From Thauera phenylacetica B4P (GTDB taxonomy: Bacteria > Pseudomonadota > Gammaproteobacteria > Burkholderiales > Rhodocyclaceae): DNA of 50,569 bases. The notes under the pieces were generated by a model. That model was not told where the DNA came from. It did not search any database and saw nothing but the letters and a program-made list of their open reading frames with translations. The stretch is taken from NCBI RefSeq assembly GCF_000310225.1, contig NZ_AMXF01000007.1, positions 1-50,569 on the forward strand, written 5' to 3'. The translations under genes and the position numbers were made by a program. The number at the start of each line of letters is the position of its first letter. The first letter of the stretch is position 1. Shown here piece by piece: positions 1 to 50,569 of the stretch.

Positions 1-864
1 GGGCGGCAACTCGCCCGCCGGGCCGACCGCGTCCGCCTCGCCCTGCGGCGCGGCGCCCTCCCCGCCCACGGCCTCACCCACGACCTCGCTCTCCGCCGCG
101 GCCGCCAGCGCGGGCGCCGCCAGCGACAGCACCGGCGCCATCTGCACGCGCAGCAGCTGGCCGGCACGGGTGGTGGTGACGAAGTTGGCCTGGGCCTGGG
201 TGGCGCCGCGGCGCAGGCGCTGCTGGATGGTGTCGAGCGCATGCGCGATCAGGTTGCGCTCGAAGACACCGTAGATCGAGCGCCCGAGGCCGATCAGCTC
301 ACCGCCGCCGGCCACGCCGGGCGCCTCGGAGAGCGCGCGGAACTGCGCGCGCGCGCGGTTGTTGTAGAGCAGCACGCGGCCGTCGAGGTTGCACACCACC
401 ACGCTCTGGGTGAGCTCGGACATCAGCGCGGCAAGGCGATCCTTCTCGAGCTCCACCGAGGCTTTGGCGCGCGCGATCTGCGCCTCCACGTCCTGCAGCA
501 GCGCGTCGCGCTGGCTGGCGAGCTCGTTGGTGGCGAGCGCGAGGCGCTGCACCTCGGGCGGCCCCTCGGGCTGCACGCGGAAGCCGCGGTTGGCGCCCAG
601 CATCAGGCGCAGGTTCTCCGACATGCGCAGCAGACCCTGGACGTACTGGCGGAACAGCACCCGCACCACGCCCACGCCGGCGGCGAAGCCCATCGCGGTG
701 AGCAGGGTGCCGAGCGTGAGGTGCGGCGACAGCACCCGCACCAGCAGGTCGCGCGCCTCGCCCTCGGTCTCGAGCCAGACGATCAGCGCGGTGAGCAGGA
801 AGGGTCCGGTCATCAGCAGGAACAGCACGACGACTGCGAGCATGAATCGCGCACGTGCCTGCAT
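1..864 (-). CDS. Membrane PAS-domain sensor protein, N-terminal part (cut by window edge)
   Basis: 288 codons are open from the ATG at 864 to the window edge without a stop, so the C-terminus is missing. Two hydrophobic segments lie near the N-terminus (about residues 8-32 and 48-72), then a charged helix rich in E, R and A (about 105-150), then a PAS-like stretch containing VVVCNLDGRVLLYNNRA. The start sits 3 bases beyond the stop of the response regulator, so the two are co-transcribed and probably translationally coupled; an in-frame ATG at 843 is an alternative. In related bacteria the gene at this place in acs/SLC5-kinase clusters often carries a C-terminal DnaQ-like exonuclease domain, but that part would lie outside the window, so I do not call it. 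Confident that it is a membrane PAS protein of the acetate signalling operon; final function unknown. Confidence 0.7.
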   Translation of the reverse strand, partial: MQARARFMLAVVVLFLLMTGPFLLTALIVWLETEGEARDLLVRVLSPHLTLGTLLTAMGFAAGVGVVRVLFRQYVQGLLRMSENLRLMLGANRGFRVQPEGPPEVQRLALATNELASQRDALLQDVEAQIARAKASVELEKDRLAALMSELTQSVVVCNLDGRVLLYNNRARAQFRALSEAPGVAGGGELIGLGRSIYGVFERNLIAHALDTIQQRLRRGATQAQANFVTTTRAGQLLRVQMAPVLSLAAPALAAAAESEVVGEAVGGEGAAPQGEADAVGPAGELPP

Positions 865-867
865 GGT

Positions 868-1236
868 TCACTGCTCCAGCAGGTTGCGCACCTTGTCCAC
901 CAGCTCGCGGGTGGAGAAGGGCTTGGTCATGTAGGCGTCGGCGCCGAGCGCGAGGCCCTTGGCGACCTCGGTGTCGCGGCCCTTGGCGGTCAGCATCAGG
1001 ATGCGCACGCCCGCCATCTCGGGATCGGAGCGGATCTCCTGGCAGACCTCGAAGCCGCTCTTCTTCGGCATCATCACGTCGAGCAGCACCAGGTCGGGCC
1101 GCGACGCGCGGATCCGGCGCACGGCCTCCTCGCCGTCGTTGGCCACCTCCACCTGGTAGCCCTCGCGCTTCATGAGGAACTCCAGCGAAATGACGATGTT
1201 CTGTTCGTCGTCGGCAATCAGTACTTTCTTGTCCAT
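868..1236 (-). CDS. Response regulator, receiver domain only (CheY-like)
   Basis: A 122-aa protein that is only a receiver domain: acidic pair in LIADDEQN, phosphoacceptor Asp in LVLLDVMMPKKSG, the conserved Thr in ILMLTAKG and the Lys in YMTKPFS. There is no DNA-binding domain, so output must pass through another protein. The ATG at 1236 is chosen over the GTG at 1239 because GGAGGAG lies 5 bases before the ATG and only 2 before the GTG. It lies 29 bases downstream of the SLC5-type kinase and just before the PAS membrane protein, and is the obvious phosphorylation partner of the kinase (inference). It differs from CrbR/ErdR, the LuxR-type regulators paired with CrbS in gamma-proteobacteria, which have a C-terminal HTH, so the crbR symbol is not used. 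Confidence 0.9.
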   Translation of the reverse strand: MDKKVLIADDEQNIVISLEFLMKREGYQVEVANDGEEAVRRIRASRPDLVLLDVMMPKKSGFEVCQEIRSDPEMAGVRILMLTAKGRDTEVAKGLALGADAYMTKPFSTRELVDKVRNLLEQ

Positions 1237-1265
1237 CACGTCTCCTCCCCGCCCGATATTCTATG

Positions 1266-4007
1266 TCATCCCTCGCCTGCCGCCGACTTCAGCGGCAGCT
1301 CGAAGGAGAAGGTCGCGCCCTCGCCGGGCACCGACTCCAGCCACAGCCGGCCGCCGAAGTGCTCGACGATCTGGCGGCTGATCGGCAGCCCGAGGCCGGT
1401 CCCCTGCGGCCGCGAGCGCTCGTCGCCGCCCTGGCGGAACTTCTCGAACACCACCGGCTGCTGCGCGGGCTCGATCCCCGGCCCGTTGTCCTTGACCGCG
1501 ACGCGGAAGCGCTCGCCGTCGCAGCTCAGCGTCACATCCACCCGCCCGCTGCCCGTGGGCACGAACTTCGCCGCGTTCGACAGCAGGTTGAGCATCACCT
1601 GCAGCAGGCGGTCGTGGTCGGCGCGCAGGGTCGGCACCGACTCCGGCAGGTGCAGGTGCAGCTCGGCGCCGCGGTCGCGGAAGAGCTGCAGGGTGGCGTC
1701 GCCGGAGTGGCGCACGAGCTCGCACAGGTCGATGTCGGTGTTGTGCCACTCGGCGTGGCCGGATTCGATCTTGGCCATGTCGAGCACCTGGTTCACCAGG
1801 CGCGACAGGCGCACCGTCTCGGACACGATGATGCCGAGGAAGCGCTGGCGGTCCTCGACGTCGATGTCGGGGTCGTCGAGCATCATCTCGGAGAGCGCGC
1901 GGATCGAGGTCAGCGGCGTGCGCAGCTCGTGCGTCACCGAGGACATGAAGTCGTCCTTGAGGCGGTCGAGCTCCTTCAGCTGCTCGTTGGCGGCGCGCAG
2001 CTCGGCGGTGGCGGCCTCGAGCGCGCGCGACTTCTCCTCGAGCTTGTGCGAGTAGGCGCGCACCTGCGAGGCCTCGTCGAGGATGTCCATGACCTCGCCG
2101 AGGCCGAGCGGCTCCGCCTGCACCACGGTCGACACCATCACCCGCGCCGAGGCGCTGCCGATGGCGCCGGCGAGCAGGGTCTCGGCGAAGTGCACCAGCT
2201 CGGGGTCGGCCTTGAGTTCGGAGACCTGCTGCAGGCCGTGCGAGCGCGCGTAGGCGCCGAAGGCCTCCTCGGTGCGGCGCTGGCCGAGGAAGCGCGCCAC
2301 CAGCGGCACCAGCTCGCCGGCCTCGGCGCCGGTGCGCCAGAAGCTCGCCGGCGGCGCGTCGCCGCGCCGGAACACGTCCACGAAGAGCGCACCCTGGGTC
2401 GCCTCGGGCCCGGTCGGCACGCGCAGCATCGACACCCCGACGTAGCAGCCGATGTTGGCGAGCAGGCTCCAGAACAGCGCGTGGCTGATGTTGTCCAGGC
2501 CGGTGAGGCCGAAGAGCTGCTCGGGCTTGAGCCAGCCGAGGCCGAGCACGCCGTGCTCGAGGAAGCCCGGATCGAGCCAGCCCGACTTGGCAAAGGAGGG
2601 CAGCAGCAGCGTATAGACCCACACCGCGAAGCCAGCGAGCAGGCCGGCGAGCGCGCCCTCGCGCGTGCCGCCGCGCCAGTACATGCCGCCGATGACCACC
2701 GGGGCGAACTGCGCCACCGCGGCGAAGCTGATGAGGCCGATGCTGACCAGCGCGTAGGCCTCGCCGGCGAGGCGGAAGTAGAGGTAGCCGAGCAGCAGCA
2801 ACACCACGATCGCGCCGCGGCGGATCCCGAGCAGCAGGCCGGTGAGGTCGCGCTCGCGCGCGAGGTCGAGGCGGCGGCTGCGCAGCAGCATCGGCATCAC
2901 GAGGTCGTTGCACACCATCGTGGACAGCGCGATGGCCTCCACGATGACCATGCCGGTGGCCGCCGACAAGCCGCCGATGAACACGAGCAGGGCGAGCGCG
3001 TTCTGCCCGTGCGCGAGCGGCAGGGTCAGCACGAAGGTGTCCGGATCCACCGTACCGCTGCCGAAATGCAGCAGGCCGCCGATGGCGACCGGGATCACGA
3101 AGATGTTGATCGCCAGCAGGTAGGCGGGGAAGACCCAGGTAGCGCGGCGCAGGTGCTGCTCGTTGACGTTCTCCACCACCGCGATCTGGAACTGCCGCGG
3201 CAGGAAGATGATCGACAGCATCGCCAGCAGCACGTGGGCGAACCAGCCGCCGTAGCCGAGCCGGCCGGCGCCGTCGAAGGCGAGCAGACGCTGCAGTTCC
3301 GGCACCGCCGAGGCGCGCGCGTAGAGGTCGCCGAAGCCGTCGTAGAGCCAGTAGGTGACGTAGATGCCGACCGCGAGGAAGGCGAGCAGCTTGACCACCG
3401 ACTCGAAGGCGATCGCCGCCACCATGCCCTCGTGGCGCTCGGTGGTGTCGAGGTGGCGCGTGCCGAACAGCACCGTGAAGGCGGCGAGCGCGAGCGCGAT
3501 GTAGAGCGTGCCGTCCTGCCACCAGCCCGCCTGGCTCTCGATGCGGAACAGCGTGTCGTGCTCGCCCACCAGCAGCGCGTAGCCGCTGGAGATCGCCTTC
3601 AGCTGCAGCGCGATGTAGGGCACGATGCCCACCACCGCGATCAGCGTGACCAGCCCGCCGAGCAGGTGGCTCTTGCCGTAGCGCGAGGCGACGAAGTCGG
3701 CGATCGAGGTGACCCGGTAGCTGCGCGCGATGCGGATCATCTTGAGCACGACCAGCCATGCCAGGGTCAGGCCCAGCGTGGGCCCGAGGTAGGTGGGCAG
3801 GAACCACGGCCCGCCAGAGGCGGCGCGGCCGACGCTGCCGAAATACGTCCACGCGGTGCAATACACCGCGAGCGACAGACTGAACACCCAGGGATTGTCG
3901 ATGACCGAGCGCCCGGCATCCGCACGCCGGTCACCGAAGTAGGCCACCGCGAACAGCAGCAGCAGGTAGGCGAACGAAGCGCCGACGATCAGCCAGCCCG
4001 GCAGCAT
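1266..4007 (-). CDS. SLC5 symporter-histidine kinase fusion (CrbS/MxtR type)
   Basis: A 913-aa hybrid. The first ~500 residues are a multi-helix sodium/solute symporter-like domain. It is followed by a soluble linker (about 530-650) that matches the position of the STAC domain linking SLC5 domains to kinases, then a coiled coil (about 655-685). The HisKA domain carries FMSSVTHELRTPL with the phosphoacceptor His near residue 693. The HATPase domain has an N box (MLNLLSNAAKF), a G1 box (DNGPGIE) and a G2 box (GTGLGLPISRQ). CrbS/MxtR family kinases control acetyl-CoA synthetase in gamma-proteobacteria, and acs lies just upstream here, so sensing of acetate or its uptake is the likely role. Start: GGAGG lies 5 bases before the ATG. 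All catalytic motifs are intact. Whether the symporter half still transports is unknown. Confidence 0.92.
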   Translation of the reverse strand: MLPGWLIVGASFAYLLLLFAVAYFGDRRADAGRSVIDNPWVFSLSLAVYCTAWTYFGSVGRAASGGPWFLPTYLGPTLGLTLAWLVVLKMIRIARSYRVTSIADFVASRYGKSHLLGGLVTLIAVVGIVPYIALQLKAISSGYALLVGEHDTLFRIESQAGWWQDGTLYIALALAAFTVLFGTRHLDTTERHEGMVAAIAFESVVKLLAFLAVGIYVTYWLYDGFGDLYARASAVPELQRLLAFDGAGRLGYGGWFAHVLLAMLSIIFLPRQFQIAVVENVNEQHLRRATWVFPAYLLAINIFVIPVAIGGLLHFGSGTVDPDTFVLTLPLAHGQNALALLVFIGGLSAATGMVIVEAIALSTMVCNDLVMPMLLRSRRLDLARERDLTGLLLGIRRGAIVVLLLLGYLYFRLAGEAYALVSIGLISFAAVAQFAPVVIGGMYWRGGTREGALAGLLAGFAVWVYTLLLPSFAKSGWLDPGFLEHGVLGLGWLKPEQLFGLTGLDNISHALFWSLLANIGCYVGVSMLRVPTGPEATQGALFVDVFRRGDAPPASFWRTGAEAGELVPLVARFLGQRRTEEAFGAYARSHGLQQVSELKADPELVHFAETLLAGAIGSASARVMVSTVVQAEPLGLGEVMDILDEASQVRAYSHKLEEKSRALEAATAELRAANEQLKELDRLKDDFMSSVTHELRTPLTSIRALSEMMLDDPDIDVEDRQRFLGIIVSETVRLSRLVNQVLDMAKIESGHAEWHNTDIDLCELVRHSGDATLQLFRDRGAELHLHLPESVPTLRADHDRLLQVMLNLLSNAAKFVPTGSGRVDVTLSCDGERFRVAVKDNGPGIEPAQQPVVFEKFRQGGDERSRPQGTGLGLPISRQIVEHFGGRLWLESVPGEGATFSFELPLKSAAGEG

Positions 4008-4020
4008 CCCGACCTCCGCA

Positions 4021-4218
4021 TCAGCGTGCCCCGTGCTCGGCGATCCAGGCCACGACCAGGATCAGCGCCAGCCACACCGAGAATAGATAGACGTGGAGCA
4101 GCGGCAGCCCGAAGACGGTCTGCGGCCGGTCGAACAGGGACAGAATGGGATAGTTCAGCAACACGAGGCCGGCGATGAACACGGCCACCAGCCGCTGCCC
4201 GGCCAGACCCTTGCGCAT
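4021..4218 (-). CDS. Small two-helix membrane protein, putative partner of the SLC5-kinase
   Basis: A 65-aa protein with two hydrophobic helices (about residues 10-27 and 42-61) joined by a short loop with FDRPQTVFGLP. The stop is 13 bases before the kinase start, so both are on one transcript. Many SLC5 symporters are preceded by a small two-helix protein (DUF485, DUF4212, DUF3311 families) that acts as accessory subunit; the P..VFGLP...V pattern between the helices looks like that arrangement. I infer an accessory subunit of the kinase's transporter half. The exact family is not certain without a profile search. The longer in-frame extension upstream to 4398 has no membrane or domain content and poor support, so the ATG at 4218 with a GGGAG-like site was chosen. 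Confidence 0.75.
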   Translation of the reverse strand: MRKGLAGQRLVAVFIAGLVLLNYPILSLFDRPQTVFGLPLLHVYLFSVWLALILVVAWIAEHGAR

Positions 4219-4381
4219 CCTGTCGCTCCCATGAAACGAGCCACGGCAAACGAAATGGCGAAGCACCGCCCTGCTCTTTGCGGCAGGGCCGGCGCGACGC
4301 ACGAACAGGGGCACGCCTTGCGCGTACCCGGTCTCCCCCGGCACCGGCTCGCTGGCCGGCTTCCTCCTGTCGTTCAGGAGC

Positions 4382-4404
4382 GGCCGGGTGCGGGGCACCC
4401 GGCC
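4382..4404 (-). terminator. Strong hairpin just after acs stop
   Basis: A perfect 10-bp GC stem (GGCCGGGTGC / GCACCCGGCC, loop GGG) lies 9 bases after the acs stop. No T-run follows on the minus strand, so this is not a classical intrinsic terminator. It may attenuate read-through into the 65-aa protein and kinase genes or protect the acs mRNA 3' end (inference). The rest of the 195-base gap (4219-4413) shows no gene. Confidence 0.45.
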
Positions 4405-4413
4405 TGCACTGCA

Positions 4414-6378
4414 TCAGCCCTTGAGCTGCTCGAGGATGTGCGGGTTCTCGAGCGTCGAGGTGTCCTGCGTGACATCCTCGCCCTTGGCGAGCTGGCGCAG
4501 CAGGCGGCGCATGATCTTGCCGGAGCGGGTCTTGGGCAGGTTCTCACCGAAGCGGATGTCCTTCGGCTTGGCGATCGGCCCGATCTCGTGACCGACCCAG
4601 TTCTGCAGCTCCTTGATCATCTTGGCGGCTTCGTCGCCGGTGGGGCGCGCGCCCTTCAACACCACGAAGGCCACGATCGCCTCGCCGGTCAGGTCGTCCG
4701 GACGGCCGACTACGGCGGCCTCGGCCACCTTCTCGTGCGCGACCAGGGCGGACTCGATCTCCATCGTGCCCATGCGGTGACCGGAGACGTTGAGCACGTC
4801 GTCGATACGGCCGGTGATGGTGAAATAGCCGGTCTCGGCGTCACGGATGGCACCGTCGCCCGCGAGGTAGAGCTTGCCCTTGAAGTCCTCGGGGTAGTAG
4901 GTCTTCTTGAAGCGGTCGGGGTCGCCCCAGACGTTGCGGATCATCGCGGGCCACGGCTTGGTAACCACCAGGATGCCACCCTGGCCCCAGGGCACCTCGG
5001 TGCCGGTCTCGTCCACCACCGCGGCCATGATGCCCGGGAAGGGCAGCGTGCACGAACCCGGAACCATCGGCGTGGCGCCCGGCATCGGGGTGATCATGTG
5101 CGCGCCGGTCTCGGTCTGCCAGAAGGTATCCACGATCGGGCAGCGGCCACCGCCGACGTTCTCGTAGTACCACTCCCAGGCCGCCGGGTTGATCGGCTCG
5201 CCGACCGACCCCAGGATGCGCAGCGACGACAGGTCGTACTGCTTCGGATGCACGGCCGGGTTGTTGTCGGCCGCCTTGATCAGCGAACGGATCGCGGTCG
5301 GCGCGGTGTAGAAGATGCTGACCTTGTGGTCCTGGATCATCTTCCAGAAGCGGCCGGCGTCCGGGTAGGTGGGCACGCCCTCGAACACGATCTCGGTCGC
5401 GCCGCAGGCGAGCGGGCCGTAGGTGATGTAGGTGTGGCCGGTGACCCAGCCGATGTCGGCGGTGCACCAATAGACGTCGTCGGCCTTGATGTCGAAGGTG
5501 TACTTCATCGACAGCACGGCCTGCAGCAGGTAGCCGCCCGACGAGTGCTGCACGCCCTTCGGCTTGCCGGTGGAACCCGAGGTATAGAGCACGAACAGCG
5601 GATGCTCGGCCTCGACCCACTCCGGCTCGCAGACCTCGGACTGGGTGGCGACCACGTCGTGGAACCAGCTGTCGCGGCCGGCGACCATGGCGACGTCGGC
5701 GCCGGTGCGCTTGACGACGATGACGTTCTTGACGGTATCGCAGCCGCCGAGCGACAGCGCCTCGTCGGCGATCGGCTTGAGCGGAAGCGCCTTGCCGCCG
5801 CGGAACTGGCCGTCGGAGGTGATCACGGCGACCGCCGCCGCATCCTCGATGCGGTCGCGCAGCGCCTGGGCGGAGAAGCCGCCGAACACGATCGAGTGGG
5901 TCGCGCCGATGCGGGCGCAGGCCTGCATCGCGACCACGCCTTCGATCGACATCGGCAGGTAGATGATGACGCGATCGCCCTTCTTGACGCCCATGCCGCG
6001 CAGGGCGTTGGCGAACTTGCTGACGCGGGCGAGCAGGTCCTTGTAGGTGACCTTGGTGACTTCGCCGCTGTCGGCTTCGAAGATCAGCGCGACCTTGTCG
6101 CCGAGGCCGTTGGCGACGTTGCGGTCGAGGCAGTTGTAGGAGACGTTGAGCTTGCCGTCGGCGAACCACTTGAAGAAGGGCGCGTTCGACTGATCGAGGA
6201 CCTGGGTGAACGGCACCTTCCAGTCCAGCAACTCCTTGGCGCGACGGCCCCAGTAACCCTCGTAGTCGTCCTCGGCCTCCTTGCACAGCGCGCGATAACC
6301 GTCCATGCCGGACACGGCTGCGTTCTTGACCATCTCTTCCGAGGGGTTGTAAATGCGGACTTGTTGCTCGTTGGACAT
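4414..6378 (-). CDS. acs: Acetyl-CoA synthetase (AMP-forming)
   Basis: A 654-aa protein, the usual length for Acs. It activates acetate with ATP and CoA via acetyl-AMP in the cytosol. The P-loop-like [20 protein letters not shown] is present, as are the conserved [14 protein letters not shown] and [10 protein letters not shown] motifs, and the C-terminal [14 protein letters not shown] holds the lysine normally acetylated to switch the enzyme off. The ATG at 6378 is preferred over the GTG at 6384 because AGGAGAGG is better spaced from it. First gene of a minus-strand group with the SLC5-kinase and response regulator; divergent from the fumarase gene across a 289-base gap. Regulation by the adjacent two-component system is expected from CrbS/R biology but not shown by sequence. 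Confidence 0.97.
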
Positions 6379-6498
6379 GCTCACCTCTCCTCAACTGTTC
6401 AAATGGTTGAAGCTACCCGTTGCGGGTGGGCTGGTTGAACCCAGCCTTTGATTCGCCCGAACGCCGGTGCCCCCTTGCGGACCATCCCCGTCCGGGCA

Positions 6499-6530
6499 CT
6501 CTAATGCCGTTCGAAACGCCGGCATTAGAG
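6499..6530. promoter_or_regulatory. Perfect 11-bp inverted repeat between acs and fumarase
   Basis: CTCTAATGCCG (6499-6509) and its exact reverse complement CGGCATTAGAG (6520-6530) flank a 10-base centre containing the palindrome TTCGAA. It lies in the 289-base gap between divergent acs (start 6378) and fum (start 6668), about 120 bases from acs and 60 bases ahead of the predicted fum -10. Candidate operator for one or both genes; no known family motif is assigned. Confidence 0.45.
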
Positions 6531-6587
6531 AACAGCTATCTTACACAGGACTTACACCGCCCCGCCAGCGACGGCCGGCGGGGCCGG

Positions 6588-6596
6588 TGGTAGAAT
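6588..6596 (+). promoter_or_regulatory. Extended -10 promoter for fumarase
   Basis: TGGTAGAAT (TG-N-TAGAAT) with no recognisable -35 at the normal distance, so recognition probably relies on the extended -10 element. The same TGNTAGAAT core lies in front of the DUF2863 gene (15549) and the DUF3579 gene (36327). It would give a leader of about 65 bases. Confidence 0.5.
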
Positions 6597-6667
6597 CCGG
6601 CGCCACTCCGGGCCTTCCGGTCCGGTCGCGTCATTCTGCCCCCATGTCATTCCGGAGACCAAGCGCC

Positions 6668-8200
6668 ATGACGATCATTCGCCAGGAAGACCTCATCCAG
6701 TCGATCGCGGATGCCTTCCAGTACATCAGCTACTACCACCCGCTCGACTACATCCAGGCGCTCGGCGAGGCCTACGCGCGCGAGGAAAGCCCGGCCGCGA
6801 AGGACGCGATCGCGCAGATCCTGACCAACTCGCGCATGGCCGCCGAAGGCCATCGCCCGATCTGCCAGGACACGGGCATCGCGGTGGTCTTCCTCAAGGT
6901 GGGCATGAACGTGCAGTGGGACGCGAAGATGAGCGTCCAGGGAATGATCGACGAGGGCGTGCGGCGCGCCTACAACCATCCCGACAACAAGCTGCGCGCC
7001 TCGGTGCTGCTCGACCCCGCCGGCAAGCGCCAGAACAGCAAGGACAACACCCCGGCGGTGGTGCACTACGAGCTCGTCGCGGGCGACGACGTCGAGGTCA
7101 TCTGCGCGGCCAAGGGCGGCGGCTCCGAGAACAAGACCAAGATGGTCATGCTCAATCCCTCCGACTCGATCGTAGACTGGGTGCTCAAGACCGTGCCGAC
7201 CATGGGCGCCGGCTGGTGTCCGCCGGGCATCCTCGGCATCGGCATCGGCGGCACGCCCGAGAAGGCGATGCTGCTGGCGAAGGAGTCGCTGATGGAGCCG
7301 GTCAACATCCACGAGCTGCGCGAGAAGGCCGCCTCGGGCGCCACGCTCTCCCGCGTCGAAGAACTCCGCCTCGAGCTCATGGACAAGGTGAACGCGCTCG
7401 GCATCGGCGCCCAAGGCCTGGGCGGCCTCACCACCGTGCTCGATGTCAAGATCATGGACTACCCGACCCATGCCGCCTCGCTGCCGGTCGCGATGATCCC
7501 CAACTGCGCCGCCACCCGCCACGTGCACTTCCACCTCGACGGCTCGGGCCCCGCCCACCTGCCGACGCCCAAGCTCGAGGACTGGCCGCAGGTCACCTGG
7601 AAGGCCGACACCAACGTCGCCACCCGGGTCAATCTCGACACATTGACCCGCGAAGAGGTCGCGTCCTGGAAGCCGGGCCAGATCCTGCTCCTCAACGGCA
7701 AGATGCTCACCGGCCGCGACGCCGCGCACAAGCGCATCGCCGACATGCTCGAGAAGGGCGAGAAGCTGCCGGTCGACTTCACCAACCGCGTCATTTACTA
7801 CGTCGGCCCGGTCGACCCGGTGCGTGACGAGGTCGTCGGCCCCGCCGGCCCCACCACCGCCACGCGCATGGACAAGTTCACCCGCATGATGCTGGAGAAG
7901 ACCGGCCTCATCTCGATGATCGGCAAGTCCGAGCGCGGCCCGGTCGCCATCGAGGCCATCAAGGACAACGAGTCGGCCTACCTGATGGCGGTGGGCGGTG
8001 CGGCCTACCTGGTGTCGAAGGCGATCAAGGAAGCCAAGGTGGTCGGCTTCGCCGACCTGGGCATGGAAGCGATCTACGAGTTCACCGTGCAGGACATGCC
8101 GGTGACGGTCGCGGTCGACGCCAAGGGCACGAGCGTGCACAACACCGGCCCGCAGGAGTGGCAGGCGAAGATCGGCAAGATCCCGGTCGTCGTCGCCTGA
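6668..8200 (+). CDS. fumA: Class I (iron-sulfur) fumarate hydratase
   Basis: A 510-aa protein of the oxygen-sensitive [4Fe-4S] fumarase family; it interconverts fumarate and malate in the TCA cycle. Three cysteines fit the cluster ligands: Cys66 (RPICQDTG), Cys184 (GAGWCPPG) and Cys280 (IPNCAATRH); their spacing parallels that of E. coli FumA. The N-terminal Fe-S half and C-terminal beta domain (from about residue 350) are both present. An in-frame ATG at 6644 would add eight residues; the 6668 start follows a GGAG at about 10 bases. Divergent from acs; both feed acetate-derived carbon through central metabolism. Ends 67 bases before the convergent GGDEF-EAL gene. Confidence 0.95.
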   Translation: MTIIRQEDLIQSIADAFQYISYYHPLDYIQALGEAYAREESPAAKDAIAQILTNSRMAAEGHRPICQDTGIAVVFLKVGMNVQWDAKMSVQGMIDEGVRRAYNHPDNKLRASVLLDPAGKRQNSKDNTPAVVHYELVAGDDVEVICAAKGGGSENKTKMVMLNPSDSIVDWVLKTVPTMGAGWCPPGILGIGIGGTPEKAMLLAKESLMEPVNIHELREKAASGATLSRVEELRLELMDKVNALGIGAQGLGGLTTVLDVKIMDYPTHAASLPVAMIPNCAATRHVHFHLDGSGPAHLPTPKLEDWPQVTWKADTNVATRVNLDTLTREEVASWKPGQILLLNGKMLTGRDAAHKRIADMLEKGEKLPVDFTNRVIYYVGPVDPVRDEVVGPAGPTTATRMDKFTRMMLEKTGLISMIGKSERGPVAIEAIKDNESAYLMAVGGAAYLVSKAIKEAKVVGFADLGMEAIYEFTVQDMPVTVAVDAKGTSVHNTGPQEWQAKIGKIPVVVA

Positions 8201-8267
8201 GCCGCTTCCCGAAGCGCCCTCGCCCTCGGCATCTCGGGGGGCGGGGCGCAGGGCGCGGGCTGCGGAC

Positions 8268-11200
8268 TCAGCCCTGTGCCCGCAGCCACGCCACGGGCGG
8301 TCTCCAGCTCGCCGCCCAGGACGGAATCTCCTCCGCCGGCATCGGGCGCGCGATCCCGTAGCCCTGCGCCACCTCGCAGCCGAGCTCCAGCAGCAGGCTG
8401 CCATGCTCGACCTCCTCCACGCCCTCCGCGATCACCTCGCGCTTGAAGGCATGGGCCAGCCCCATGATCGCCTCCAGGATGGCGAGGTCCTCGGCGTCAT
8501 CCACCATGCCGCGCACGAACAGCTGGTCGATCTTGAGGCGCGCCGCCGGCAGGCGCTTGAGGTAGGCGAGCGAGGAGTACCCGGTGCCGAAGTCGTCGAG
8601 CGCAAAGGACACGCCGATGTCTGCGCAGGCCTCGACGATGCGCGTGACCTGGGCGATGCTCTCCAGCGCACTCGTCTCCAGCACCTCCAGCTCGAGCGCA
8701 CCCGGACCCAGCTCGGGGTGGCGTGCGAGCGCAGCCTGCAGCCGCGGCATGAAATCCGCAGCCTGCAGGTGGCGCGCGCCCACATTCACGCTCACCGGCA
8801 GGAACAATCCCTCGCGTTGCCAGGCCACGACCTGCGCGAGCGCCTGCTCGATGACCCAGTCGCCGACCTCGACCGCGAGCGGGTGGTCGGCCACCACCGG
8901 CAGGAAGGCCGCCGGCTCGAGCTCGCCCTGGCGCGGATGCCGCCAGCGGATCAGCGCCTCGGCGCCCACCACCGCACCGCTGCGCATGTTCACCTTGGGC
9001 TGGTACAGAAGCTGGAACTCGCCCGCGCGCAGCGCGCCGCGGATCGCCGCCAGGGTCTGGTGGCGGCCGCGCTGGGAGCGGTCGTGCGCGGTGTCGAAGA
9101 GGTGGTAGCGATTCTTGCCCGCGAGCTTCGCCTGGTACATGGCGAGGTCGGCCTGGCGCAGCAGCTGGTCGGCGTCGACCTCCTCCGCCTGCGGATACAG
9201 CGTGAGGCCGACGCTCGCCGAGACCTTGACCTCCTGCCCTGCGAGCGCAACCGCCTGCGAGACCGCGCCGAGCAGGCGGCGCACGAGCAGCTCGCAGGCC
9301 TCGACGTCGGGCAGGTCGAGCAGCAGCGCCACGAACTCGTCGCCGCCCAGGCGCGAGATGCTATCGCCCTCGCGCAGCGCCGCCTTCATGCGCGCCGCCA
9401 CGACCGCGAGCAGTTGGTCGCCGGCCTGGTGGCCGAGGGTGTCGTTGATCGCCTTGAAGCCGTCGAGATCGATGTAGGCGAGCGCGAGCTGCTGGCCGCG
9501 TCGGCGCGCCTGCGCCATCCCGCGCTGCATGCGGTCGCTGAGCAGGACACGGTTGGGCAGCCCGGTGAGCGCGTCGTAGTGCGCGATGTACTCCAGGCGG
9601 GACTCGTGCTCCTTCTGCCGGGTGATGTCGGTCAGCGTCCCCGACAGGCCCGCAGGCGCGCCCTGCGCATCGAAGGCGCGCCGCGCGCTCATCTCCAGCC
9701 AGCGGAAGCCACCGCCCGCGCAGCGGTAGCGCGCCGCGTGGGTGCAGGACTCGAGCTCGCCGGCGAGCACCTGCTCGACCATCTCGCCGTGCTGCTCGCG
9801 ATCGTCCGCATGCACGTGCGCCAGCACGTGACGCCCGCGGCTTTCTTCCAGGGGGTAGCCGGTGATGTCGGCCCAGGCCTTGTTGAGGAAAGTCCAGCGC
9901 CCCTCCCCGTCGAGCTGGAAGATCACCTCCCGCACGCTCTCGACCACCGAGCGGTAGCGCGCCTCGCTCGCCTTCAGCCCGCCGTGCGCGCGCTTGCGCT
10001 CGATGACCCCGCTGAAGGCGTTGCCCACCAGGGTCATCAGGGTCTTGTCCTCGTCGGTCCAGGTGCGCTCGCGGCACACCGCGTCGAGCCCGATGATGCC
10101 GCGCACCTGCCCGTCCACCACCATGGGCACCCCGAGCACCGACTGGATCGACTGCGCCTCGAGCAGCACGCGGTCGGCCTCGGCCTCGGCCGGCAGCGCG
10201 GCGACGCTGGGGTAGTCGACGATCCCGAGCTGCTTGATGGTGCGCAGGAAGAGCAGCGAATCGTCGAAGGGCAAGCCCTGGAGCTTGTCGATCTGCGGCT
10301 CGATGCCCTCGGCGCACCACTCGTGGGTGTTGTCGAGCTGGCAGCCGTCCTCGGAGACCTGGAACACATAGGCGCGATCGGCCTCGGCGAAGCGGCCGAG
10401 CTCGCCGAGGGCCTGGTCGAGGTGCCCGTCCAGCTCGGCCGGCGCGGCCAGGATCAGCTCGGACGAGATCCGCCCCACGAGGCGCTCGAACGCGATCCGC
10501 CCGGTCAGCACGCGCTCGGCGCGCTCGCGCACCAGCTCGGCCGCCACCCGGTCGTCGAAGATCTCGAGCAGGGTGCGCACCGCCGCGTCGTCGTCGAAGG
10601 GACGGCGACGCAGCGCGACGATCAGCCCGAGCACGTCCCCCTCGCGATCGAACAGCGGCATGCCGGCATAGGCCTCGATCCCCATGCGCACGAGTTCGCG
10701 GTCGCGCGGAAAGCGTTCATGCACCCCGCGCGGGTAGATGCAGGCCCCCCGCCCGATCGTGCCGTCGCAGGGAGACTCGGCGAGCGCGTAGCGGAACGGG
10801 CGCATCGAGCCGCCATCGCCCCAGCCCGCGCGTACCTCGATGTGCGCGCCGTCGGCGCAGAGCTGGCCGACGAAGACGATGTCGACATCGAGCGCCTCGA
10901 CGATGTGCCGGCACACCGCCTCGTGGAAGGCTTCGCCCGAAAGCCGCGCGTAGCGCGCGGCGAGCGCATCGAGCGCGAGGTCGCCGCGCTTGCGCTCGGT
11001 GATGTCGTAGCAATATCCGATGTAGCCGACAAAGGCGTCGTCCGCGTCGCGGCGCGGGTTCCCCTCGTCCGAGATCCAGCGGTAGCCGCCGTCGGCGTGG
11101 CGCAGGCGGTATTCCATGCGGAAGGGCTCGCGGCGCGCGAAGGCCTGCTGCCAGGTGCCGAGGCAGCCGTCGGCGTCGTCCGGGTGCACATCGGCCACCC

Positions 11201-12023
11201 AGCCGCTGCCCTGGGACTGCGCCAGCGTGCGCCCGGTGAACTGCAGCCAGGTGTCGTTGAAGTAGTTGCACCCGCCCTCGGCGTCGGAGGTCCAGATCAG
11301 CGCCGACTTGCTGTTGGCGAGCTCGCGGAAATGGCGCTCGCTCTCCTCCAGGGCGCGACGCGCGAGCTTGCGGTCCTGCTCGGTGCGCAGCGCGATGATC
11401 ATGCTCGCGCAGGTGACCAGCATGGGCTCGAGCTCGACGATCAAGGCCTCGTCGTAGCCCTGCGCCGCGTTCGCCAGGCCCACCATGCCGATCAGCTGTC
11501 CGCCGTGGAACAGCGGCAGGCCCAGAAAGGCGCGCAGCTCGGGGTGGCCGGGGGGCACGCCGCCGCCGCGCGGGTCGTCCTTGGGCGCGTTGCAGATCAC
11601 CGGCGTCGCGGTTCGCACGACCGAACCGAACAGGGTGTCGAGGTTGTGGAACTCGAAACCGCCGCTGCGCATGCCCTCGAACAGGGTGCGCGACTCGGGG
11701 CTCCAGGAGATGTCGCTGAGTCCGTGCATGCGCAGGAAGGACTCGCCCGCCTCGTCGTGCAGCACCTCGCCGATGAAGCCGTACTCGCTGCCGGTCAAGG
11801 CCACCAGCTGGTCGAGCATCGCGGAGAAGGTGTCGGCCGACGAACGCCCCACCAGCATGCCGCGCTGCAGCGTGGACAGCACCGCGAGCATCTGCGCCTG
11901 GCGCGCCACGGTGCGCTGCAGATCGGCAGGCGCAGCGGGCGCCGGCGACGGCGCTGGCGGCGCACCCCCTTGTCCTGGCCAGGCGGGCACCTCCCCCGGC
12001 GAATCGATCCGCAAGCCCGACAT
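8268..12023 (-). CDS. Multi-sensor diguanylate cyclase/phosphodiesterase (GAF-PAS-GAF-GAF-PAS-GGDEF-EAL)
   Basis: A 1251-aa cytosolic signalling protein with no transmembrane segment. Sensor part: a GAF-like domain (about 35-195), PAS (about 225-345), two further GAF-like regions (about 360-510 and 530-670) and a second PAS (about 690-815). The GGDEF domain has SRLGGDEF near residue 893, preceded by an RxxD I-site (REGD), so product inhibition is expected. The EAL domain has EALIRWRH near residue 1020 and DDFGTGYSS near 1141, with KIDQLFVRG and IAEGVE following. Both catalytic signatures look intact, so it could make or degrade c-di-GMP depending on signals. ATG 12023 is preferred to the upstream TTG (12053) because GAGGGG precedes it. 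Encoded alone, convergent with the fumarase gene. Confidence 0.93.
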   Translation of the reverse strand: MSGLRIDSPGEVPAWPGQGGAPPAPSPAPAAPADLQRTVARQAQMLAVLSTLQRGMLVGRSSADTFSAMLDQLVALTGSEYGFIGEVLHDEAGESFLRMHGLSDISWSPESRTLFEGMRSGGFEFHNLDTLFGSVVRTATPVICNAPKDDPRGGGVPPGHPELRAFLGLPLFHGGQLIGMVGLANAAQGYDEALIVELEPMLVTCASMIIALRTEQDRKLARRALEESERHFRELANSKSALIWTSDAEGGCNYFNDTWLQFTGRTLAQSQGSGWVADVHPDDADGCLGTWQQAFARREPFRMEYRLRHADGGYRWISDEGNPRRDADDAFVGYIGYCYDITERKRGDLALDALAARYARLSGEAFHEAVCRHIVEALDVDIVFVGQLCADGAHIEVRAGWGDGGSMRPFRYALAESPCDGTIGRGACIYPRGVHERFPRDRELVRMGIEAYAGMPLFDREGDVLGLIVALRRRPFDDDAAVRTLLEIFDDRVAAELVRERAERVLTGRIAFERLVGRISSELILAAPAELDGHLDQALGELGRFAEADRAYVFQVSEDGCQLDNTHEWCAEGIEPQIDKLQGLPFDDSLLFLRTIKQLGIVDYPSVAALPAEAEADRVLLEAQSIQSVLGVPMVVDGQVRGIIGLDAVCRERTWTDEDKTLMTLVGNAFSGVIERKRAHGGLKASEARYRSVVESVREVIFQLDGEGRWTFLNKAWADITGYPLEESRGRHVLAHVHADDREQHGEMVEQVLAGELESCTHAARYRCAGGGFRWLEMSARRAFDAQGAPAGLSGTLTDITRQKEHESRLEYIAHYDALTGLPNRVLLSDRMQRGMAQARRRGQQLALAYIDLDGFKAINDTLGHQAGDQLLAVVAARMKAALREGDSISRLGGDEFVALLLDLPDVEACELLVRRLLGAVSQAVALAGQEVKVSASVGLTLYPQAEEVDADQLLRQADLAMYQAKLAGKNRYHLFDTAHDRSQRGRHQTLAAIRGALRAGEFQLLYQPKVNMRSGAVVGAEALIRWRHPRQGELEPAAFLPVVADHPLAVEVGDWVIEQALAQVVAWQREGLFLPVSVNVGARHLQAADFMPRLQAALARHPELGPGALELEVLETSALESIAQVTRIVEACADIGVSFALDDFGTGYSSLAYLKRLPAARLKIDQLFVRGMVDDAEDLAILEAIMGLAHAFKREVIAEGVEEVEHGSLLLELGCEVAQGYGIARPMPAEEIPSWAASWRPPVAWLRAQG

Positions 12024-12110
12024 CCGATCCCCTCGAATCCGCAAGCACGACAAGCGCGCATCTTAACGGGAAGCATTTTCCTGCGGCATGGCTGCAACGA
12101 CCGGATGCAT

Positions 12111-12141
12111 AAAAAAAGGCGCCGACCTTGCGGTCGGCGCC
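12111..12141 (-). terminator. Intrinsic terminator of ppsA
   Basis: GGCGCCGACC / GGTCGGCGCC form a perfect 10-bp stem with loop GCAA on the minus strand, followed by seven T (plus-strand A-run 12111-12117). It lies 30 bases after the ppsA stop. Confidence 0.9.
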
Positions 12142-12170
12142 CTCGACGCGAGAGCCGGTCGAAGCGACGC

Positions 12171-14537
12171 TCAGCGCTTGCCGTGCGCGGCGAGCTTGAG
12201 CCAGGTATCGACCACCGTGTCCGGGTTCAGCGAGATGGTCTGGATGCCTTCGTCCATCAGCCACTCGGCCAGGTCGGGGTGGTCCGACGGACCCTGGCCG
12301 CAGATGCCCACGTACTTGCCGAGCCTGTTGGCGGCCTGGATGGACATCGACAGCAGCTGCTTGACCGCCGGGTCGCGCTCATCGAAGGCGTGCGCCACCA
12401 GGCCGGAGTCGCGGTCCAGGCCCAGGGTGAGTTGGGTGAGGTCGTTGGAGCCGATCGAGTAGCCGTCGAAGTGCTCAAGGAACTGCTCGGCCAGGATGGC
12501 GTTCGACGGGATCTCGCACATCATGATCAGCTTGAGCTCATTGACGCCGCGCTTGAGGCCATGCTCGGCGAGCAGATCCACCACGCCCTTGGCCTCTTCG
12601 ACGTTGCGCACGAACGGAATCATGATCTGCACGTTGGTGAGGCCGAGCTCGTTGCGCACCTTCTTCATCGCGGCGACTTCCATCTCGAAGCAGTCGCGGA
12701 AGCTGTGGGCGATGTAGCGCGAGGCGCCACGGAAGCCGAGCATCGGGTTCTCTTCTTCCGGCTCGTAGATCTCGCCGCCGAGCAGCTTGCGGTACTCGTT
12801 CGACTTGAAGTCGGACATGCGCACGATCACGGGCTTCGGATAGAAGGCCGCGGCGATGGTGGCGACGCCCTCGACCAGCTTCTCGATGAAGAACTGCTTG
12901 GGCGTCGCGTAGCCGCGCGAGCGGCGGGTGATCTCGTCGCGCAGGCTGGCCGGCACCTGGCCGATGTCGAGGATGGCCTTGGGGTGGATGCCGATCATGT
13001 TGTTGATGACGAACTCCAGGCGCGCCAGGCCGACGCCGCCGTTGGGGATCTGCGCGAACTCGAAGGCGAGCTCCGGGTTGCCCACGTTCATCATGATCTT
13101 CACCGGGATCTCGGGCAGGTTGCCCATGTCGGTGGTGATGACCTCGAACTCCAGCTTGCCGCGGTACACGTAGCCGGTGTCGCCCTCGGCGCAGGACACG
13201 GTGACCGACTCGCCCTCGTGCAGAACGTCGGTGGCGTTGCCGCAGCCGACGATGGCCGGGATGCCCAGCTCGCGCGCGATGATGGCGGCGTGGCAGGTGC
13301 GCCCGCCACGGTTGGTGACGATGGCGCTGGCGCGCTTCATCACCGGCTCCCAGTTGGGGTCGGTCATGTCGGTGACGAGGATGTCGCCGGCCTGCACGCG
13401 GTTCATCTCGGAGGCGTCGCTGACGATGCGGACCACGCCGGCACCGATCTTCTGGCCGATCGCGCGACCGTGGGTCAGCGCCTTGCCGTATTGCTTGAGG
13501 CGGTACTTCTCCATCACCAGGCCGAAGTCCTGGCTCTTCACCGTCTCGGGGCGGGCCTGCAGGATGTAGAGCTTGCCGTCGACGCCGTCCTTGCCCCACT
13601 CGACGTCCATCGGGCGGCCGTAGTGCTTCTCGATGATCACCGCGTAGCGCGCGAGCTCGAGCACGTCGGCGTCGGTCAGCGAGAAGCGGTTGCGGTCGGC
13701 CTCGGGCACATCGACCGTGCGCACCGACTTGCCGGCCACGGCCTTGTCGGTGAACACCATCTTGATGAGCTTTGAGCCGAGGTTGCGGCGGATGATCGCC
13801 GGCTTGTCGAGCGCCAGGGTGGGCTTGTGGACATAGAACTCGTCCGGGTTCACCGCGCCCTGCACCACGGTCTCGCCCAAGCCGTAGGAGGCGGTGATGA
13901 ACACCACCTGGTCGAAGCCCGACTCGGTGTCGATCGAGAACATCACGCCCGAGGCGCCCGAGTCCGAGCGCACCATGCGCTGCACGCCGGCCGACAGCGC
14001 GACGTCGGCGTGAGCGAAGTTCTTGTGCACGCGATAGGCGATCGCGCGGTCGTTGTACAGCGACGCGAACACTTCCTTCATCGCGTGCAGGATGTTCTCG
14101 TAGCCGTGGATGTTGAGGAAGGTCTCCTGCTGGCCGGCGAAGGAGGCGTCCGGCAGGTCCTCGGCGGTCGCCGAGGAGCGCACCGCGAAGCTGCCCTCGC
14201 CCTCGGCGGTGATCTGCTCGTACGCGGTCTTGATCTCGGCCTCGAGCTTGGCCGGGAAGGGCAGGTCCACGATCCACTGGCGGATCTGCGCGCCGGTCTT
14301 GGCGAGCGTATCGACGTCATCCACGTCGAGCGCGTCGAGCGCGGCGTTGATGCGGTCGGCCAGGCCGTCGTGGGCGAGGAACTCGCGATAGGCCTCGGCG
14401 GTGGTGGCGAAGCCGCCCGGGACACGGACGCTGGAAGGCAGCTGGCTGATCATCTCGCCGAGCGAGGCGTTCTTGCCGCCGACCTTCTCGACGTCGGACA
14501 TGCGCAGTTCGTTGAAAGGGATCACGTAACGTGTCAT
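12171..14537 (-). CDS. ppsA: Phosphoenolpyruvate synthase
   Basis: A 788-aa PEP synthase (pyruvate, water dikinase) that makes PEP from pyruvate with ATP, AMP and phosphate being formed; the gluconeogenic entry from C2/C3 acids. The N-terminal ATP-grasp half contains [19 protein letters not shown]. The swivelling phosphohistidine domain has [18 protein letters not shown] with the catalytic His near residue 415. The C-terminal PEP/pyruvate barrel has [13 protein letters not shown] and the active-site Cys in [10 protein letters not shown]. The ATG at 14537 starts MTRYVIPF; upstream in-frame codons are not supported. Divergent from its regulator ppsR; the 137-base gap (14538-14674) must hold both promoters. 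A strong intrinsic terminator follows. Confidence 0.97.
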
Positions 14538-14674
14538 GGGTGGCTTCCGCAAATGTTGGGGAAAAAGCAAAATATCGCGAACGGCAGTGTACGATTTTTT
14601 GTGCTGTGCCGCATCACAGGGTTTGCCCCAATACTCGCCCCGCACCGCTGGTCGGGGCCGCAAGGTCCGAAATC

Positions 14675-15508
14675 ATGAACGACATCGCCCGCCGCACCGT
14701 CTTCTTCGTCTCCGACGGCACCGGCATCACCGCCGAAACCCTTGGCCACAGCCTGTTGGCGCAGTTTCCCGAGGCGCGCTTCCGCCAGGTGCGCGCGCCT
14801 TTCATCGACGACATCGACAAGGCGATCGACTGCGCGACGCAGATCCGCGAGGCCGCGGCCGAGGACGGCGTGCGCCCGATCGTGTTCAGCACGCTGGTCA
14901 ACCAGGCCACCGTTGATGCACTGCACAAATCCGACGCGCTCTTCCTGGACCTCTTCGAGCGCTTCATCGGCCCGCTCGAGGCCGAGCTCGGCCAGCGCTC
15001 CACCCATGCGGTGGGCCGCTTCCACGGCATCGCCGACAGCCTGAACTACAAGCACCGCATCGAGGCGATCAACTTCGCCATGGCGCACGACGACGGCATC
15101 TCCAGCGAGGGCGAGCTCGCCGAGGCCGACGTGATCCTGGTCGGCGTGTCGCGCTCGGGCAAGACCCCCACCAGCCTCTACCTGGCCATGCAGTTCGGCG
15201 TCAAGGCGGCCAACTATCCGCTGATCCCCGAGGACTTCGAGCGCAACAAGCTTCCCGGCGAGCTGCACAAGTACCGCGGCAAGCTCTTCGGGCTCACCAT
15301 CGCGCCCGAGCGCCTGTCGCAGATCCGCCAGGAACGCCGCCCCAACAGCCGCTACGCAGCGCTGGAGAACTGTCGCTACGAGATTGACGCCGCGCACAAG
15401 CTGATGCGCCGCGAGAACATCCGCTGCCTCGACTCCACCACCAAGTCGATCGAGGAGATCTCCGCCACCATCCTGCAGACCATCCGGGTCGATCGCCCGG
15501 GTTTCTGA
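14675..15508 (+). CDS. ppsR: PEP synthase regulatory protein (bifunctional kinase/pyrophosphorylase)
   Basis: A 277-aa DUF299/PSRP-family protein. It inactivates PEP synthase by ADP-dependent phosphorylation of an active-site-proximal threonine and reactivates it by phosphate-dependent removal. The N-terminal [16 protein letters not shown] and the P-loop [11 protein letters not shown] (about residues 155-165) are the family hallmarks. Length is normal. The head-to-head arrangement with ppsA is common in proteobacteria and fixes the substrate as PEP synthase rather than PPDK. Confidence 0.96.
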
Positions 15509-15548
15509 GCGTACGGCGGGCGCTTCGACCGGCGTTTTCCTGCGGCAT

Positions 15549-15557
15549 TGGTAGAAT
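15549..15557 (+). promoter_or_regulatory. Extended -10 promoter for DUF2863 gene
   Basis: TGGTAGAAT, identical to the element before the fumarase gene, 58 bases ahead of the start at 15615 and 41 bases after the ppsR stop. No matching -35 is visible at 17 bases. Confidence 0.5.
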
Positions 15558-15614
15558 GCGGGGTCATGGGTGTCGCCCAAGCCGGCACCCCGAACAGCGC
15601 AACAGGAAACCGAC

Positions 15615-16784
15615 ATGAAAAGAACGCGCCTCAAGCGCCGCGGCGGCCTCGGTCGCACTGCCGAACAACTCGTCTGGCTCGCCGGCGGGCTGGCCCAGTC
15701 CGGCAGCCGGATCGAGGACCACTACTGGGAGACGCAGCTCGCCAAGCTGATCGACGAGACCCTGGCCGACAACGACGAGGAAGTGCTCAACGCCGCGCTC
15801 GACCACCTCTACAGCGCCGACGCGCGCGCCTACGACGATCTCGCCGACAACATCGAGTCGCGCGCCGAATGCGCCGCCGGCAGCCTCGCCGAGCACGACG
15901 TCGTGCTGATCGCCGCGCCGGTGCTGGCGTGGTCGCGCTACCGCATCCCGGCCGCCAACATCCCCGCCGCGGTGCTCGCCAACCTGCGCGTGCACCTGCA
16001 GGCCCACGTGCTCGCCAAGGGCGCCAGGCTGTCCGTCGCCGACTTCCTCTTCAGCCCCGACCAGCTGCCGCAGGGCTACTGCAGCACCGCGGAGTTCGCC
16101 AAGGTGATCTGCGGCGCGGCGGCCGAAAACCTCGACCTGCACATTGACACCGACGGCATGCCCGAGACCGCGCAGTTCCTGTCCGACACCCGCTACCTGC
16201 TCGCCGCGGTGGCGGTGCCGCGCGGAGGCGCGCTGTTCCGCTGGCAGGAGCCCGACGGCACGCGCGACGGCGCGCTCGAGCAATGGCGCGCCCAGGGCGG
16301 CGCCTGCCTCACCCCGCTGCTGCCCGGCTGCGCGGTCGACCTCGTGCTGCCCGACTCCTACTTCGCCGCCAGCCGCGCCGCCGACAAGGACAGCCGACCC
16401 TACTCGGTGCGTGCCTCGGTCGCCTTCCTCGCCACCACGCTGGAGACACCCGCCGCCAGCCTGCGCGCGGTGGTCGCCCCCTTCTGGGATCGCAACCTCG
16501 AGGAATACCGCATCGGCTTCACCGCGCGGGGCCGCGACGCGGTGGTGCATGGCGTGGTGTGGCCGCTCCTGGGTGCCGAGGACGAGACCACCGACTGCGT
16601 CGCGCAGATCGAAACCGTATTGCGCGAATCCGGTCTCACCGACGTCGTGTCCCTCGAGCACCACTTCCCGCTCGAGTACTGCGACGACTGCGGCGCCCCG
16701 CTCTACCCCTCCCCCGAGGGCGAGGTCGTGCATGCCGAGATGCCCGAGGAACAGGGTGTGCAGGCGCCGCGCCATCTCCACTGA
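15615..16784 (+). CDS. DUF2863 family protein
   Basis: A 389-aa protein of a family seen in beta-proteobacteria, of unknown function. It begins [20 protein letters not shown], has no signal peptide or membrane segment and is rich in Ala, Asp and Glu. Near the C-terminus are [15 protein letters not shown], a CxxC pair that could bind metal, and an acidic tail. AGGAAA precedes the ATG at 7-8 bases. The stop is 17 bases before msrB, so the two are probably one operon. No catalytic motif was recognised. Confidence 0.8.
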
Positions 16785-16801
16785 TCCGGATCGAGGTCCC
16801 C

Positions 16802-17203
16802 ATGGCCCGCGAAGTCGACAAACCCGACGCCGAGTGGCGTCGGAAGCTCTCCGACCTGCAATACCGCGTCACCCGCGAGAAGGGCACCGAGCGCGCCTTC
16901 ACCGGCGAGTACTGGGACGTCTGGGACAAGGGCGCCTACAACTGCGTGTGCTGCGGCGCCCCGCTGTTCCGCTCCGAGCACAAGTTCGACGCCGGCTGCG
17001 GCTGGCCCAGCTTCTGGACCGCGGCCGAGCCCGACAACGTCGAGAGCGCGGTCGATCGCAGCCACTTCATGGTCCGCACCGAGGTGCTCTGCCACCAGTG
17101 CGGCGCCCACCTCGGCCACGTCTTCGAGGATGGTCCCCAGCCCACCGGCCTGCGCTACTGCATCAACTCGGCGTCGATCAAGCTGGAGAAGAACGAAGGC
17201 TGA
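16802..17203 (+). CDS. msrB: Peptide-methionine (R)-S-oxide reductase
   Basis: A 133-aa MsrB that reduces the R epimer of methionine sulfoxide in proteins. Two zinc-binding CxxC pairs (Cys48/Cys51 and Cys97/Cys100) are present, with the catalytic Cys120 in LRYCINSAS and the conserved [11 protein letters not shown] (Cys66 a possible resolving residue). GAGG lies just upstream of the ATG. Co-directional with the DUF2863 gene. A 25-base piece of its 3' end (17148-17172) recurs about 1 kb downstream at 18169-18193 with two mismatches; see findings. Confidence 0.96.
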
Positions 17204-17229
17204 AGGGACGCGGTTTCAGCGGGCTCCGT

Positions 17230-17811
17230 CTAAGCGCCGCGCCCCGCCTCGACCTCGCGCGCCAGCGCAACTGCATCACGCAAATTGAGCAACAACATCG
17301 ACTGTCCACCCACGTAGCCGCCCAGCGCGGCTCTGGCGCGGGCATCGATCTCGTCTGCTGAGGTCAGTCCCAAGCGCACCAACTCCGCTACATCTTCACG
17401 ATCGTTCGGCGCCCAGCGCGCGATCTTGCTCACCGCGAGATCGATCGGCGACAGCACAAACAGGTGAAAAGGCTCCACTCCAAGATCCACCGGGATTGCA
17501 TCATCCTGGTAGTCCTCGTGCATCAAGGCAAAAGTCGGGTTGTAGTTGGTGTCGAAATAGATGACCTGACTGCTACCGTCTTCGAGTTGCACCTCGACCA
17601 TCAGATCATTCGGCAGCAGGATCCGTGCGCCGAACTCGGCATCGACGTCGCAGGTGACACGCTTCGCGGTATAGAGGTGAACCGCCATGCCGCCCGCCAG
17701 GAAAACCTTGACCGGCCGACCGATGCGCAGACGCTGCTCAAGCTTCTCGAACAGCCGGCGCATGCCATCGGACAGCGCGGTATGCGTTTTCAGGACAGGT
17801 CGGCTCGACAT
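17230..17811 (-). CDS. Nucleotidyltransferase-like protein, putative toxin of a two-gene module
   Basis: A 193-aa cytosolic protein. The segment VFLAGGMAVHLYTAKRVTCD followed by VDAEF has the Gly-Gly ... Asp-x-Asp arrangement of minimal nucleotidyltransferases such as DUF6036 and AbiEii/MenT-type toxins. The middle part (VIYFDTNYNPTFALMHEDY) and SPIDLAVSKIARWAPNDRED resemble the same class, in which a 'DL..SK..R....D..D' motif follows the catalytic fold. It starts 3 bases after the stop of the 96-aa gene, the tight arrangement of toxin-antitoxin pairs. Base composition is visibly less GC-rich than neighbouring housekeeping genes, consistent with transfer. Toxicity is inference. Confidence 0.65.
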   Translation of the reverse strand: MSSRPVLKTHTALSDGMRRLFEKLEQRLRIGRPVKVFLAGGMAVHLYTAKRVTCDVDAEFGARILLPNDLMVEVQLEDGSSQVIYFDTNYNPTFALMHEDYQDDAIPVDLGVEPFHLFVLSPIDLAVSKIARWAPNDREDVAELVRLGLTSADEIDARARAALGGYVGGQSMLLLNLRDAVALAREVEAGRGA

Positions 17812-17814
17812 GGG

Positions 17815-18105
17815 TCAGCGCCCCCGCAGTTCGCTGGTGAGGATCTGACGTGTGCGTGGAAGGCTGAACAGCCAACCCCGATGAATGACCTCCTCCGCAG
17901 CCAGTCTGTCGTCCGGACGCGTGCGGAAATAGGCCTCGCTCAACTGGCGCAGCCTTGCAGCCTCATCGGGGAAGGTGGAGCGCAGCAACATCGCGGCCAA
18001 CCTGAAAACGTTGGCATCGGTTACGTCGTCCGCAGACAGTCGCTTCCCGGTCGCTGCATCCGTGCATCGTCGCAACAACTCGGCTTCTGTTGATCTGGCA
18101 GTCAC
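17815..18105 (-). CDS. Small helical protein, putative antitoxin partner of the nucleotidyltransferase
   Basis: A 96-aa, mostly helical, soluble protein (MTARSTEAELLRRC..., ...HRGWLFSLPRTRQILTSEL). The start is GTG at 18105 with GAGGTG 6-7 bases upstream. No known domain was recognised. Its place directly upstream of the nucleotidyltransferase, separated by 3 bases, is the only basis for calling it an antitoxin. Confidence 0.5.
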   Translation of the reverse strand: MTARSTEAELLRRCTDAATGKRLSADDVTDANVFRLAAMLLRSTFPDEAARLRQLSEAYFRTRPDDRLAAEEVIHRGWLFSLPRTRQILTSELRGR

Positions 18106-18168
18106 GACTCACCTCGCAGCGAAATTTTCGCCTCAACCTTAGCGCAGCCGCAGAACGAGTGCCAGTTC

Positions 18169-18203
18169 GCCTGCGCTACTGCGTCAACTCCGCATTGACA
18201 TGA
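18169..18203 (+). pseudogene. Stray msrB 3'-end fragment
   Basis: In frame this reads LRYCVNSALT-stop, matching the MsrB C-terminal motif LRYCINSAS around its catalytic cysteine. At base level 18169-18193 matches msrB 17148-17172 at 23 of 25 positions. No other part of msrB precedes it. It marks the far side of the nucleotidyltransferase module and looks like a recombination scar. Confidence 0.6.
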
Positions 18204-18208
18204 AACAG

Positions 18209-18427
18209 TCAGCTCGGCGCCGAAGAACCACACAAGGGACGGCACGCGGCGTAGCGCGCTCTACCCGTCGCCCCGCCGCGGCATACGTCCGCGCCCAGCT
18301 CTTCAAACAGACGCAGCACCGTCCGCGCCGATACGTCCAGTTGCCGCGCCAGGTCGGCCGCACGCACAGGCCCGCGCCGCAGCAGGGCGGCCAGGCGCTG
18401 GCGGACTTCAAGATTCCTGGGGCGCAT
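18209..18427 (-). pseudogene. Truncated winged-helix remnant, YjjJ/HipA-like
   Basis: 72 aa: RQRLAALLRRGPVRAADLAR then QLDVSARTVLRLFEELGADV, a winged-helix DNA-binding segment, followed by GRARYAACRPL. The order HTH then GRAR.RYA is what I recall from the N-terminus of YjjJ-type HipA-family kinases. The kinase body (over 300 residues) is absent: the frame ends in TGA at 18209 right beside the msrB fragment. Most likely a truncated gene; a functional 72-aa HTH protein cannot be excluded. Confidence 0.5.
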
Positions 18428-18540
18428 AATGTCGAGGAGACTGCATCTCTAAACCGAAACAATCTTATTAATCATCAGCAATTTGCGCTAGCACGCAGCT
18501 TCATAATGTCCAGAGTTTTGTCCGTAACCTGATACGGACG

Positions 18541-18579
18541 AAAAAAACCCGCGCCAGCCTCACGGCCGCGCGGGTTTTT
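18541..18579 (-). terminator. Intrinsic terminator of the thiolase gene (bidirectional)
   Basis: CCCGCGC (18548-18554) pairs with GCGCGGG (18568-18574); A-run on the left and T-run on the right, so it can act on both strands. It lies just after the thiolase stop at 18598. Confidence 0.85.
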
Positions 18580-18597
18580 ATCAGGCGAAAACTACGC

Positions 18598-19779
18598 TTA
18601 CACGCGTTCCCACACCGTGGTGATGCCCTGGCCGCCGCCGATGCACATGGTGGCGACGCCGTAGCGGCCATTCACGCGGATCAGCTCGTGCAGCAGCTTG
18701 GTGATGATCACCGAGCCGGTCGCGCCCACCGGGTGGCCGAGCGAGATGGCGCCGCCGTTGGGGTTGACCTTGGCGGTGTCGAGGCCGAGGCCACGGTTCA
18801 CCGTGATCGACTGCGCCGCGAAGGCTTCGTTGGACTCGATCACGTCGATCTGGTCCAGCTTCAGGCCGGCGCGCTGCAGCGCGAGCTTGGTGGCGGGGAT
18901 CGGGCCTTCGCCCATCACGTCGTTGGGCACACCGGCGATCGCGTACGAAACCAGGCGGGCGATCGGCTTGTGGCCACCGGCAGCAGCCTTGGCAGCGTCG
19001 GCAAGCACCAGGAAGGCGGCGGCGTCGTTGATGCCCGAGGCGTTGCCGGCGGTGACCGAACCGTCCTTCTTGAACGCCGGCTTCATCTTGCCCAGCGCTT
19101 CCATGGTGGTCATGCGCGGATGCTCGTCGGTGTCGAACACCACGGTGCCCTTGCGGGTCTCGAAGGTGATCGGGACGATCTGGCCCTTGAAGCGGCCCTC
19201 GGCGATCGCGGCGGCGGCGCGCTTCTGCGACTCGAGCGCAAAGGCGTCCTGCTCTTCACGGGTGATGCCGTGCTTGCTGCAGAGGTTCTCGGCGGTGATG
19301 CCCATGTGGCCGACGCCGAAGGGGTCGGTCAGCACGGCGACCATCGAGTCGATGGCCTTGGTGTCGCCCATGCGCGCGCCGTTGCGCAGCGCGGGCAGCA
19401 GGTAGGCACCGCGCGACATCACTTCGACGCCGCCGCCGATGGCGAAGTCGGCATCGCCCAGCATGATGGCCTGCGCCGAGCTGACGATGGCCTGCTGCGC
19501 CGAGCCGCACAGGCGGCTGACCTGGAAGGCGACGGAATCCATCGACATGCCGGCGTTGACCGTGGCGACGCGCGACACGTAGGCGTAGCGGGAGTCGGTC
19601 GGAATGCAGTGGCCGACGGAGGCGAACGAGACCGCCTTCGGATCCACACCGGCACGCGCGATCGCTTCCTTGATCACCACCGCGCCCAGATCGGACGGCT
19701 CCATGTCCTTCAGCGAACCACCGAAGCCACCCACGGCGGAACGAACAGCACTCAGAACGACGACTTCACGATTTGCCAT
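18598..19779 (-). CDS. bktB: Beta-ketothiolase / acetyl-CoA acetyltransferase (BktB-like)
   Basis: A 393-aa thiolase that condenses or cleaves acyl-CoA units. Nucleophile Cys91 lies in VSRLCGSAQQAIV, the His in SLGHPVGATG and the second Cys in MCIGGGQGI. Overall pattern (NREVVVLSAVRSAVGGFGGS, TFDTDEHPR-like FDTDEHPRMT, PNGGAISLGHP) resembles Cupriavidus BktB, which supplies ketoacyl-CoA for polyhydroxyalkanoates, more than PhaA. No phaB or phaC is adjacent, so a role in beta-oxidation or ketone metabolism is equally possible. The ATG at 19779 gives normal length. Last gene of a minus-strand group; a strong terminator follows. Confidence 0.9.
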   Translation of the reverse strand: MANREVVVLSAVRSAVGGFGGSLKDMEPSDLGAVVIKEAIARAGVDPKAVSFASVGHCIPTDSRYAYVSRVATVNAGMSMDSVAFQVSRLCGSAQQAIVSSAQAIMLGDADFAIGGGVEVMSRGAYLLPALRNGARMGDTKAIDSMVAVLTDPFGVGHMGITAENLCSKHGITREEQDAFALESQKRAAAAIAEGRFKGQIVPITFETRKGTVVFDTDEHPRMTTMEALGKMKPAFKKDGSVTAGNASGINDAAAFLVLADAAKAAAGGHKPIARLVSYAIAGVPNDVMGEGPIPATKLALQRAGLKLDQIDVIESNEAFAAQSITVNRGLGLDTAKVNPNGGAISLGHPVGATGSVIITKLLHELIRVNGRYGVATMCIGGGQGITTVWERV

Positions 19780-19808
19780 AACCCACTCCCTTGTTGAGAT
19801 TAGACGTG

Positions 19809-20732
19809 TCACCGCCCCGCCCAGCCCGCGACCGCGAGCAGGAAGAGCAGGAACAGACACACGAGCAGAGCCCGCCAGAGCAGACTCACTGTGTTTTGCA
19901 TGTGATCGACGCCCGCCTCGCTCCCCAGGCCCATCTCGGGCCGGTCCACGAGCTTGCCGGCTTCATGAACCGGCATGCCGAGCCGCACGCCCAGCGCGCC
20001 GCCACCACTCGCGATCAGTATAGCCGACGACCTCTCCGGCCACAGCACCGCCTGCGAACGCCAGCAGTAGATGGCGTCCTCGAAGTTGCCCATGATGGAA
20101 AACACGATCGCCGTGATCCGCACCGGCAGCCACTCCATCGCCTCGCGCGCACGCCGCGCGAAGCGCCCAAAGCCGGCGGCGCGCACATCGCGCCCACCCC
20201 ACTCCTCGGCCAGCAGCCCCGCGAGGCGATACATCACCGCGCCGCTCGGGCCGGGCAGCAGCACGAACCAGAACATCACGCCGAACAGCCTGCGGTGCGA
20301 GACGACCAGCGCCTCCTCGATGGCCAGGCGGGCGATCTCGTTCGCCGACGCGCCGTCATGGCGCGTGCCGCGCCAATCCTCAAGCAGGCTGCGTGCGCCC
20401 TCCGGCTCGCCCAGGCGCAGCGCCATGTGGATGGCGGAGAAGAAGCGGGTGTCGTGGCGGAAACCGACGCAGAGGTAGAGCACCACCACGTTGAAGAGGA
20501 AGGCCAGCGCCGGATGCATCTCCCACAGCAACCAGAAGCCGAGCGCGCTCGACAACGCCGCGGCGGGCACCAGCAGCAGCCAGGCGAGGCGCCCTTGCGC
20601 GACCGAAGCGCCGTCGAAGCGGGCGCGCACCCCCCCGACCACGCTACGCACCCCGCGCACCGTCCAGCCACGCGCCGGAAGCGGGCGCAGTTGTTCGAGC
20701 ACGAGGGCAAGGATCAGGGAGAAGAAGGTCAT
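19809..20732 (-). CDS. CobD/CbiB-family membrane protein
   Basis: A 307-aa protein with an N-terminal hydrophobic start (MTFFSLILALVLEQLRPLPA), central helices (LAWLLLVPAAALSSALGFWLL, LAFLFNVVVLYLCVGFRH split here) and a last hydrophobic segment at the C-terminus. The conserved LxQxRPLP-like start and RHDTRFFSAI, together with GPSGAVMYRLAGLLAEEW, fit the CobD/CbiB family (adenosylcobinamide-phosphate synthase and relatives). No cobalamin gene is nearby, and beta-proteobacterial genomes often carry this divergent member apart from the cob operon, so its substrate is uncertain. No clear ribosome site precedes 20732; an in-frame start at 20771 is possible. It lies 29 bases upstream of the thiolase. 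Confidence 0.75.
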   Translation of the reverse strand: MTFFSLILALVLEQLRPLPARGWTVRGVRSVVGGVRARFDGASVAQGRLAWLLLVPAAALSSALGFWLLWEMHPALAFLFNVVVLYLCVGFRHDTRFFSAIHMALRLGEPEGARSLLEDWRGTRHDGASANEIARLAIEEALVVSHRRLFGVMFWFVLLPGPSGAVMYRLAGLLAEEWGGRDVRAAGFGRFARRAREAMEWLPVRITAIVFSIMGNFEDAIYCWRSQAVLWPERSSAILIASGGGALGVRLGMPVHEAGKLVDRPEMGLGSEAGVDHMQNTVSLLWRALLVCLFLLFLLAVAGWAGR

Positions 20733-20845
20733 GCAGCCAAAGCATCGCGGGCGCCAGCGGCCCCCACCCATGAAGCGGATTTATCGGTGCAGCAAGATAG
20801 CACAAAGGCAAGCCCGCGCAGCAAGCAGGGCACCCGCATATGCGC

Positions 20846-21469
20846 TCAGGCGTCGTCGTGCAGCAGGCGATACAGCGACATCAGGATCCCCGCCGTCGCG
20901 CCCCAGATGAAATAGCCGTGCCAGGGCATGGCGTGGAAGCGCCGCATCCGCCCCTCGTGCAGGATGCTGTGCTCCTGGTGGTTGCGCGGATCGAGGAAGT
21001 GCGCAAGCGGGACCTCGAAGGCCTCGGCGACCTCGAAGGCGTCGAGCGTGAGCTCGAGCGGCGGATGGACCACGCCGACCACCGGGGTCACACGGAACCC
21101 GGTGCCGGTGAAATAGTCGGGCAGCGCCCCGATCAGCTCGACGTGACGGCGGGCGAGCCCGATCTCCTCCTCCGTCTCGCGCAGCGCGGCGTGCAATGGC
21201 GAGGCGTCGCCGTCCTCGAGCCGGCCGCCCGGAAAGCTGATCTCGCCCGGGTGATGATGCAGGTGGTCGGTGCGCCGGGTCAGCAGCACCGAGGGCGCCT
21301 CGTCGCGCACCACCAGCGGCACCAGCACCGCGGCGGGCTTGGGCGGCCGCGAGCGCGCCAGGTCGCGGCCGTCGCCGTTGAACTCGCCGTCCCGACGCGG
21401 CCCCTCGGCGAGCCGGCGGCGGATCTGTTCCAGGGCTGGGAGACCATGCGGTCCGCTTGCAGGATTCAC
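20846..21469 (-). CDS. Nudix hydrolase, CoA pyrophosphatase type (NudL-like)
   Basis: A 207-aa Nudix protein. The Nudix box is complete: GGRLEDGD...REtEEEIGL. It is preceded by LLTRRTDHLHHHPGEISFPG, the UPF0035 signature of coenzyme A pyrophosphatases, which cleave CoA to 4'-phosphopantetheine and 3',5'-ADP. The GTG at 21469 is chosen because GAGG lies 6 bases ahead; that site is formed with the stop codon of the upstream protease gene, which suggests translational coupling. A TTG at 21481 is the alternative. Confidence 0.88.
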   Translation of the reverse strand: MNPASGPHGLPALEQIRRRLAEGPRRDGEFNGDGRDLARSRPPKPAAVLVPLVVRDEAPSVLLTRRTDHLHHHPGEISFPGGRLEDGDASPLHAALRETEEEIGLARRHVELIGALPDYFTGTGFRVTPVVGVVHPPLELTLDAFEVAEAFEVPLAHFLDPRNHQEHSILHEGRMRRFHAMPWHGYFIWGATAGILMSLYRLLHDDA

Positions 21470-21477
21470 GCGATGCC

Positions 21478-22119
21478 TCAATAACGTTTCTTGAGCAGCA
21501 GGCGGTCGCCCTCGCGCCGCCAGTCCATGCGCCCGAGAAAACTCATGCCGAGCAGGACGTAGGGCAATTCGGACTCATGCACCGCCGCGTCGATCCCATA
21601 CAGGCGCATCCCCTTGAGCTCGACCGAGTCCAGCTTCACCCGCCACACCCGCGCCGTGCCATTGGCGGTCTCGCTCTGCCCGGGCTGGCCGGAACGGTAG
21701 TCGATCCCGAGCCGCAGCGCCTCGTTTCGGCCCAGCGCAACCAGGGTGGCGCCCGTGTCGACCAGCACTCGCACGCCCCGGCCGTTGACGGTCGCATCAG
21801 CAAAAAAGTGCCCGCCCCCATCCGCGACCAGGCTCACTTCGCTGGCGCTCCCGCCCGGCGCGCTCGCCGCGTGCTCGCCGACCCGCGCCTGGAAGGCGCG
21901 CCCCTCGTGCTCGAGCGTCGCAGTCTGGCCCACAAGCGCACGCAGGCGAACGCCTTCGCGGGTGCTCTGGCTCACACCGACCGTCTGCGGCGCGCCGCCA
22001 TCCACTACGAGGACCGCCTTGCTCCCGAAAGCGCCGGCCATGACGACATCCAGCGCCAAAAGCGGTGGCGCGAAGCCGAATCCGACGCTCATCAGCAGGA
22101 TCGACTTGTTCACGCACAT
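21478..22119 (-). CDS. Retropepsin-like (clan AA) aspartic protease, exported
   Basis: A 213-aa protein. The N-terminus MCVNKSILLMSVGFGFAPPL is a signal peptide or membrane anchor. The C-terminal half has the single-domain aspartic protease core: VRVLVDTGATLVALGRNEAL with catalytic Asp in DTGA, then VLLGMSFLGRM, as in TIGR02281-type proteins. These act as dimers in the periplasm; substrates are unknown. The stop overlaps the ribosome site of the Nudix gene. It lies 40 bases downstream of pilY1 and could be read by transcripts from the pilus operon. Confidence 0.85.
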   Translation of the reverse strand: MCVNKSILLMSVGFGFAPPLLALDVVMAGAFGSKAVLVVDGGAPQTVGVSQSTREGVRLRALVGQTATLEHEGRAFQARVGEHAASAPGGSASEVSLVADGGGHFFADATVNGRGVRVLVDTGATLVALGRNEALRLGIDYRSGQPGQSETANGTARVWRVKLDSVELKGMRLYGIDAAVHESELPYVLLGMSFLGRMDWRREGDRLLLKKRY

Positions 22120-22159
22120 CCTCGTTCGCCGCTCCGGCAGCGCTCCCCCCGACGAAATC

Positions 22160-25100
22160 TCATTGCGCCCCCCCCGGGTGCTCCGTCACCAACTCTCGCC
22201 ACATCACCCGGCGGAAGTCACCGCTGGAAGACGCCGGCGGCACGGGAACGGTGATCTGCCGATTGTCAGACGTATTGATGATCGCCACCTCCTTGCCATC
22301 GACCCGAATCACCGAGAGGCCGACCGCGAGCGCCTGAGTGAGGAATTCTCCGACCTTGGAGTCCTGGACCGTCTGCACGCTGCTGCCGGTGCGGTAATCG
22401 AAGAAATACAGGTAGCTGCTGCCACCTACGGTGCAGGCCTTGCGCTCGGGGACGTTGGTCACCACCGTGAGCACGCCGCTGACGATCTTGAAATCCACGT
22501 TGATGCGTTCGCCCGAGGCCGCATCGAGGTCAACAAACCACCCCGGCCCGGTCGTCCAGTCGAGCGCATTGTTCGTGATGCTGCGGCGGGTTCCGTCGGC
22601 TGTGATGACCTGCTCGACGACCCCTGCCGCGCTCCTGAACTCGCCCCAACCGGTCGCACCGAGCGGGTCCCGGACTGCGTAGATCGACTGCAGGGACGCG
22701 TCGCTCAGATCACCCTGGCCCAGGTACTTGCCAGTGCCGACAAAGATCACACGCTTGCGCGTTCCATCCTCCGCCTTGACCTCCGCGAGCTCCGGGCGCG
22801 TCGTGATCGGTTGCGTGCTGCCGAAGCTGGCGAGCTCGATTGCGCTCTCGGCGGTGAGGTCGAAGCGCCACAGCCTGCCCGAGAGGTCGCCGGCGTAGAC
22901 GTAGCGCGTGGTGTCGTCGAGGCGAAGCTCGTCGACCCAGTTGCTGATCTTCGCGATGCCGCTGCGCGCGGGATCGGTGCCGGTGTCGGCGACGATCTCG
23001 GAGAGCTTTACGCCGGTATGGGCGTTCAATACGTATAGCCGACCCATGCCGTCGCCAGGAGATTCGTTGTTGTACCCGGAGGCGAACAGCACGACCCACT
23101 GCCCGGCCCGCTTGGTGATGATCGGGTTGCCGAAGCTGAGTCCCAGGTCCGTATCGCTCTTGCTGTCGAACTCCCACAGCACCTTCGGCGCCGTCGTGTC
23201 GGTAATGTCGAGGGCGAAATACGCCTGCCCGCCCTTGCCCAGGCCGACCACCGCGATGGTCCGCCAGTCGGAACTGCCGGCATCGGAACAATCGTTCGCG
23301 ACGCAGATGTCGCCCACCGTGATCGAACCGTCGACGTAGTACTGATGGGGCACCACCGCCGTGTTGCCGTAGTCCTTGTTCGCCAGCTTGTGGAGATTCG
23401 GGATCACCGCCGCGGGTACGTATGCCCAGCGCTCGGCGCCGGTATCCGCATCGAAGGCGTGCAGCATGCCGTCATTCGCCCCCACCAGCACGATCCCGGC
23501 GCGCGCCGTCTTGTCGGCCGCGAAATCCGCGTATCCGGAATCCGAATACTTGTACGGCGGCCGCCGCACATAGACCGGGTGCGAACTGACGATGTCGCCG
23601 AGCACATGCGTGCGGTCGCGCAGCGTGCGGGTGGTGTTTCCGGTCTGGTCCTCCTTCGACGAATCGCCCCGGATGAAGTCGATCACGTCGTTGGTCAGCT
23701 CGACCGGCAGCGAATGCAAGGCGCGCAAGTTGGTGGAGTTGAAAGCCACCAGGCTCGTCCCGCTTTTCATGTAGATGTTGCGCGCGCTCCAGCCCGTGCC
23801 GGCAGCCTGCTCGTCCAGCTTCGCCTGAGCCGACCAGGCACGGTCCGCTTCGGCGGCGATCCTTCCGGTGCTCACATTGATCTCGCGTGCCTGCAGGTCG
23901 CCTTCCCAGTACTGCGTGCGATAGCTCGCCACGAAGGCGTAGTTGTCGCCCGCGACCGGCTCGAGGCTGCTGGTGGCCGCCCCTGAACCCGCCCCGAATC
24001 GTGCAGCGGCCGAGTTGAGCGCACGCACGAGCCCGCTCACCAGGGCATCCGGCGTCTTCGCGCTGAAGTAGGTGCCGCGCCCGTTCACCGCCGCATGCCA
24101 GAGGTCGTCGATGCGGAACAGGTTGTAGTCGACGTCGTTCGGTCGATCGGGCCGGGGATTCGGCCAGTTCTTCGAACCGCCGAGGATCGCGCGATAGTCG
24201 AGCGAGGCGGTTTCGTAGTTCTCGGCGTACTTCAAGGAGCCGTCGATGCCGAACCCGAGCGTGAAGCTGACCATGTGCTGCGTCGACCGCCCCCCGGGGC
24301 CCCCTGCCGCCACATCGTTCGTGCACACGTCCTCGTCGGCGAGCCTGCCGCTGCAGTTGCCCAGCGTGCTGTCGCGCAGGTCCGTCTCGTTGTAGTACAT
24401 CGCGATGTCCGCGAGGGTGTTCGCTGCCCCGCTCGCGTCGTACATCGGCCGTGGCGTCGTGCCGCCATCGCGGTCGCCAACCGTGTCCCCGCTGCGGATC
24501 CCGAAGCTCGCGTTGGCGTCGTTGTTCCACGCGCCATCGGTCGCCATGATCAGGAAGTTCTGCTGGCACGAATACAGCACGGGGTCGTCCGCCTGGCTCA
24601 GACGTCCGCTACCCCCGTAGCCCGCGTACATCCTGCCGATCTTCGCCATCGCGCTGCGCAGCGGCGTCCCGCCCGCGACGCTGGTGCCGTAGAGCTTCTC
24701 GAAGAACTTGTCGCGCTGGTCGGTCGGCGCGCATTTCGCCCCGCCGGATACGCAGAAGTCACCGATCGGCTGGAACTCGGCATTCGCACTCAAGCCCGTG
24801 TCGCTGTGGGTCGAAAAGCCCATGCGCAGCCCGTCCGGGTTGCGCAGCTGGCCGATCGCCCGGCCCGCGGCGCTCTTCATCGCGTTGATGCGGGTGCGGT
24901 AGAAGCTGTACCAGATGGCGAAGTTCTGCTGCTTGTCGGCGGGGACGGCAACCTTGGCGCTGAAGATGCCCTTGGCCTTGTTGTCGCCGACCTCGAGCTT
25001 GCAGTACTGGTAGATGCCCGCCTTCTTCTGCACGGTGCCATCGGACGAATAGGCGTACTCGAGCGGCTCGGGCCCCTTGTTGGGCTTGGTGTAGTTGAAG

Positions 25101-25603
25101 TAATAGGCGTGCTCCCGATGACTCCGGCACTCGGCAGGATTGGTAACGCAGCGGGTCTCGTAGGGGCTGAAGTTGACTGCCAGGTCGACCTTTGCCGAAT
25201 TGGGGTTAAACCCATCCTGGGGTGCTGCATTGAAAGACGGCGCGGGATAGGAGGACCCATCCGCCTTGACCGGCAGCACGTAGGTGACCTCGGGGTTGTA
25301 GTAAACCCCGTTGCAGGCGGCACTGGCCCAGCCGTAGGTGCCGAAGGGGAACGTCTCCACCGTATCCGGCATGTAGTCCCAGGCCATCGATCCCGAGTCG
25401 TCGAGGACGAACATGACATTGGGCTTGACCTCGATGGTGCCGCCGGTCGGGATCGGCGCGTCGGCGATCTCCACCGTCGCCGCACCCGCCGCCTGCGAGA
25501 GCACCACGCAGGCGAACAGCGAATTCAGCAGCCATGCCGCGAGCTTGCGCCGACGGCAAGCGCTCGCCACACGAGCGACAAGATCCAGAGAATTGTTGGA
25601 CAT
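22160..25603 (-). CDS. pilY1: Type IV pilus tip adhesin/assembly protein PilY1
   Basis: A 1147-aa exported protein. A signal peptide covers about residues 22-45 (LLNSLFACVVLSQAAGA). A von Willebrand A-like region follows with the MIDAS-type NVMFVLDDSGSMAWDY near residue 63 and TDGAWNNDAN further on. The C-terminal half is the PilC-type beta-propeller, starting around IVLVGANDGMLHAFDADTG (about residue 700), with a probable Ca-binding loop at NNESPGDGMGRLYVL. PilY1 sits at the pilus tip with the minor pilins, supports adhesion and controls extension. GAGG lies 7 bases before the ATG. Last gene of the minor-pilin operon, 11 bases after pilX. The IS element upstream of pilW may reduce its expression. 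Confidence 0.95.
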   Translation of the reverse strand: MSNNSLDLVARVASACRRRKLAAWLLNSLFACVVLSQAAGAATVEIADAPIPTGGTIEVKPNVMFVLDDSGSMAWDYMPDTVETFPFGTYGWASAACNGVYYNPEVTYVLPVKADGSSYPAPSFNAAPQDGFNPNSAKVDLAVNFSPYETRCVTNPAECRSHREHAYYFNYTKPNKGPEPLEYAYSSDGTVQKKAGIYQYCKLEVGDNKAKGIFSAKVAVPADKQQNFAIWYSFYRTRINAMKSAAGRAIGQLRNPDGLRMGFSTHSDTGLSANAEFQPIGDFCVSGGAKCAPTDQRDKFFEKLYGTSVAGGTPLRSAMAKIGRMYAGYGGSGRLSQADDPVLYSCQQNFLIMATDGAWNNDANASFGIRSGDTVGDRDGGTTPRPMYDASGAANTLADIAMYYNETDLRDSTLGNCSGRLADEDVCTNDVAAGGPGGRSTQHMVSFTLGFGIDGSLKYAENYETASLDYRAILGGSKNWPNPRPDRPNDVDYNLFRIDDLWHAAVNGRGTYFSAKTPDALVSGLVRALNSAAARFGAGSGAATSSLEPVAGDNYAFVASYRTQYWEGDLQAREINVSTGRIAAEADRAWSAQAKLDEQAAGTGWSARNIYMKSGTSLVAFNSTNLRALHSLPVELTNDVIDFIRGDSSKEDQTGNTTRTLRDRTHVLGDIVSSHPVYVRRPPYKYSDSGYADFAADKTARAGIVLVGANDGMLHAFDADTGAERWAYVPAAVIPNLHKLANKDYGNTAVVPHQYYVDGSITVGDICVANDCSDAGSSDWRTIAVVGLGKGGQAYFALDITDTTAPKVLWEFDSKSDTDLGLSFGNPIITKRAGQWVVLFASGYNNESPGDGMGRLYVLNAHTGVKLSEIVADTGTDPARSGIAKISNWVDELRLDDTTRYVYAGDLSGRLWRFDLTAESAIELASFGSTQPITTRPELAEVKAEDGTRKRVIFVGTGKYLGQGDLSDASLQSIYAVRDPLGATGWGEFRSAAGVVEQVITADGTRRSITNNALDWTTGPGWFVDLDAASGERINVDFKIVSGVLTVVTNVPERKACTVGGSSYLYFFDYRTGSSVQTVQDSKVGEFLTQALAVGLSVIRVDGKEVAIINTSDNRQITVPVPPASSSGDFRRVMWRELVTEHPGGAQ

Positions 25604-25614
25604 TTGCGCACCTC

Positions 25615-26283
25615 TCAATTGACCAGCACGACCTGCACGTGGCTGACGGCGTTGTTGGGCCCCACCACACGCGTCGTCACCCGGTAATAAAGCTGCGAGG
25701 ACGTCGGGCTGCGACTTTGGTAACCGATGCTCGTCTTCGTGCCGCCGTCGTCCGCGGCCGCAGTCGTGCGGATATAGTTATCGCAAAGCACCGCGACCCC
25801 GCCGGCCGAGACGCCGTTGACCGGGCCGTCGATGTTGCACATCCGGTTGATGACGTAAGAAGCCGAATACCCCGGCGGAAGCAGGGTGGAATCGACGGCG
25901 ACGGCAACCATGCCGCAGTCGAGGCTGGCCGGATCGCCCGCCTCCCACCGCACATTGTCTCCCGCCGCAGCGGTTTCACCGCCGGTGAGGTCGCAGCCCG
26001 GGCGGGCCGTCGCGTAATAGCCCGAGGTCTTGGTCGTCTCCAGCTCGCTCGCGCCGCCATCACCAAGACGCGCCTGGATCCACCCCAGCGCCGCCTCGGT
26101 GCCGGCGTCGGCGGCCTGCGTTGCGGCCTGGCGGAAGGCGAGGTTGCCGGCGATCGTGACGCCGGTGTCGATCGAGCGCACCAGCGCCACCGACGCCAGC
26201 GACAGCACCACGAGCGCGATCAGGACGGTGAACAGCACGATGCCGTGCTGTGATCCCGCCAGGTTTCGGTCATGCAGTTTCAT
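25615..26283 (-). CDS. pilX: Minor pilin PilX
   Basis: A 222-aa prepilin-like protein: short leader, then a hydrophobic helix GIVLFTVLIALVVLSLASVA. There is no Glu at mature position 5, as usual for PilX/GspK-type tip subunits. The C-terminal domain contains Cys pairs (for example DGPASLDCGM-like region and MCNID). Strong GGAGGAG lies 4 bases before the ATG and overlaps the end of pilW. Forms the tip complex with PilV, PilW, FimT/PilE and PilY1. Confidence 0.9.
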   Translation of the reverse strand: MKLHDRNLAGSQHGIVLFTVLIALVVLSLASVALVRSIDTGVTIAGNLAFRQAATQAADAGTEAALGWIQARLGDGGASELETTKTSGYYATARPGCDLTGGETAAAGDNVRWEAGDPASLDCGMVAVAVDSTLLPPGYSASYVINRMCNIDGPVNGVSAGGVAVLCDNYIRTTAAADDGGTKTSIGYQSRSPTSSQLYYRVTTRVVGPNNAVSHVQVVLVN

Positions 26284-26293
26284 GCTCTCCTCC

Positions 26294-27364
26294 TCACGGC
26301 GCCCAGATCACGTTGCGCAGCGGGATCACGGTCTCGAAGACGCGGTGGCGGTAGTTCGGGTTCGCCGCGATCAAGCTGCTCGTCGCCGTGCCCATCCATG
26401 CGGGGGCGGGTGCCGCGGGGACCGCGGTCTTCTCGAACTGGGGATGGCGGGTGACCACGCCGACGCGGATCGCGCGGATCTGCAGGATCTCGTCGGCATC
26501 CAGTGCGGCCCAGCTGCCGGTCGCAGGAACCCAGGTCAGGACACCGCCATCGACGACGCCATACTCGGCCTGCAGGTCGACCACCTGCGCGACCATCCGC
26601 ATGCTGTTGGCGCAGGTCACTTCATCGAGGTCCTGCACGACGGGATCGCTCTCCACGAGGTGGTCGCACCCATCGGGCGGAACGGAGAAGCGCCGCCCCA
26701 TTCCCCCGTCACCCATGACGAAGGCGATATCGCCGATCTCATAGGCTTCCGTATCGCTGAAGGTCTCCGAGATTTTGCTCGGGTTGTACGGAGAGCCCGC
26801 GCCGGAGTTGTGGTTGAGATTCACGCCGTTGCCGGTGTCCTGCGGCGACCTCGAAAGCTGCATGAGCGTGCACACCTTGTTTCCTTCGCGAGCGCCAACG
26901 ATGAACAGATCGCCCTCCTTCAGCCCGCCGTCCGAGCCCACCGTGACGATCGAAGATGGGTTTGGCATCGCCTTCACGATCGACAGGGGAAGGGCGTCAC
27001 CCGCGGCCTGGCTGCGCGTCACCACAATGGCATCCGGGCCCGCGCCGCCATCGATGATGCGGGCCGGCGCGAACGGCTCCGCGTTCTTCACCACCCCGCC
27101 ATCTTTGTAGATGTTGATCCCGTTCCTGCAGTACGCCCCCTCCGGCCCGAACAGCCCGTAGCCCGCCATGCGGATCTCCTGCTCGAGCAGGTAGAGCGCA
27201 ACCGCCCCGTTGGTCTGGGAATCGTTGCCGCCCGTGCTGGTGCGCTTCTGCCCCTCGAAGGACTGCATGACCTGCGAGACCACCAGCAACACCACCAGCC
27301 CGGTGGCCAGGCCGACCAGCAGTTCCACCAGGGTGAGGCCGTGCTGTGCCGAATTCCTTGTCAT
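26294..27364 (-). CDS. pilW: Minor pilin PilW
   Basis: A 356-aa type IV minor pilin: MTRNSAQHG|LTLVELLVGLAT has a class III prepilin cleavage site with Glu at +5 and a hydrophobic helix, followed by a long periplasmic domain. AGGAG lies 5 bases before the ATG; its first two bases belong to the CTAG copy left by the IS insertion, so the ribosome site has been kept. The IS now separates it from pilV, with the transposase read in the opposite direction, so pilW-pilX-pilY1 may depend on read-through or on a promoter inside the IS. Confidence 0.92.
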   Translation of the reverse strand: MTRNSAQHGLTLVELLVGLATGLVVLLVVSQVMQSFEGQKRTSTGGNDSQTNGAVALYLLEQEIRMAGYGLFGPEGAYCRNGINIYKDGGVVKNAEPFAPARIIDGGAGPDAIVVTRSQAAGDALPLSIVKAMPNPSSIVTVGSDGGLKEGDLFIVGAREGNKVCTLMQLSRSPQDTGNGVNLNHNSGAGSPYNPSKISETFSDTEAYEIGDIAFVMGDGGMGRRFSVPPDGCDHLVESDPVVQDLDEVTCANSMRMVAQVVDLQAEYGVVDGGVLTWVPATGSWAALDADEILQIRAIRVGVVTRHPQFEKTAVPAAPAPAWMGTATSSLIAANPNYRHRVFETVIPLRNVIWAP

Positions 27365-27372
27365 GACTGCTC

Positions 27373-28924
27373 CTAGCAGCCTGTCGGACTACCCCCTGTA
27401 AAATGCCGCATCGCCCCCGGATCCTGAGAGCATGAGCCGCTTCCGCCCGATCGACCGCCAAACGGACTACCTGCTGCCGCCCTCGGTACAGGAGTGGCTG
27501 CCCGAAACGCACCTGGCGCGCTATGTGGTCGACGTGGTCGAGGCACTGGACCTGTCGGCGCTGGAGCGGGCGTATGCGGGGCGTGGGAGCGATGCGTACC
27601 ACCCGGCGATGCTGCTGTCGCTGCTGATCTACGGCTACGCGACGGGGACGCATTCGAGCCGCCGGATCGAGCGGGCGACTTACGATTCGCTGGCGTTTAG
27701 GTTCATCGCCTGCAACCAGCACCCGGACCACGACACCCTGGCGAGTTTCCGGCGCCGCTTCGGCGAACAGTTCGCCGAGCTCTTCGTGCAAGTGCTGCAG
27801 GTCGCACGCGAGAACCAGCTCTCGCGCTTTGGCACGGTCAGCCTGGACGGCACCAAGCTGCACGCCAACGCCTCCCGGCACAGTGCGCTGTCTTACGGGC
27901 ACGCGCAGAAGATCGAAGCGCAGCTCAAAGCCGAGGTGCAGGAGATGCTCAAGCTGGCCGAGGCTGCCGACCAAGGCAATGTGCCTGAGGGGGTGGATTT
28001 ACCGGCGGAGATCAAGCGCCGCGAAGACCGTCTGGCGGCCATCGCGACGGCCAAAGCCAAGATCGAAGCCCGCGCGAAGGAACGTTTCGAGCGCGAGCAA
28101 GCCGAGTACGAGGCGAAGATGGCCCAGCGCCAGGCCAAGCAGGCGAGCACGGGCAAGAAGCCCGGTGGCAAGCCCCCCAAGCCCCCGCAGACGGGGCCAC
28201 AGGCCGAGGATCAGATCAATCTGACCGATGAAGACTCGCGCATCATGAAGGTGGCGGGCGGTGGTTTCGAGCAGTGCTACAACGCGCAAGCTGTGGTCGA
28301 TACCGAATCGATGCTGGTGGTGGCGCCCCACATCACCACCGCCGGTAACGACAAGGAGCAGGTCGCGCCGATGCTCGAGTGCATCCAGGCACTGCCCGAT
28401 GGGCTCAATCAACCCGCGCGGCTGCTGGCCGACACCGGCTTTTACAGCGAACGCAACGTCCAGCACTGCCACGACGCCGGGGTCGAGCCGCTGATCGCAG
28501 TGGGGCGCGATGCGCATCATCCGGATTGGCGCAGCCGCTTCGAGGAGCCCGCACCGCTCGAGACGCCCACCTCCCACGTCGAGCAGATGAAGCACGCCCT
28601 CAAGACCCAGACCGGTCGCGCCGCCTACGCGCTGCGCAAACAGACCGTCGAGCCGGTGTTCGGCATCATCAAGTCCGTGATGGGTTTCCGTCAGTTCCTG
28701 CTGCGCGGTGTTGGCAACGTGCGCAACGAATGGACGCTGGTCTGCCTCGCGTGGAACTTCAAGCGCATGGCCGTATTGCGTCTGCAGTGAGAAGAAACGA
28801 CAGGAGCATGGCGATTTCACGCGAAAAAGGCGCTTTCGGCTCTGAAATGCCGATTATTTTTCACATCATGAAAACCCGCCTGCCGGTACGCCGTCCGCCG
28901 GCTTCAAGTCCGACAGGCTGCTAG
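27373..28924. mobile_element. IS1182-family insertion sequence with CTAG target duplication
   Basis: A 1544-bp element (27377-28920) flanked by CTAG at 27373-27376 and 28921-28924. Terminal inverted repeats are exact over 14 bp: CAGCCTGTCGGACT at 27377-27390 and its reverse complement at 28907-28920. Because CTAG is its own reverse complement, the matching ends span 18 bp, so CTAG could formally be part of the ends rather than a target copy. One intact transposase gene fills it. It sits exactly at the pilV stop codon, between pilV and pilW. Perfect ends and an intact gene argue for recent insertion. Confidence 0.92.
27432..28790 (+). CDS. IS1182-family transposase
   Basis: A 452-aa DDE transposase. 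N-terminal DUF772-like part: FRPIDRQTDYLLPPSVQEWL and YHPAMLLSLLIYGYATG. First Asp in GTVSLDGTKLHANASRH, second in LLADTGFYSERNV, catalytic Glu in QTVEPVFGIIKSVMGFRQF. A long charged insert (about 160-250, KAKIEARAKERFEREQAEYE) is a coiled coil typical of this family. Full-length and apparently active. Encoded on the strand opposite to the pilin operon. Confidence 0.95.
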   Translation: MSRFRPIDRQTDYLLPPSVQEWLPETHLARYVVDVVEALDLSALERAYAGRGSDAYHPAMLLSLLIYGYATGTHSSRRIERATYDSLAFRFIACNQHPDHDTLASFRRRFGEQFAELFVQVLQVARENQLSRFGTVSLDGTKLHANASRHSALSYGHAQKIEAQLKAEVQEMLKLAEAADQGNVPEGVDLPAEIKRREDRLAAIATAKAKIEARAKERFEREQAEYEAKMAQRQAKQASTGKKPGGKPPKPPQTGPQAEDQINLTDEDSRIMKVAGGGFEQCYNAQAVVDTESMLVVAPHITTAGNDKEQVAPMLECIQALPDGLNQPARLLADTGFYSERNVQHCHDAGVEPLIAVGRDAHHPDWRSRFEEPAPLETPTSHVEQMKHALKTQTGRAAYALRKQTVEPVFGIIKSVMGFRQFLLRGVGNVRNEWTLVCLAWNFKRMAVLRLQ

Positions 28925-29316
28925 ATCCCGACGATGTGCGCAACCACGACCACGTTGCTCGCCCGATCCGCCCCCGGCGCCTGCCAGGTGACCGTGACGG
29001 TGACACGCTCGCCCGCGATCGTCGTGGTGCGCTTGCCATTCGGCAGCGAAGCGCCCGGGAAGGCGGCACTGACGTCGGTTCCCGACTCGCCGAAGGTGCT
29101 CAGCGCACCCGGTCGCGCCCAGATCTCCCCAACCCGCGCATTGGCGATGAAGCTGGCGTCGGTACGGTATTTCGCGGCCGTCGTGTGCTGGATGGCCGCG
29201 GCCTGCAGGCCGATGATCCCCAGCACCCCGAAGGCCAGCACCAGCACCGAGATGAGCACCTCGAGCAGGACGATCCCTTCGACGCGGCGCGGACGGCGAG
29301 AAGCACGCTTGCCCAT
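28921..29316 (-). CDS. pilV: Minor pilin PilV
   Basis: A 131-aa minor pilin: leader MGKRASRRPRRVEG then IVLLEVLISVLVLAFGVLGI, with Glu at +5. The TAG stop lies inside the CTAG sequence at 28921-28924 used by the IS, so the reading frame is intact to its last codon. It begins 2 bases after the fimT stop. Works with PilW, PilX and PilY1 in priming pilus assembly. Confidence 0.9.
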   Translation of the reverse strand: MGKRASRRPRRVEGIVLLEVLISVLVLAFGVLGIIGLQAAAIQHTTAAKYRTDASFIANARVGEIWARPGALSTFGESGTDVSAAFPGASLPNGKRTTTIAGERVTVTVTWQAPGADRASNVVVVAHIVGI

Positions 29317-29318
29317 GA

Positions 29319-29879
29319 TCAGCACTTCCTCGGATCGGTGGAGTTGCTTACGTTGGGGTCGCACATGCGGACCCCGCCGGTGCCGATGGTGATCCTCAGA
29401 TCGCGCGACTGCGCGGCTGGCAACGCCGAGGTCGGCACGTCGACATCGACCGCGGTCAGCGGGTTGTCCCTGGTGTCGGCCCTGCCCAGCCCATCGAACA
29501 CCACCGTGGTGGCGTCCGCAGGCACGGTGCTCAGCACCACGCCGCCCGCGCCTTCGCCGCCGGAGCGTTCCTGGATGGTCTCCCCGCCGCCGGCGAGCCG
29601 CACCACCCAGCCACCGCCGGTACCGACCAGGGCGAACTCGATCCGGGTGTTGCGCCGCACGGCCTCCGCACGCGCAAGCTGCACGCCGTTCTGGATGGAC
29701 TCCGCCGCGGTGCGGATGCGGCTGTTCTGGATCCACTCGCTGAAGGAAGGCACCGCCAGCGTCATCAGCAGGCCCAGCACCGCCACAGTGACCATCAACT
29801 CGACGAGGGAGAACCCGCGCCGGACACGATGCCCGAGCGAATGCAATCGCACCATGGCAGGAGAAGAATTCGAGATCAT
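29319..29879 (-). CDS. fimT: FimT/GspH-type minor pilin
   Basis: About 186 aa: a class III leader ending RVRRG then FSLVELMVTVAVLGLLMTLA (Glu at +5), followed by a GspH/FimT-like domain (AAESIQNGVQLARAEAVRRN). The start is uncertain: ATG 29879 has AAGGGA about 9 bases upstream; ATG 29855 gives a shorter leader; ATG 29924 or GTG 29927 would overlap the pilE stop and give a leader of over 35 residues. FimT proteins are minor pilins that in some species bind DNA for uptake. Confidence 0.88.
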   Translation of the reverse strand: MISNSSPAMVRLHSLGHRVRRGFSLVELMVTVAVLGLLMTLAVPSFSEWIQNSRIRTAAESIQNGVQLARAEAVRRNTRIEFALVGTGGGWVVRLAGGGETIQERSGGEGAGGVVLSTVPADATTVVFDGLGRADTRDNPLTAVDVDVPTSALPAAQSRDLRITIGTGGVRMCDPNVSNSTDPRKC

Positions 29880-29927
29880 CGCCAGCATCCCTTGCTCAGG
29901 CCCGGCGGCCCGCATGCGCTCCATCAC

Positions 29928-30347
29928 TCAGCAGCCACCGTTCTTGGAGACGACCCAGCAGTTGGTCTTGTTGCCCCAGGACGTCGTCGAGGTCATTACG
30001 TTGGCCTCGTTGATCGTGTAGACGAAACCGCTCATCGCCCCGGCCCCGGTCGCGGTGAGGGTGTAGGTCGTGGCGCTCTCCGACGGGCAGCCGCTGAAGG
30101 TGAAATACTGTGTATTCGCCGGACAGGGCGGCGAAACATCACGGACTTTCGCGTAGGTCCGGTTGTCCTGGAACCACTGCTCGAGCAGCACCCGCCCGTT
30201 CGCCAGGCCGGAGGTGGCCTGCGGGATGCGGCCCTTGGTCAGGTAGTCGTTGTAGGCGGGCAGCGCGATCGAGGCGAGGATGCCGATGATGGCGACGGTG
30301 ACCATCAGTTCGATCAGGGTGAAGCCCGCTTGTGGTTGTCTTTGCAT
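29928..30347 (-). CDS. pilE: PilE-type (pseudo)pilin
   Basis: A 139-aa type IV pilin-like protein: [26 protein letters not shown] with Glu at +5 and a typical N-terminal helix, then a globular part with Cys in [16 protein letters not shown] and a C-terminal pair in [11 protein letters not shown] that would form the D-loop disulfide. First gene of the minus-strand minor-pilin operon; by context a minor PilE rather than the main pilin. No convincing Shine-Dalgarno precedes the ATG. Confidence 0.88.
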
Positions 30348-30660
30348 GGTGGGAGCGAGAGTTCGTGATGGTTCTTGAAGGAATTTGCGAGTTCAGACTA
30401 ACCCGCCTCCGACGCCAACCCCAGCCCGGCACGACGAACGGCAAGGCGGACGGGATCTGCGGTGCCCACACCAGCGGGAACAAAAGCCCCGGACTGGGGC
30501 GTTCACCGTGGAGCGCCCCGCCAAGACTGTCGGAAAACTTTACAGCTGAACCCAAGAGCTCGTTTTAAGCCTCTGTTTTCCATGACTTTTACCCGCTGGC
30601 CCGGATTTTGCTAGTTGTGCAACATCTCCGCCCACACATGGCGACACAAAAAGGCAAATC
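30348..30660. other. Divergent intergenic region, pilE / PEP-CTERM gene
   Basis: 313 bases without a gene. The right end holds a sigma-54 promoter for the PEP-CTERM gene. A short GCCCC/GGGGC hairpin lies around 30483-30500. I see no convincing promoter for the pilin operon on the minus strand. Confidence 0.6.
30597..30612 (+). promoter_or_regulatory. Sigma-54 (RpoN) promoter for PEP-CTERM gene
   Basis: TGGCCCGGATTTTGCT matches the -24/-12 consensus TGGCACG-N4-TTGCW with one mismatch; the GG and GC doublets are exactly 12 bases apart. It lies 49 bases ahead of the ATG. PEP-CTERM genes in exosortase-bearing beta-proteobacteria are commonly controlled by RpoN with the PrsK/PrsR two-component pair. 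Confidence 0.75.
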
Positions 30661-31293
30661 ATGAAAACCAAGACCCTGACCGCCGCTTTCGCCGCCGCCA
30701 CCCTGAGCTTCGGCGCCCAGGCAGCCCTTTTGAACTTCGATGACAGCTCGCTGAGCGATGGCACCACGCTGAGCAGTTACGGCGGTATGACGTGGAAGAA
30801 CATCGGGATCGCGACACCTGGGTCGAACACGAACTACAACAACACCGGTTTCGTGAATGGCCTCAAGTCGGCGCCGAACGTTGCCGCCAGCCAGACCGAC
30901 ACGGCTGCCTCCTTCGGAACCACCCAGGGTTTCCTGCTCAACAGCGGCTGGTTCACCTCGGCGTCCCTCAACGGCCTGATCCTCGACTTCACCGGCACCT
31001 CCGGCGCCAACAAGTTCAGCAAGAGCGTCACGCTCAGCGTGCTTCAGCCGCTCTTCGTCAAGTTCGACTGGACCATCGACGAACTCGTGATGGCCACCCG
31101 CTGCAAGACCGGCACCAATAACGACTGCACCCGCCAGCCGGACACGCTGAATTTCGGGCAGAGATTCGTCATGGACGATCTGAGCATCGGCGACTCGAAC
31201 AACACGGTGCCGGAGCCCGGCGTGCTCGCGCTGCTCGGCGCCAGCCTGCTCGGCATGACGCTGCTGCGCCGCCGCGGAACCCCCGCCGCCTGA
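30661..31293 (+). CDS. PEP-CTERM sorting-domain protein (exosortase substrate)
   Basis: A 210-aa exported protein. Signal peptide MKTKTLTAAFAAATLSFGAQA, then a beta-rich, Ser/Thr/Gly/Asn-rich domain (residues 22-180) without a known catalytic motif. The C-terminal tripartite signal is VPEPGVLALLGASLLGMTLL then RRR: PEP motif, hydrophobic helix, basic end. Exosortase (EpsH/XrtA type, not in this window) would cleave it at the membrane. Such proteins accompany exopolysaccharide and flocs in Rhodocyclales. Upstream AAAGGC serves as ribosome site. Expressed from a sigma-54 site. It ends one base before the stop codon of the convergent yjfB-like gene. Confidence 0.9.
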   Translation: MKTKTLTAAFAAATLSFGAQAALLNFDDSSLSDGTTLSSYGGMTWKNIGIATPGSNTNYNNTGFVNGLKSAPNVAASQTDTAASFGTTQGFLLNSGWFTSASLNGLILDFTGTSGANKFSKSVTLSVLQPLFVKFDWTIDELVMATRCKTGTNNDCTRQPDTLNFGQRFVMDDLSIGDSNNTVPEPGVLALLGASLLGMTLLRRRGTPAA

Positions 31294-31294
31294 C

Positions 31295-31486
31295 TCAGGC
31301 CCAGGTATCGAGGACTCCGCCCGCCGTGCTCCCGACCGCCGGCGGACGCGGGATCGCCTGAAGCAATTGCATCGCGCTCTGGCCCTGGAGGTCGAGCGCC
31401 TTGCGCAGCACCTCCACCGAGGCCTCCTGCTGCACCTGCGCGAGCGCGTTGTTCGAGGCCATCGCGGCGATCGCGGATGTTTCCAT
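31295..31486 (-). CDS. YjfB-family putative motility protein
   Basis: A 63-aa helical protein: METSAIAAMASNNALAQVQQ then EASVEVLRKALDLQGQSAMQ. Start, length and the QVQQxASVxVLxKALD pattern fit the small YjfB family (putative motility protein, function unknown). AGGAG lies 8 bases before the ATG. Convergent with the PEP-CTERM gene, with only one base between the two stop codons. Confidence 0.8.
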   Translation of the reverse strand: METSAIAAMASNNALAQVQQEASVEVLRKALDLQGQSAMQLLQAIPRPPAVGSTAGGVLDTWA

Positions 31487-31605
31487 GTCGATTCTCCTGG
31501 CGACCCCTCATGCGGGCCGGTGATGATGGAGAACATATCGGCAGCGGATGGCGCAGCTTGAGCGGCCCTCGTCTGCGGATGCCGCCCCGCGGCACGCCCC
31601 CCTCC

Positions 31606-31638
31606 AAAGAACGACGGGCGCCTCGCGGCGCCCGTCGT
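31606..31638 (-). terminator. Terminator at the end of the arg-yajQ operon
   Basis: ACGACGGGCGCC (31611-31622) and GGCGCCCGTCGT (31627-31638) form a perfect 12-bp stem with a 4-base loop, followed on the minus strand by TCTTT. It lies 21 bases after the yajQ stop. The remaining gap up to yjfB (31487-31605) shows no gene. Confidence 0.8.
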
Positions 31639-31658
31639 ATATTTCGAACCTCCCGCGC

Positions 31659-32144
31659 TCAGTCGCGGAAGTTGCCGTACTGCAGCGGGAAGTCGGTGAT
31701 CTGCTTCTTGACCAGCGCGATCGCCTCCTGCAGCACGTCGCGCTTGGCGCCCGAGACGCGCACGGCGTCGCCCTGGATCGCGGCCTGCACCTTCATCTTG
31801 CTGTCCTTCAACAGCTTGACGAGCTTCTTGGCCAGTTCCTGCTCCACGCCGACGCGCACCTTGACCTCCTGCTTGACCTTGTTGCCGGAGATCTTCTGCA
31901 CGTCGCCGTAGTCCAGGCAGCGCACGTCCACGTTCTTCTTGGTCATCTCGGGCAGCAGGATGGTCTTGATCTGCTCGAGCTGGAAGTCGCTATCGCCGTA
32001 GAGCGTCAGCAGCTTCTCGGCGAGCTCGATCTTCGCGCTCGTGCCCTTGAAGTCGTGGCGACCGTCGACCTTGCGGTTGGCCTGCTCGACCGCGTTGCGC
32101 AGCGCGGGCTGGTCGACCTCGGACAGGATGTCGAAAGACGGCAT
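31659..32144 (-). CDS. yajQ: YajQ-family nucleotide-binding protein
   Basis: A 161-aa protein of the UPF0234/YajQ family: [20 protein letters not shown] at the N-terminus and [13 protein letters not shown] at the C-terminus are characteristic. Members bind nucleotides and, in Xanthomonas, c-di-GMP. A strong GGGAGGGGAG precedes the ATG. Last gene of the argD-argF-argG-DUF2788-ppnP-yajQ run, 16 bases after ppnP. Confidence 0.95.
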
Positions 32145-32160
32145 GGCTCCCCTCCCCCGC

Positions 32161-32484
32161 TCAGCCGAAGTGGCAGATGTAGTGGTAGGGCTCGCCGGCG
32201 ACTTCGATGTCGAAGCTGGCGTTGCCCGGCACGTCGAAGGACTCGCCGGCGCCGTAGGTCTTCCATTCGGCGGCACCCTTGAGGCGCACGCGGCAGGAGC
32301 CGGCCACGCCTTCCATGATCTCGGGCGCGCCGGTGTTGAAGGTGAGCGAGGCCGGCAGGATGACGCCGACCGACTTCTTCGTGCCGTCGGCGAACTGCAC
32401 GCTGTGGCTGACGCACTTGCCGTCGAAGTAGACGTTGGCCTGGGTGGTGACGGCGACGCCGTCGAACTTGGCGGTAATGCCCAT
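32161..32484 (-). CDS. ppnP: Pyrimidine/purine nucleoside phosphorylase PpnP
   Basis: A 107-aa cupin-fold protein (former DUF1255/YaiE). Diagnostic stretches are [40 protein letters not shown] and [14 protein letters not shown]. It phosphorolyses a range of nucleosides for base salvage. Gaps to neighbours are 14 and 16 bases, so co-transcribed. Confidence 0.93.
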
Positions 32485-32498
32485 CGCTTGGGTTTTCC

Positions 32499-32729
32499 TT
32501 ATTCGATGCCGAGCAGCTTCTGGATGATGCCCTTGGCGACAAAGCCGACGAAGCCCACGCCCAGGCCGAGGAACAGCCACATCATGCCGTAGCGGCCGGC
32601 CTTGGATTCCTTGCCCAGGTTCCAGATGATGAAGACCATGAACAGGATCAGGCCGGTGAGGCCGAGCTTGAGGGCGAGATCCTCGAACTCGGTGAACGTG
32701 AGTCCGAAGATGAAGGCTTCGTTGTCCAT
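32499..32729 (-). CDS. DUF2788 family small membrane protein
   Basis: 76 aa with two hydrophobic helices (about 22-40, [20 protein letters not shown], and 47-66, [20 protein letters not shown]). The sequence fits the DUF2788 family of proteobacterial inner-membrane proteins, function unknown. It lies 21 bases after argG. The ribosome site is weak. Confidence 0.82.
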
Positions 32730-32750
32730 CGCAAGGGGTCCGTTGCGGGT

Positions 32751-33980
32751 TTAGCCGCGCCTGGCCTTGGCGTTGGCCGCGATGCGCATGCGCAGCGCGT
32801 TGAGGCGGATGAAGCCGTGCGCGTCCTTCTGGTTGTAGGCGCCGGCGTCGTCCTCGAAGGTGGCGATCGTCGGGTCGAACAGCGAGTCGGTCTTGGAGTC
32901 GCGGCCGGTGACGATGACGTTGCCCTTGTAGAGCTTGAGGCGCACCCAGCCGTTGACGGTCTGCTGGGTGTGGTCGATGAGCGCCTGGATGGCGCGGCGC
33001 TCGGGGCTCCACCAGTAGCCGTTGTAGATCATGCTGGCGTAGCGCGGCATGAGGTCGTCCTTCAGGTGGGCGACCTCGCGGTCGAGCGTGATCGACTCGA
33101 TGGCGCGGTGGGCGCGCAGCAGGATGGTGCCGCCCGGGGTCTCGTAGCAGCCGCGGCTCTTCATGCCGACGTAGCGGTTCTCCACCAGGTCGAGGCGGCC
33201 GATGCCGTGCTTGCCACCGAGCTCGTTGAGCCTGGCGAGCAGCTCATGCGGCTTCATGCGCTTGCCGTCGATCGCGACCAGGTCGCCGTGCTCGAACTCG
33301 AGGTCGATGTACTCGGCGGCGTCGGGCGCGGCCTCGGGCGACACCGTCCAGCGCCACATCGACTCCTCGGCCTCGGCGGCGGGGTTCTCGAGGTGGCGGC
33401 CCTCGAAGGAAATGTGCAGCAGGTTGGCGTCCATCGAGTAGGGCGAGCCGCCCTGCTTGTGCTTCATCTCGATGGGGATGCCGTGCTGCTCGGCGTAGGC
33501 GAGCAGCTTCTCGCGCGACAGCAGGTCCCACTCGCGCCACGGCGCGATGACCTTCACTCCCGGCATCAGCGCGTAGTAGCCGAGCTCGAAGCGGACCTGG
33601 TCGTTGCCCTTGCCGGTCGCGCCGTGCGACACGGCCTCGGCGCCGGTGGCGCGGGCGATCTCGATCTGGCGCTTGGCGATCAGCGGACGCGCGATCGAGG
33701 TGCCGAGCAGGTACTCGCCTTCATAAATCGTATTGGCGCGGAACATCGGGAAGACGAAGTCGCGCACGAACTCCTCGCGCAGGTCGTCGATGAAGATGTT
33801 CTCGGGCTGGATGCCGAACTTGAGCGCCTTGGTGCGCGCGGGCTCGAGCTCTTCGCCCTGGCCGAGGTCGGCGGTGAAGGTGACCACTTCGCACTGGTAG
33901 GTGTCCTGCAGCCACTTCAGGATGACCGAAGTGTCCAGCCCGCCCGAGTAGGCGAGCACTACTTTATTGACGTCGCTCAT
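32751..33980 (-). CDS. argG: Argininosuccinate synthase
   Basis: A 409-aa ATP-dependent ligase that joins citrulline and aspartate. The N-terminal PP-loop [13 protein letters not shown] (Ser12-Asp16) binds [33 protein letters not shown] and [10 protein letters not shown] are family signatures. Length is normal. It follows argF by 67 bases and argD further upstream, giving three late steps of arginine synthesis together. Confidence 0.97.
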
Positions 33981-34047
33981 GCTGTTTTCCTGTTTCCTGC
34001 TGTGTTGCCGGTGCGCACGCCCGTACGTACCGTGATTGTTCGTCGGC

Positions 34048-34974
34048 TCAGCCGTCGATGCGGCCGAGCACCAGGTATTCCATCAGCGCCTTCTGCGCGT
34101 GCAGGCGGTTCTCGGCCTCGTCCCACACCACCGACTGCGGGCCGTCGATGACCTCGGCGGTGACCTCCTCGCCGCGGTGCGCGGGCAGGCAGTGCATGAA
34201 GACGGCGTCCTTGTGCGCCACCGACATCATGTCGGCGTCCACGCACCAGTCGGCGAAGGCCTTCATGCGCGCCTCGTTCTCGGCCTCGAAGCCCATCGAG
34301 GTCCACACGTCGGTGGTCACCAGGTCGGCGCCCTTGCAGGCCTCCATCGGGTCGGCGAACTGCTCGAAATGGTCGGTGCCGTAGAGGCCCGCGCGCTCGG
34401 GCTCGACCTCGTAGCCCGGCGGGGTCGACACATGGACGTTGAAGTCCAGCACCTCGGCGGCCTGCAGCCAGGTGTTGCACATGTTGTTGCTGTCGCCGAT
34501 CCAGGCCACCGTCTTGCCCTGGATCGAGCCGCGGTGCTCGATGAAGGTGAGGATGTCGGCGAGGATCTGGCAGGGGTGGTACTCGTTGGTGAGGCCGTTG
34601 ATGATGGGCACCCGCGAGTTGGCGGCGAAGCGCTCGACGATGTCCTGCTCGAAGGTCCGGATCATGACCAGGTCGCTCATGCGCGAGATGACCTGGCCAG
34701 CGTCCTCCACCGGCTCGCCGCGGCCGAGCTGCGAGTCGCGGGTGTTGAGATAGATCGCCGAGCCGCCGAGCTGGTGCATGCCGGCCTCGAACGACAGGCG
34801 CGTGCGCGTGCTGGCCTTCTCGAAGATCATCACCAGCGTGCGGTCGAAGAGCGGGTGGTAGGGCTCGTAGCGCTTGAACTTGTCCTTGATCCACTTCGCG
34901 CGCGCGAACACATAGTCGTATTCCTCGCGGGTGAAATCCTTGAACTGCAGGTAGTGCTTGATGGGAGAGCTCAT
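34048..34974 (-). CDS. argF: Ornithine carbamoyltransferase
   Basis: 308 aa. Forms citrulline from ornithine and carbamoyl phosphate. The carbamoyl-phosphate motif STRTR is at residues 55-59, with YHPCQILAD in the middle and the ornithine-binding [10 protein letters not shown] near the C-terminus. It starts 9 bases after the argD stop. The final VLGRIDG end is normal for the family. Confidence 0.97.
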
Positions 34975-34983
34975 ACGCGGTCC

Positions 34984-36159
34984 TTAGCCGTTCGCGAGGA
35001 AGTCGCGGATCATCGGCGCCAGCATGGACACCAGGGTCTGCGCGTCGGCGGCGGTGAAGGTGAGCGCCGGCAGCAGGCGCACCACGCGCTCGGAGGTCAC
35101 CGACAGCAGCAGGCCGTTCTCGGCGGCGCGCGCCATCAGCACGCCGCAGGGGCGGTCGAGCTCGATGCCGATCATGAGCCCGCGGCCGCGGATGTCGACC
35201 ACGCCGGCCTCGCCGGCGAGCGCCTCGGCCATGCCCTTGCGGATCGCCTCGCCGACGGCGACGGCGTTGTCCATGAGCCTGTCCTCGACGATGGCGTCGA
35301 AGGTGGCCAGGCCCGCCGCGCAGGCGAGCGGGTTGCCGCCGAAGGTGGAGCCGTGGTTGCCCGGCCCGAACAGGCCCCTGGCCAGGCCGCTGGTCACGCA
35401 GGCGCCGATCGGTACGCCCGAGGCCAGGCCCTTGGCCAGCGTCATCACGTCGGGCTTGGTGCCCGCATGCTGCCAGCCGAACCACTTGCCGGTGCGGCCC
35501 ATGCCGCACTGCACCTCGTCGCAGATCATCAGCCAGCCCTTCTCGTCGCACAGGGCGCGCAGCTCGCGCTGGAAGCTGTCGTCGGCGACGTTCACGCCGC
35601 CCTCGCCCTGGATCATCTCGAGCATCACCGCGGCGACGCTGTGGTTGTGCTCGGCGATCTTGCGGATGGCCTCGATGTCCTTGTAGGGGACGCGGATGAA
35701 GCCCTGCACCAGGGGCTCGAAGCCGGCCTGGGCCTTGCGGTTGCCGGTGGCCGACAGCGTCGCCATGGTGCGGCCGTGGAAGGCGCTCTCCATGACGATG
35801 ATGTGCGGCAGCTCGATGCCTTTGTTGTGGCCGAACATGCGCGCGAGCTTGATCGCCGCCTCGTTGGCCTCGCAGCCGGAGTTGCAGAAGAACACCTCGT
35901 CCATGCCGGAGACTTCGGCGATGCGGTCCGAGAGCTTGTCCTGCAAGGGGATGCCGTAGAGGTTGGACGTGTGCAGCACGCGCGCGGCCTGGTCGGCGAT
36001 GGCCTTGACCAGGCGCGGGTGCTTGTGGCCGAGCGTGTTGACGGCGATGCCGGAGAGGGCATCGAGATAGCGCTTGCCTGCCTCGTCGTACAGCCACACG
36101 CCCTCGCCGTGCGTGAAGGCCACGGGCAGGCGGGCGTAGGTATTCATGACATGGGACAT
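34984..36159 (-). CDS. argD: Acetylornithine aminotransferase
   Basis: A 391-aa class III PLP aminotransferase. FCNSGCEANEAAIKLAR binds the PLP phosphate, LMICDEVQCGMGRTG holds the ring-contacting Asp, and the Schiff-base Lys is in VMTLAKGLASGVPIGA. The C-terminal part has RLLPALTFT. GAGGTG lies 6 bases before the ATG at 36159; the longer in-frame extension is unsupported. First gene of the arginine operon; its promoter must lie in 36160-36320, where I see no clear ARG box. Confidence 0.95.
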   Translation of the reverse strand: MSHVMNTYARLPVAFTHGEGVWLYDEAGKRYLDALSGIAVNTLGHKHPRLVKAIADQAARVLHTSNLYGIPLQDKLSDRIAEVSGMDEVFFCNSGCEANEAAIKLARMFGHNKGIELPHIIVMESAFHGRTMATLSATGNRKAQAGFEPLVQGFIRVPYKDIEAIRKIAEHNHSVAAVMLEMIQGEGGVNVADDSFQRELRALCDEKGWLMICDEVQCGMGRTGKWFGWQHAGTKPDVMTLAKGLASGVPIGACVTSGLARGLFGPGNHGSTFGGNPLACAAGLATFDAIVEDRLMDNAVAVGEAIRKGMAEALAGEAGVVDIRGRGLMIGIELDRPCGVLMARAAENGLLLSVTSERVVRLLPALTFTAADAQTLVSMLAPMIRDFLANG

Positions 36160-36326
36160 GCGGGCACCTCGATCTGTGCGAAGCCGGAAAACGCACACGG
36201 CGGCAGACGCCGCCGTGCAGGAAATGTGCCGATGTTAAGCCAAAACGGCCGGACCTGTACATAAGCGGACCGCCCACGCACCCGACCGCCGGCGGTCCGC
36301 GCGGCGGAATGAGCGCAGGCGATTTC

Positions 36327-36335
36327 TGCTAGAAT
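36327..36335 (+). promoter_or_regulatory. Extended -10 promoter for DUF3579 gene
   Basis: TGCTAGAAT (TG-N-TAGAAT), about 70 bases ahead of the start at 36406; no clear -35 at 17 bases. Confidence 0.45.
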
Positions 36336-36405
36336 CGCGGCCGTCCTGATTCCGGCGACGAAGAACCGGAACATGCGCATCCCCGAAGCCGGCAAGGCAT
36401 CACAC

Positions 36406-36696
36406 ATGAATCAGAAGATCGAGAACTTCATCATCGTCGGGGTCACGAGGGAGGGGAAGAAATTCCGTCCGAGCGACTGGTCCGACCGCCTGTGCGGCGT
36501 CATGTCCGCCTTCGGCGCCGACCACCGCATGACGTACTCGCCCTACGTGCGCCCGGGTTGCACGCTCAAGGGCGACAAGACCGTCCTCGTCGACGCCCGC
36601 CTCTACGACGTCGAGCCGCTGGCCTACAAGTTCATGGTGAACTTCGCCAACGACAACAAGCTCCAGATCGAGTGGATGGGCGACGCACCGCTCTGA
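36406..36696 (+). CDS. DUF3579 family protein
   Basis: A 96-aa soluble protein: MNQKIENFIIVGVTREGKKF, RPSDWSDRLCGVMSAFG, then YSPYVRPGCTLKGDKTVLVD. This fits the DUF3579 family of beta-proteobacteria, usually near the arginine genes; function unknown. AAGG lies 9 bases before the ATG; the in-frame ATG at 36373 is less likely. Divergent from argD. Confidence 0.82.
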   Translation: MNQKIENFIIVGVTREGKKFRPSDWSDRLCGVMSAFGADHRMTYSPYVRPGCTLKGDKTVLVDARLYDVEPLAYKFMVNFANDNKLQIEWMGDAPL

Positions 36697-36718
36697 GACG
36701 GCAGGGCCTGCGGGAGAA

Positions 36719-36890
36719 CCCGTTCGCGGCTGCCGCCGCTCCTCCATGAACCGCCGCGCCTGCACCGACCGTGGCACCTGCGCGGACACCCGTTCGCAAC
36801 TGCCGCTCCTCCTGCATCAACCCTCGCGGCTGCGGCCCCCCTCCATCCCGTGCACGCCCCCTGTAGCAGCGCCGGAAGGCGCGAACAGGG
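36719..36890. repeat. Degenerate REP-like elements between DUF3579 and rpsT
   Basis: Three imperfect copies of the sequences that build the large array at 38961: GTTCGCGGCTGCCGCCGCTC (about 36723), GTTCGCAACTGCCGCTCCTC (about 36790) and, in the opposite orientation, CTGTAGCAGCGCCGGAAGGC (about 36859). Scattered and mutated, not tandem. Confidence 0.7.
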
Positions 36891-36922
36891 CCCCCGCCGC
36901 TCTCATGCGAACGACGCCCAAC

Positions 36923-36947
36923 AAAAAAGCGACCCGCAGGTCGCTTT
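36923..36947 (-). terminator. Intrinsic terminator of rpsT
   Basis: On the minus strand AAAGCGACC / GGTCGCTTT form a 9-bp stem with a 4-base loop, ending in six T. It lies about 40 bases after the rpsT stop. Confidence 0.9.
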
Positions 36948-36985
36948 CTCGATCTCGGCGCCGGAGCGCCGGCATGCGGCAAGGA

Positions 36986-37252
36986 TCAGACAGCCATCGA
37001 CTTGACGGCGGCCGACAGGCGGCTCTTGTGGCGAGCGGCCTTGTTCTTGTGGATGATCTTCTTGTCGGCGATGCTGTCGATGGTGCTCATCGAGGTGCGA
37101 AAGACCGACTGAGCCGCCGCCTTGTCGCCACCCACGATGGCCTTGCGCACGGCCTTGATCGCGGTACGCAGGCGGGAACGCAGGCTGGCGTTGTGGGCGC
37201 GGGCCTTGGTCGCCTGACGGGCGCGCTTGCGAGCTTGTGCCGAGTTGGCCAT
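36986..37252 (-). CDS. rpsT: 30S ribosomal protein S20
   Basis: An 88-aa basic protein that binds 16S r[23 protein letters not shown] start and [19 protein letters not shown] end. The ATG at 37252 gives standard length. A near-consensus sigma-70 promoter lies 41 bases upstream and an intrinsic terminator follows, so it is a single-gene unit. Divergent from murJ, a common arrangement. Confidence 0.98.
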
Positions 37253-37292
37253 AAATTTCGTGTCCGTATTGGTGGTTCTGGAAAAGTCCGCG

Positions 37293-37321
37293 ATTATAGG
37301 GACCCACTCCGATGAATGCAA
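37293..37321 (-). promoter_or_regulatory. Strong sigma-70 promoter of rpsT
   Basis: On the minus strand TTGCAT - 17 bases - TATAAT, with a perfect -10 and ideal spacing, 41 bases ahead of the rpsT start. Confidence 0.88.
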
Positions 37322-37421
37322 GCGTCTTTTCCGTCTTTCCGCTTATCGAGACCGCGGCAGGCGGCTATGATGCGCGCTCCGCATTTTCCGCGCGCAGCCA
37401 GCCGGCGCACGCCCCCACCGA

Positions 37422-38960
37422 ATGAACCTCCTGCGCGCGCTCGCCACCGTCAGCGGCATGACCCTGCTGTCCCGCATCCTGGGCTTCGTGCGCGACCTCG
37501 TGATCGCGCGCGCCTTTGGCGCAGGCATGGCGACCGACGCCTTCTTCGTCGCCTTCCGCCTGCCCAACCTGCTGCGCCGCATGTTCGCCGAGGGCGCCTT
37601 CTCGCAGGCCTTCGTACCCATCCTCGCCGAGTACAAGAACCGCCAGGGCGAGGCCGCCACCCACACCCTGGTCAGCCGCGTCGCCACCGTGCTGGGGCTG
37701 GTGGTGGCGGTGGTCGCGGCGCTCGGCGCGCTCGCCGCGCCGCTGATCATCTACGTGTCGGCGCCGGGCTTCTCCGGGGACCCGGGCAAGTTCGAGCTCA
37801 CCGTCGAGCTCACCCGCATCACCTTCCCCTACATCTTCTTCATGTCGCTGGTGGCGCTCGCGGGCGGCGTGCTCAACACCTGGAGCCGCTTCGCCATCCC
37901 GGCCTTCACGCCGGTGCTGCTCAACCTCGCCTTCATCGGCATGGCGCTGTTCGCGGTGCCCTGGTTCGACCCGCCGGTGCTGGCGCTGGCCTGGGCGGTG
38001 TTCCTCGGCGGCCTGCTGCAGCTCGCACTGCAGATCCGCCCGCTGATGAAGATCGGCATGATGCCCCGCTTCGACCTCGACCTCTCCGACCCCGGCGTGC
38101 GCCGCGTCATGAAGCTGATGGCGCCGGCCATCCTGGGCGTCTCGGTGAGCCAGATCTCGCTGCTGATCAACACCATCTTCGCCTCCTTCCTCGAGAGCGG
38201 CAGCGTGTCCTGGCTGTATTACGCCGACCGCCTGATGGAGTTCCCCGCCGGCCTGCTCGGTGTGGCGCTGGGCACCATCCTGCTGCCCAGCCTCTCCAAG
38301 CTGCACGCCGACGACAAGGCCGAGGAGTTCTCCTCGCTGCTCGACTGGGGGCTGCGCCTGACCCTGATGCTGACCCTGCCCGCCGCGCTCGGGCTGGCGC
38401 TGCTGGCGGTACCGCTGGTGGCGACGCTGTTCAACTATGGCGCCTTCACCCCCGCGGACGTGATGCAGACGCGCAGCGCGCTGGTCGCCTACAGCGTGGG
38501 GCTGACCGGGCTGATCCTGGTGAAGGTGCTGGCGCCGGGCTTCTACGCGCGCCAGGACATCCGCACGCCGGTGAAGATCGCGATCCTGACCCTGGCGGCG
38601 ACGCAGCTGATGAACCTCGCCTTCGTGATCCCCCTGCGCCACGCGGGGCTGGCGCTGGCGATCGGCCTGGCGTCCTGCCTCAACGCCGCCCTGCTGTATC
38701 GGGGGCTGCGCAAGCGCGAGGTGTACATCCCCCAGCCGGGCTGGGGCCGGTTCGCGCTCAAGCTGCTGGTGGCGCTCTGCGTGATGGGCACGGCGCTGTG
38801 GTTCGCGAGCGGACCGACGAGCCTGTGGACCGAGATCGGCGGACTAGAGCGCGGCCTACGCCTGGCGCTGATCGTGCTGGGCGGCGCCATCGCCTACTTC
38901 GCCACCCTGTTCGCGCTCGGCTTCCGCCCGCGCGACTTCCGCCGCCGCGGCGCGGCCTGA
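37422..38960 (+). CDS. murJ: Lipid II flippase MurJ
   Basis: A 512-aa polytopic inner-membrane protein (about 14 helices) of the MATE-related MurJ/MviN family, moving lipid II across the membrane for peptidoglycan synthesis. The N-terminus [20 protein letters not shown], then [15 protein letters not shown], and the conserved [15 protein letters not shown] loop are diagnostic; charged residues of the central cavity (for example Arg in SRILGFVRD) are kept. A weak TTATCG-N17-TATGAT (37343-37371) may be its promoter. The stop is directly followed by the repeat array. Confidence 0.96.
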
Positions 38961-40423
38961 AGCGGCCATTCGCGGCTGCCGCCGCTCCTACAACACCGGA
39001 GCTGCGGCAGCGCTCCTGCACGCACATCGTCGCCGCGCCGGTTCCTGTAGGAGCGCCGGCAGGCGCGAATGCGCGGTGCCGGCTGCGCAAGCCCTCGTCG
39101 CTCGTGACACGGCCGTTTTCGCGGCTGCCGCCGCTCCTACAACACCGGAGCGGCGGCGGCGCTCCTGCACGCACATCGTCGCCGCACCGGTTCCTGTAGG
39201 AGCGCCGGCAGGCGCGAATGGGCGGTGCCGGCTGCGCAAGCCCCCGTCGCTCGTGACACGGCCGTCTTCGCGGCTGCCGCCGCTCCTACAACACCCGGAG
39301 CTGTGGCGGTTCTCCTGCACGCACATCGTCGCCGCGCCGGTTCCTGTAGGAGCGCCGGCAGGCGCGAATGCGCGGTGCCGGCTGCGCAAGCCCTCGTCGC
39401 TCGTGACACGGCCGTCTTCGCGGCTGCCGCCGCTCCTACAACACCCGGAGCTGTGGCGGTTCTCCTGCACGCACATCGTCGCCGCGCCGGTTCCTGTAGG
39501 AGCGCCGGCAGGCGCGAATGCGCGGTGCCGGCTGCGCAAGCCCTCGTCGCTCGTGACACGGCCGTCTTCGCGGCTGCCGCCGCTCCTACAACACCGGAGC
39601 TGCGGCAGCGCTCCTGCACGCACATCGTCGGCACGCCGGTTCCTGTAGGAGCGCCGGCAGGCGCGAATGCGCGGTGCCGGCTGCGCAAGCCCTCGTCGCT
39701 CGCGACACGGCCGTCTTCGCGGCTGCCGCCGCTCCTACAACACCCGGAGCTGTGGCGGTTCTCCTGCACGCACATCGTCGCCGCGCCGGTTCCTGTAGGA
39801 GCGCCGGCAGGCGCGAATGCGCGGTGCCGGCTGCGCAAGCCCTCGTCGCTCGTGACACGGCCGTCTTCGCGGCTGCCGCCGCTCCTACAACACCGGAGCT
39901 GCGGCAGCGCTCCTGCACGCACATCGTCGCCGCGCCGGTTCCTGTAGGAGCGCCGGCAGGCGCGAATGCGCGGTGCCGGCTGCGCAAGCCCTCGTCGCTC
40001 GTGACACGGCCGTCTTCGCGGCTGCCGCCGCTCCTACAACACCCGGAGCTGTGGCGGTTCTCCTGCACGCACATCGTCGCCGCGCCGGTTCCTGTAGGAG
40101 CGCCGGCAGGCGCGAATGCGCGGTGCCGGCTGCGCAAGCCCTCGTCGCTCGTGACACGGCCGTCTTCGCGGCTGCCGCCGCTCCTACAACACCGGAGCTG
40201 CGGCAGCGCTCCTGCACGCACATCGTCGCCGCGCCGGTTCCTGTAGGAGCGCCGGCAGGCGCGAATGGGCGGTCCAGGCTGCGCAAGCCCCCGTCGCTCG
40301 CGACACGGCCGTCTTCGCGGCTGCCGCCGCTCCTACAACACCCGGAGCTGTGGCGGTTCTCCTGCACGCACATCGTCGCCGCGCCGGTTCCTGTAGGAGC
40401 GCCGGCAGGCGCGAATGCGGGCC
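38961..40423. repeat. Tandem array of ten REP/BIME-like units (149/150 bp)
   Basis: The marker CGCGGCTGCCGCCGCTCCTA starts units at 38971, 39120, 39269, 39419, 39569, 39718, 39868, 40017, 40167 and 40316 (the last shortened). Each unit has two REP-like palindromes in opposite orientation: GCGGC-TGCC-GCCGC followed by CTCCTACA, and TGTAGGAGC followed by GCGCC-GGCA-GGCGC. Two unit types differ in the middle: type A (149 bp, GGAGCTGCGGCAGCGCTCCT) and type B (150 bp, GGAGCTGTGGCGGTTCTCCT). Order: A, A', B, B, A, B, A, B, A, B. The array fills the whole gap between the stop codons of convergent murJ and the LysR gene. Open frames across it are by-products of composition, not genes. Confidence 0.95.
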
Positions 40424-41350
40424 TCAGGCAACCGGCGGCAGTGGGATCTCGTCACTGCGCCGGGCGCCGGCGGTGAAGGCGCGGCAATCCTCGACGAAGC
40501 GGCGCAGCGCGGCGCCGTGGTATTTGCCGCGATGCCAGACGAAACTGAAACGCCGGCGCAGGTCGAGTTCCGGCACCTCCACCGCCACCAGGCTGCCGCG
40601 CCGGAAGGCATCACGCAGCGCCAGCCGCGACAGGCAACCCAACCCAAGGCCGCTCTCCACCGCGCGCTTGATCGCCTCGGTGTGCTCGAGCTCGAGCCGC
40701 GGCACGACCCCGGCCGGGTGATGCCGCAGCGCGCGATCGAAGGTCTCGCGCGTGCCCGAGCCGCGCTCGCGCAGGATCCACGGCTGCCCCGCAAGCTCGG
40801 CCACGCTCGCGCGCCCGCGTGCCGCCAGCGCATGCCCCGGCGCGCAGAACACCACCAGCTCGTCCTCGACCCAGGGCTCGGTGTGCAGCTCGGCATCGAC
40901 CACCTGGCCCTCGACCAGGCCGAGGTCGATCTCGTGATGCAGCAGGCGCTCGGCGATGGTCGCGGTGTTGCGCACCTGTAGCTGCACCCGGCTCTCGGGG
41001 TGGGCCTGGAGGAAATCCGACACGATCAAGGGCAGCAGGTAGTTGCCGATGGTCAGCGTCGCCCCCACACGCAGCGGGCCCAGGCCCTGCTCGCCGCGCA
41101 TGCGGCCCTCGAGCTCGGCGGCGCGGTCGAGCAGCTCGACTGCGTACGGCAGCAGCAGGCTGCCCTGCTCGTTCAGGCGCAGGCGCTTGCCGTGGCGGTC
41201 GAAGAGCGGCTGGGCGCACTGGCTCTCCAGCTCGGAGAGCGCCGCGCTCGCCGCCGACTGGGACAGCGCGAGGCTCTCTGCCGCGCGCGAGACGTGCTCG
41301 GCGCGGGCCACCGCGACGAAGACCTGGATCTGGCGGAGGGTGAATCTCAT
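40424..41350 (-). CDS. LysR-type regulator divergent from fpr (FinR-like by context)
   Basis: A 308-aa LysR-family regulator: winged HTH at residues 1-60 (TLRQIQVFVAVARAEHVSRA, SLALSQSAASAALSELESQ) and a periplasmic-binding-fold effector domain (about 90-295). Divergent from ferredoxin-NADP reductase across 107 bases. In Pseudomonas the LysR regulator FinR sits divergent from and activates fpr under redox stress, so the same role is inferred here; orthology is not proven. The ATG at 41350 is favoured; the longer frame upstream lacks support. The stop abuts the repeat array. Confidence 0.88.
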   Translation of the reverse strand: MRFTLRQIQVFVAVARAEHVSRAAESLALSQSAASAALSELESQCAQPLFDRHGKRLRLNEQGSLLLPYAVELLDRAAELEGRMRGEQGLGPLRVGATLTIGNYLLPLIVSDFLQAHPESRVQLQVRNTATIAERLLHHEIDLGLVEGQVVDAELHTEPWVEDELVVFCAPGHALAARGRASVAELAGQPWILRERGSGTRETFDRALRHHPAGVVPRLELEHTEAIKRAVESGLGLGCLSRLALRDAFRRGSLVAVEVPELDLRRRFSFVWHRGKYHGAALRRFVEDCRAFTAGARRSDEIPLPPVA

Positions 41351-41375
41351 ATCGATGAAGTCGATTAAGGATATG
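41348..41375. promoter_or_regulatory. Inverted repeat, candidate LysR operator
   Basis: CATATC (41348-41353) and GATATG (41370-41375) are exact inverted arms 16 bases apart, in the gap between the LysR gene and fpr and overlapping the LysR start codon, as expected for an autoregulated LysR site. A TAGAAT at 41410-41415 could be the fpr -10. Confidence 0.35.
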
Positions 41376-41457
41376 AAGATTATCCACGATCCAGGTAACG
41401 AGGACGACCTAGAATCGCCCCATTCCCACCTCACGCAGCCTGCAGAGACCCGAAACC

Positions 41458-42234
41458 ATGAGCAGCCTCGCTACCGAACGCGTCCTCAGCGTCCATCACT
41501 GGAACGACTCCCTCTTCAGCTTCCGCACCACCCGCGACCCCGGGCTGCGCTTCGAGAACGGCCAGTTCGTCATGATCGGGCTGGACGTCGGCGGCAAGCC
41601 GCTGACGCGCGCCTACAGCATCGCCAGCCCGAACTACGAGGAGCACCTCGAGTTCTTCAGCATCAAGGTGCAGGACGGCCCGCTCACCTCGCGCCTGCAG
41701 CACCTGCGCCCGGGCGACCCGATCGTGGTGAGCAAGAAGCCCACCGGCACCCTGGTGCTGCACGACCTCAACCCCGGCAAGCGCCTCTACCTGCTCGCCA
41801 CCGGCACCGGCCTGGCGCCCTTCCTGAGCGTGATCCAGGATCCCGAGACCTACGAGCGCTTCGAGAAGGTGGTGCTGGTGCACGGCGTGCGCTTCGTCTC
41901 GGAGCTCGCCTACACTGACTTCATCACCCGCGAGCTGCCGCAGCACGAGTACTTCGGCCAGCAGGTCCGCGAGCAGCTGATCTACTACCCCACCGTCACC
42001 CGCGAGCCCTTCCGCAACACCGGCCGCATCACCCACGTGATCGAATCCGGCCGGCTCTTCGCCGACATCGGCCTGCCCGCGCTCGATCCGGCGCACGACC
42101 GGGTGATGATCTGCGGCAGCCAGGCGATGAACAAGGACTGCTGCGACCTGCTCGACGCGCACGGCTTTGCAATGTCGCCGCGCATCGGCGTGGCCGGCGA
42201 CTACGTGATCGAGCGCGCCTTCGTCGACAAGTGA
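41458..42234 (+). CDS. fpr: Ferredoxin--NADP+ reductase
   Basis: 258 aa, subclass I bacterial FNR length. FAD-binding RAYSIASP, NADP-binding GTGLAPFLSV, and the C-terminal VIERAFVDK typical of bacterial Fpr. It moves electrons between NADPH and ferredoxin/flavodoxin, for example for Fe-S cluster repair in oxidative stress. Neighbours fit: a LysR regulator upstream and a glutathione peroxidase downstream. Confidence 0.96.
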   Translation: MSSLATERVLSVHHWNDSLFSFRTTRDPGLRFENGQFVMIGLDVGGKPLTRAYSIASPNYEEHLEFFSIKVQDGPLTSRLQHLRPGDPIVVSKKPTGTLVLHDLNPGKRLYLLATGTGLAPFLSVIQDPETYERFEKVVLVHGVRFVSELAYTDFITRELPQHEYFGQQVREQLIYYPTVTREPFRNTGRITHVIESGRLFADIGLPALDPAHDRVMICGSQAMNKDCCDLLDAHGFAMSPRIGVAGDYVIERAFVDK

Positions 42235-42344
42235 GCGCGGCCAGCTGAGCGCCCTGGCTGCGCAGGGCCGACGCGCCGATCAAACTTTTTCCGCATGCAG
42301 GGCTCGAAGCTCGTCCCAACCCCTCCTTTGCTGTGGAGCCCCGC

Positions 42345-42827
42345 ATGTCTTCTTCCCTTTACGACATCGAAGTCGACCGCCTCGCCGGCGGCACCACCAC
42401 GCTCGCCGAATACGCCGGCAAGCTGCTGCTGATCGTGAACACCGCCAGCCAGTGCGGCCTCACGCCGCATTACGCCGGCCTGGAAAAGCTGCACCAGACC
42501 TACAAGGACCGCGGCCTGGTCGTGCTCGGCTTTCCGTGCAACCAGTTCGGCGCCCAGGAGCCGGGCAGCGCGGAGGAGATCGGCGCGTTCTGCACGAAGA
42601 ACTACGGCGTGAGCTTTCCAATGTTCGCCAAGATCGAGGTCAACGGCGACGGCGCCCACCCGCTGTACAAGCACCTCAAGCAGCACGCCAAAGGCATCCT
42701 CGGCACCGAGGCGATCAAGTGGAACTTCACCAAGTTTCTGGTGAGCCCGGACGGCGAGCGCATCGAACGCTACGCGCCGACGACGACGCCGGAGGAGCTG
42801 GTGAAGGACATCGAGGGGATGCTTTAG
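42345..42827 (+). CDS. Glutathione peroxidase family thiol peroxidase
   Basis: 160 aa. The peroxidatic cysteine is Cys37 in VNTASQCGLT (a normal TGC codon, not selenocysteine). The tetrad partners are Gln66 in FPCNQF, Trp in KWNFTKFL and the following Asn; Cys64 and the Cys in FCTKNYG are possible resolving residues. Reduces hydroperoxides, probably using thioredoxin as is usual for Cys-type bacterial enzymes. TGGAG lies 7 bases before the ATG; the GTG at 42333 is an alternative start. Confidence 0.94.
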   Translation: MSSSLYDIEVDRLAGGTTTLAEYAGKLLLIVNTASQCGLTPHYAGLEKLHQTYKDRGLVVLGFPCNQFGAQEPGSAEEIGAFCTKNYGVSFPMFAKIEVNGDGAHPLYKHLKQHAKGILGTEAIKWNFTKFLVSPDGERIERYAPTTTPEELVKDIEGML

Positions 42828-42958
42828 GCCACATCCCCGTCCCGGCTCAGACGTGGCTGAGGCGCTCGAGTGCGAACGCCGGGCCCTCTTCGCGGAGTCG
42901 CATCTTCCACATCAAGTGCCATTCTTCGTACTCTTATCAGGTCTTCAGGACGCTCGAA

Positions 42959-43207
42959 ATGGCACATCAGATCCTGGTCGAGACGACCGCAAGCGTCTCC
43001 GAACTCAAGAAAAACCCCATGGGCACGGTCGCTGCCGGGGAAGGCTTCCCGGTTGCGATCCTCAATCGCAACGCCCCCGCCTTCTACTGCGTTCCCGCAA
43101 AGGTGTTCGAAGAGATGATGGAACGGCTGGAAGACCTCGAACTGAACGCGCTCGCCGATGCCCGCGCTGGCCAGCCGGTCGTCAAGGTGAGCCTCGATGA
43201 CTTATGA
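42959..43207 (+). CDS. Phd/YefM-type antitoxin
   Basis: 82 aa: ETTASVSELKKNPMGTVAAG then FPVAILNRNAPAFYCVPAKV, the N-terminal DNA-binding fold of Phd/YefM antitoxins, with a C-terminal helix that would wrap the toxin. It overlaps the toxin start by 11 bases, the usual coupling. It normally represses its own operon. Confidence 0.9.
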   Translation: MAHQILVETTASVSELKKNPMGTVAAGEGFPVAILNRNAPAFYCVPAKVFEEMMERLEDLELNALADARAGQPVVKVSLDDL

Positions 43208-43478
43208 GCTGGGCTTCGTCGACGGGGCCCTGGCCGAGTGGCGCAAGCTCGATGGAAGCATCCGCGAACAGTTCAAGAAGAAGCTCGCCGAACGGCTGGA
43301 CGCGCCCCGCGTGCCAGCCGCCAGGTTGAGCGGACACCCCGACCGCTACAAGGTCAAGCTGCGCAGCGTGGACCATCGGCTGGTCCACGATGTTCGGGAC
43401 GCGCAACTGATCGTGGTCGTCGTCGCGATCGGAAAGCGGGAGCGCAACGCGGTCTATCGAGCGGCGGCACGGCGCTGA
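43197..43478 (+). CDS. RelE/ParE-family toxin
   Basis: 93 aa: MTYELGFVDGALAEWRKLDG, REQFKKKLAERL, RLSGHPDRYKVKLRSVDHRL, VVAIGKRERNAVYRAA. This is the RelE/StbE fold with conserved basic and Tyr residues near the C-terminus. RelE members cleave mRNA at the ribosome; which activity this one has cannot be told from sequence. Forms a two-gene module with the antitoxin. Confidence 0.92.
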   Translation: MTYELGFVDGALAEWRKLDGSIREQFKKKLAERLDAPRVPAARLSGHPDRYKVKLRSVDHRLVHDVRDAQLIVVVVAIGKRERNAVYRAAARR

Positions 43479-43606
43479 GCGCGAGAAGCACCGGCGCGGC
43501 TCCAACGAGACCTGCGCCACTTCTGATGACGGCTCGCTTGCCCATCGCTCGAGCTCGGTGCCGGACGCTCTGACGCAGTAAACGCCACCGGAGGCCCCTG
43601 CACGCT

Positions 43607-44005
43607 TCACGGCGCCACAAGTTCGATCGACGAAAAATACTGCCGATACTTGCGCGGATCGCGCGTCATGATTGGCCAGGCTTCGACCGCGGCATGCGCA
43701 CCGATGAAGAAGTCAGCCAGCACGTTGCTCCGCTGGCCGCCGTTTCGGCGATAGGCGACGAAGGCCTTGCCCGCGAGAAAGAGCGCCGGCCTGGGGATCT
43801 CGACGACTTCGACGCCGAAATCCGTGACCGCCTCATCCAGCGCCTCGACGGTCGAGAAGGTCAAGGAAAGTTCGGCGTAGATGATGGGATTGATCGCCAG
43901 TCGATGCACTCGAGACTGCCGACGCAGCGTGTCGATGGACCAATCCGCCCAGCGCGGATCGTCTTCCAGCACATCGATCAGCACATTGGTATCGACCAGC
44001 AGCAT
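43607..44005 (-). CDS. vapC: PIN-domain ribonuclease toxin (VapC)
   Basis: 132 aa. PIN-domain acidic residues: Asp5 in LVDTNVLID, Glu in IIYAELSLTF, Asp in NVLADFFIGAHA and Asp in MTRDPRKY. Mg-dependent endoribonuclease, usually against tRNA or rRNA. Its ATG overlaps the TGA of the antitoxin (TGATG), so translation is coupled. Confidence 0.93.
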   Translation of the reverse strand: MLLVDTNVLIDVLEDDPRWADWSIDTLRRQSRVHRLAINPIIYAELSLTFSTVEALDEAVTDFGVEVVEIPRPALFLAGKAFVAYRRNGGQRSNVLADFFIGAHAAVEAWPIMTRDPRKYRQYFSSIELVAP

Positions 44006-44241
44006 CAGTCGTCGCCACGCAGCATGGCCATCAGGTCGTCCGTGCGCCACTTGACGTCGGCCTTGCCGCGCAGGCGTTCGAAGCGATCATTCTCGTCTTG
44101 CAGCGTGCGGGGGCGTGTCAGTACCACCTCGCCCTCGCGGTTGATGCGGAATTCGATCGCGCATCCGGGCTCGAGGTGCAGCGCGTCGCGGATGTGCTTG
44201 GGGATCGTCACCTGCCCCTTGCTCGTCAGTGTGGTGTGCAT
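44005..44241 (-). CDS. vapB: AbrB/SpoVT-type antitoxin (VapB)
   Basis: 78 aa: swapped-hairpin AbrB DNA-binding domain (TTLTSKGQVTIPKHIRDALH, then EFRINREGEVVL) and an acidic, flexible C-terminal tail ending DDLMAMLRGDD. GGAGG lies 8 bases before the ATG. Neutralises the PIN toxin downstream and represses the pair. Directly next to, but on the opposite strand from, the RelE module. Confidence 0.92.
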   Translation of the reverse strand: MHTTLTSKGQVTIPKHIRDALHLEPGCAIEFRINREGEVVLTRPRTLQDENDRFERLRGKADVKWRTDDLMAMLRGDD

Positions 44242-44392
44242 GTCGACTCCCTCCTTCCTGCATTTCTTACAAGTAGGCGCAGCGTAATACCCCAATCGGC
44301 TAGCCGCAAGTTCCACGCGTGCCGGCCGCTGCCCACTCGGGTAGACTCCGCCCTTTTCCGCCCCACCGAACACCGCCAACGAGGTACCCGTA

Positions 44393-46057
<1,665 letters not shown>

Positions 46058-46085
46058 GCCCGCGCCGGACGCATCGCCCCGCCGG

Positions 46086-46114
46086 AAGCCCGCTGCATGC
46101 CCTGCAGCGGGCTT
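46086..46114 (+). terminator. Hairpin downstream of ettA, likely terminator
   Basis: AAGCCCGCTGCA (46086-46097) and TGCAGCGGGCTT (46103-46114) form a perfect 12-bp stem with a 5-base loop. The T-tract after it is poor, so termination may be partial. Confidence 0.6.
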
Positions 46115-46165
46115 CAGGGCGTTTACGACGCCAGGAGATACGAAAAAATTGATCTTATTTGCATA

Positions 46166-46194
46166 TTGACTCCACTCATTCCGTTTGTCATTAT
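46166..46194 (+). promoter_or_regulatory. Sigma-70 promoter of the Tad-type operon
   Basis: TTGACT - 17 bases - CATTAT inside an unusually AT-rich stretch (46141-46200), about 30 bases before the flp-like start. Five of six -35 bases and ideal spacing indicate a strong, possibly constitutive promoter. Confidence 0.8.
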
Positions 46195-46224
46195 CCTTTC
46201 ATCATCATCCGGAAGGGGGCGATC

Positions 46225-46494
46225 ATGGCGGCAGGCAGCGGATTCAGGCGGCAGCGCGGTCAGGGCATGACCGAGTACATCATCATCGTGGCGCTGATCG
46301 CCGTGGGTGCGATCGCGGTGTATCAATACTTCGGCCAGACGGTGCGCAACCAGACCGCGGCGATCGCCACCGAGATCGCCGGCAAGGATGGCAGCACCGC
46401 CAAGAGCGCCGCGCAAACCGCGGCCGGCAAGGCGGCGACCGAGGCCAACACGGCCCGCACGCTCGACACCTACACCGGCAACGCAGGCCGCTGA
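46225..46494 (+). CDS. Flp-like prepilin
   Basis: An 89-aa small pilin. Leader MAAGSGFRRQRG, then QGMTEYIIIVALIAVGAIAV: cleavage after Gly12 gives Glu5-Tyr6, the Flp/TadE signature. The rest is a short Ala/Thr-rich helical tail. GGAAGGGG lies upstream of the ATG. As first gene behind a strong promoter it is probably the major or most abundant subunit. Longer than classical Flp pilins (about 50-60 aa). Confidence 0.82.
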   Translation: MAAGSGFRRQRGQGMTEYIIIVALIAVGAIAVYQYFGQTVRNQTAAIATEIAGKDGSTAKSAAQTAAGKAATEANTARTLDTYTGNAGR

Positions 46495-46526
46495 CGGTCG
46501 CCACGGGTCTCCTCCAGGGCACTCCC

Positions 46527-47957
46527 ATGGTCGTGATCCCGCATCCCCGAGCCCGAATGCGCTTGCCCCAGGTGGACTCCCACCGCGGCCAGGCCCTGGT
46601 GCTCGGGCTCTTCTTCGTCTTCGCCACCGCGGCGGTGCTGCTGTTGATGTTCAACAGCGGCAGGACGGTGGACGAGAAGATGCGTCTCGCCAACGCTGCA
46701 GACGCCACGGCCTGGAGCATCGCCACGCTCGAGGCACGCGCGCTCAACTACGACGCGTACACCAACCGGGCGATCGTCGCCAACGAAGTTGCCATCGCGC
46801 AGGCGATCAGCCTGATCTCGTGGATGCACTACTTCGAGACCGCGATCGAGAGTTCGCCGAACCTGAATCGCGTTGCCACGACCTGGCTATACAAGCCAGG
46901 CGAATATCCTCGCCTCTTGCAACTGCTCGCCGGAGTGAATGGCTCGACCTCCCTGGATGTCGGGAGCGGAGGCTCGCTGCATGCGATGGTGGCCACCCTC
47001 GACACCGCGCTGCAGACCATCGCCAGCGCGCACGACGCCGTCGCCAACGCACTCTCCCTGTCGCAGCGGGTGATGCATGCAAGCCTGGACACCGGCGTGG
47101 CCCAGAACACCTTCGCGAACGACTTCGTGCAGCGGATCGATCCCGACATGAAGGTGGCGATCAACCCCATCAGCCACGCGTTCCGCGATCTCACCCGTGC
47201 GATGACGAAGGATTCTGCGCAGGGCGATGCACGGGGCCGTGTCGCCGATGTCACGCTGCGCTCGCGCGACGACTTCACCCGGGAGCGCGTGTGGTCCATC
47301 CACGGCATGAACCTGCCACCGCTGCAGCGCAAGGTCGAGCTCAAGCGCCGCGGCGGCACCGAGCTGATCGGCTACGACGAATGGCGAGCGCTCGACACCC
47401 TCGAGCACCAGGGTCAGCGCATGAAACGCTGGCGCTGGCGCTGGCGTCGCACCCCGCTCGCCTGGGGCGGGGCGAGCTTCGCGGGCGATGCTGGGGCAGA
47501 GGCCGGACGAGGACGTCACGGCAACACCTACGCAAGCAATCCGCTCACCACGCTGCGCCTTGCCGAGCCCTCCATGATCGGAGCGGACACCGGTGGCTCC
47601 CGCTTCGGCGGACTGCCGGAGACACGCGAATTGCGCGACCTTTCCGTCACCTCCGATCACCGCTCCGGCGTCACCGTCCACGTTGCCAAGGCACGTGAAA
47701 AGCTGCGCGGCTCGGGGGGCGTCGGCAGCGTGCAACCGCAGGGGAGGCTGCGTGCATTCGACGCGAACGCACCCGGCGGCCACCTCGCCGCGATGGCGCG
47801 TGCCGAGGTCTTCTTCGAGCGTCCAGCTGCGCGCAGCGACCACAAGACGGAGCGAGCCAGTCTTTACAGCCCCTACTGGCAGTCCAGGCTCACCACCGTC
47901 ACCGCGGTGGACCGTGCGTGGGCCGCTGGGCGTCAGGACGGGATGGCGCTGCCATGA
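46527..47957 (+). CDS. TadG-like pilus assembly protein
   Basis: A 476-aa protein with an N-terminal basic segment ending SHRG, then QALVLGLFFVFATAAVLLLM, one transmembrane helix, and a long periplasmic domain starting GRTVDEKMRLANAADATAWS, the DAAA/NAADA pattern of TadE/TadG-like proteins. No von Willebrand A motif was seen. A basic stretch KRWRWRWRR lies near residue 305. No Glu at +5. AGGG is about 8 bases before the ATG. It overlaps the next gene (ATGA). Confidence 0.75.
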   Translation: MVVIPHPRARMRLPQVDSHRGQALVLGLFFVFATAAVLLLMFNSGRTVDEKMRLANAADATAWSIATLEARALNYDAYTNRAIVANEVAIAQAISLISWMHYFETAIESSPNLNRVATTWLYKPGEYPRLLQLLAGVNGSTSLDVGSGGSLHAMVATLDTALQTIASAHDAVANALSLSQRVMHASLDTGVAQNTFANDFVQRIDPDMKVAINPISHAFRDLTRAMTKDSAQGDARGRVADVTLRSRDDFTRERVWSIHGMNLPPLQRKVELKRRGGTELIGYDEWRALDTLEHQGQRMKRWRWRWRRTPLAWGGASFAGDAGAEAGRGRHGNTYASNPLTTLRLAEPSMIGADTGGSRFGGLPETRELRDLSVTSDHRSGVTVHVAKAREKLRGSGGVGSVQPQGRLRAFDANAPGGHLAAMARAEVFFERPAARSDHKTERASLYSPYWQSRLTTVTAVDRAWAAGRQDGMALP

Positions 47958-48724
47958 GGCCCGGCCACCCCCTCGGCTCGAATACGCGCGCAGCACAAGA
48001 CGGCCAGTCGACAACCGAGTTCCTCGTGCTGGCGCTGGTCCTCATGCCGCTCTTCCTGAGCTTGCCCCTGCTCGGGAAGTACCTCGATCTCGCCCATGCG
48101 GCCGAGCAGGCCGCACGCTACGTGGCCTTCGAGACCTCGATCGTGGGCCCTGCCCGGCGCTCCCCCACGGCGGAGGTCCTCGCCGCCCAGGTCCGCGAGC
48201 GCATCTTCTCGACGAGCACGGCCCCGATCCTCAGCCGCAGCGCCAGCGACTCCACAAGCGCACATTCCGCCAACCCCCTGTGGACCGATCATCGCGGCGC
48301 CCACCTGCTCGCCGAGCCGGCCAGCCGCATCGGCGTCCACCTGGCAGCCCGCAGCAACGCGGCACCGGCGTCCGCGTTGCTCGCCGGCCCGCTCGGGCTC
48401 GACCTGCCCGCCGGCACGGAGCACACCGGAACGGTCCGCGTATCCCCGCAAGACGTGCCCGGCCTGGCGCCCTTCGACACCCTGGGGCTGTCGATCCGCC
48501 GGCACCAGGTCCTGCTCGGGCACAACTGGTCGGCGGCCGGATCGGCCGACTACGCCCGCCGCATCGAGCACGCCGGCCCGCTCGCCTACCCGATCCAGCC
48601 GCTTGCGCTGATCGGCAACACGGTCGGGCGCACCCTGCCGCCGCTTGTGCTCGACGAGGCCATCGAGGTCGGGCGCGTCGAGGCCGAGATCCTGCCTTGC
48701 GACCGTCTCGCACAGGGGTGCTGA
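47954..48724 (+). CDS. TadE-like pseudopilin
   Basis: 256 aa. Basic leader ending AAQDG, then QSTTEFLVLALVLMPLFLSL: predicted cleavage after Gly17 gives Glu5-Phe6. The next part LDLAHAAEQAARYVAFETSI has the TadE-type helix; the rest is a periplasmic domain of unknown fold. Overlaps the TadG-like gene by 4 bases (ATGA), so translation is coupled. Confidence 0.75.
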   Translation: MRPGHPLGSNTRAAQDGQSTTEFLVLALVLMPLFLSLPLLGKYLDLAHAAEQAARYVAFETSIVGPARRSPTAEVLAAQVRERIFSTSTAPILSRSASDSTSAHSANPLWTDHRGAHLLAEPASRIGVHLAARSNAAPASALLAGPLGLDLPAGTEHTGTVRVSPQDVPGLAPFDTLGLSIRRHQVLLGHNWSAAGSADYARRIEHAGPLAYPIQPLALIGNTVGRTLPPLVLDEAIEVGRVEAEILPCDRLAQGC

Positions 48725-48726
48725 CC

Positions 48727-49494
48727 ATGCCCATGCAAGCCGATTCGCGCCACCCGACGCCCGCACCCGGCCCCCGGCGCCGTCCCGATCTGCGTCACTG
48801 CGGCACGCTCGCACGCATGTGCCTTGCTTTTGCCCTGCTCGCCGGTGCCGACACGAGGGCAGCCCTGCCCGAACCGCTGCCACACTTCGCCGGAGCCCGC
48901 ATCACGCCGGTGTTCGACGACGCGCGCATCCATGGCGTGCCGACCCGGATCCGCCAGTTCGAGGCTCGAGCTTCGACAGCCACCGTGCGCGCCTTCTACC
49001 AGGGAGCGTTCGCGGACAAGCCCGCGAGCGCACGCATCGACGACTGGGAGATCCTATCCTGGAAGCAAGGCACGGCCTTGCGCACCTTGCGCCTGCGTCC
49101 ATGCCGGTCGGCACCCGCCGCCTGCACCGAAGGCACCCTGTCCGAGTCCGATCTCGCGCTCGCCGCGGCGACCTTCTCGCCCGCTCCAGGCCGACCATCG
49201 GACAGCATCCTCAGCACCGACCTCGAAACCAGCGACGCCGGTCGGCGCGCACGCATCCTGGTGTGGCACGACGAATCGTCGCCCTCCTGGGCCGCGGCCC
49301 GCCTGGTGCGCGAGCTCGCGGCCCAGGGCCTGGCGCTCGAGCGCCGCGTACCGGTCTCCCGGCCCGGACTGGATGGCGTGGGGCTTTGGTTCGGGGCCCG
49401 GGGCCGCGAGGCGGTCGCGACCATCGTTCGCCACGGCAGCGGGACCACCGTGACGCTGCAGACGATCGAGCACGGCGAGCGGGGCGGACGATGA
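48727..49494 (+). CDS. Exported protein of unknown function in the Tad operon
   Basis: 255 aa, not recognised. A proline/arginine-rich start precedes a hydrophobic stretch MCLAFALLAGADTRAA, which looks like a signal peptide, possibly starting at an internal Met (about residue 31). The mature part repeats a theme of alpha/beta segments: RITPVFDDARIHGVPTRIRQ, VRAFYQGAF, then ILSWKQGTALRTLRLRPC. Two Cys (LRPCRSAPAACT) may form a disulfide. It starts 2 bases after the TadE-like stop and overlaps the next gene, so it belongs to the operon and is probably a periplasmic partner of the pilus. Confidence 0.65.
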   Translation: MPMQADSRHPTPAPGPRRRPDLRHCGTLARMCLAFALLAGADTRAALPEPLPHFAGARITPVFDDARIHGVPTRIRQFEARASTATVRAFYQGAFADKPASARIDDWEILSWKQGTALRTLRLRPCRSAPAACTEGTLSESDLALAAATFSPAPGRPSDSILSTDLETSDAGRRARILVWHDESSPSWAAARLVRELAAQGLALERRVPVSRPGLDGVGLWFGARGREAVATIVRHGSGTTVTLQTIEHGERGGR

Positions 49495-49670
49495 GGCCGA
49501 TCCTGCGCCTCCGCGGCCAGGCGATGGTCGAACATCTGCTGCTCCTCGCCATCGTGCTCGGCGTCTTCGCCCTCCCGGCCTTCGACGGCAAGCCGCTCGT
49601 CCTCTTTTTCGCCGAGGCCGTGGCCACCGGCTTCGCACGCTTTCTCGCCAGCATTTCACTCCCGGTATGA
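49491..49670 (+). CDS. Mini-pseudopilin (59 aa)
   Basis: 59 aa: leader MRPILRLRG, then QAMVEHLLLLAIVLGVFALP with Glu at +5, then a second hydrophobic segment (FFAEAVATGFARFLASISL). It overlaps the previous stop (ATGA) and lies 7 bases before cpaB. The same Gly|Gln site as its operon partners marks it as a real gene and a likely prepilin-peptidase substrate. Confidence 0.7.
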   Translation: MRPILRLRGQAMVEHLLLLAIVLGVFALPAFDGKPLVLFFAEAVATGFARFLASISLPV

Positions 49671-49677
49671 CCCGACC

Positions 49678-50538
49678 ATGCTCCAGCGCGTCCCCCGCAA
49701 CCTGATCATCCTGGCCGTCGCCGCCGTCTTCGGCCTCGGCGCCGCGTGGCTCGCCGCGCGCTATCTGGAAGAGCGCGCCACCGAGATCGAACAACGCCAG
49801 CTCGGACAGATGGGGCGCGCGGTCGTCGCCAAGACCGACCTCGCGGTCGGTACGCCGCTCACCCACGACCTCGTGGCCGTGCGCGAAGTCCCGGTCGAAT
49901 GGCTGCACTCGAGCGCGATCACGCCGGAACAGTTCGAGCGTGCGGCAGGCGCGCTGCTCGCCCAGCCTGCACGCGGCGGCGAGCCGCTGGTGTGGTCGCA
50001 GCTCGAGGAACGGCGAGCCGCCAGCCTTTCCGCGCAGCTCGCCCCGGGCCGGCGCGCGACCACGATCCCGGTCGACGAGACCAGCTCGCTATCGGGCCTG
50101 CTGCGCCCGGGCGACCGCATCGATCTGCTCGCAACCGTGCAGCGCGACAACCAACACCTGACCCTGCCCCTGCTGCAAGGCGTGCGCGTGCTCGCCACCG
50201 GGAACCGCACCCGGCCCGGCGAGGATGACGGCGCAGGCGAACTCCTCGGCGGCACCTTCGGCACGCTGACCCTGGATCTCTCGGAGGAGGAGGCAACCCG
50301 ACTCGTCGCCGCACGCGCACTCGCCCGCCTGACCGCGGTGCTCCGCCATCCGCAGGACACGCGACCGCTCACGGTGCAGCGGACCGACGCGCTCGCGCTG
50401 CTCGGTCTCGCAGCCCCCCCACCGGCAGCGGGCGTGCCCGTCATCTACGGCGGCATCGAGAACCCCGCGCTGATCCCGACCTCCTCCCCCCTTTCCCGTC
50501 CCACCCCGCGAGCCGACCCCGCCCATGCCCTGGATTGA
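49678..50538 (+). CDS. cpaB: Flp pilus assembly protein CpaB/RcpC
   Basis: 286 aa. One N-terminal transmembrane helix (RNLIILAVAAVFGLGAAWLA), a SAF domain (VVAKTDLAVGTPLTHDLVAV...), then the CpaB core with TTIPVDETSSLSGLLRPGDR and IDLLATVQ. CpaB/RcpC is a periplasmic component of Tad secretion, linked to the outer-membrane secretin. The C-terminus is proline-rich. Its end overlaps the presumed next gene. Confidence 0.9.
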   Translation: MLQRVPRNLIILAVAAVFGLGAAWLAARYLEERATEIEQRQLGQMGRAVVAKTDLAVGTPLTHDLVAVREVPVEWLHSSAITPEQFERAAGALLAQPARGGEPLVWSQLEERRAASLSAQLAPGRRATTIPVDETSSLSGLLRPGDRIDLLATVQRDNQHLTLPLLQGVRVLATGNRTRPGEDDGAGELLGGTFGTLTLDLSEEEATRLVAARALARLTAVLRHPQDTRPLTVQRTDALALLGLAAPPPAAGVPVIYGGIENPALIPTSSPLSRPTPRADPAHALD

Positions 50539-50569
50539 CCCGATCCTCCGAGCCGGCCGCCGCCGCTCG
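50525..50569 (+). CDS. Start of the next Tad-operon gene (cut by window edge)
   Basis: ATG at 50525 opens MPWIDPILRAGRRRS, 15 codons to the window end, overlapping the cpaB stop by 14 bases as other genes in this operon do. Too short to identify; cpaC/rcpA (secretin) would be usual at this position. Confidence 0.35.
   Translation, partial: MPWIDPILRAGRRRS

Follow-up and report, generated by a model that had tools for sequence, protein, structure and literature searches.

The gap between two convergent genes of Thauera phenylacetica B4P is occupied by a ten-unit tandem repeat, and we asked what this repeat is, how it may have come to lie there and how it grew. The window in which it was found comprises positions 1 to 50,569 of contig NZ_AMXF01000007.1 (assembly GCF_000310225.1; 50,569 nt), to which all coordinates without a locus name refer.

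Structure of the array

The gene for the lipid II flippase MurJ (37422..38960, plus strand; Pfam MurJ, 487 bits) is followed by a convergent gene for a LysR-type regulator (40424..41434, minus strand; Pfam HTH_1 and LysR_substrate), and the array is intergenic between them. As the first-pass annotation of this DNA had claimed, it fills the gap, beginning 8 bp past the murJ stop codon (38958-38960) and ending 4 bp short of the LysR stop codon on the opposite strand (40424-40426). The position is a usual one: section 15 of PMC3733652, a source available to us in excerpt, describes convergent REPs in two species as lying mostly <20 bp from both gene ends.

Tandem Repeats Finder called the array at 38969-40419 as 9.7 copies of 150 bp (95% matches) and alternatively as 4.9 copies of 299 bp (97%), with the 299 bp period scoring slightly above that of 150 bp. 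The spacings between the ten anchor copies are exactly those annotated (149, 149, 150, 150, 149, 150, 149, 150 and 149 bp), and nine of the ten units are complete, at 149 or 150 bp, whereas one is partial, at ∼106–109 bp. Their annotated order, A-A'-B-B-A-B-A-B-A-B, was likewise recovered. The B units 3, 4, 6 and 8 are identical to one another, and one base separates unit 1 from unit 7. Units 3 and 4, an adjacent identical pair of 150 bp each, lie at 39267..39566 and are followed at 39567..40164 by units 5-6 and 7-8, which form two 299-bp A+B dimers.

A scan allowing up to 4 mismatches in 23 returned two opposed REPs per unit, as annotated. The resulting 20 REPs alternate strictly between type Y, on the minus strand, and type X, on the plus strand, and are separated by spacers of 55/56 and 48 bp. 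Each REP combines the GTAG tag and two more bases with a hairpin of 5 bp in the stem and 4 bases in the loop, so that both REPs of the unit carry GTAG at the end of a palindrome, a character of the GTAG REP superfamily, and the regular spacing, alternating orientation and tandem modules are those of a BIME/REPIN cluster. The array can be read in two phases. In the phase annotated earlier, the unit is a tail-to-tail pair with GTAG inside, of which there are ten copies, the first at 38969..39069 (Y at 38969-38991, minus strand; X at 39047-39069, plus strand). In the second phase, it is a REPIN-like head-to-head pair with GTAG outside, of which the REP scan gave nine; the first, 94 bp long at 39047..39140, spans a border between units of the first phase.

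Unit types and their order

The first-pass annotation had assigned to type A a third palindrome (GCTG-CGG-CAGC) that type B was said to have lost. The palindrome is present in units 1, 5, 7 and 9, and unit 2 (A') has other bases at this site. The predicted hairpins at the third site are strong in both A' (-11.9 kcal/mol) and A (-11.3 kcal/mol) and weaker in B (-5.8 kcal/mol), and the corresponding spacer of a sister species (the Thauera MAG L064, described below) gives the same value as B (-5.8 kcal/mol). Since A' folds strongly and B and the sister spacer both still fold a weak hairpin, a loss in B is doubtful. In length and spacer, the sister units resemble B, and identity to them is 0.932 for B and 0.914 for A, the latter calculated from units 1, 5, 7 and 9 with unit 2 excluded. 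This comparison of sequences suggests, against the annotated direction, that A is more likely than B to be the newcomer, two species alone leaving the direction unsettled.

The A+B dimer order departs only weakly from chance (p = 0.04–0.17), and growth of the array by such dimers, which had been claimed from it, is possible. In permutation tests, the difference between lag-2 and lag-1 identity gave p = 0.044 for the ten units of the window only, and lag-2 identity itself gave p = 0.10 for its nine full units; a runs count by hand on the unit order gave 42/252 = 0.17. The lag tests gave no p <0.05 in six other arrays (L167, L170, L169, L172, L181 and L064), where fewer units of L170 and L169 were recovered than Tandem Repeats Finder had counted.

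The REP family and its probable transposase

Using the REP pattern GTAGGAGCGNCGGCANGCNCG, we obtained 269 + 342 = 611 exact matches in the B4P genome and none with the reversed control. This high copy number, another character of the GTAG REP superfamily, supports the annotation as a tandem array of REPs or BIMEs; the core is repeated genome-wide, and its absence elsewhere had been named as the result that would speak against a REP family. Among 29 Thauera genomes, the pattern was matched in eight, namely B4P itself (G000, 611), G013 (521), G021 (100), G024 (15), G016 (13) and G008, G018 and G022 with one match each, and a wider pattern found related REPs in 21.

Three Y1 transposase genes were found in the B4P genome. 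The one on contig C210 passes the NCBIfam model NF047646 for REP-associated tyrosine transposases (RAYTs) with 145.5 bits against a cut-off of 80, has an HLH motif (read by eye) and is flanked by exact copies of the same REP, so that the search for a RAYT proposed in the first-pass annotation yielded a putative cognate enzyme for the cluster. The other two were rejected as partners: no GTAGGAG or GTGGGAG occurs in 3.3 kb at the gene on C49, and the gene on C66 likewise lacks both and scores 77.6 bits against the cut-off of 80.

RAYT relatives (E ≤ 1e-10) were detected in 12 of the 29 Thauera genomes, and at 11 of the 12 loci, one being inspected per genome, GTAG/GTGG REP-like repeats of differing variants lie near the gene, a count with no shuffled control. 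In the genomes richest in REPs, identity to the B4P RAYT tracks REP number (100% with 611 REPs, 99% with 521, 83% with 100 and 68% with 15). G016, which is 77% complete, has 13 REP matches and no RAYT hit. A RAYT hit is also present in four genomes (G003, G015, G027 and G028) that match either REP pattern only 0–2 times, perhaps simply because their variants fall outside both patterns. A Thauera RAYT and its many REPs are described in the excerpts of PMC2817692.

Other arrays in the same genome

We further analyzed 20 stretches picked from REP-rich places of the B4P genome. All 20 contained tandem arrays, of 2.0 to 12.1 copies, the longest, on contig C11, repeating a 116-bp unit 12.1 times and comprising 25 REPs. 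The stretches were selected for clusters, so the result means that arrays are common and does not give the share of REPs that lie in arrays. The length and regularity of the window array, annotated as unusual, are therefore not exceptional in this genome, and the array is an ordinary one for Thauera.

The consensus units of 23 arrays of this genome have the REPs in common but agree on average in only 0.70 of ungapped columns (0.575 when gaps are counted as mismatches), compared with 0.963 within the window array, and by eye both spacers are partly alike between arrays, which suggests that the arrays probably derive from related dimers. In the pooled data of the 20 stretches, the window and the RAYT locus, head-to-head spacers are near-constant (111 intervals, median 46, quartiles 45–48) and tail-to-tail spacers variable (119 intervals, median 28, quartiles 26–55). 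Section 14 of PMC3733652, as excerpted, gives as a rule of thumb that head-to-head spacers are conserved and tail-to-tail spacers variable.

The same site in related genomes

Within the fetched DNA, 14 of 80 MurJ loci were accompanied by an oppositely oriented LysR relative. The GTAGGAG/CTCCTAC tag was found in four of these orthologous gaps (L064, L066, L072 and L134); the other ten were free of it, and six of these are only 9–84 bp long. Two degenerate units are present at L066, the REPs at L072 and L134 are of other variants, and a GTGG variant occurs at L065. MurJ of the window shares 97% identity with its counterparts in Thauera aminoaromatica S2 and L064, and in the latter, the sister species, the murJ/LysR gap holds a 7-unit array of the same type of unit as the window.

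This array bears on whether the unit number or order in the window is an artefact of assembly. The B4P genome is a 5.02 Mb draft in 681 contigs, and four units identical over 150 bp are difficult for short reads; against this, the L064 array comes from a separate genome and lies at the same site on a 1.3 Mb contig, so an array at this site is real and the doubt touches only the precise unit count in the window. An artefact of number or order is unlikely, and the exact unit number in this draft is not secure.

We then compared the units of the window and L064, a single orthologous array between two species. Mean unit identity, calculated with the partial last units and a stray REP upstream of the L064 array excluded, was 0.963 within the window array, 0.990 within the L064 array and 0.923 between them, and the two sets of units differ at five fixed columns and have no polymorphic column in common. 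The flanking genes are 95.1% (murJ) and 93.5% (LysR) identical. From the fixed differences and the high identity within each array, it is most likely that the array is older than the split of the two species and that each copy has since been homogenised separately to its own variant.

Elsewhere in the window, a gene at 27432-28787 encodes a DDE transposase (Pfam DDE_Tnp_1 and DUF772). The stretch of 27365-28937 that includes it has no counterpart in the aligned region of G013, where its flanks are 24 bp apart, and it is probably a recent insertion sequence.

Folding and possible function

The first-pass annotation had suggested that the array could be a transcription barrier or a gyrase or IHF site. 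On the plus strand, the predicted folds of single units pair REP with REP at -84.3 and -82.3 kcal/mol (z = -3.3 and -3.5), which none of 200 shuffles equalled; on the minus strand, folding is weaker (z = -2.3 and -1.9), and 6 of 200 shuffles did equally well. Between 38800 and 40600, we found neither intrinsic terminators (0; 0.6 in shuffles) nor sigma-70 promoters (0; 0.0 in shuffles). In a weak test with an IHF consensus at up to one mismatch, the window had two matches where 3.68 were expected and neither lay in the array, so that the suggested IHF site found no support and the trait of E. coli BIME-1, an IHF site between REPs, was not seen there. Rfam gave 15 matches with E ≤ 1, to microRNA families and a single 3' UTR element, which were all far below the gathering scores and were taken as chance matches on GC-rich hairpins.

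The strong plus-strand folding, the tight fit between two gene ends, the retention of the array in the sister species and the gyrase and Rho roles of Escherichia coli BIMEs described in the excerpts of PMC2817692 are points in favour of the array being selectively maintained to insulate the convergent genes or stabilise their 3' ends, through hairpins, Rho-dependent termination or gyrase sites. The absence of the tag from 10 of the 14 orthologous gaps, short as six of them are, argues against a need for a barrier, and the negative terminator and IHF searches also speak against such selection. We regard such selection as very unlikely; the hairpins of the array are probably tolerated, with insulation of 3' ends at most.

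Relation to known repeats and origin of the array

The array belongs to a kind of repeat that is already described in Thauera, as the following sources, each available in part, indicate. By description, it is like the GTAG-1 REPs of Thauera sp. MZ1T (PMC3733652) in genus, GTAG tag, 5-bp stems, clustering and tandem dimers: the GTAG-1 repeats were found via a tandem repeat database, have 5-bp stems and are largely clustered, and the large clusters of that study are mostly tandem reiterations of singletons or dimers with flanking DNA. No mention of the murJ/LysR array was found in these excerpts. Alternating REPs, tandem modules and a cognate RAYT are shared with the BIMEs and RAYTs of PMC2817692, which names Thauera; unlike the inter-REP segments of Stenotrophomonas in that source, which have no homology, the Thauera spacers are partly alike between arrays. 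The tandem REPIN clusters of Pseudomonas fluorescens SBW25 (PMC3116915) are similar in that near-identical REPINs with their flanks stand in tandem, one cluster being beside a RAYT. The maxima given in those excerpts are four REPINs plus one REP in a REPIN cluster and 12 REPs in tandem REP arrays; the window array has 20 REPs and that on C11 has 25. Tandem inverted REPs preceded by GTAG also make up BIME-2 of E. coli (PMC2817692 and PMC8266576, both in excerpt); the REP sequences differ, and the likeness is one of arrangement and tag.

We put at about 0.68 the probability that the window array is a BIME/REPIN cluster of the Thauera GTAG-1 REP family that was spread by RAYT and then grew and was homogenised in place. 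The RAYT would spread a REP dimer as single-stranded DNA, and such a dimer would have reached the short murJ/LysR gap before the species split. Unequal recombination, gene conversion or replication slippage would then multiply and homogenise the resulting direct repeats at this site. Because of its position just past the two gene ends, at 8 and 4 bp, the array might do little harm, and each unit might form a hairpin of ∼100 nt in read-through RNA, whose effect would be no more than to protect 3' ends or dampen read-through. We hold the array to be chiefly a selfish, tolerated repeat.

The growth step could instead be the work of the RAYT itself, which would transfer strands repeatedly or copy a dimer circle in a rolling fashion. 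PMC2817692, in the parts available, considers differences in BIME length unlikely to arise from recombination or slippage alone, a doubt that leaves room for the RAYT as builder, and the excerpts of PMC3116915 infer a second mechanism for tandem REPIN clusters. The RAYT gene also sits among REP clusters, and 15 of 27 clusters of at least four REPs start with '<' and end with '>', with the bodies outward, four being the reverse and the others (five and three) mixed; a founding head-to-head REPIN does not predict such ends. The variants are nevertheless private to each array, the unit order is no regular product and ordinary tandem dynamics suffice, so that construction by the RAYT appears doubtful and growth in place after RAYT-driven spread is the reading we retain. 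A wider proposal seems rather improbable: that the many RAYT-derived arrays of Thauera are satellite-like, with concerted evolution as in eukaryotic satellite DNA, higher-order A+B repeats, body-outward ends and active RAYT amplification at fixed sites, and tune nearby genes.

The route from a REP dimer to a tandem array is unsettled in the literature excerpted here, given the second mechanism of PMC3116915 and the doubt of PMC2817692 that recombination or slippage suffices. Two close Thauera species whose orthologous arrays differ in unit number and in fixed variants offer good material for this question, to which the many further arrays of the B4P genome add.

Further repeats of the family

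The arrays with longer periods (140–171 bp; L168, L175, L178, L180, L184 and the window) have tail-to-tail spacers of 54–79 bp compared with the usual 23–29 bp, and by eye the motif before GTAG seems doubled in some of them. At L168 1096-6607, on contig C19 of the B4P genome, five REP clusters lie in ∼5.5 kb, two of which are 150 bp tandem arrays. Beside another Thauera RAYT, at L163 1960-2092, a 13-base piece starting with GTAGGAGCGGGTC is repeated ten times with a period of 13 bases, up to the end of the locus, and is a REP tag that has become a short tandem repeat.
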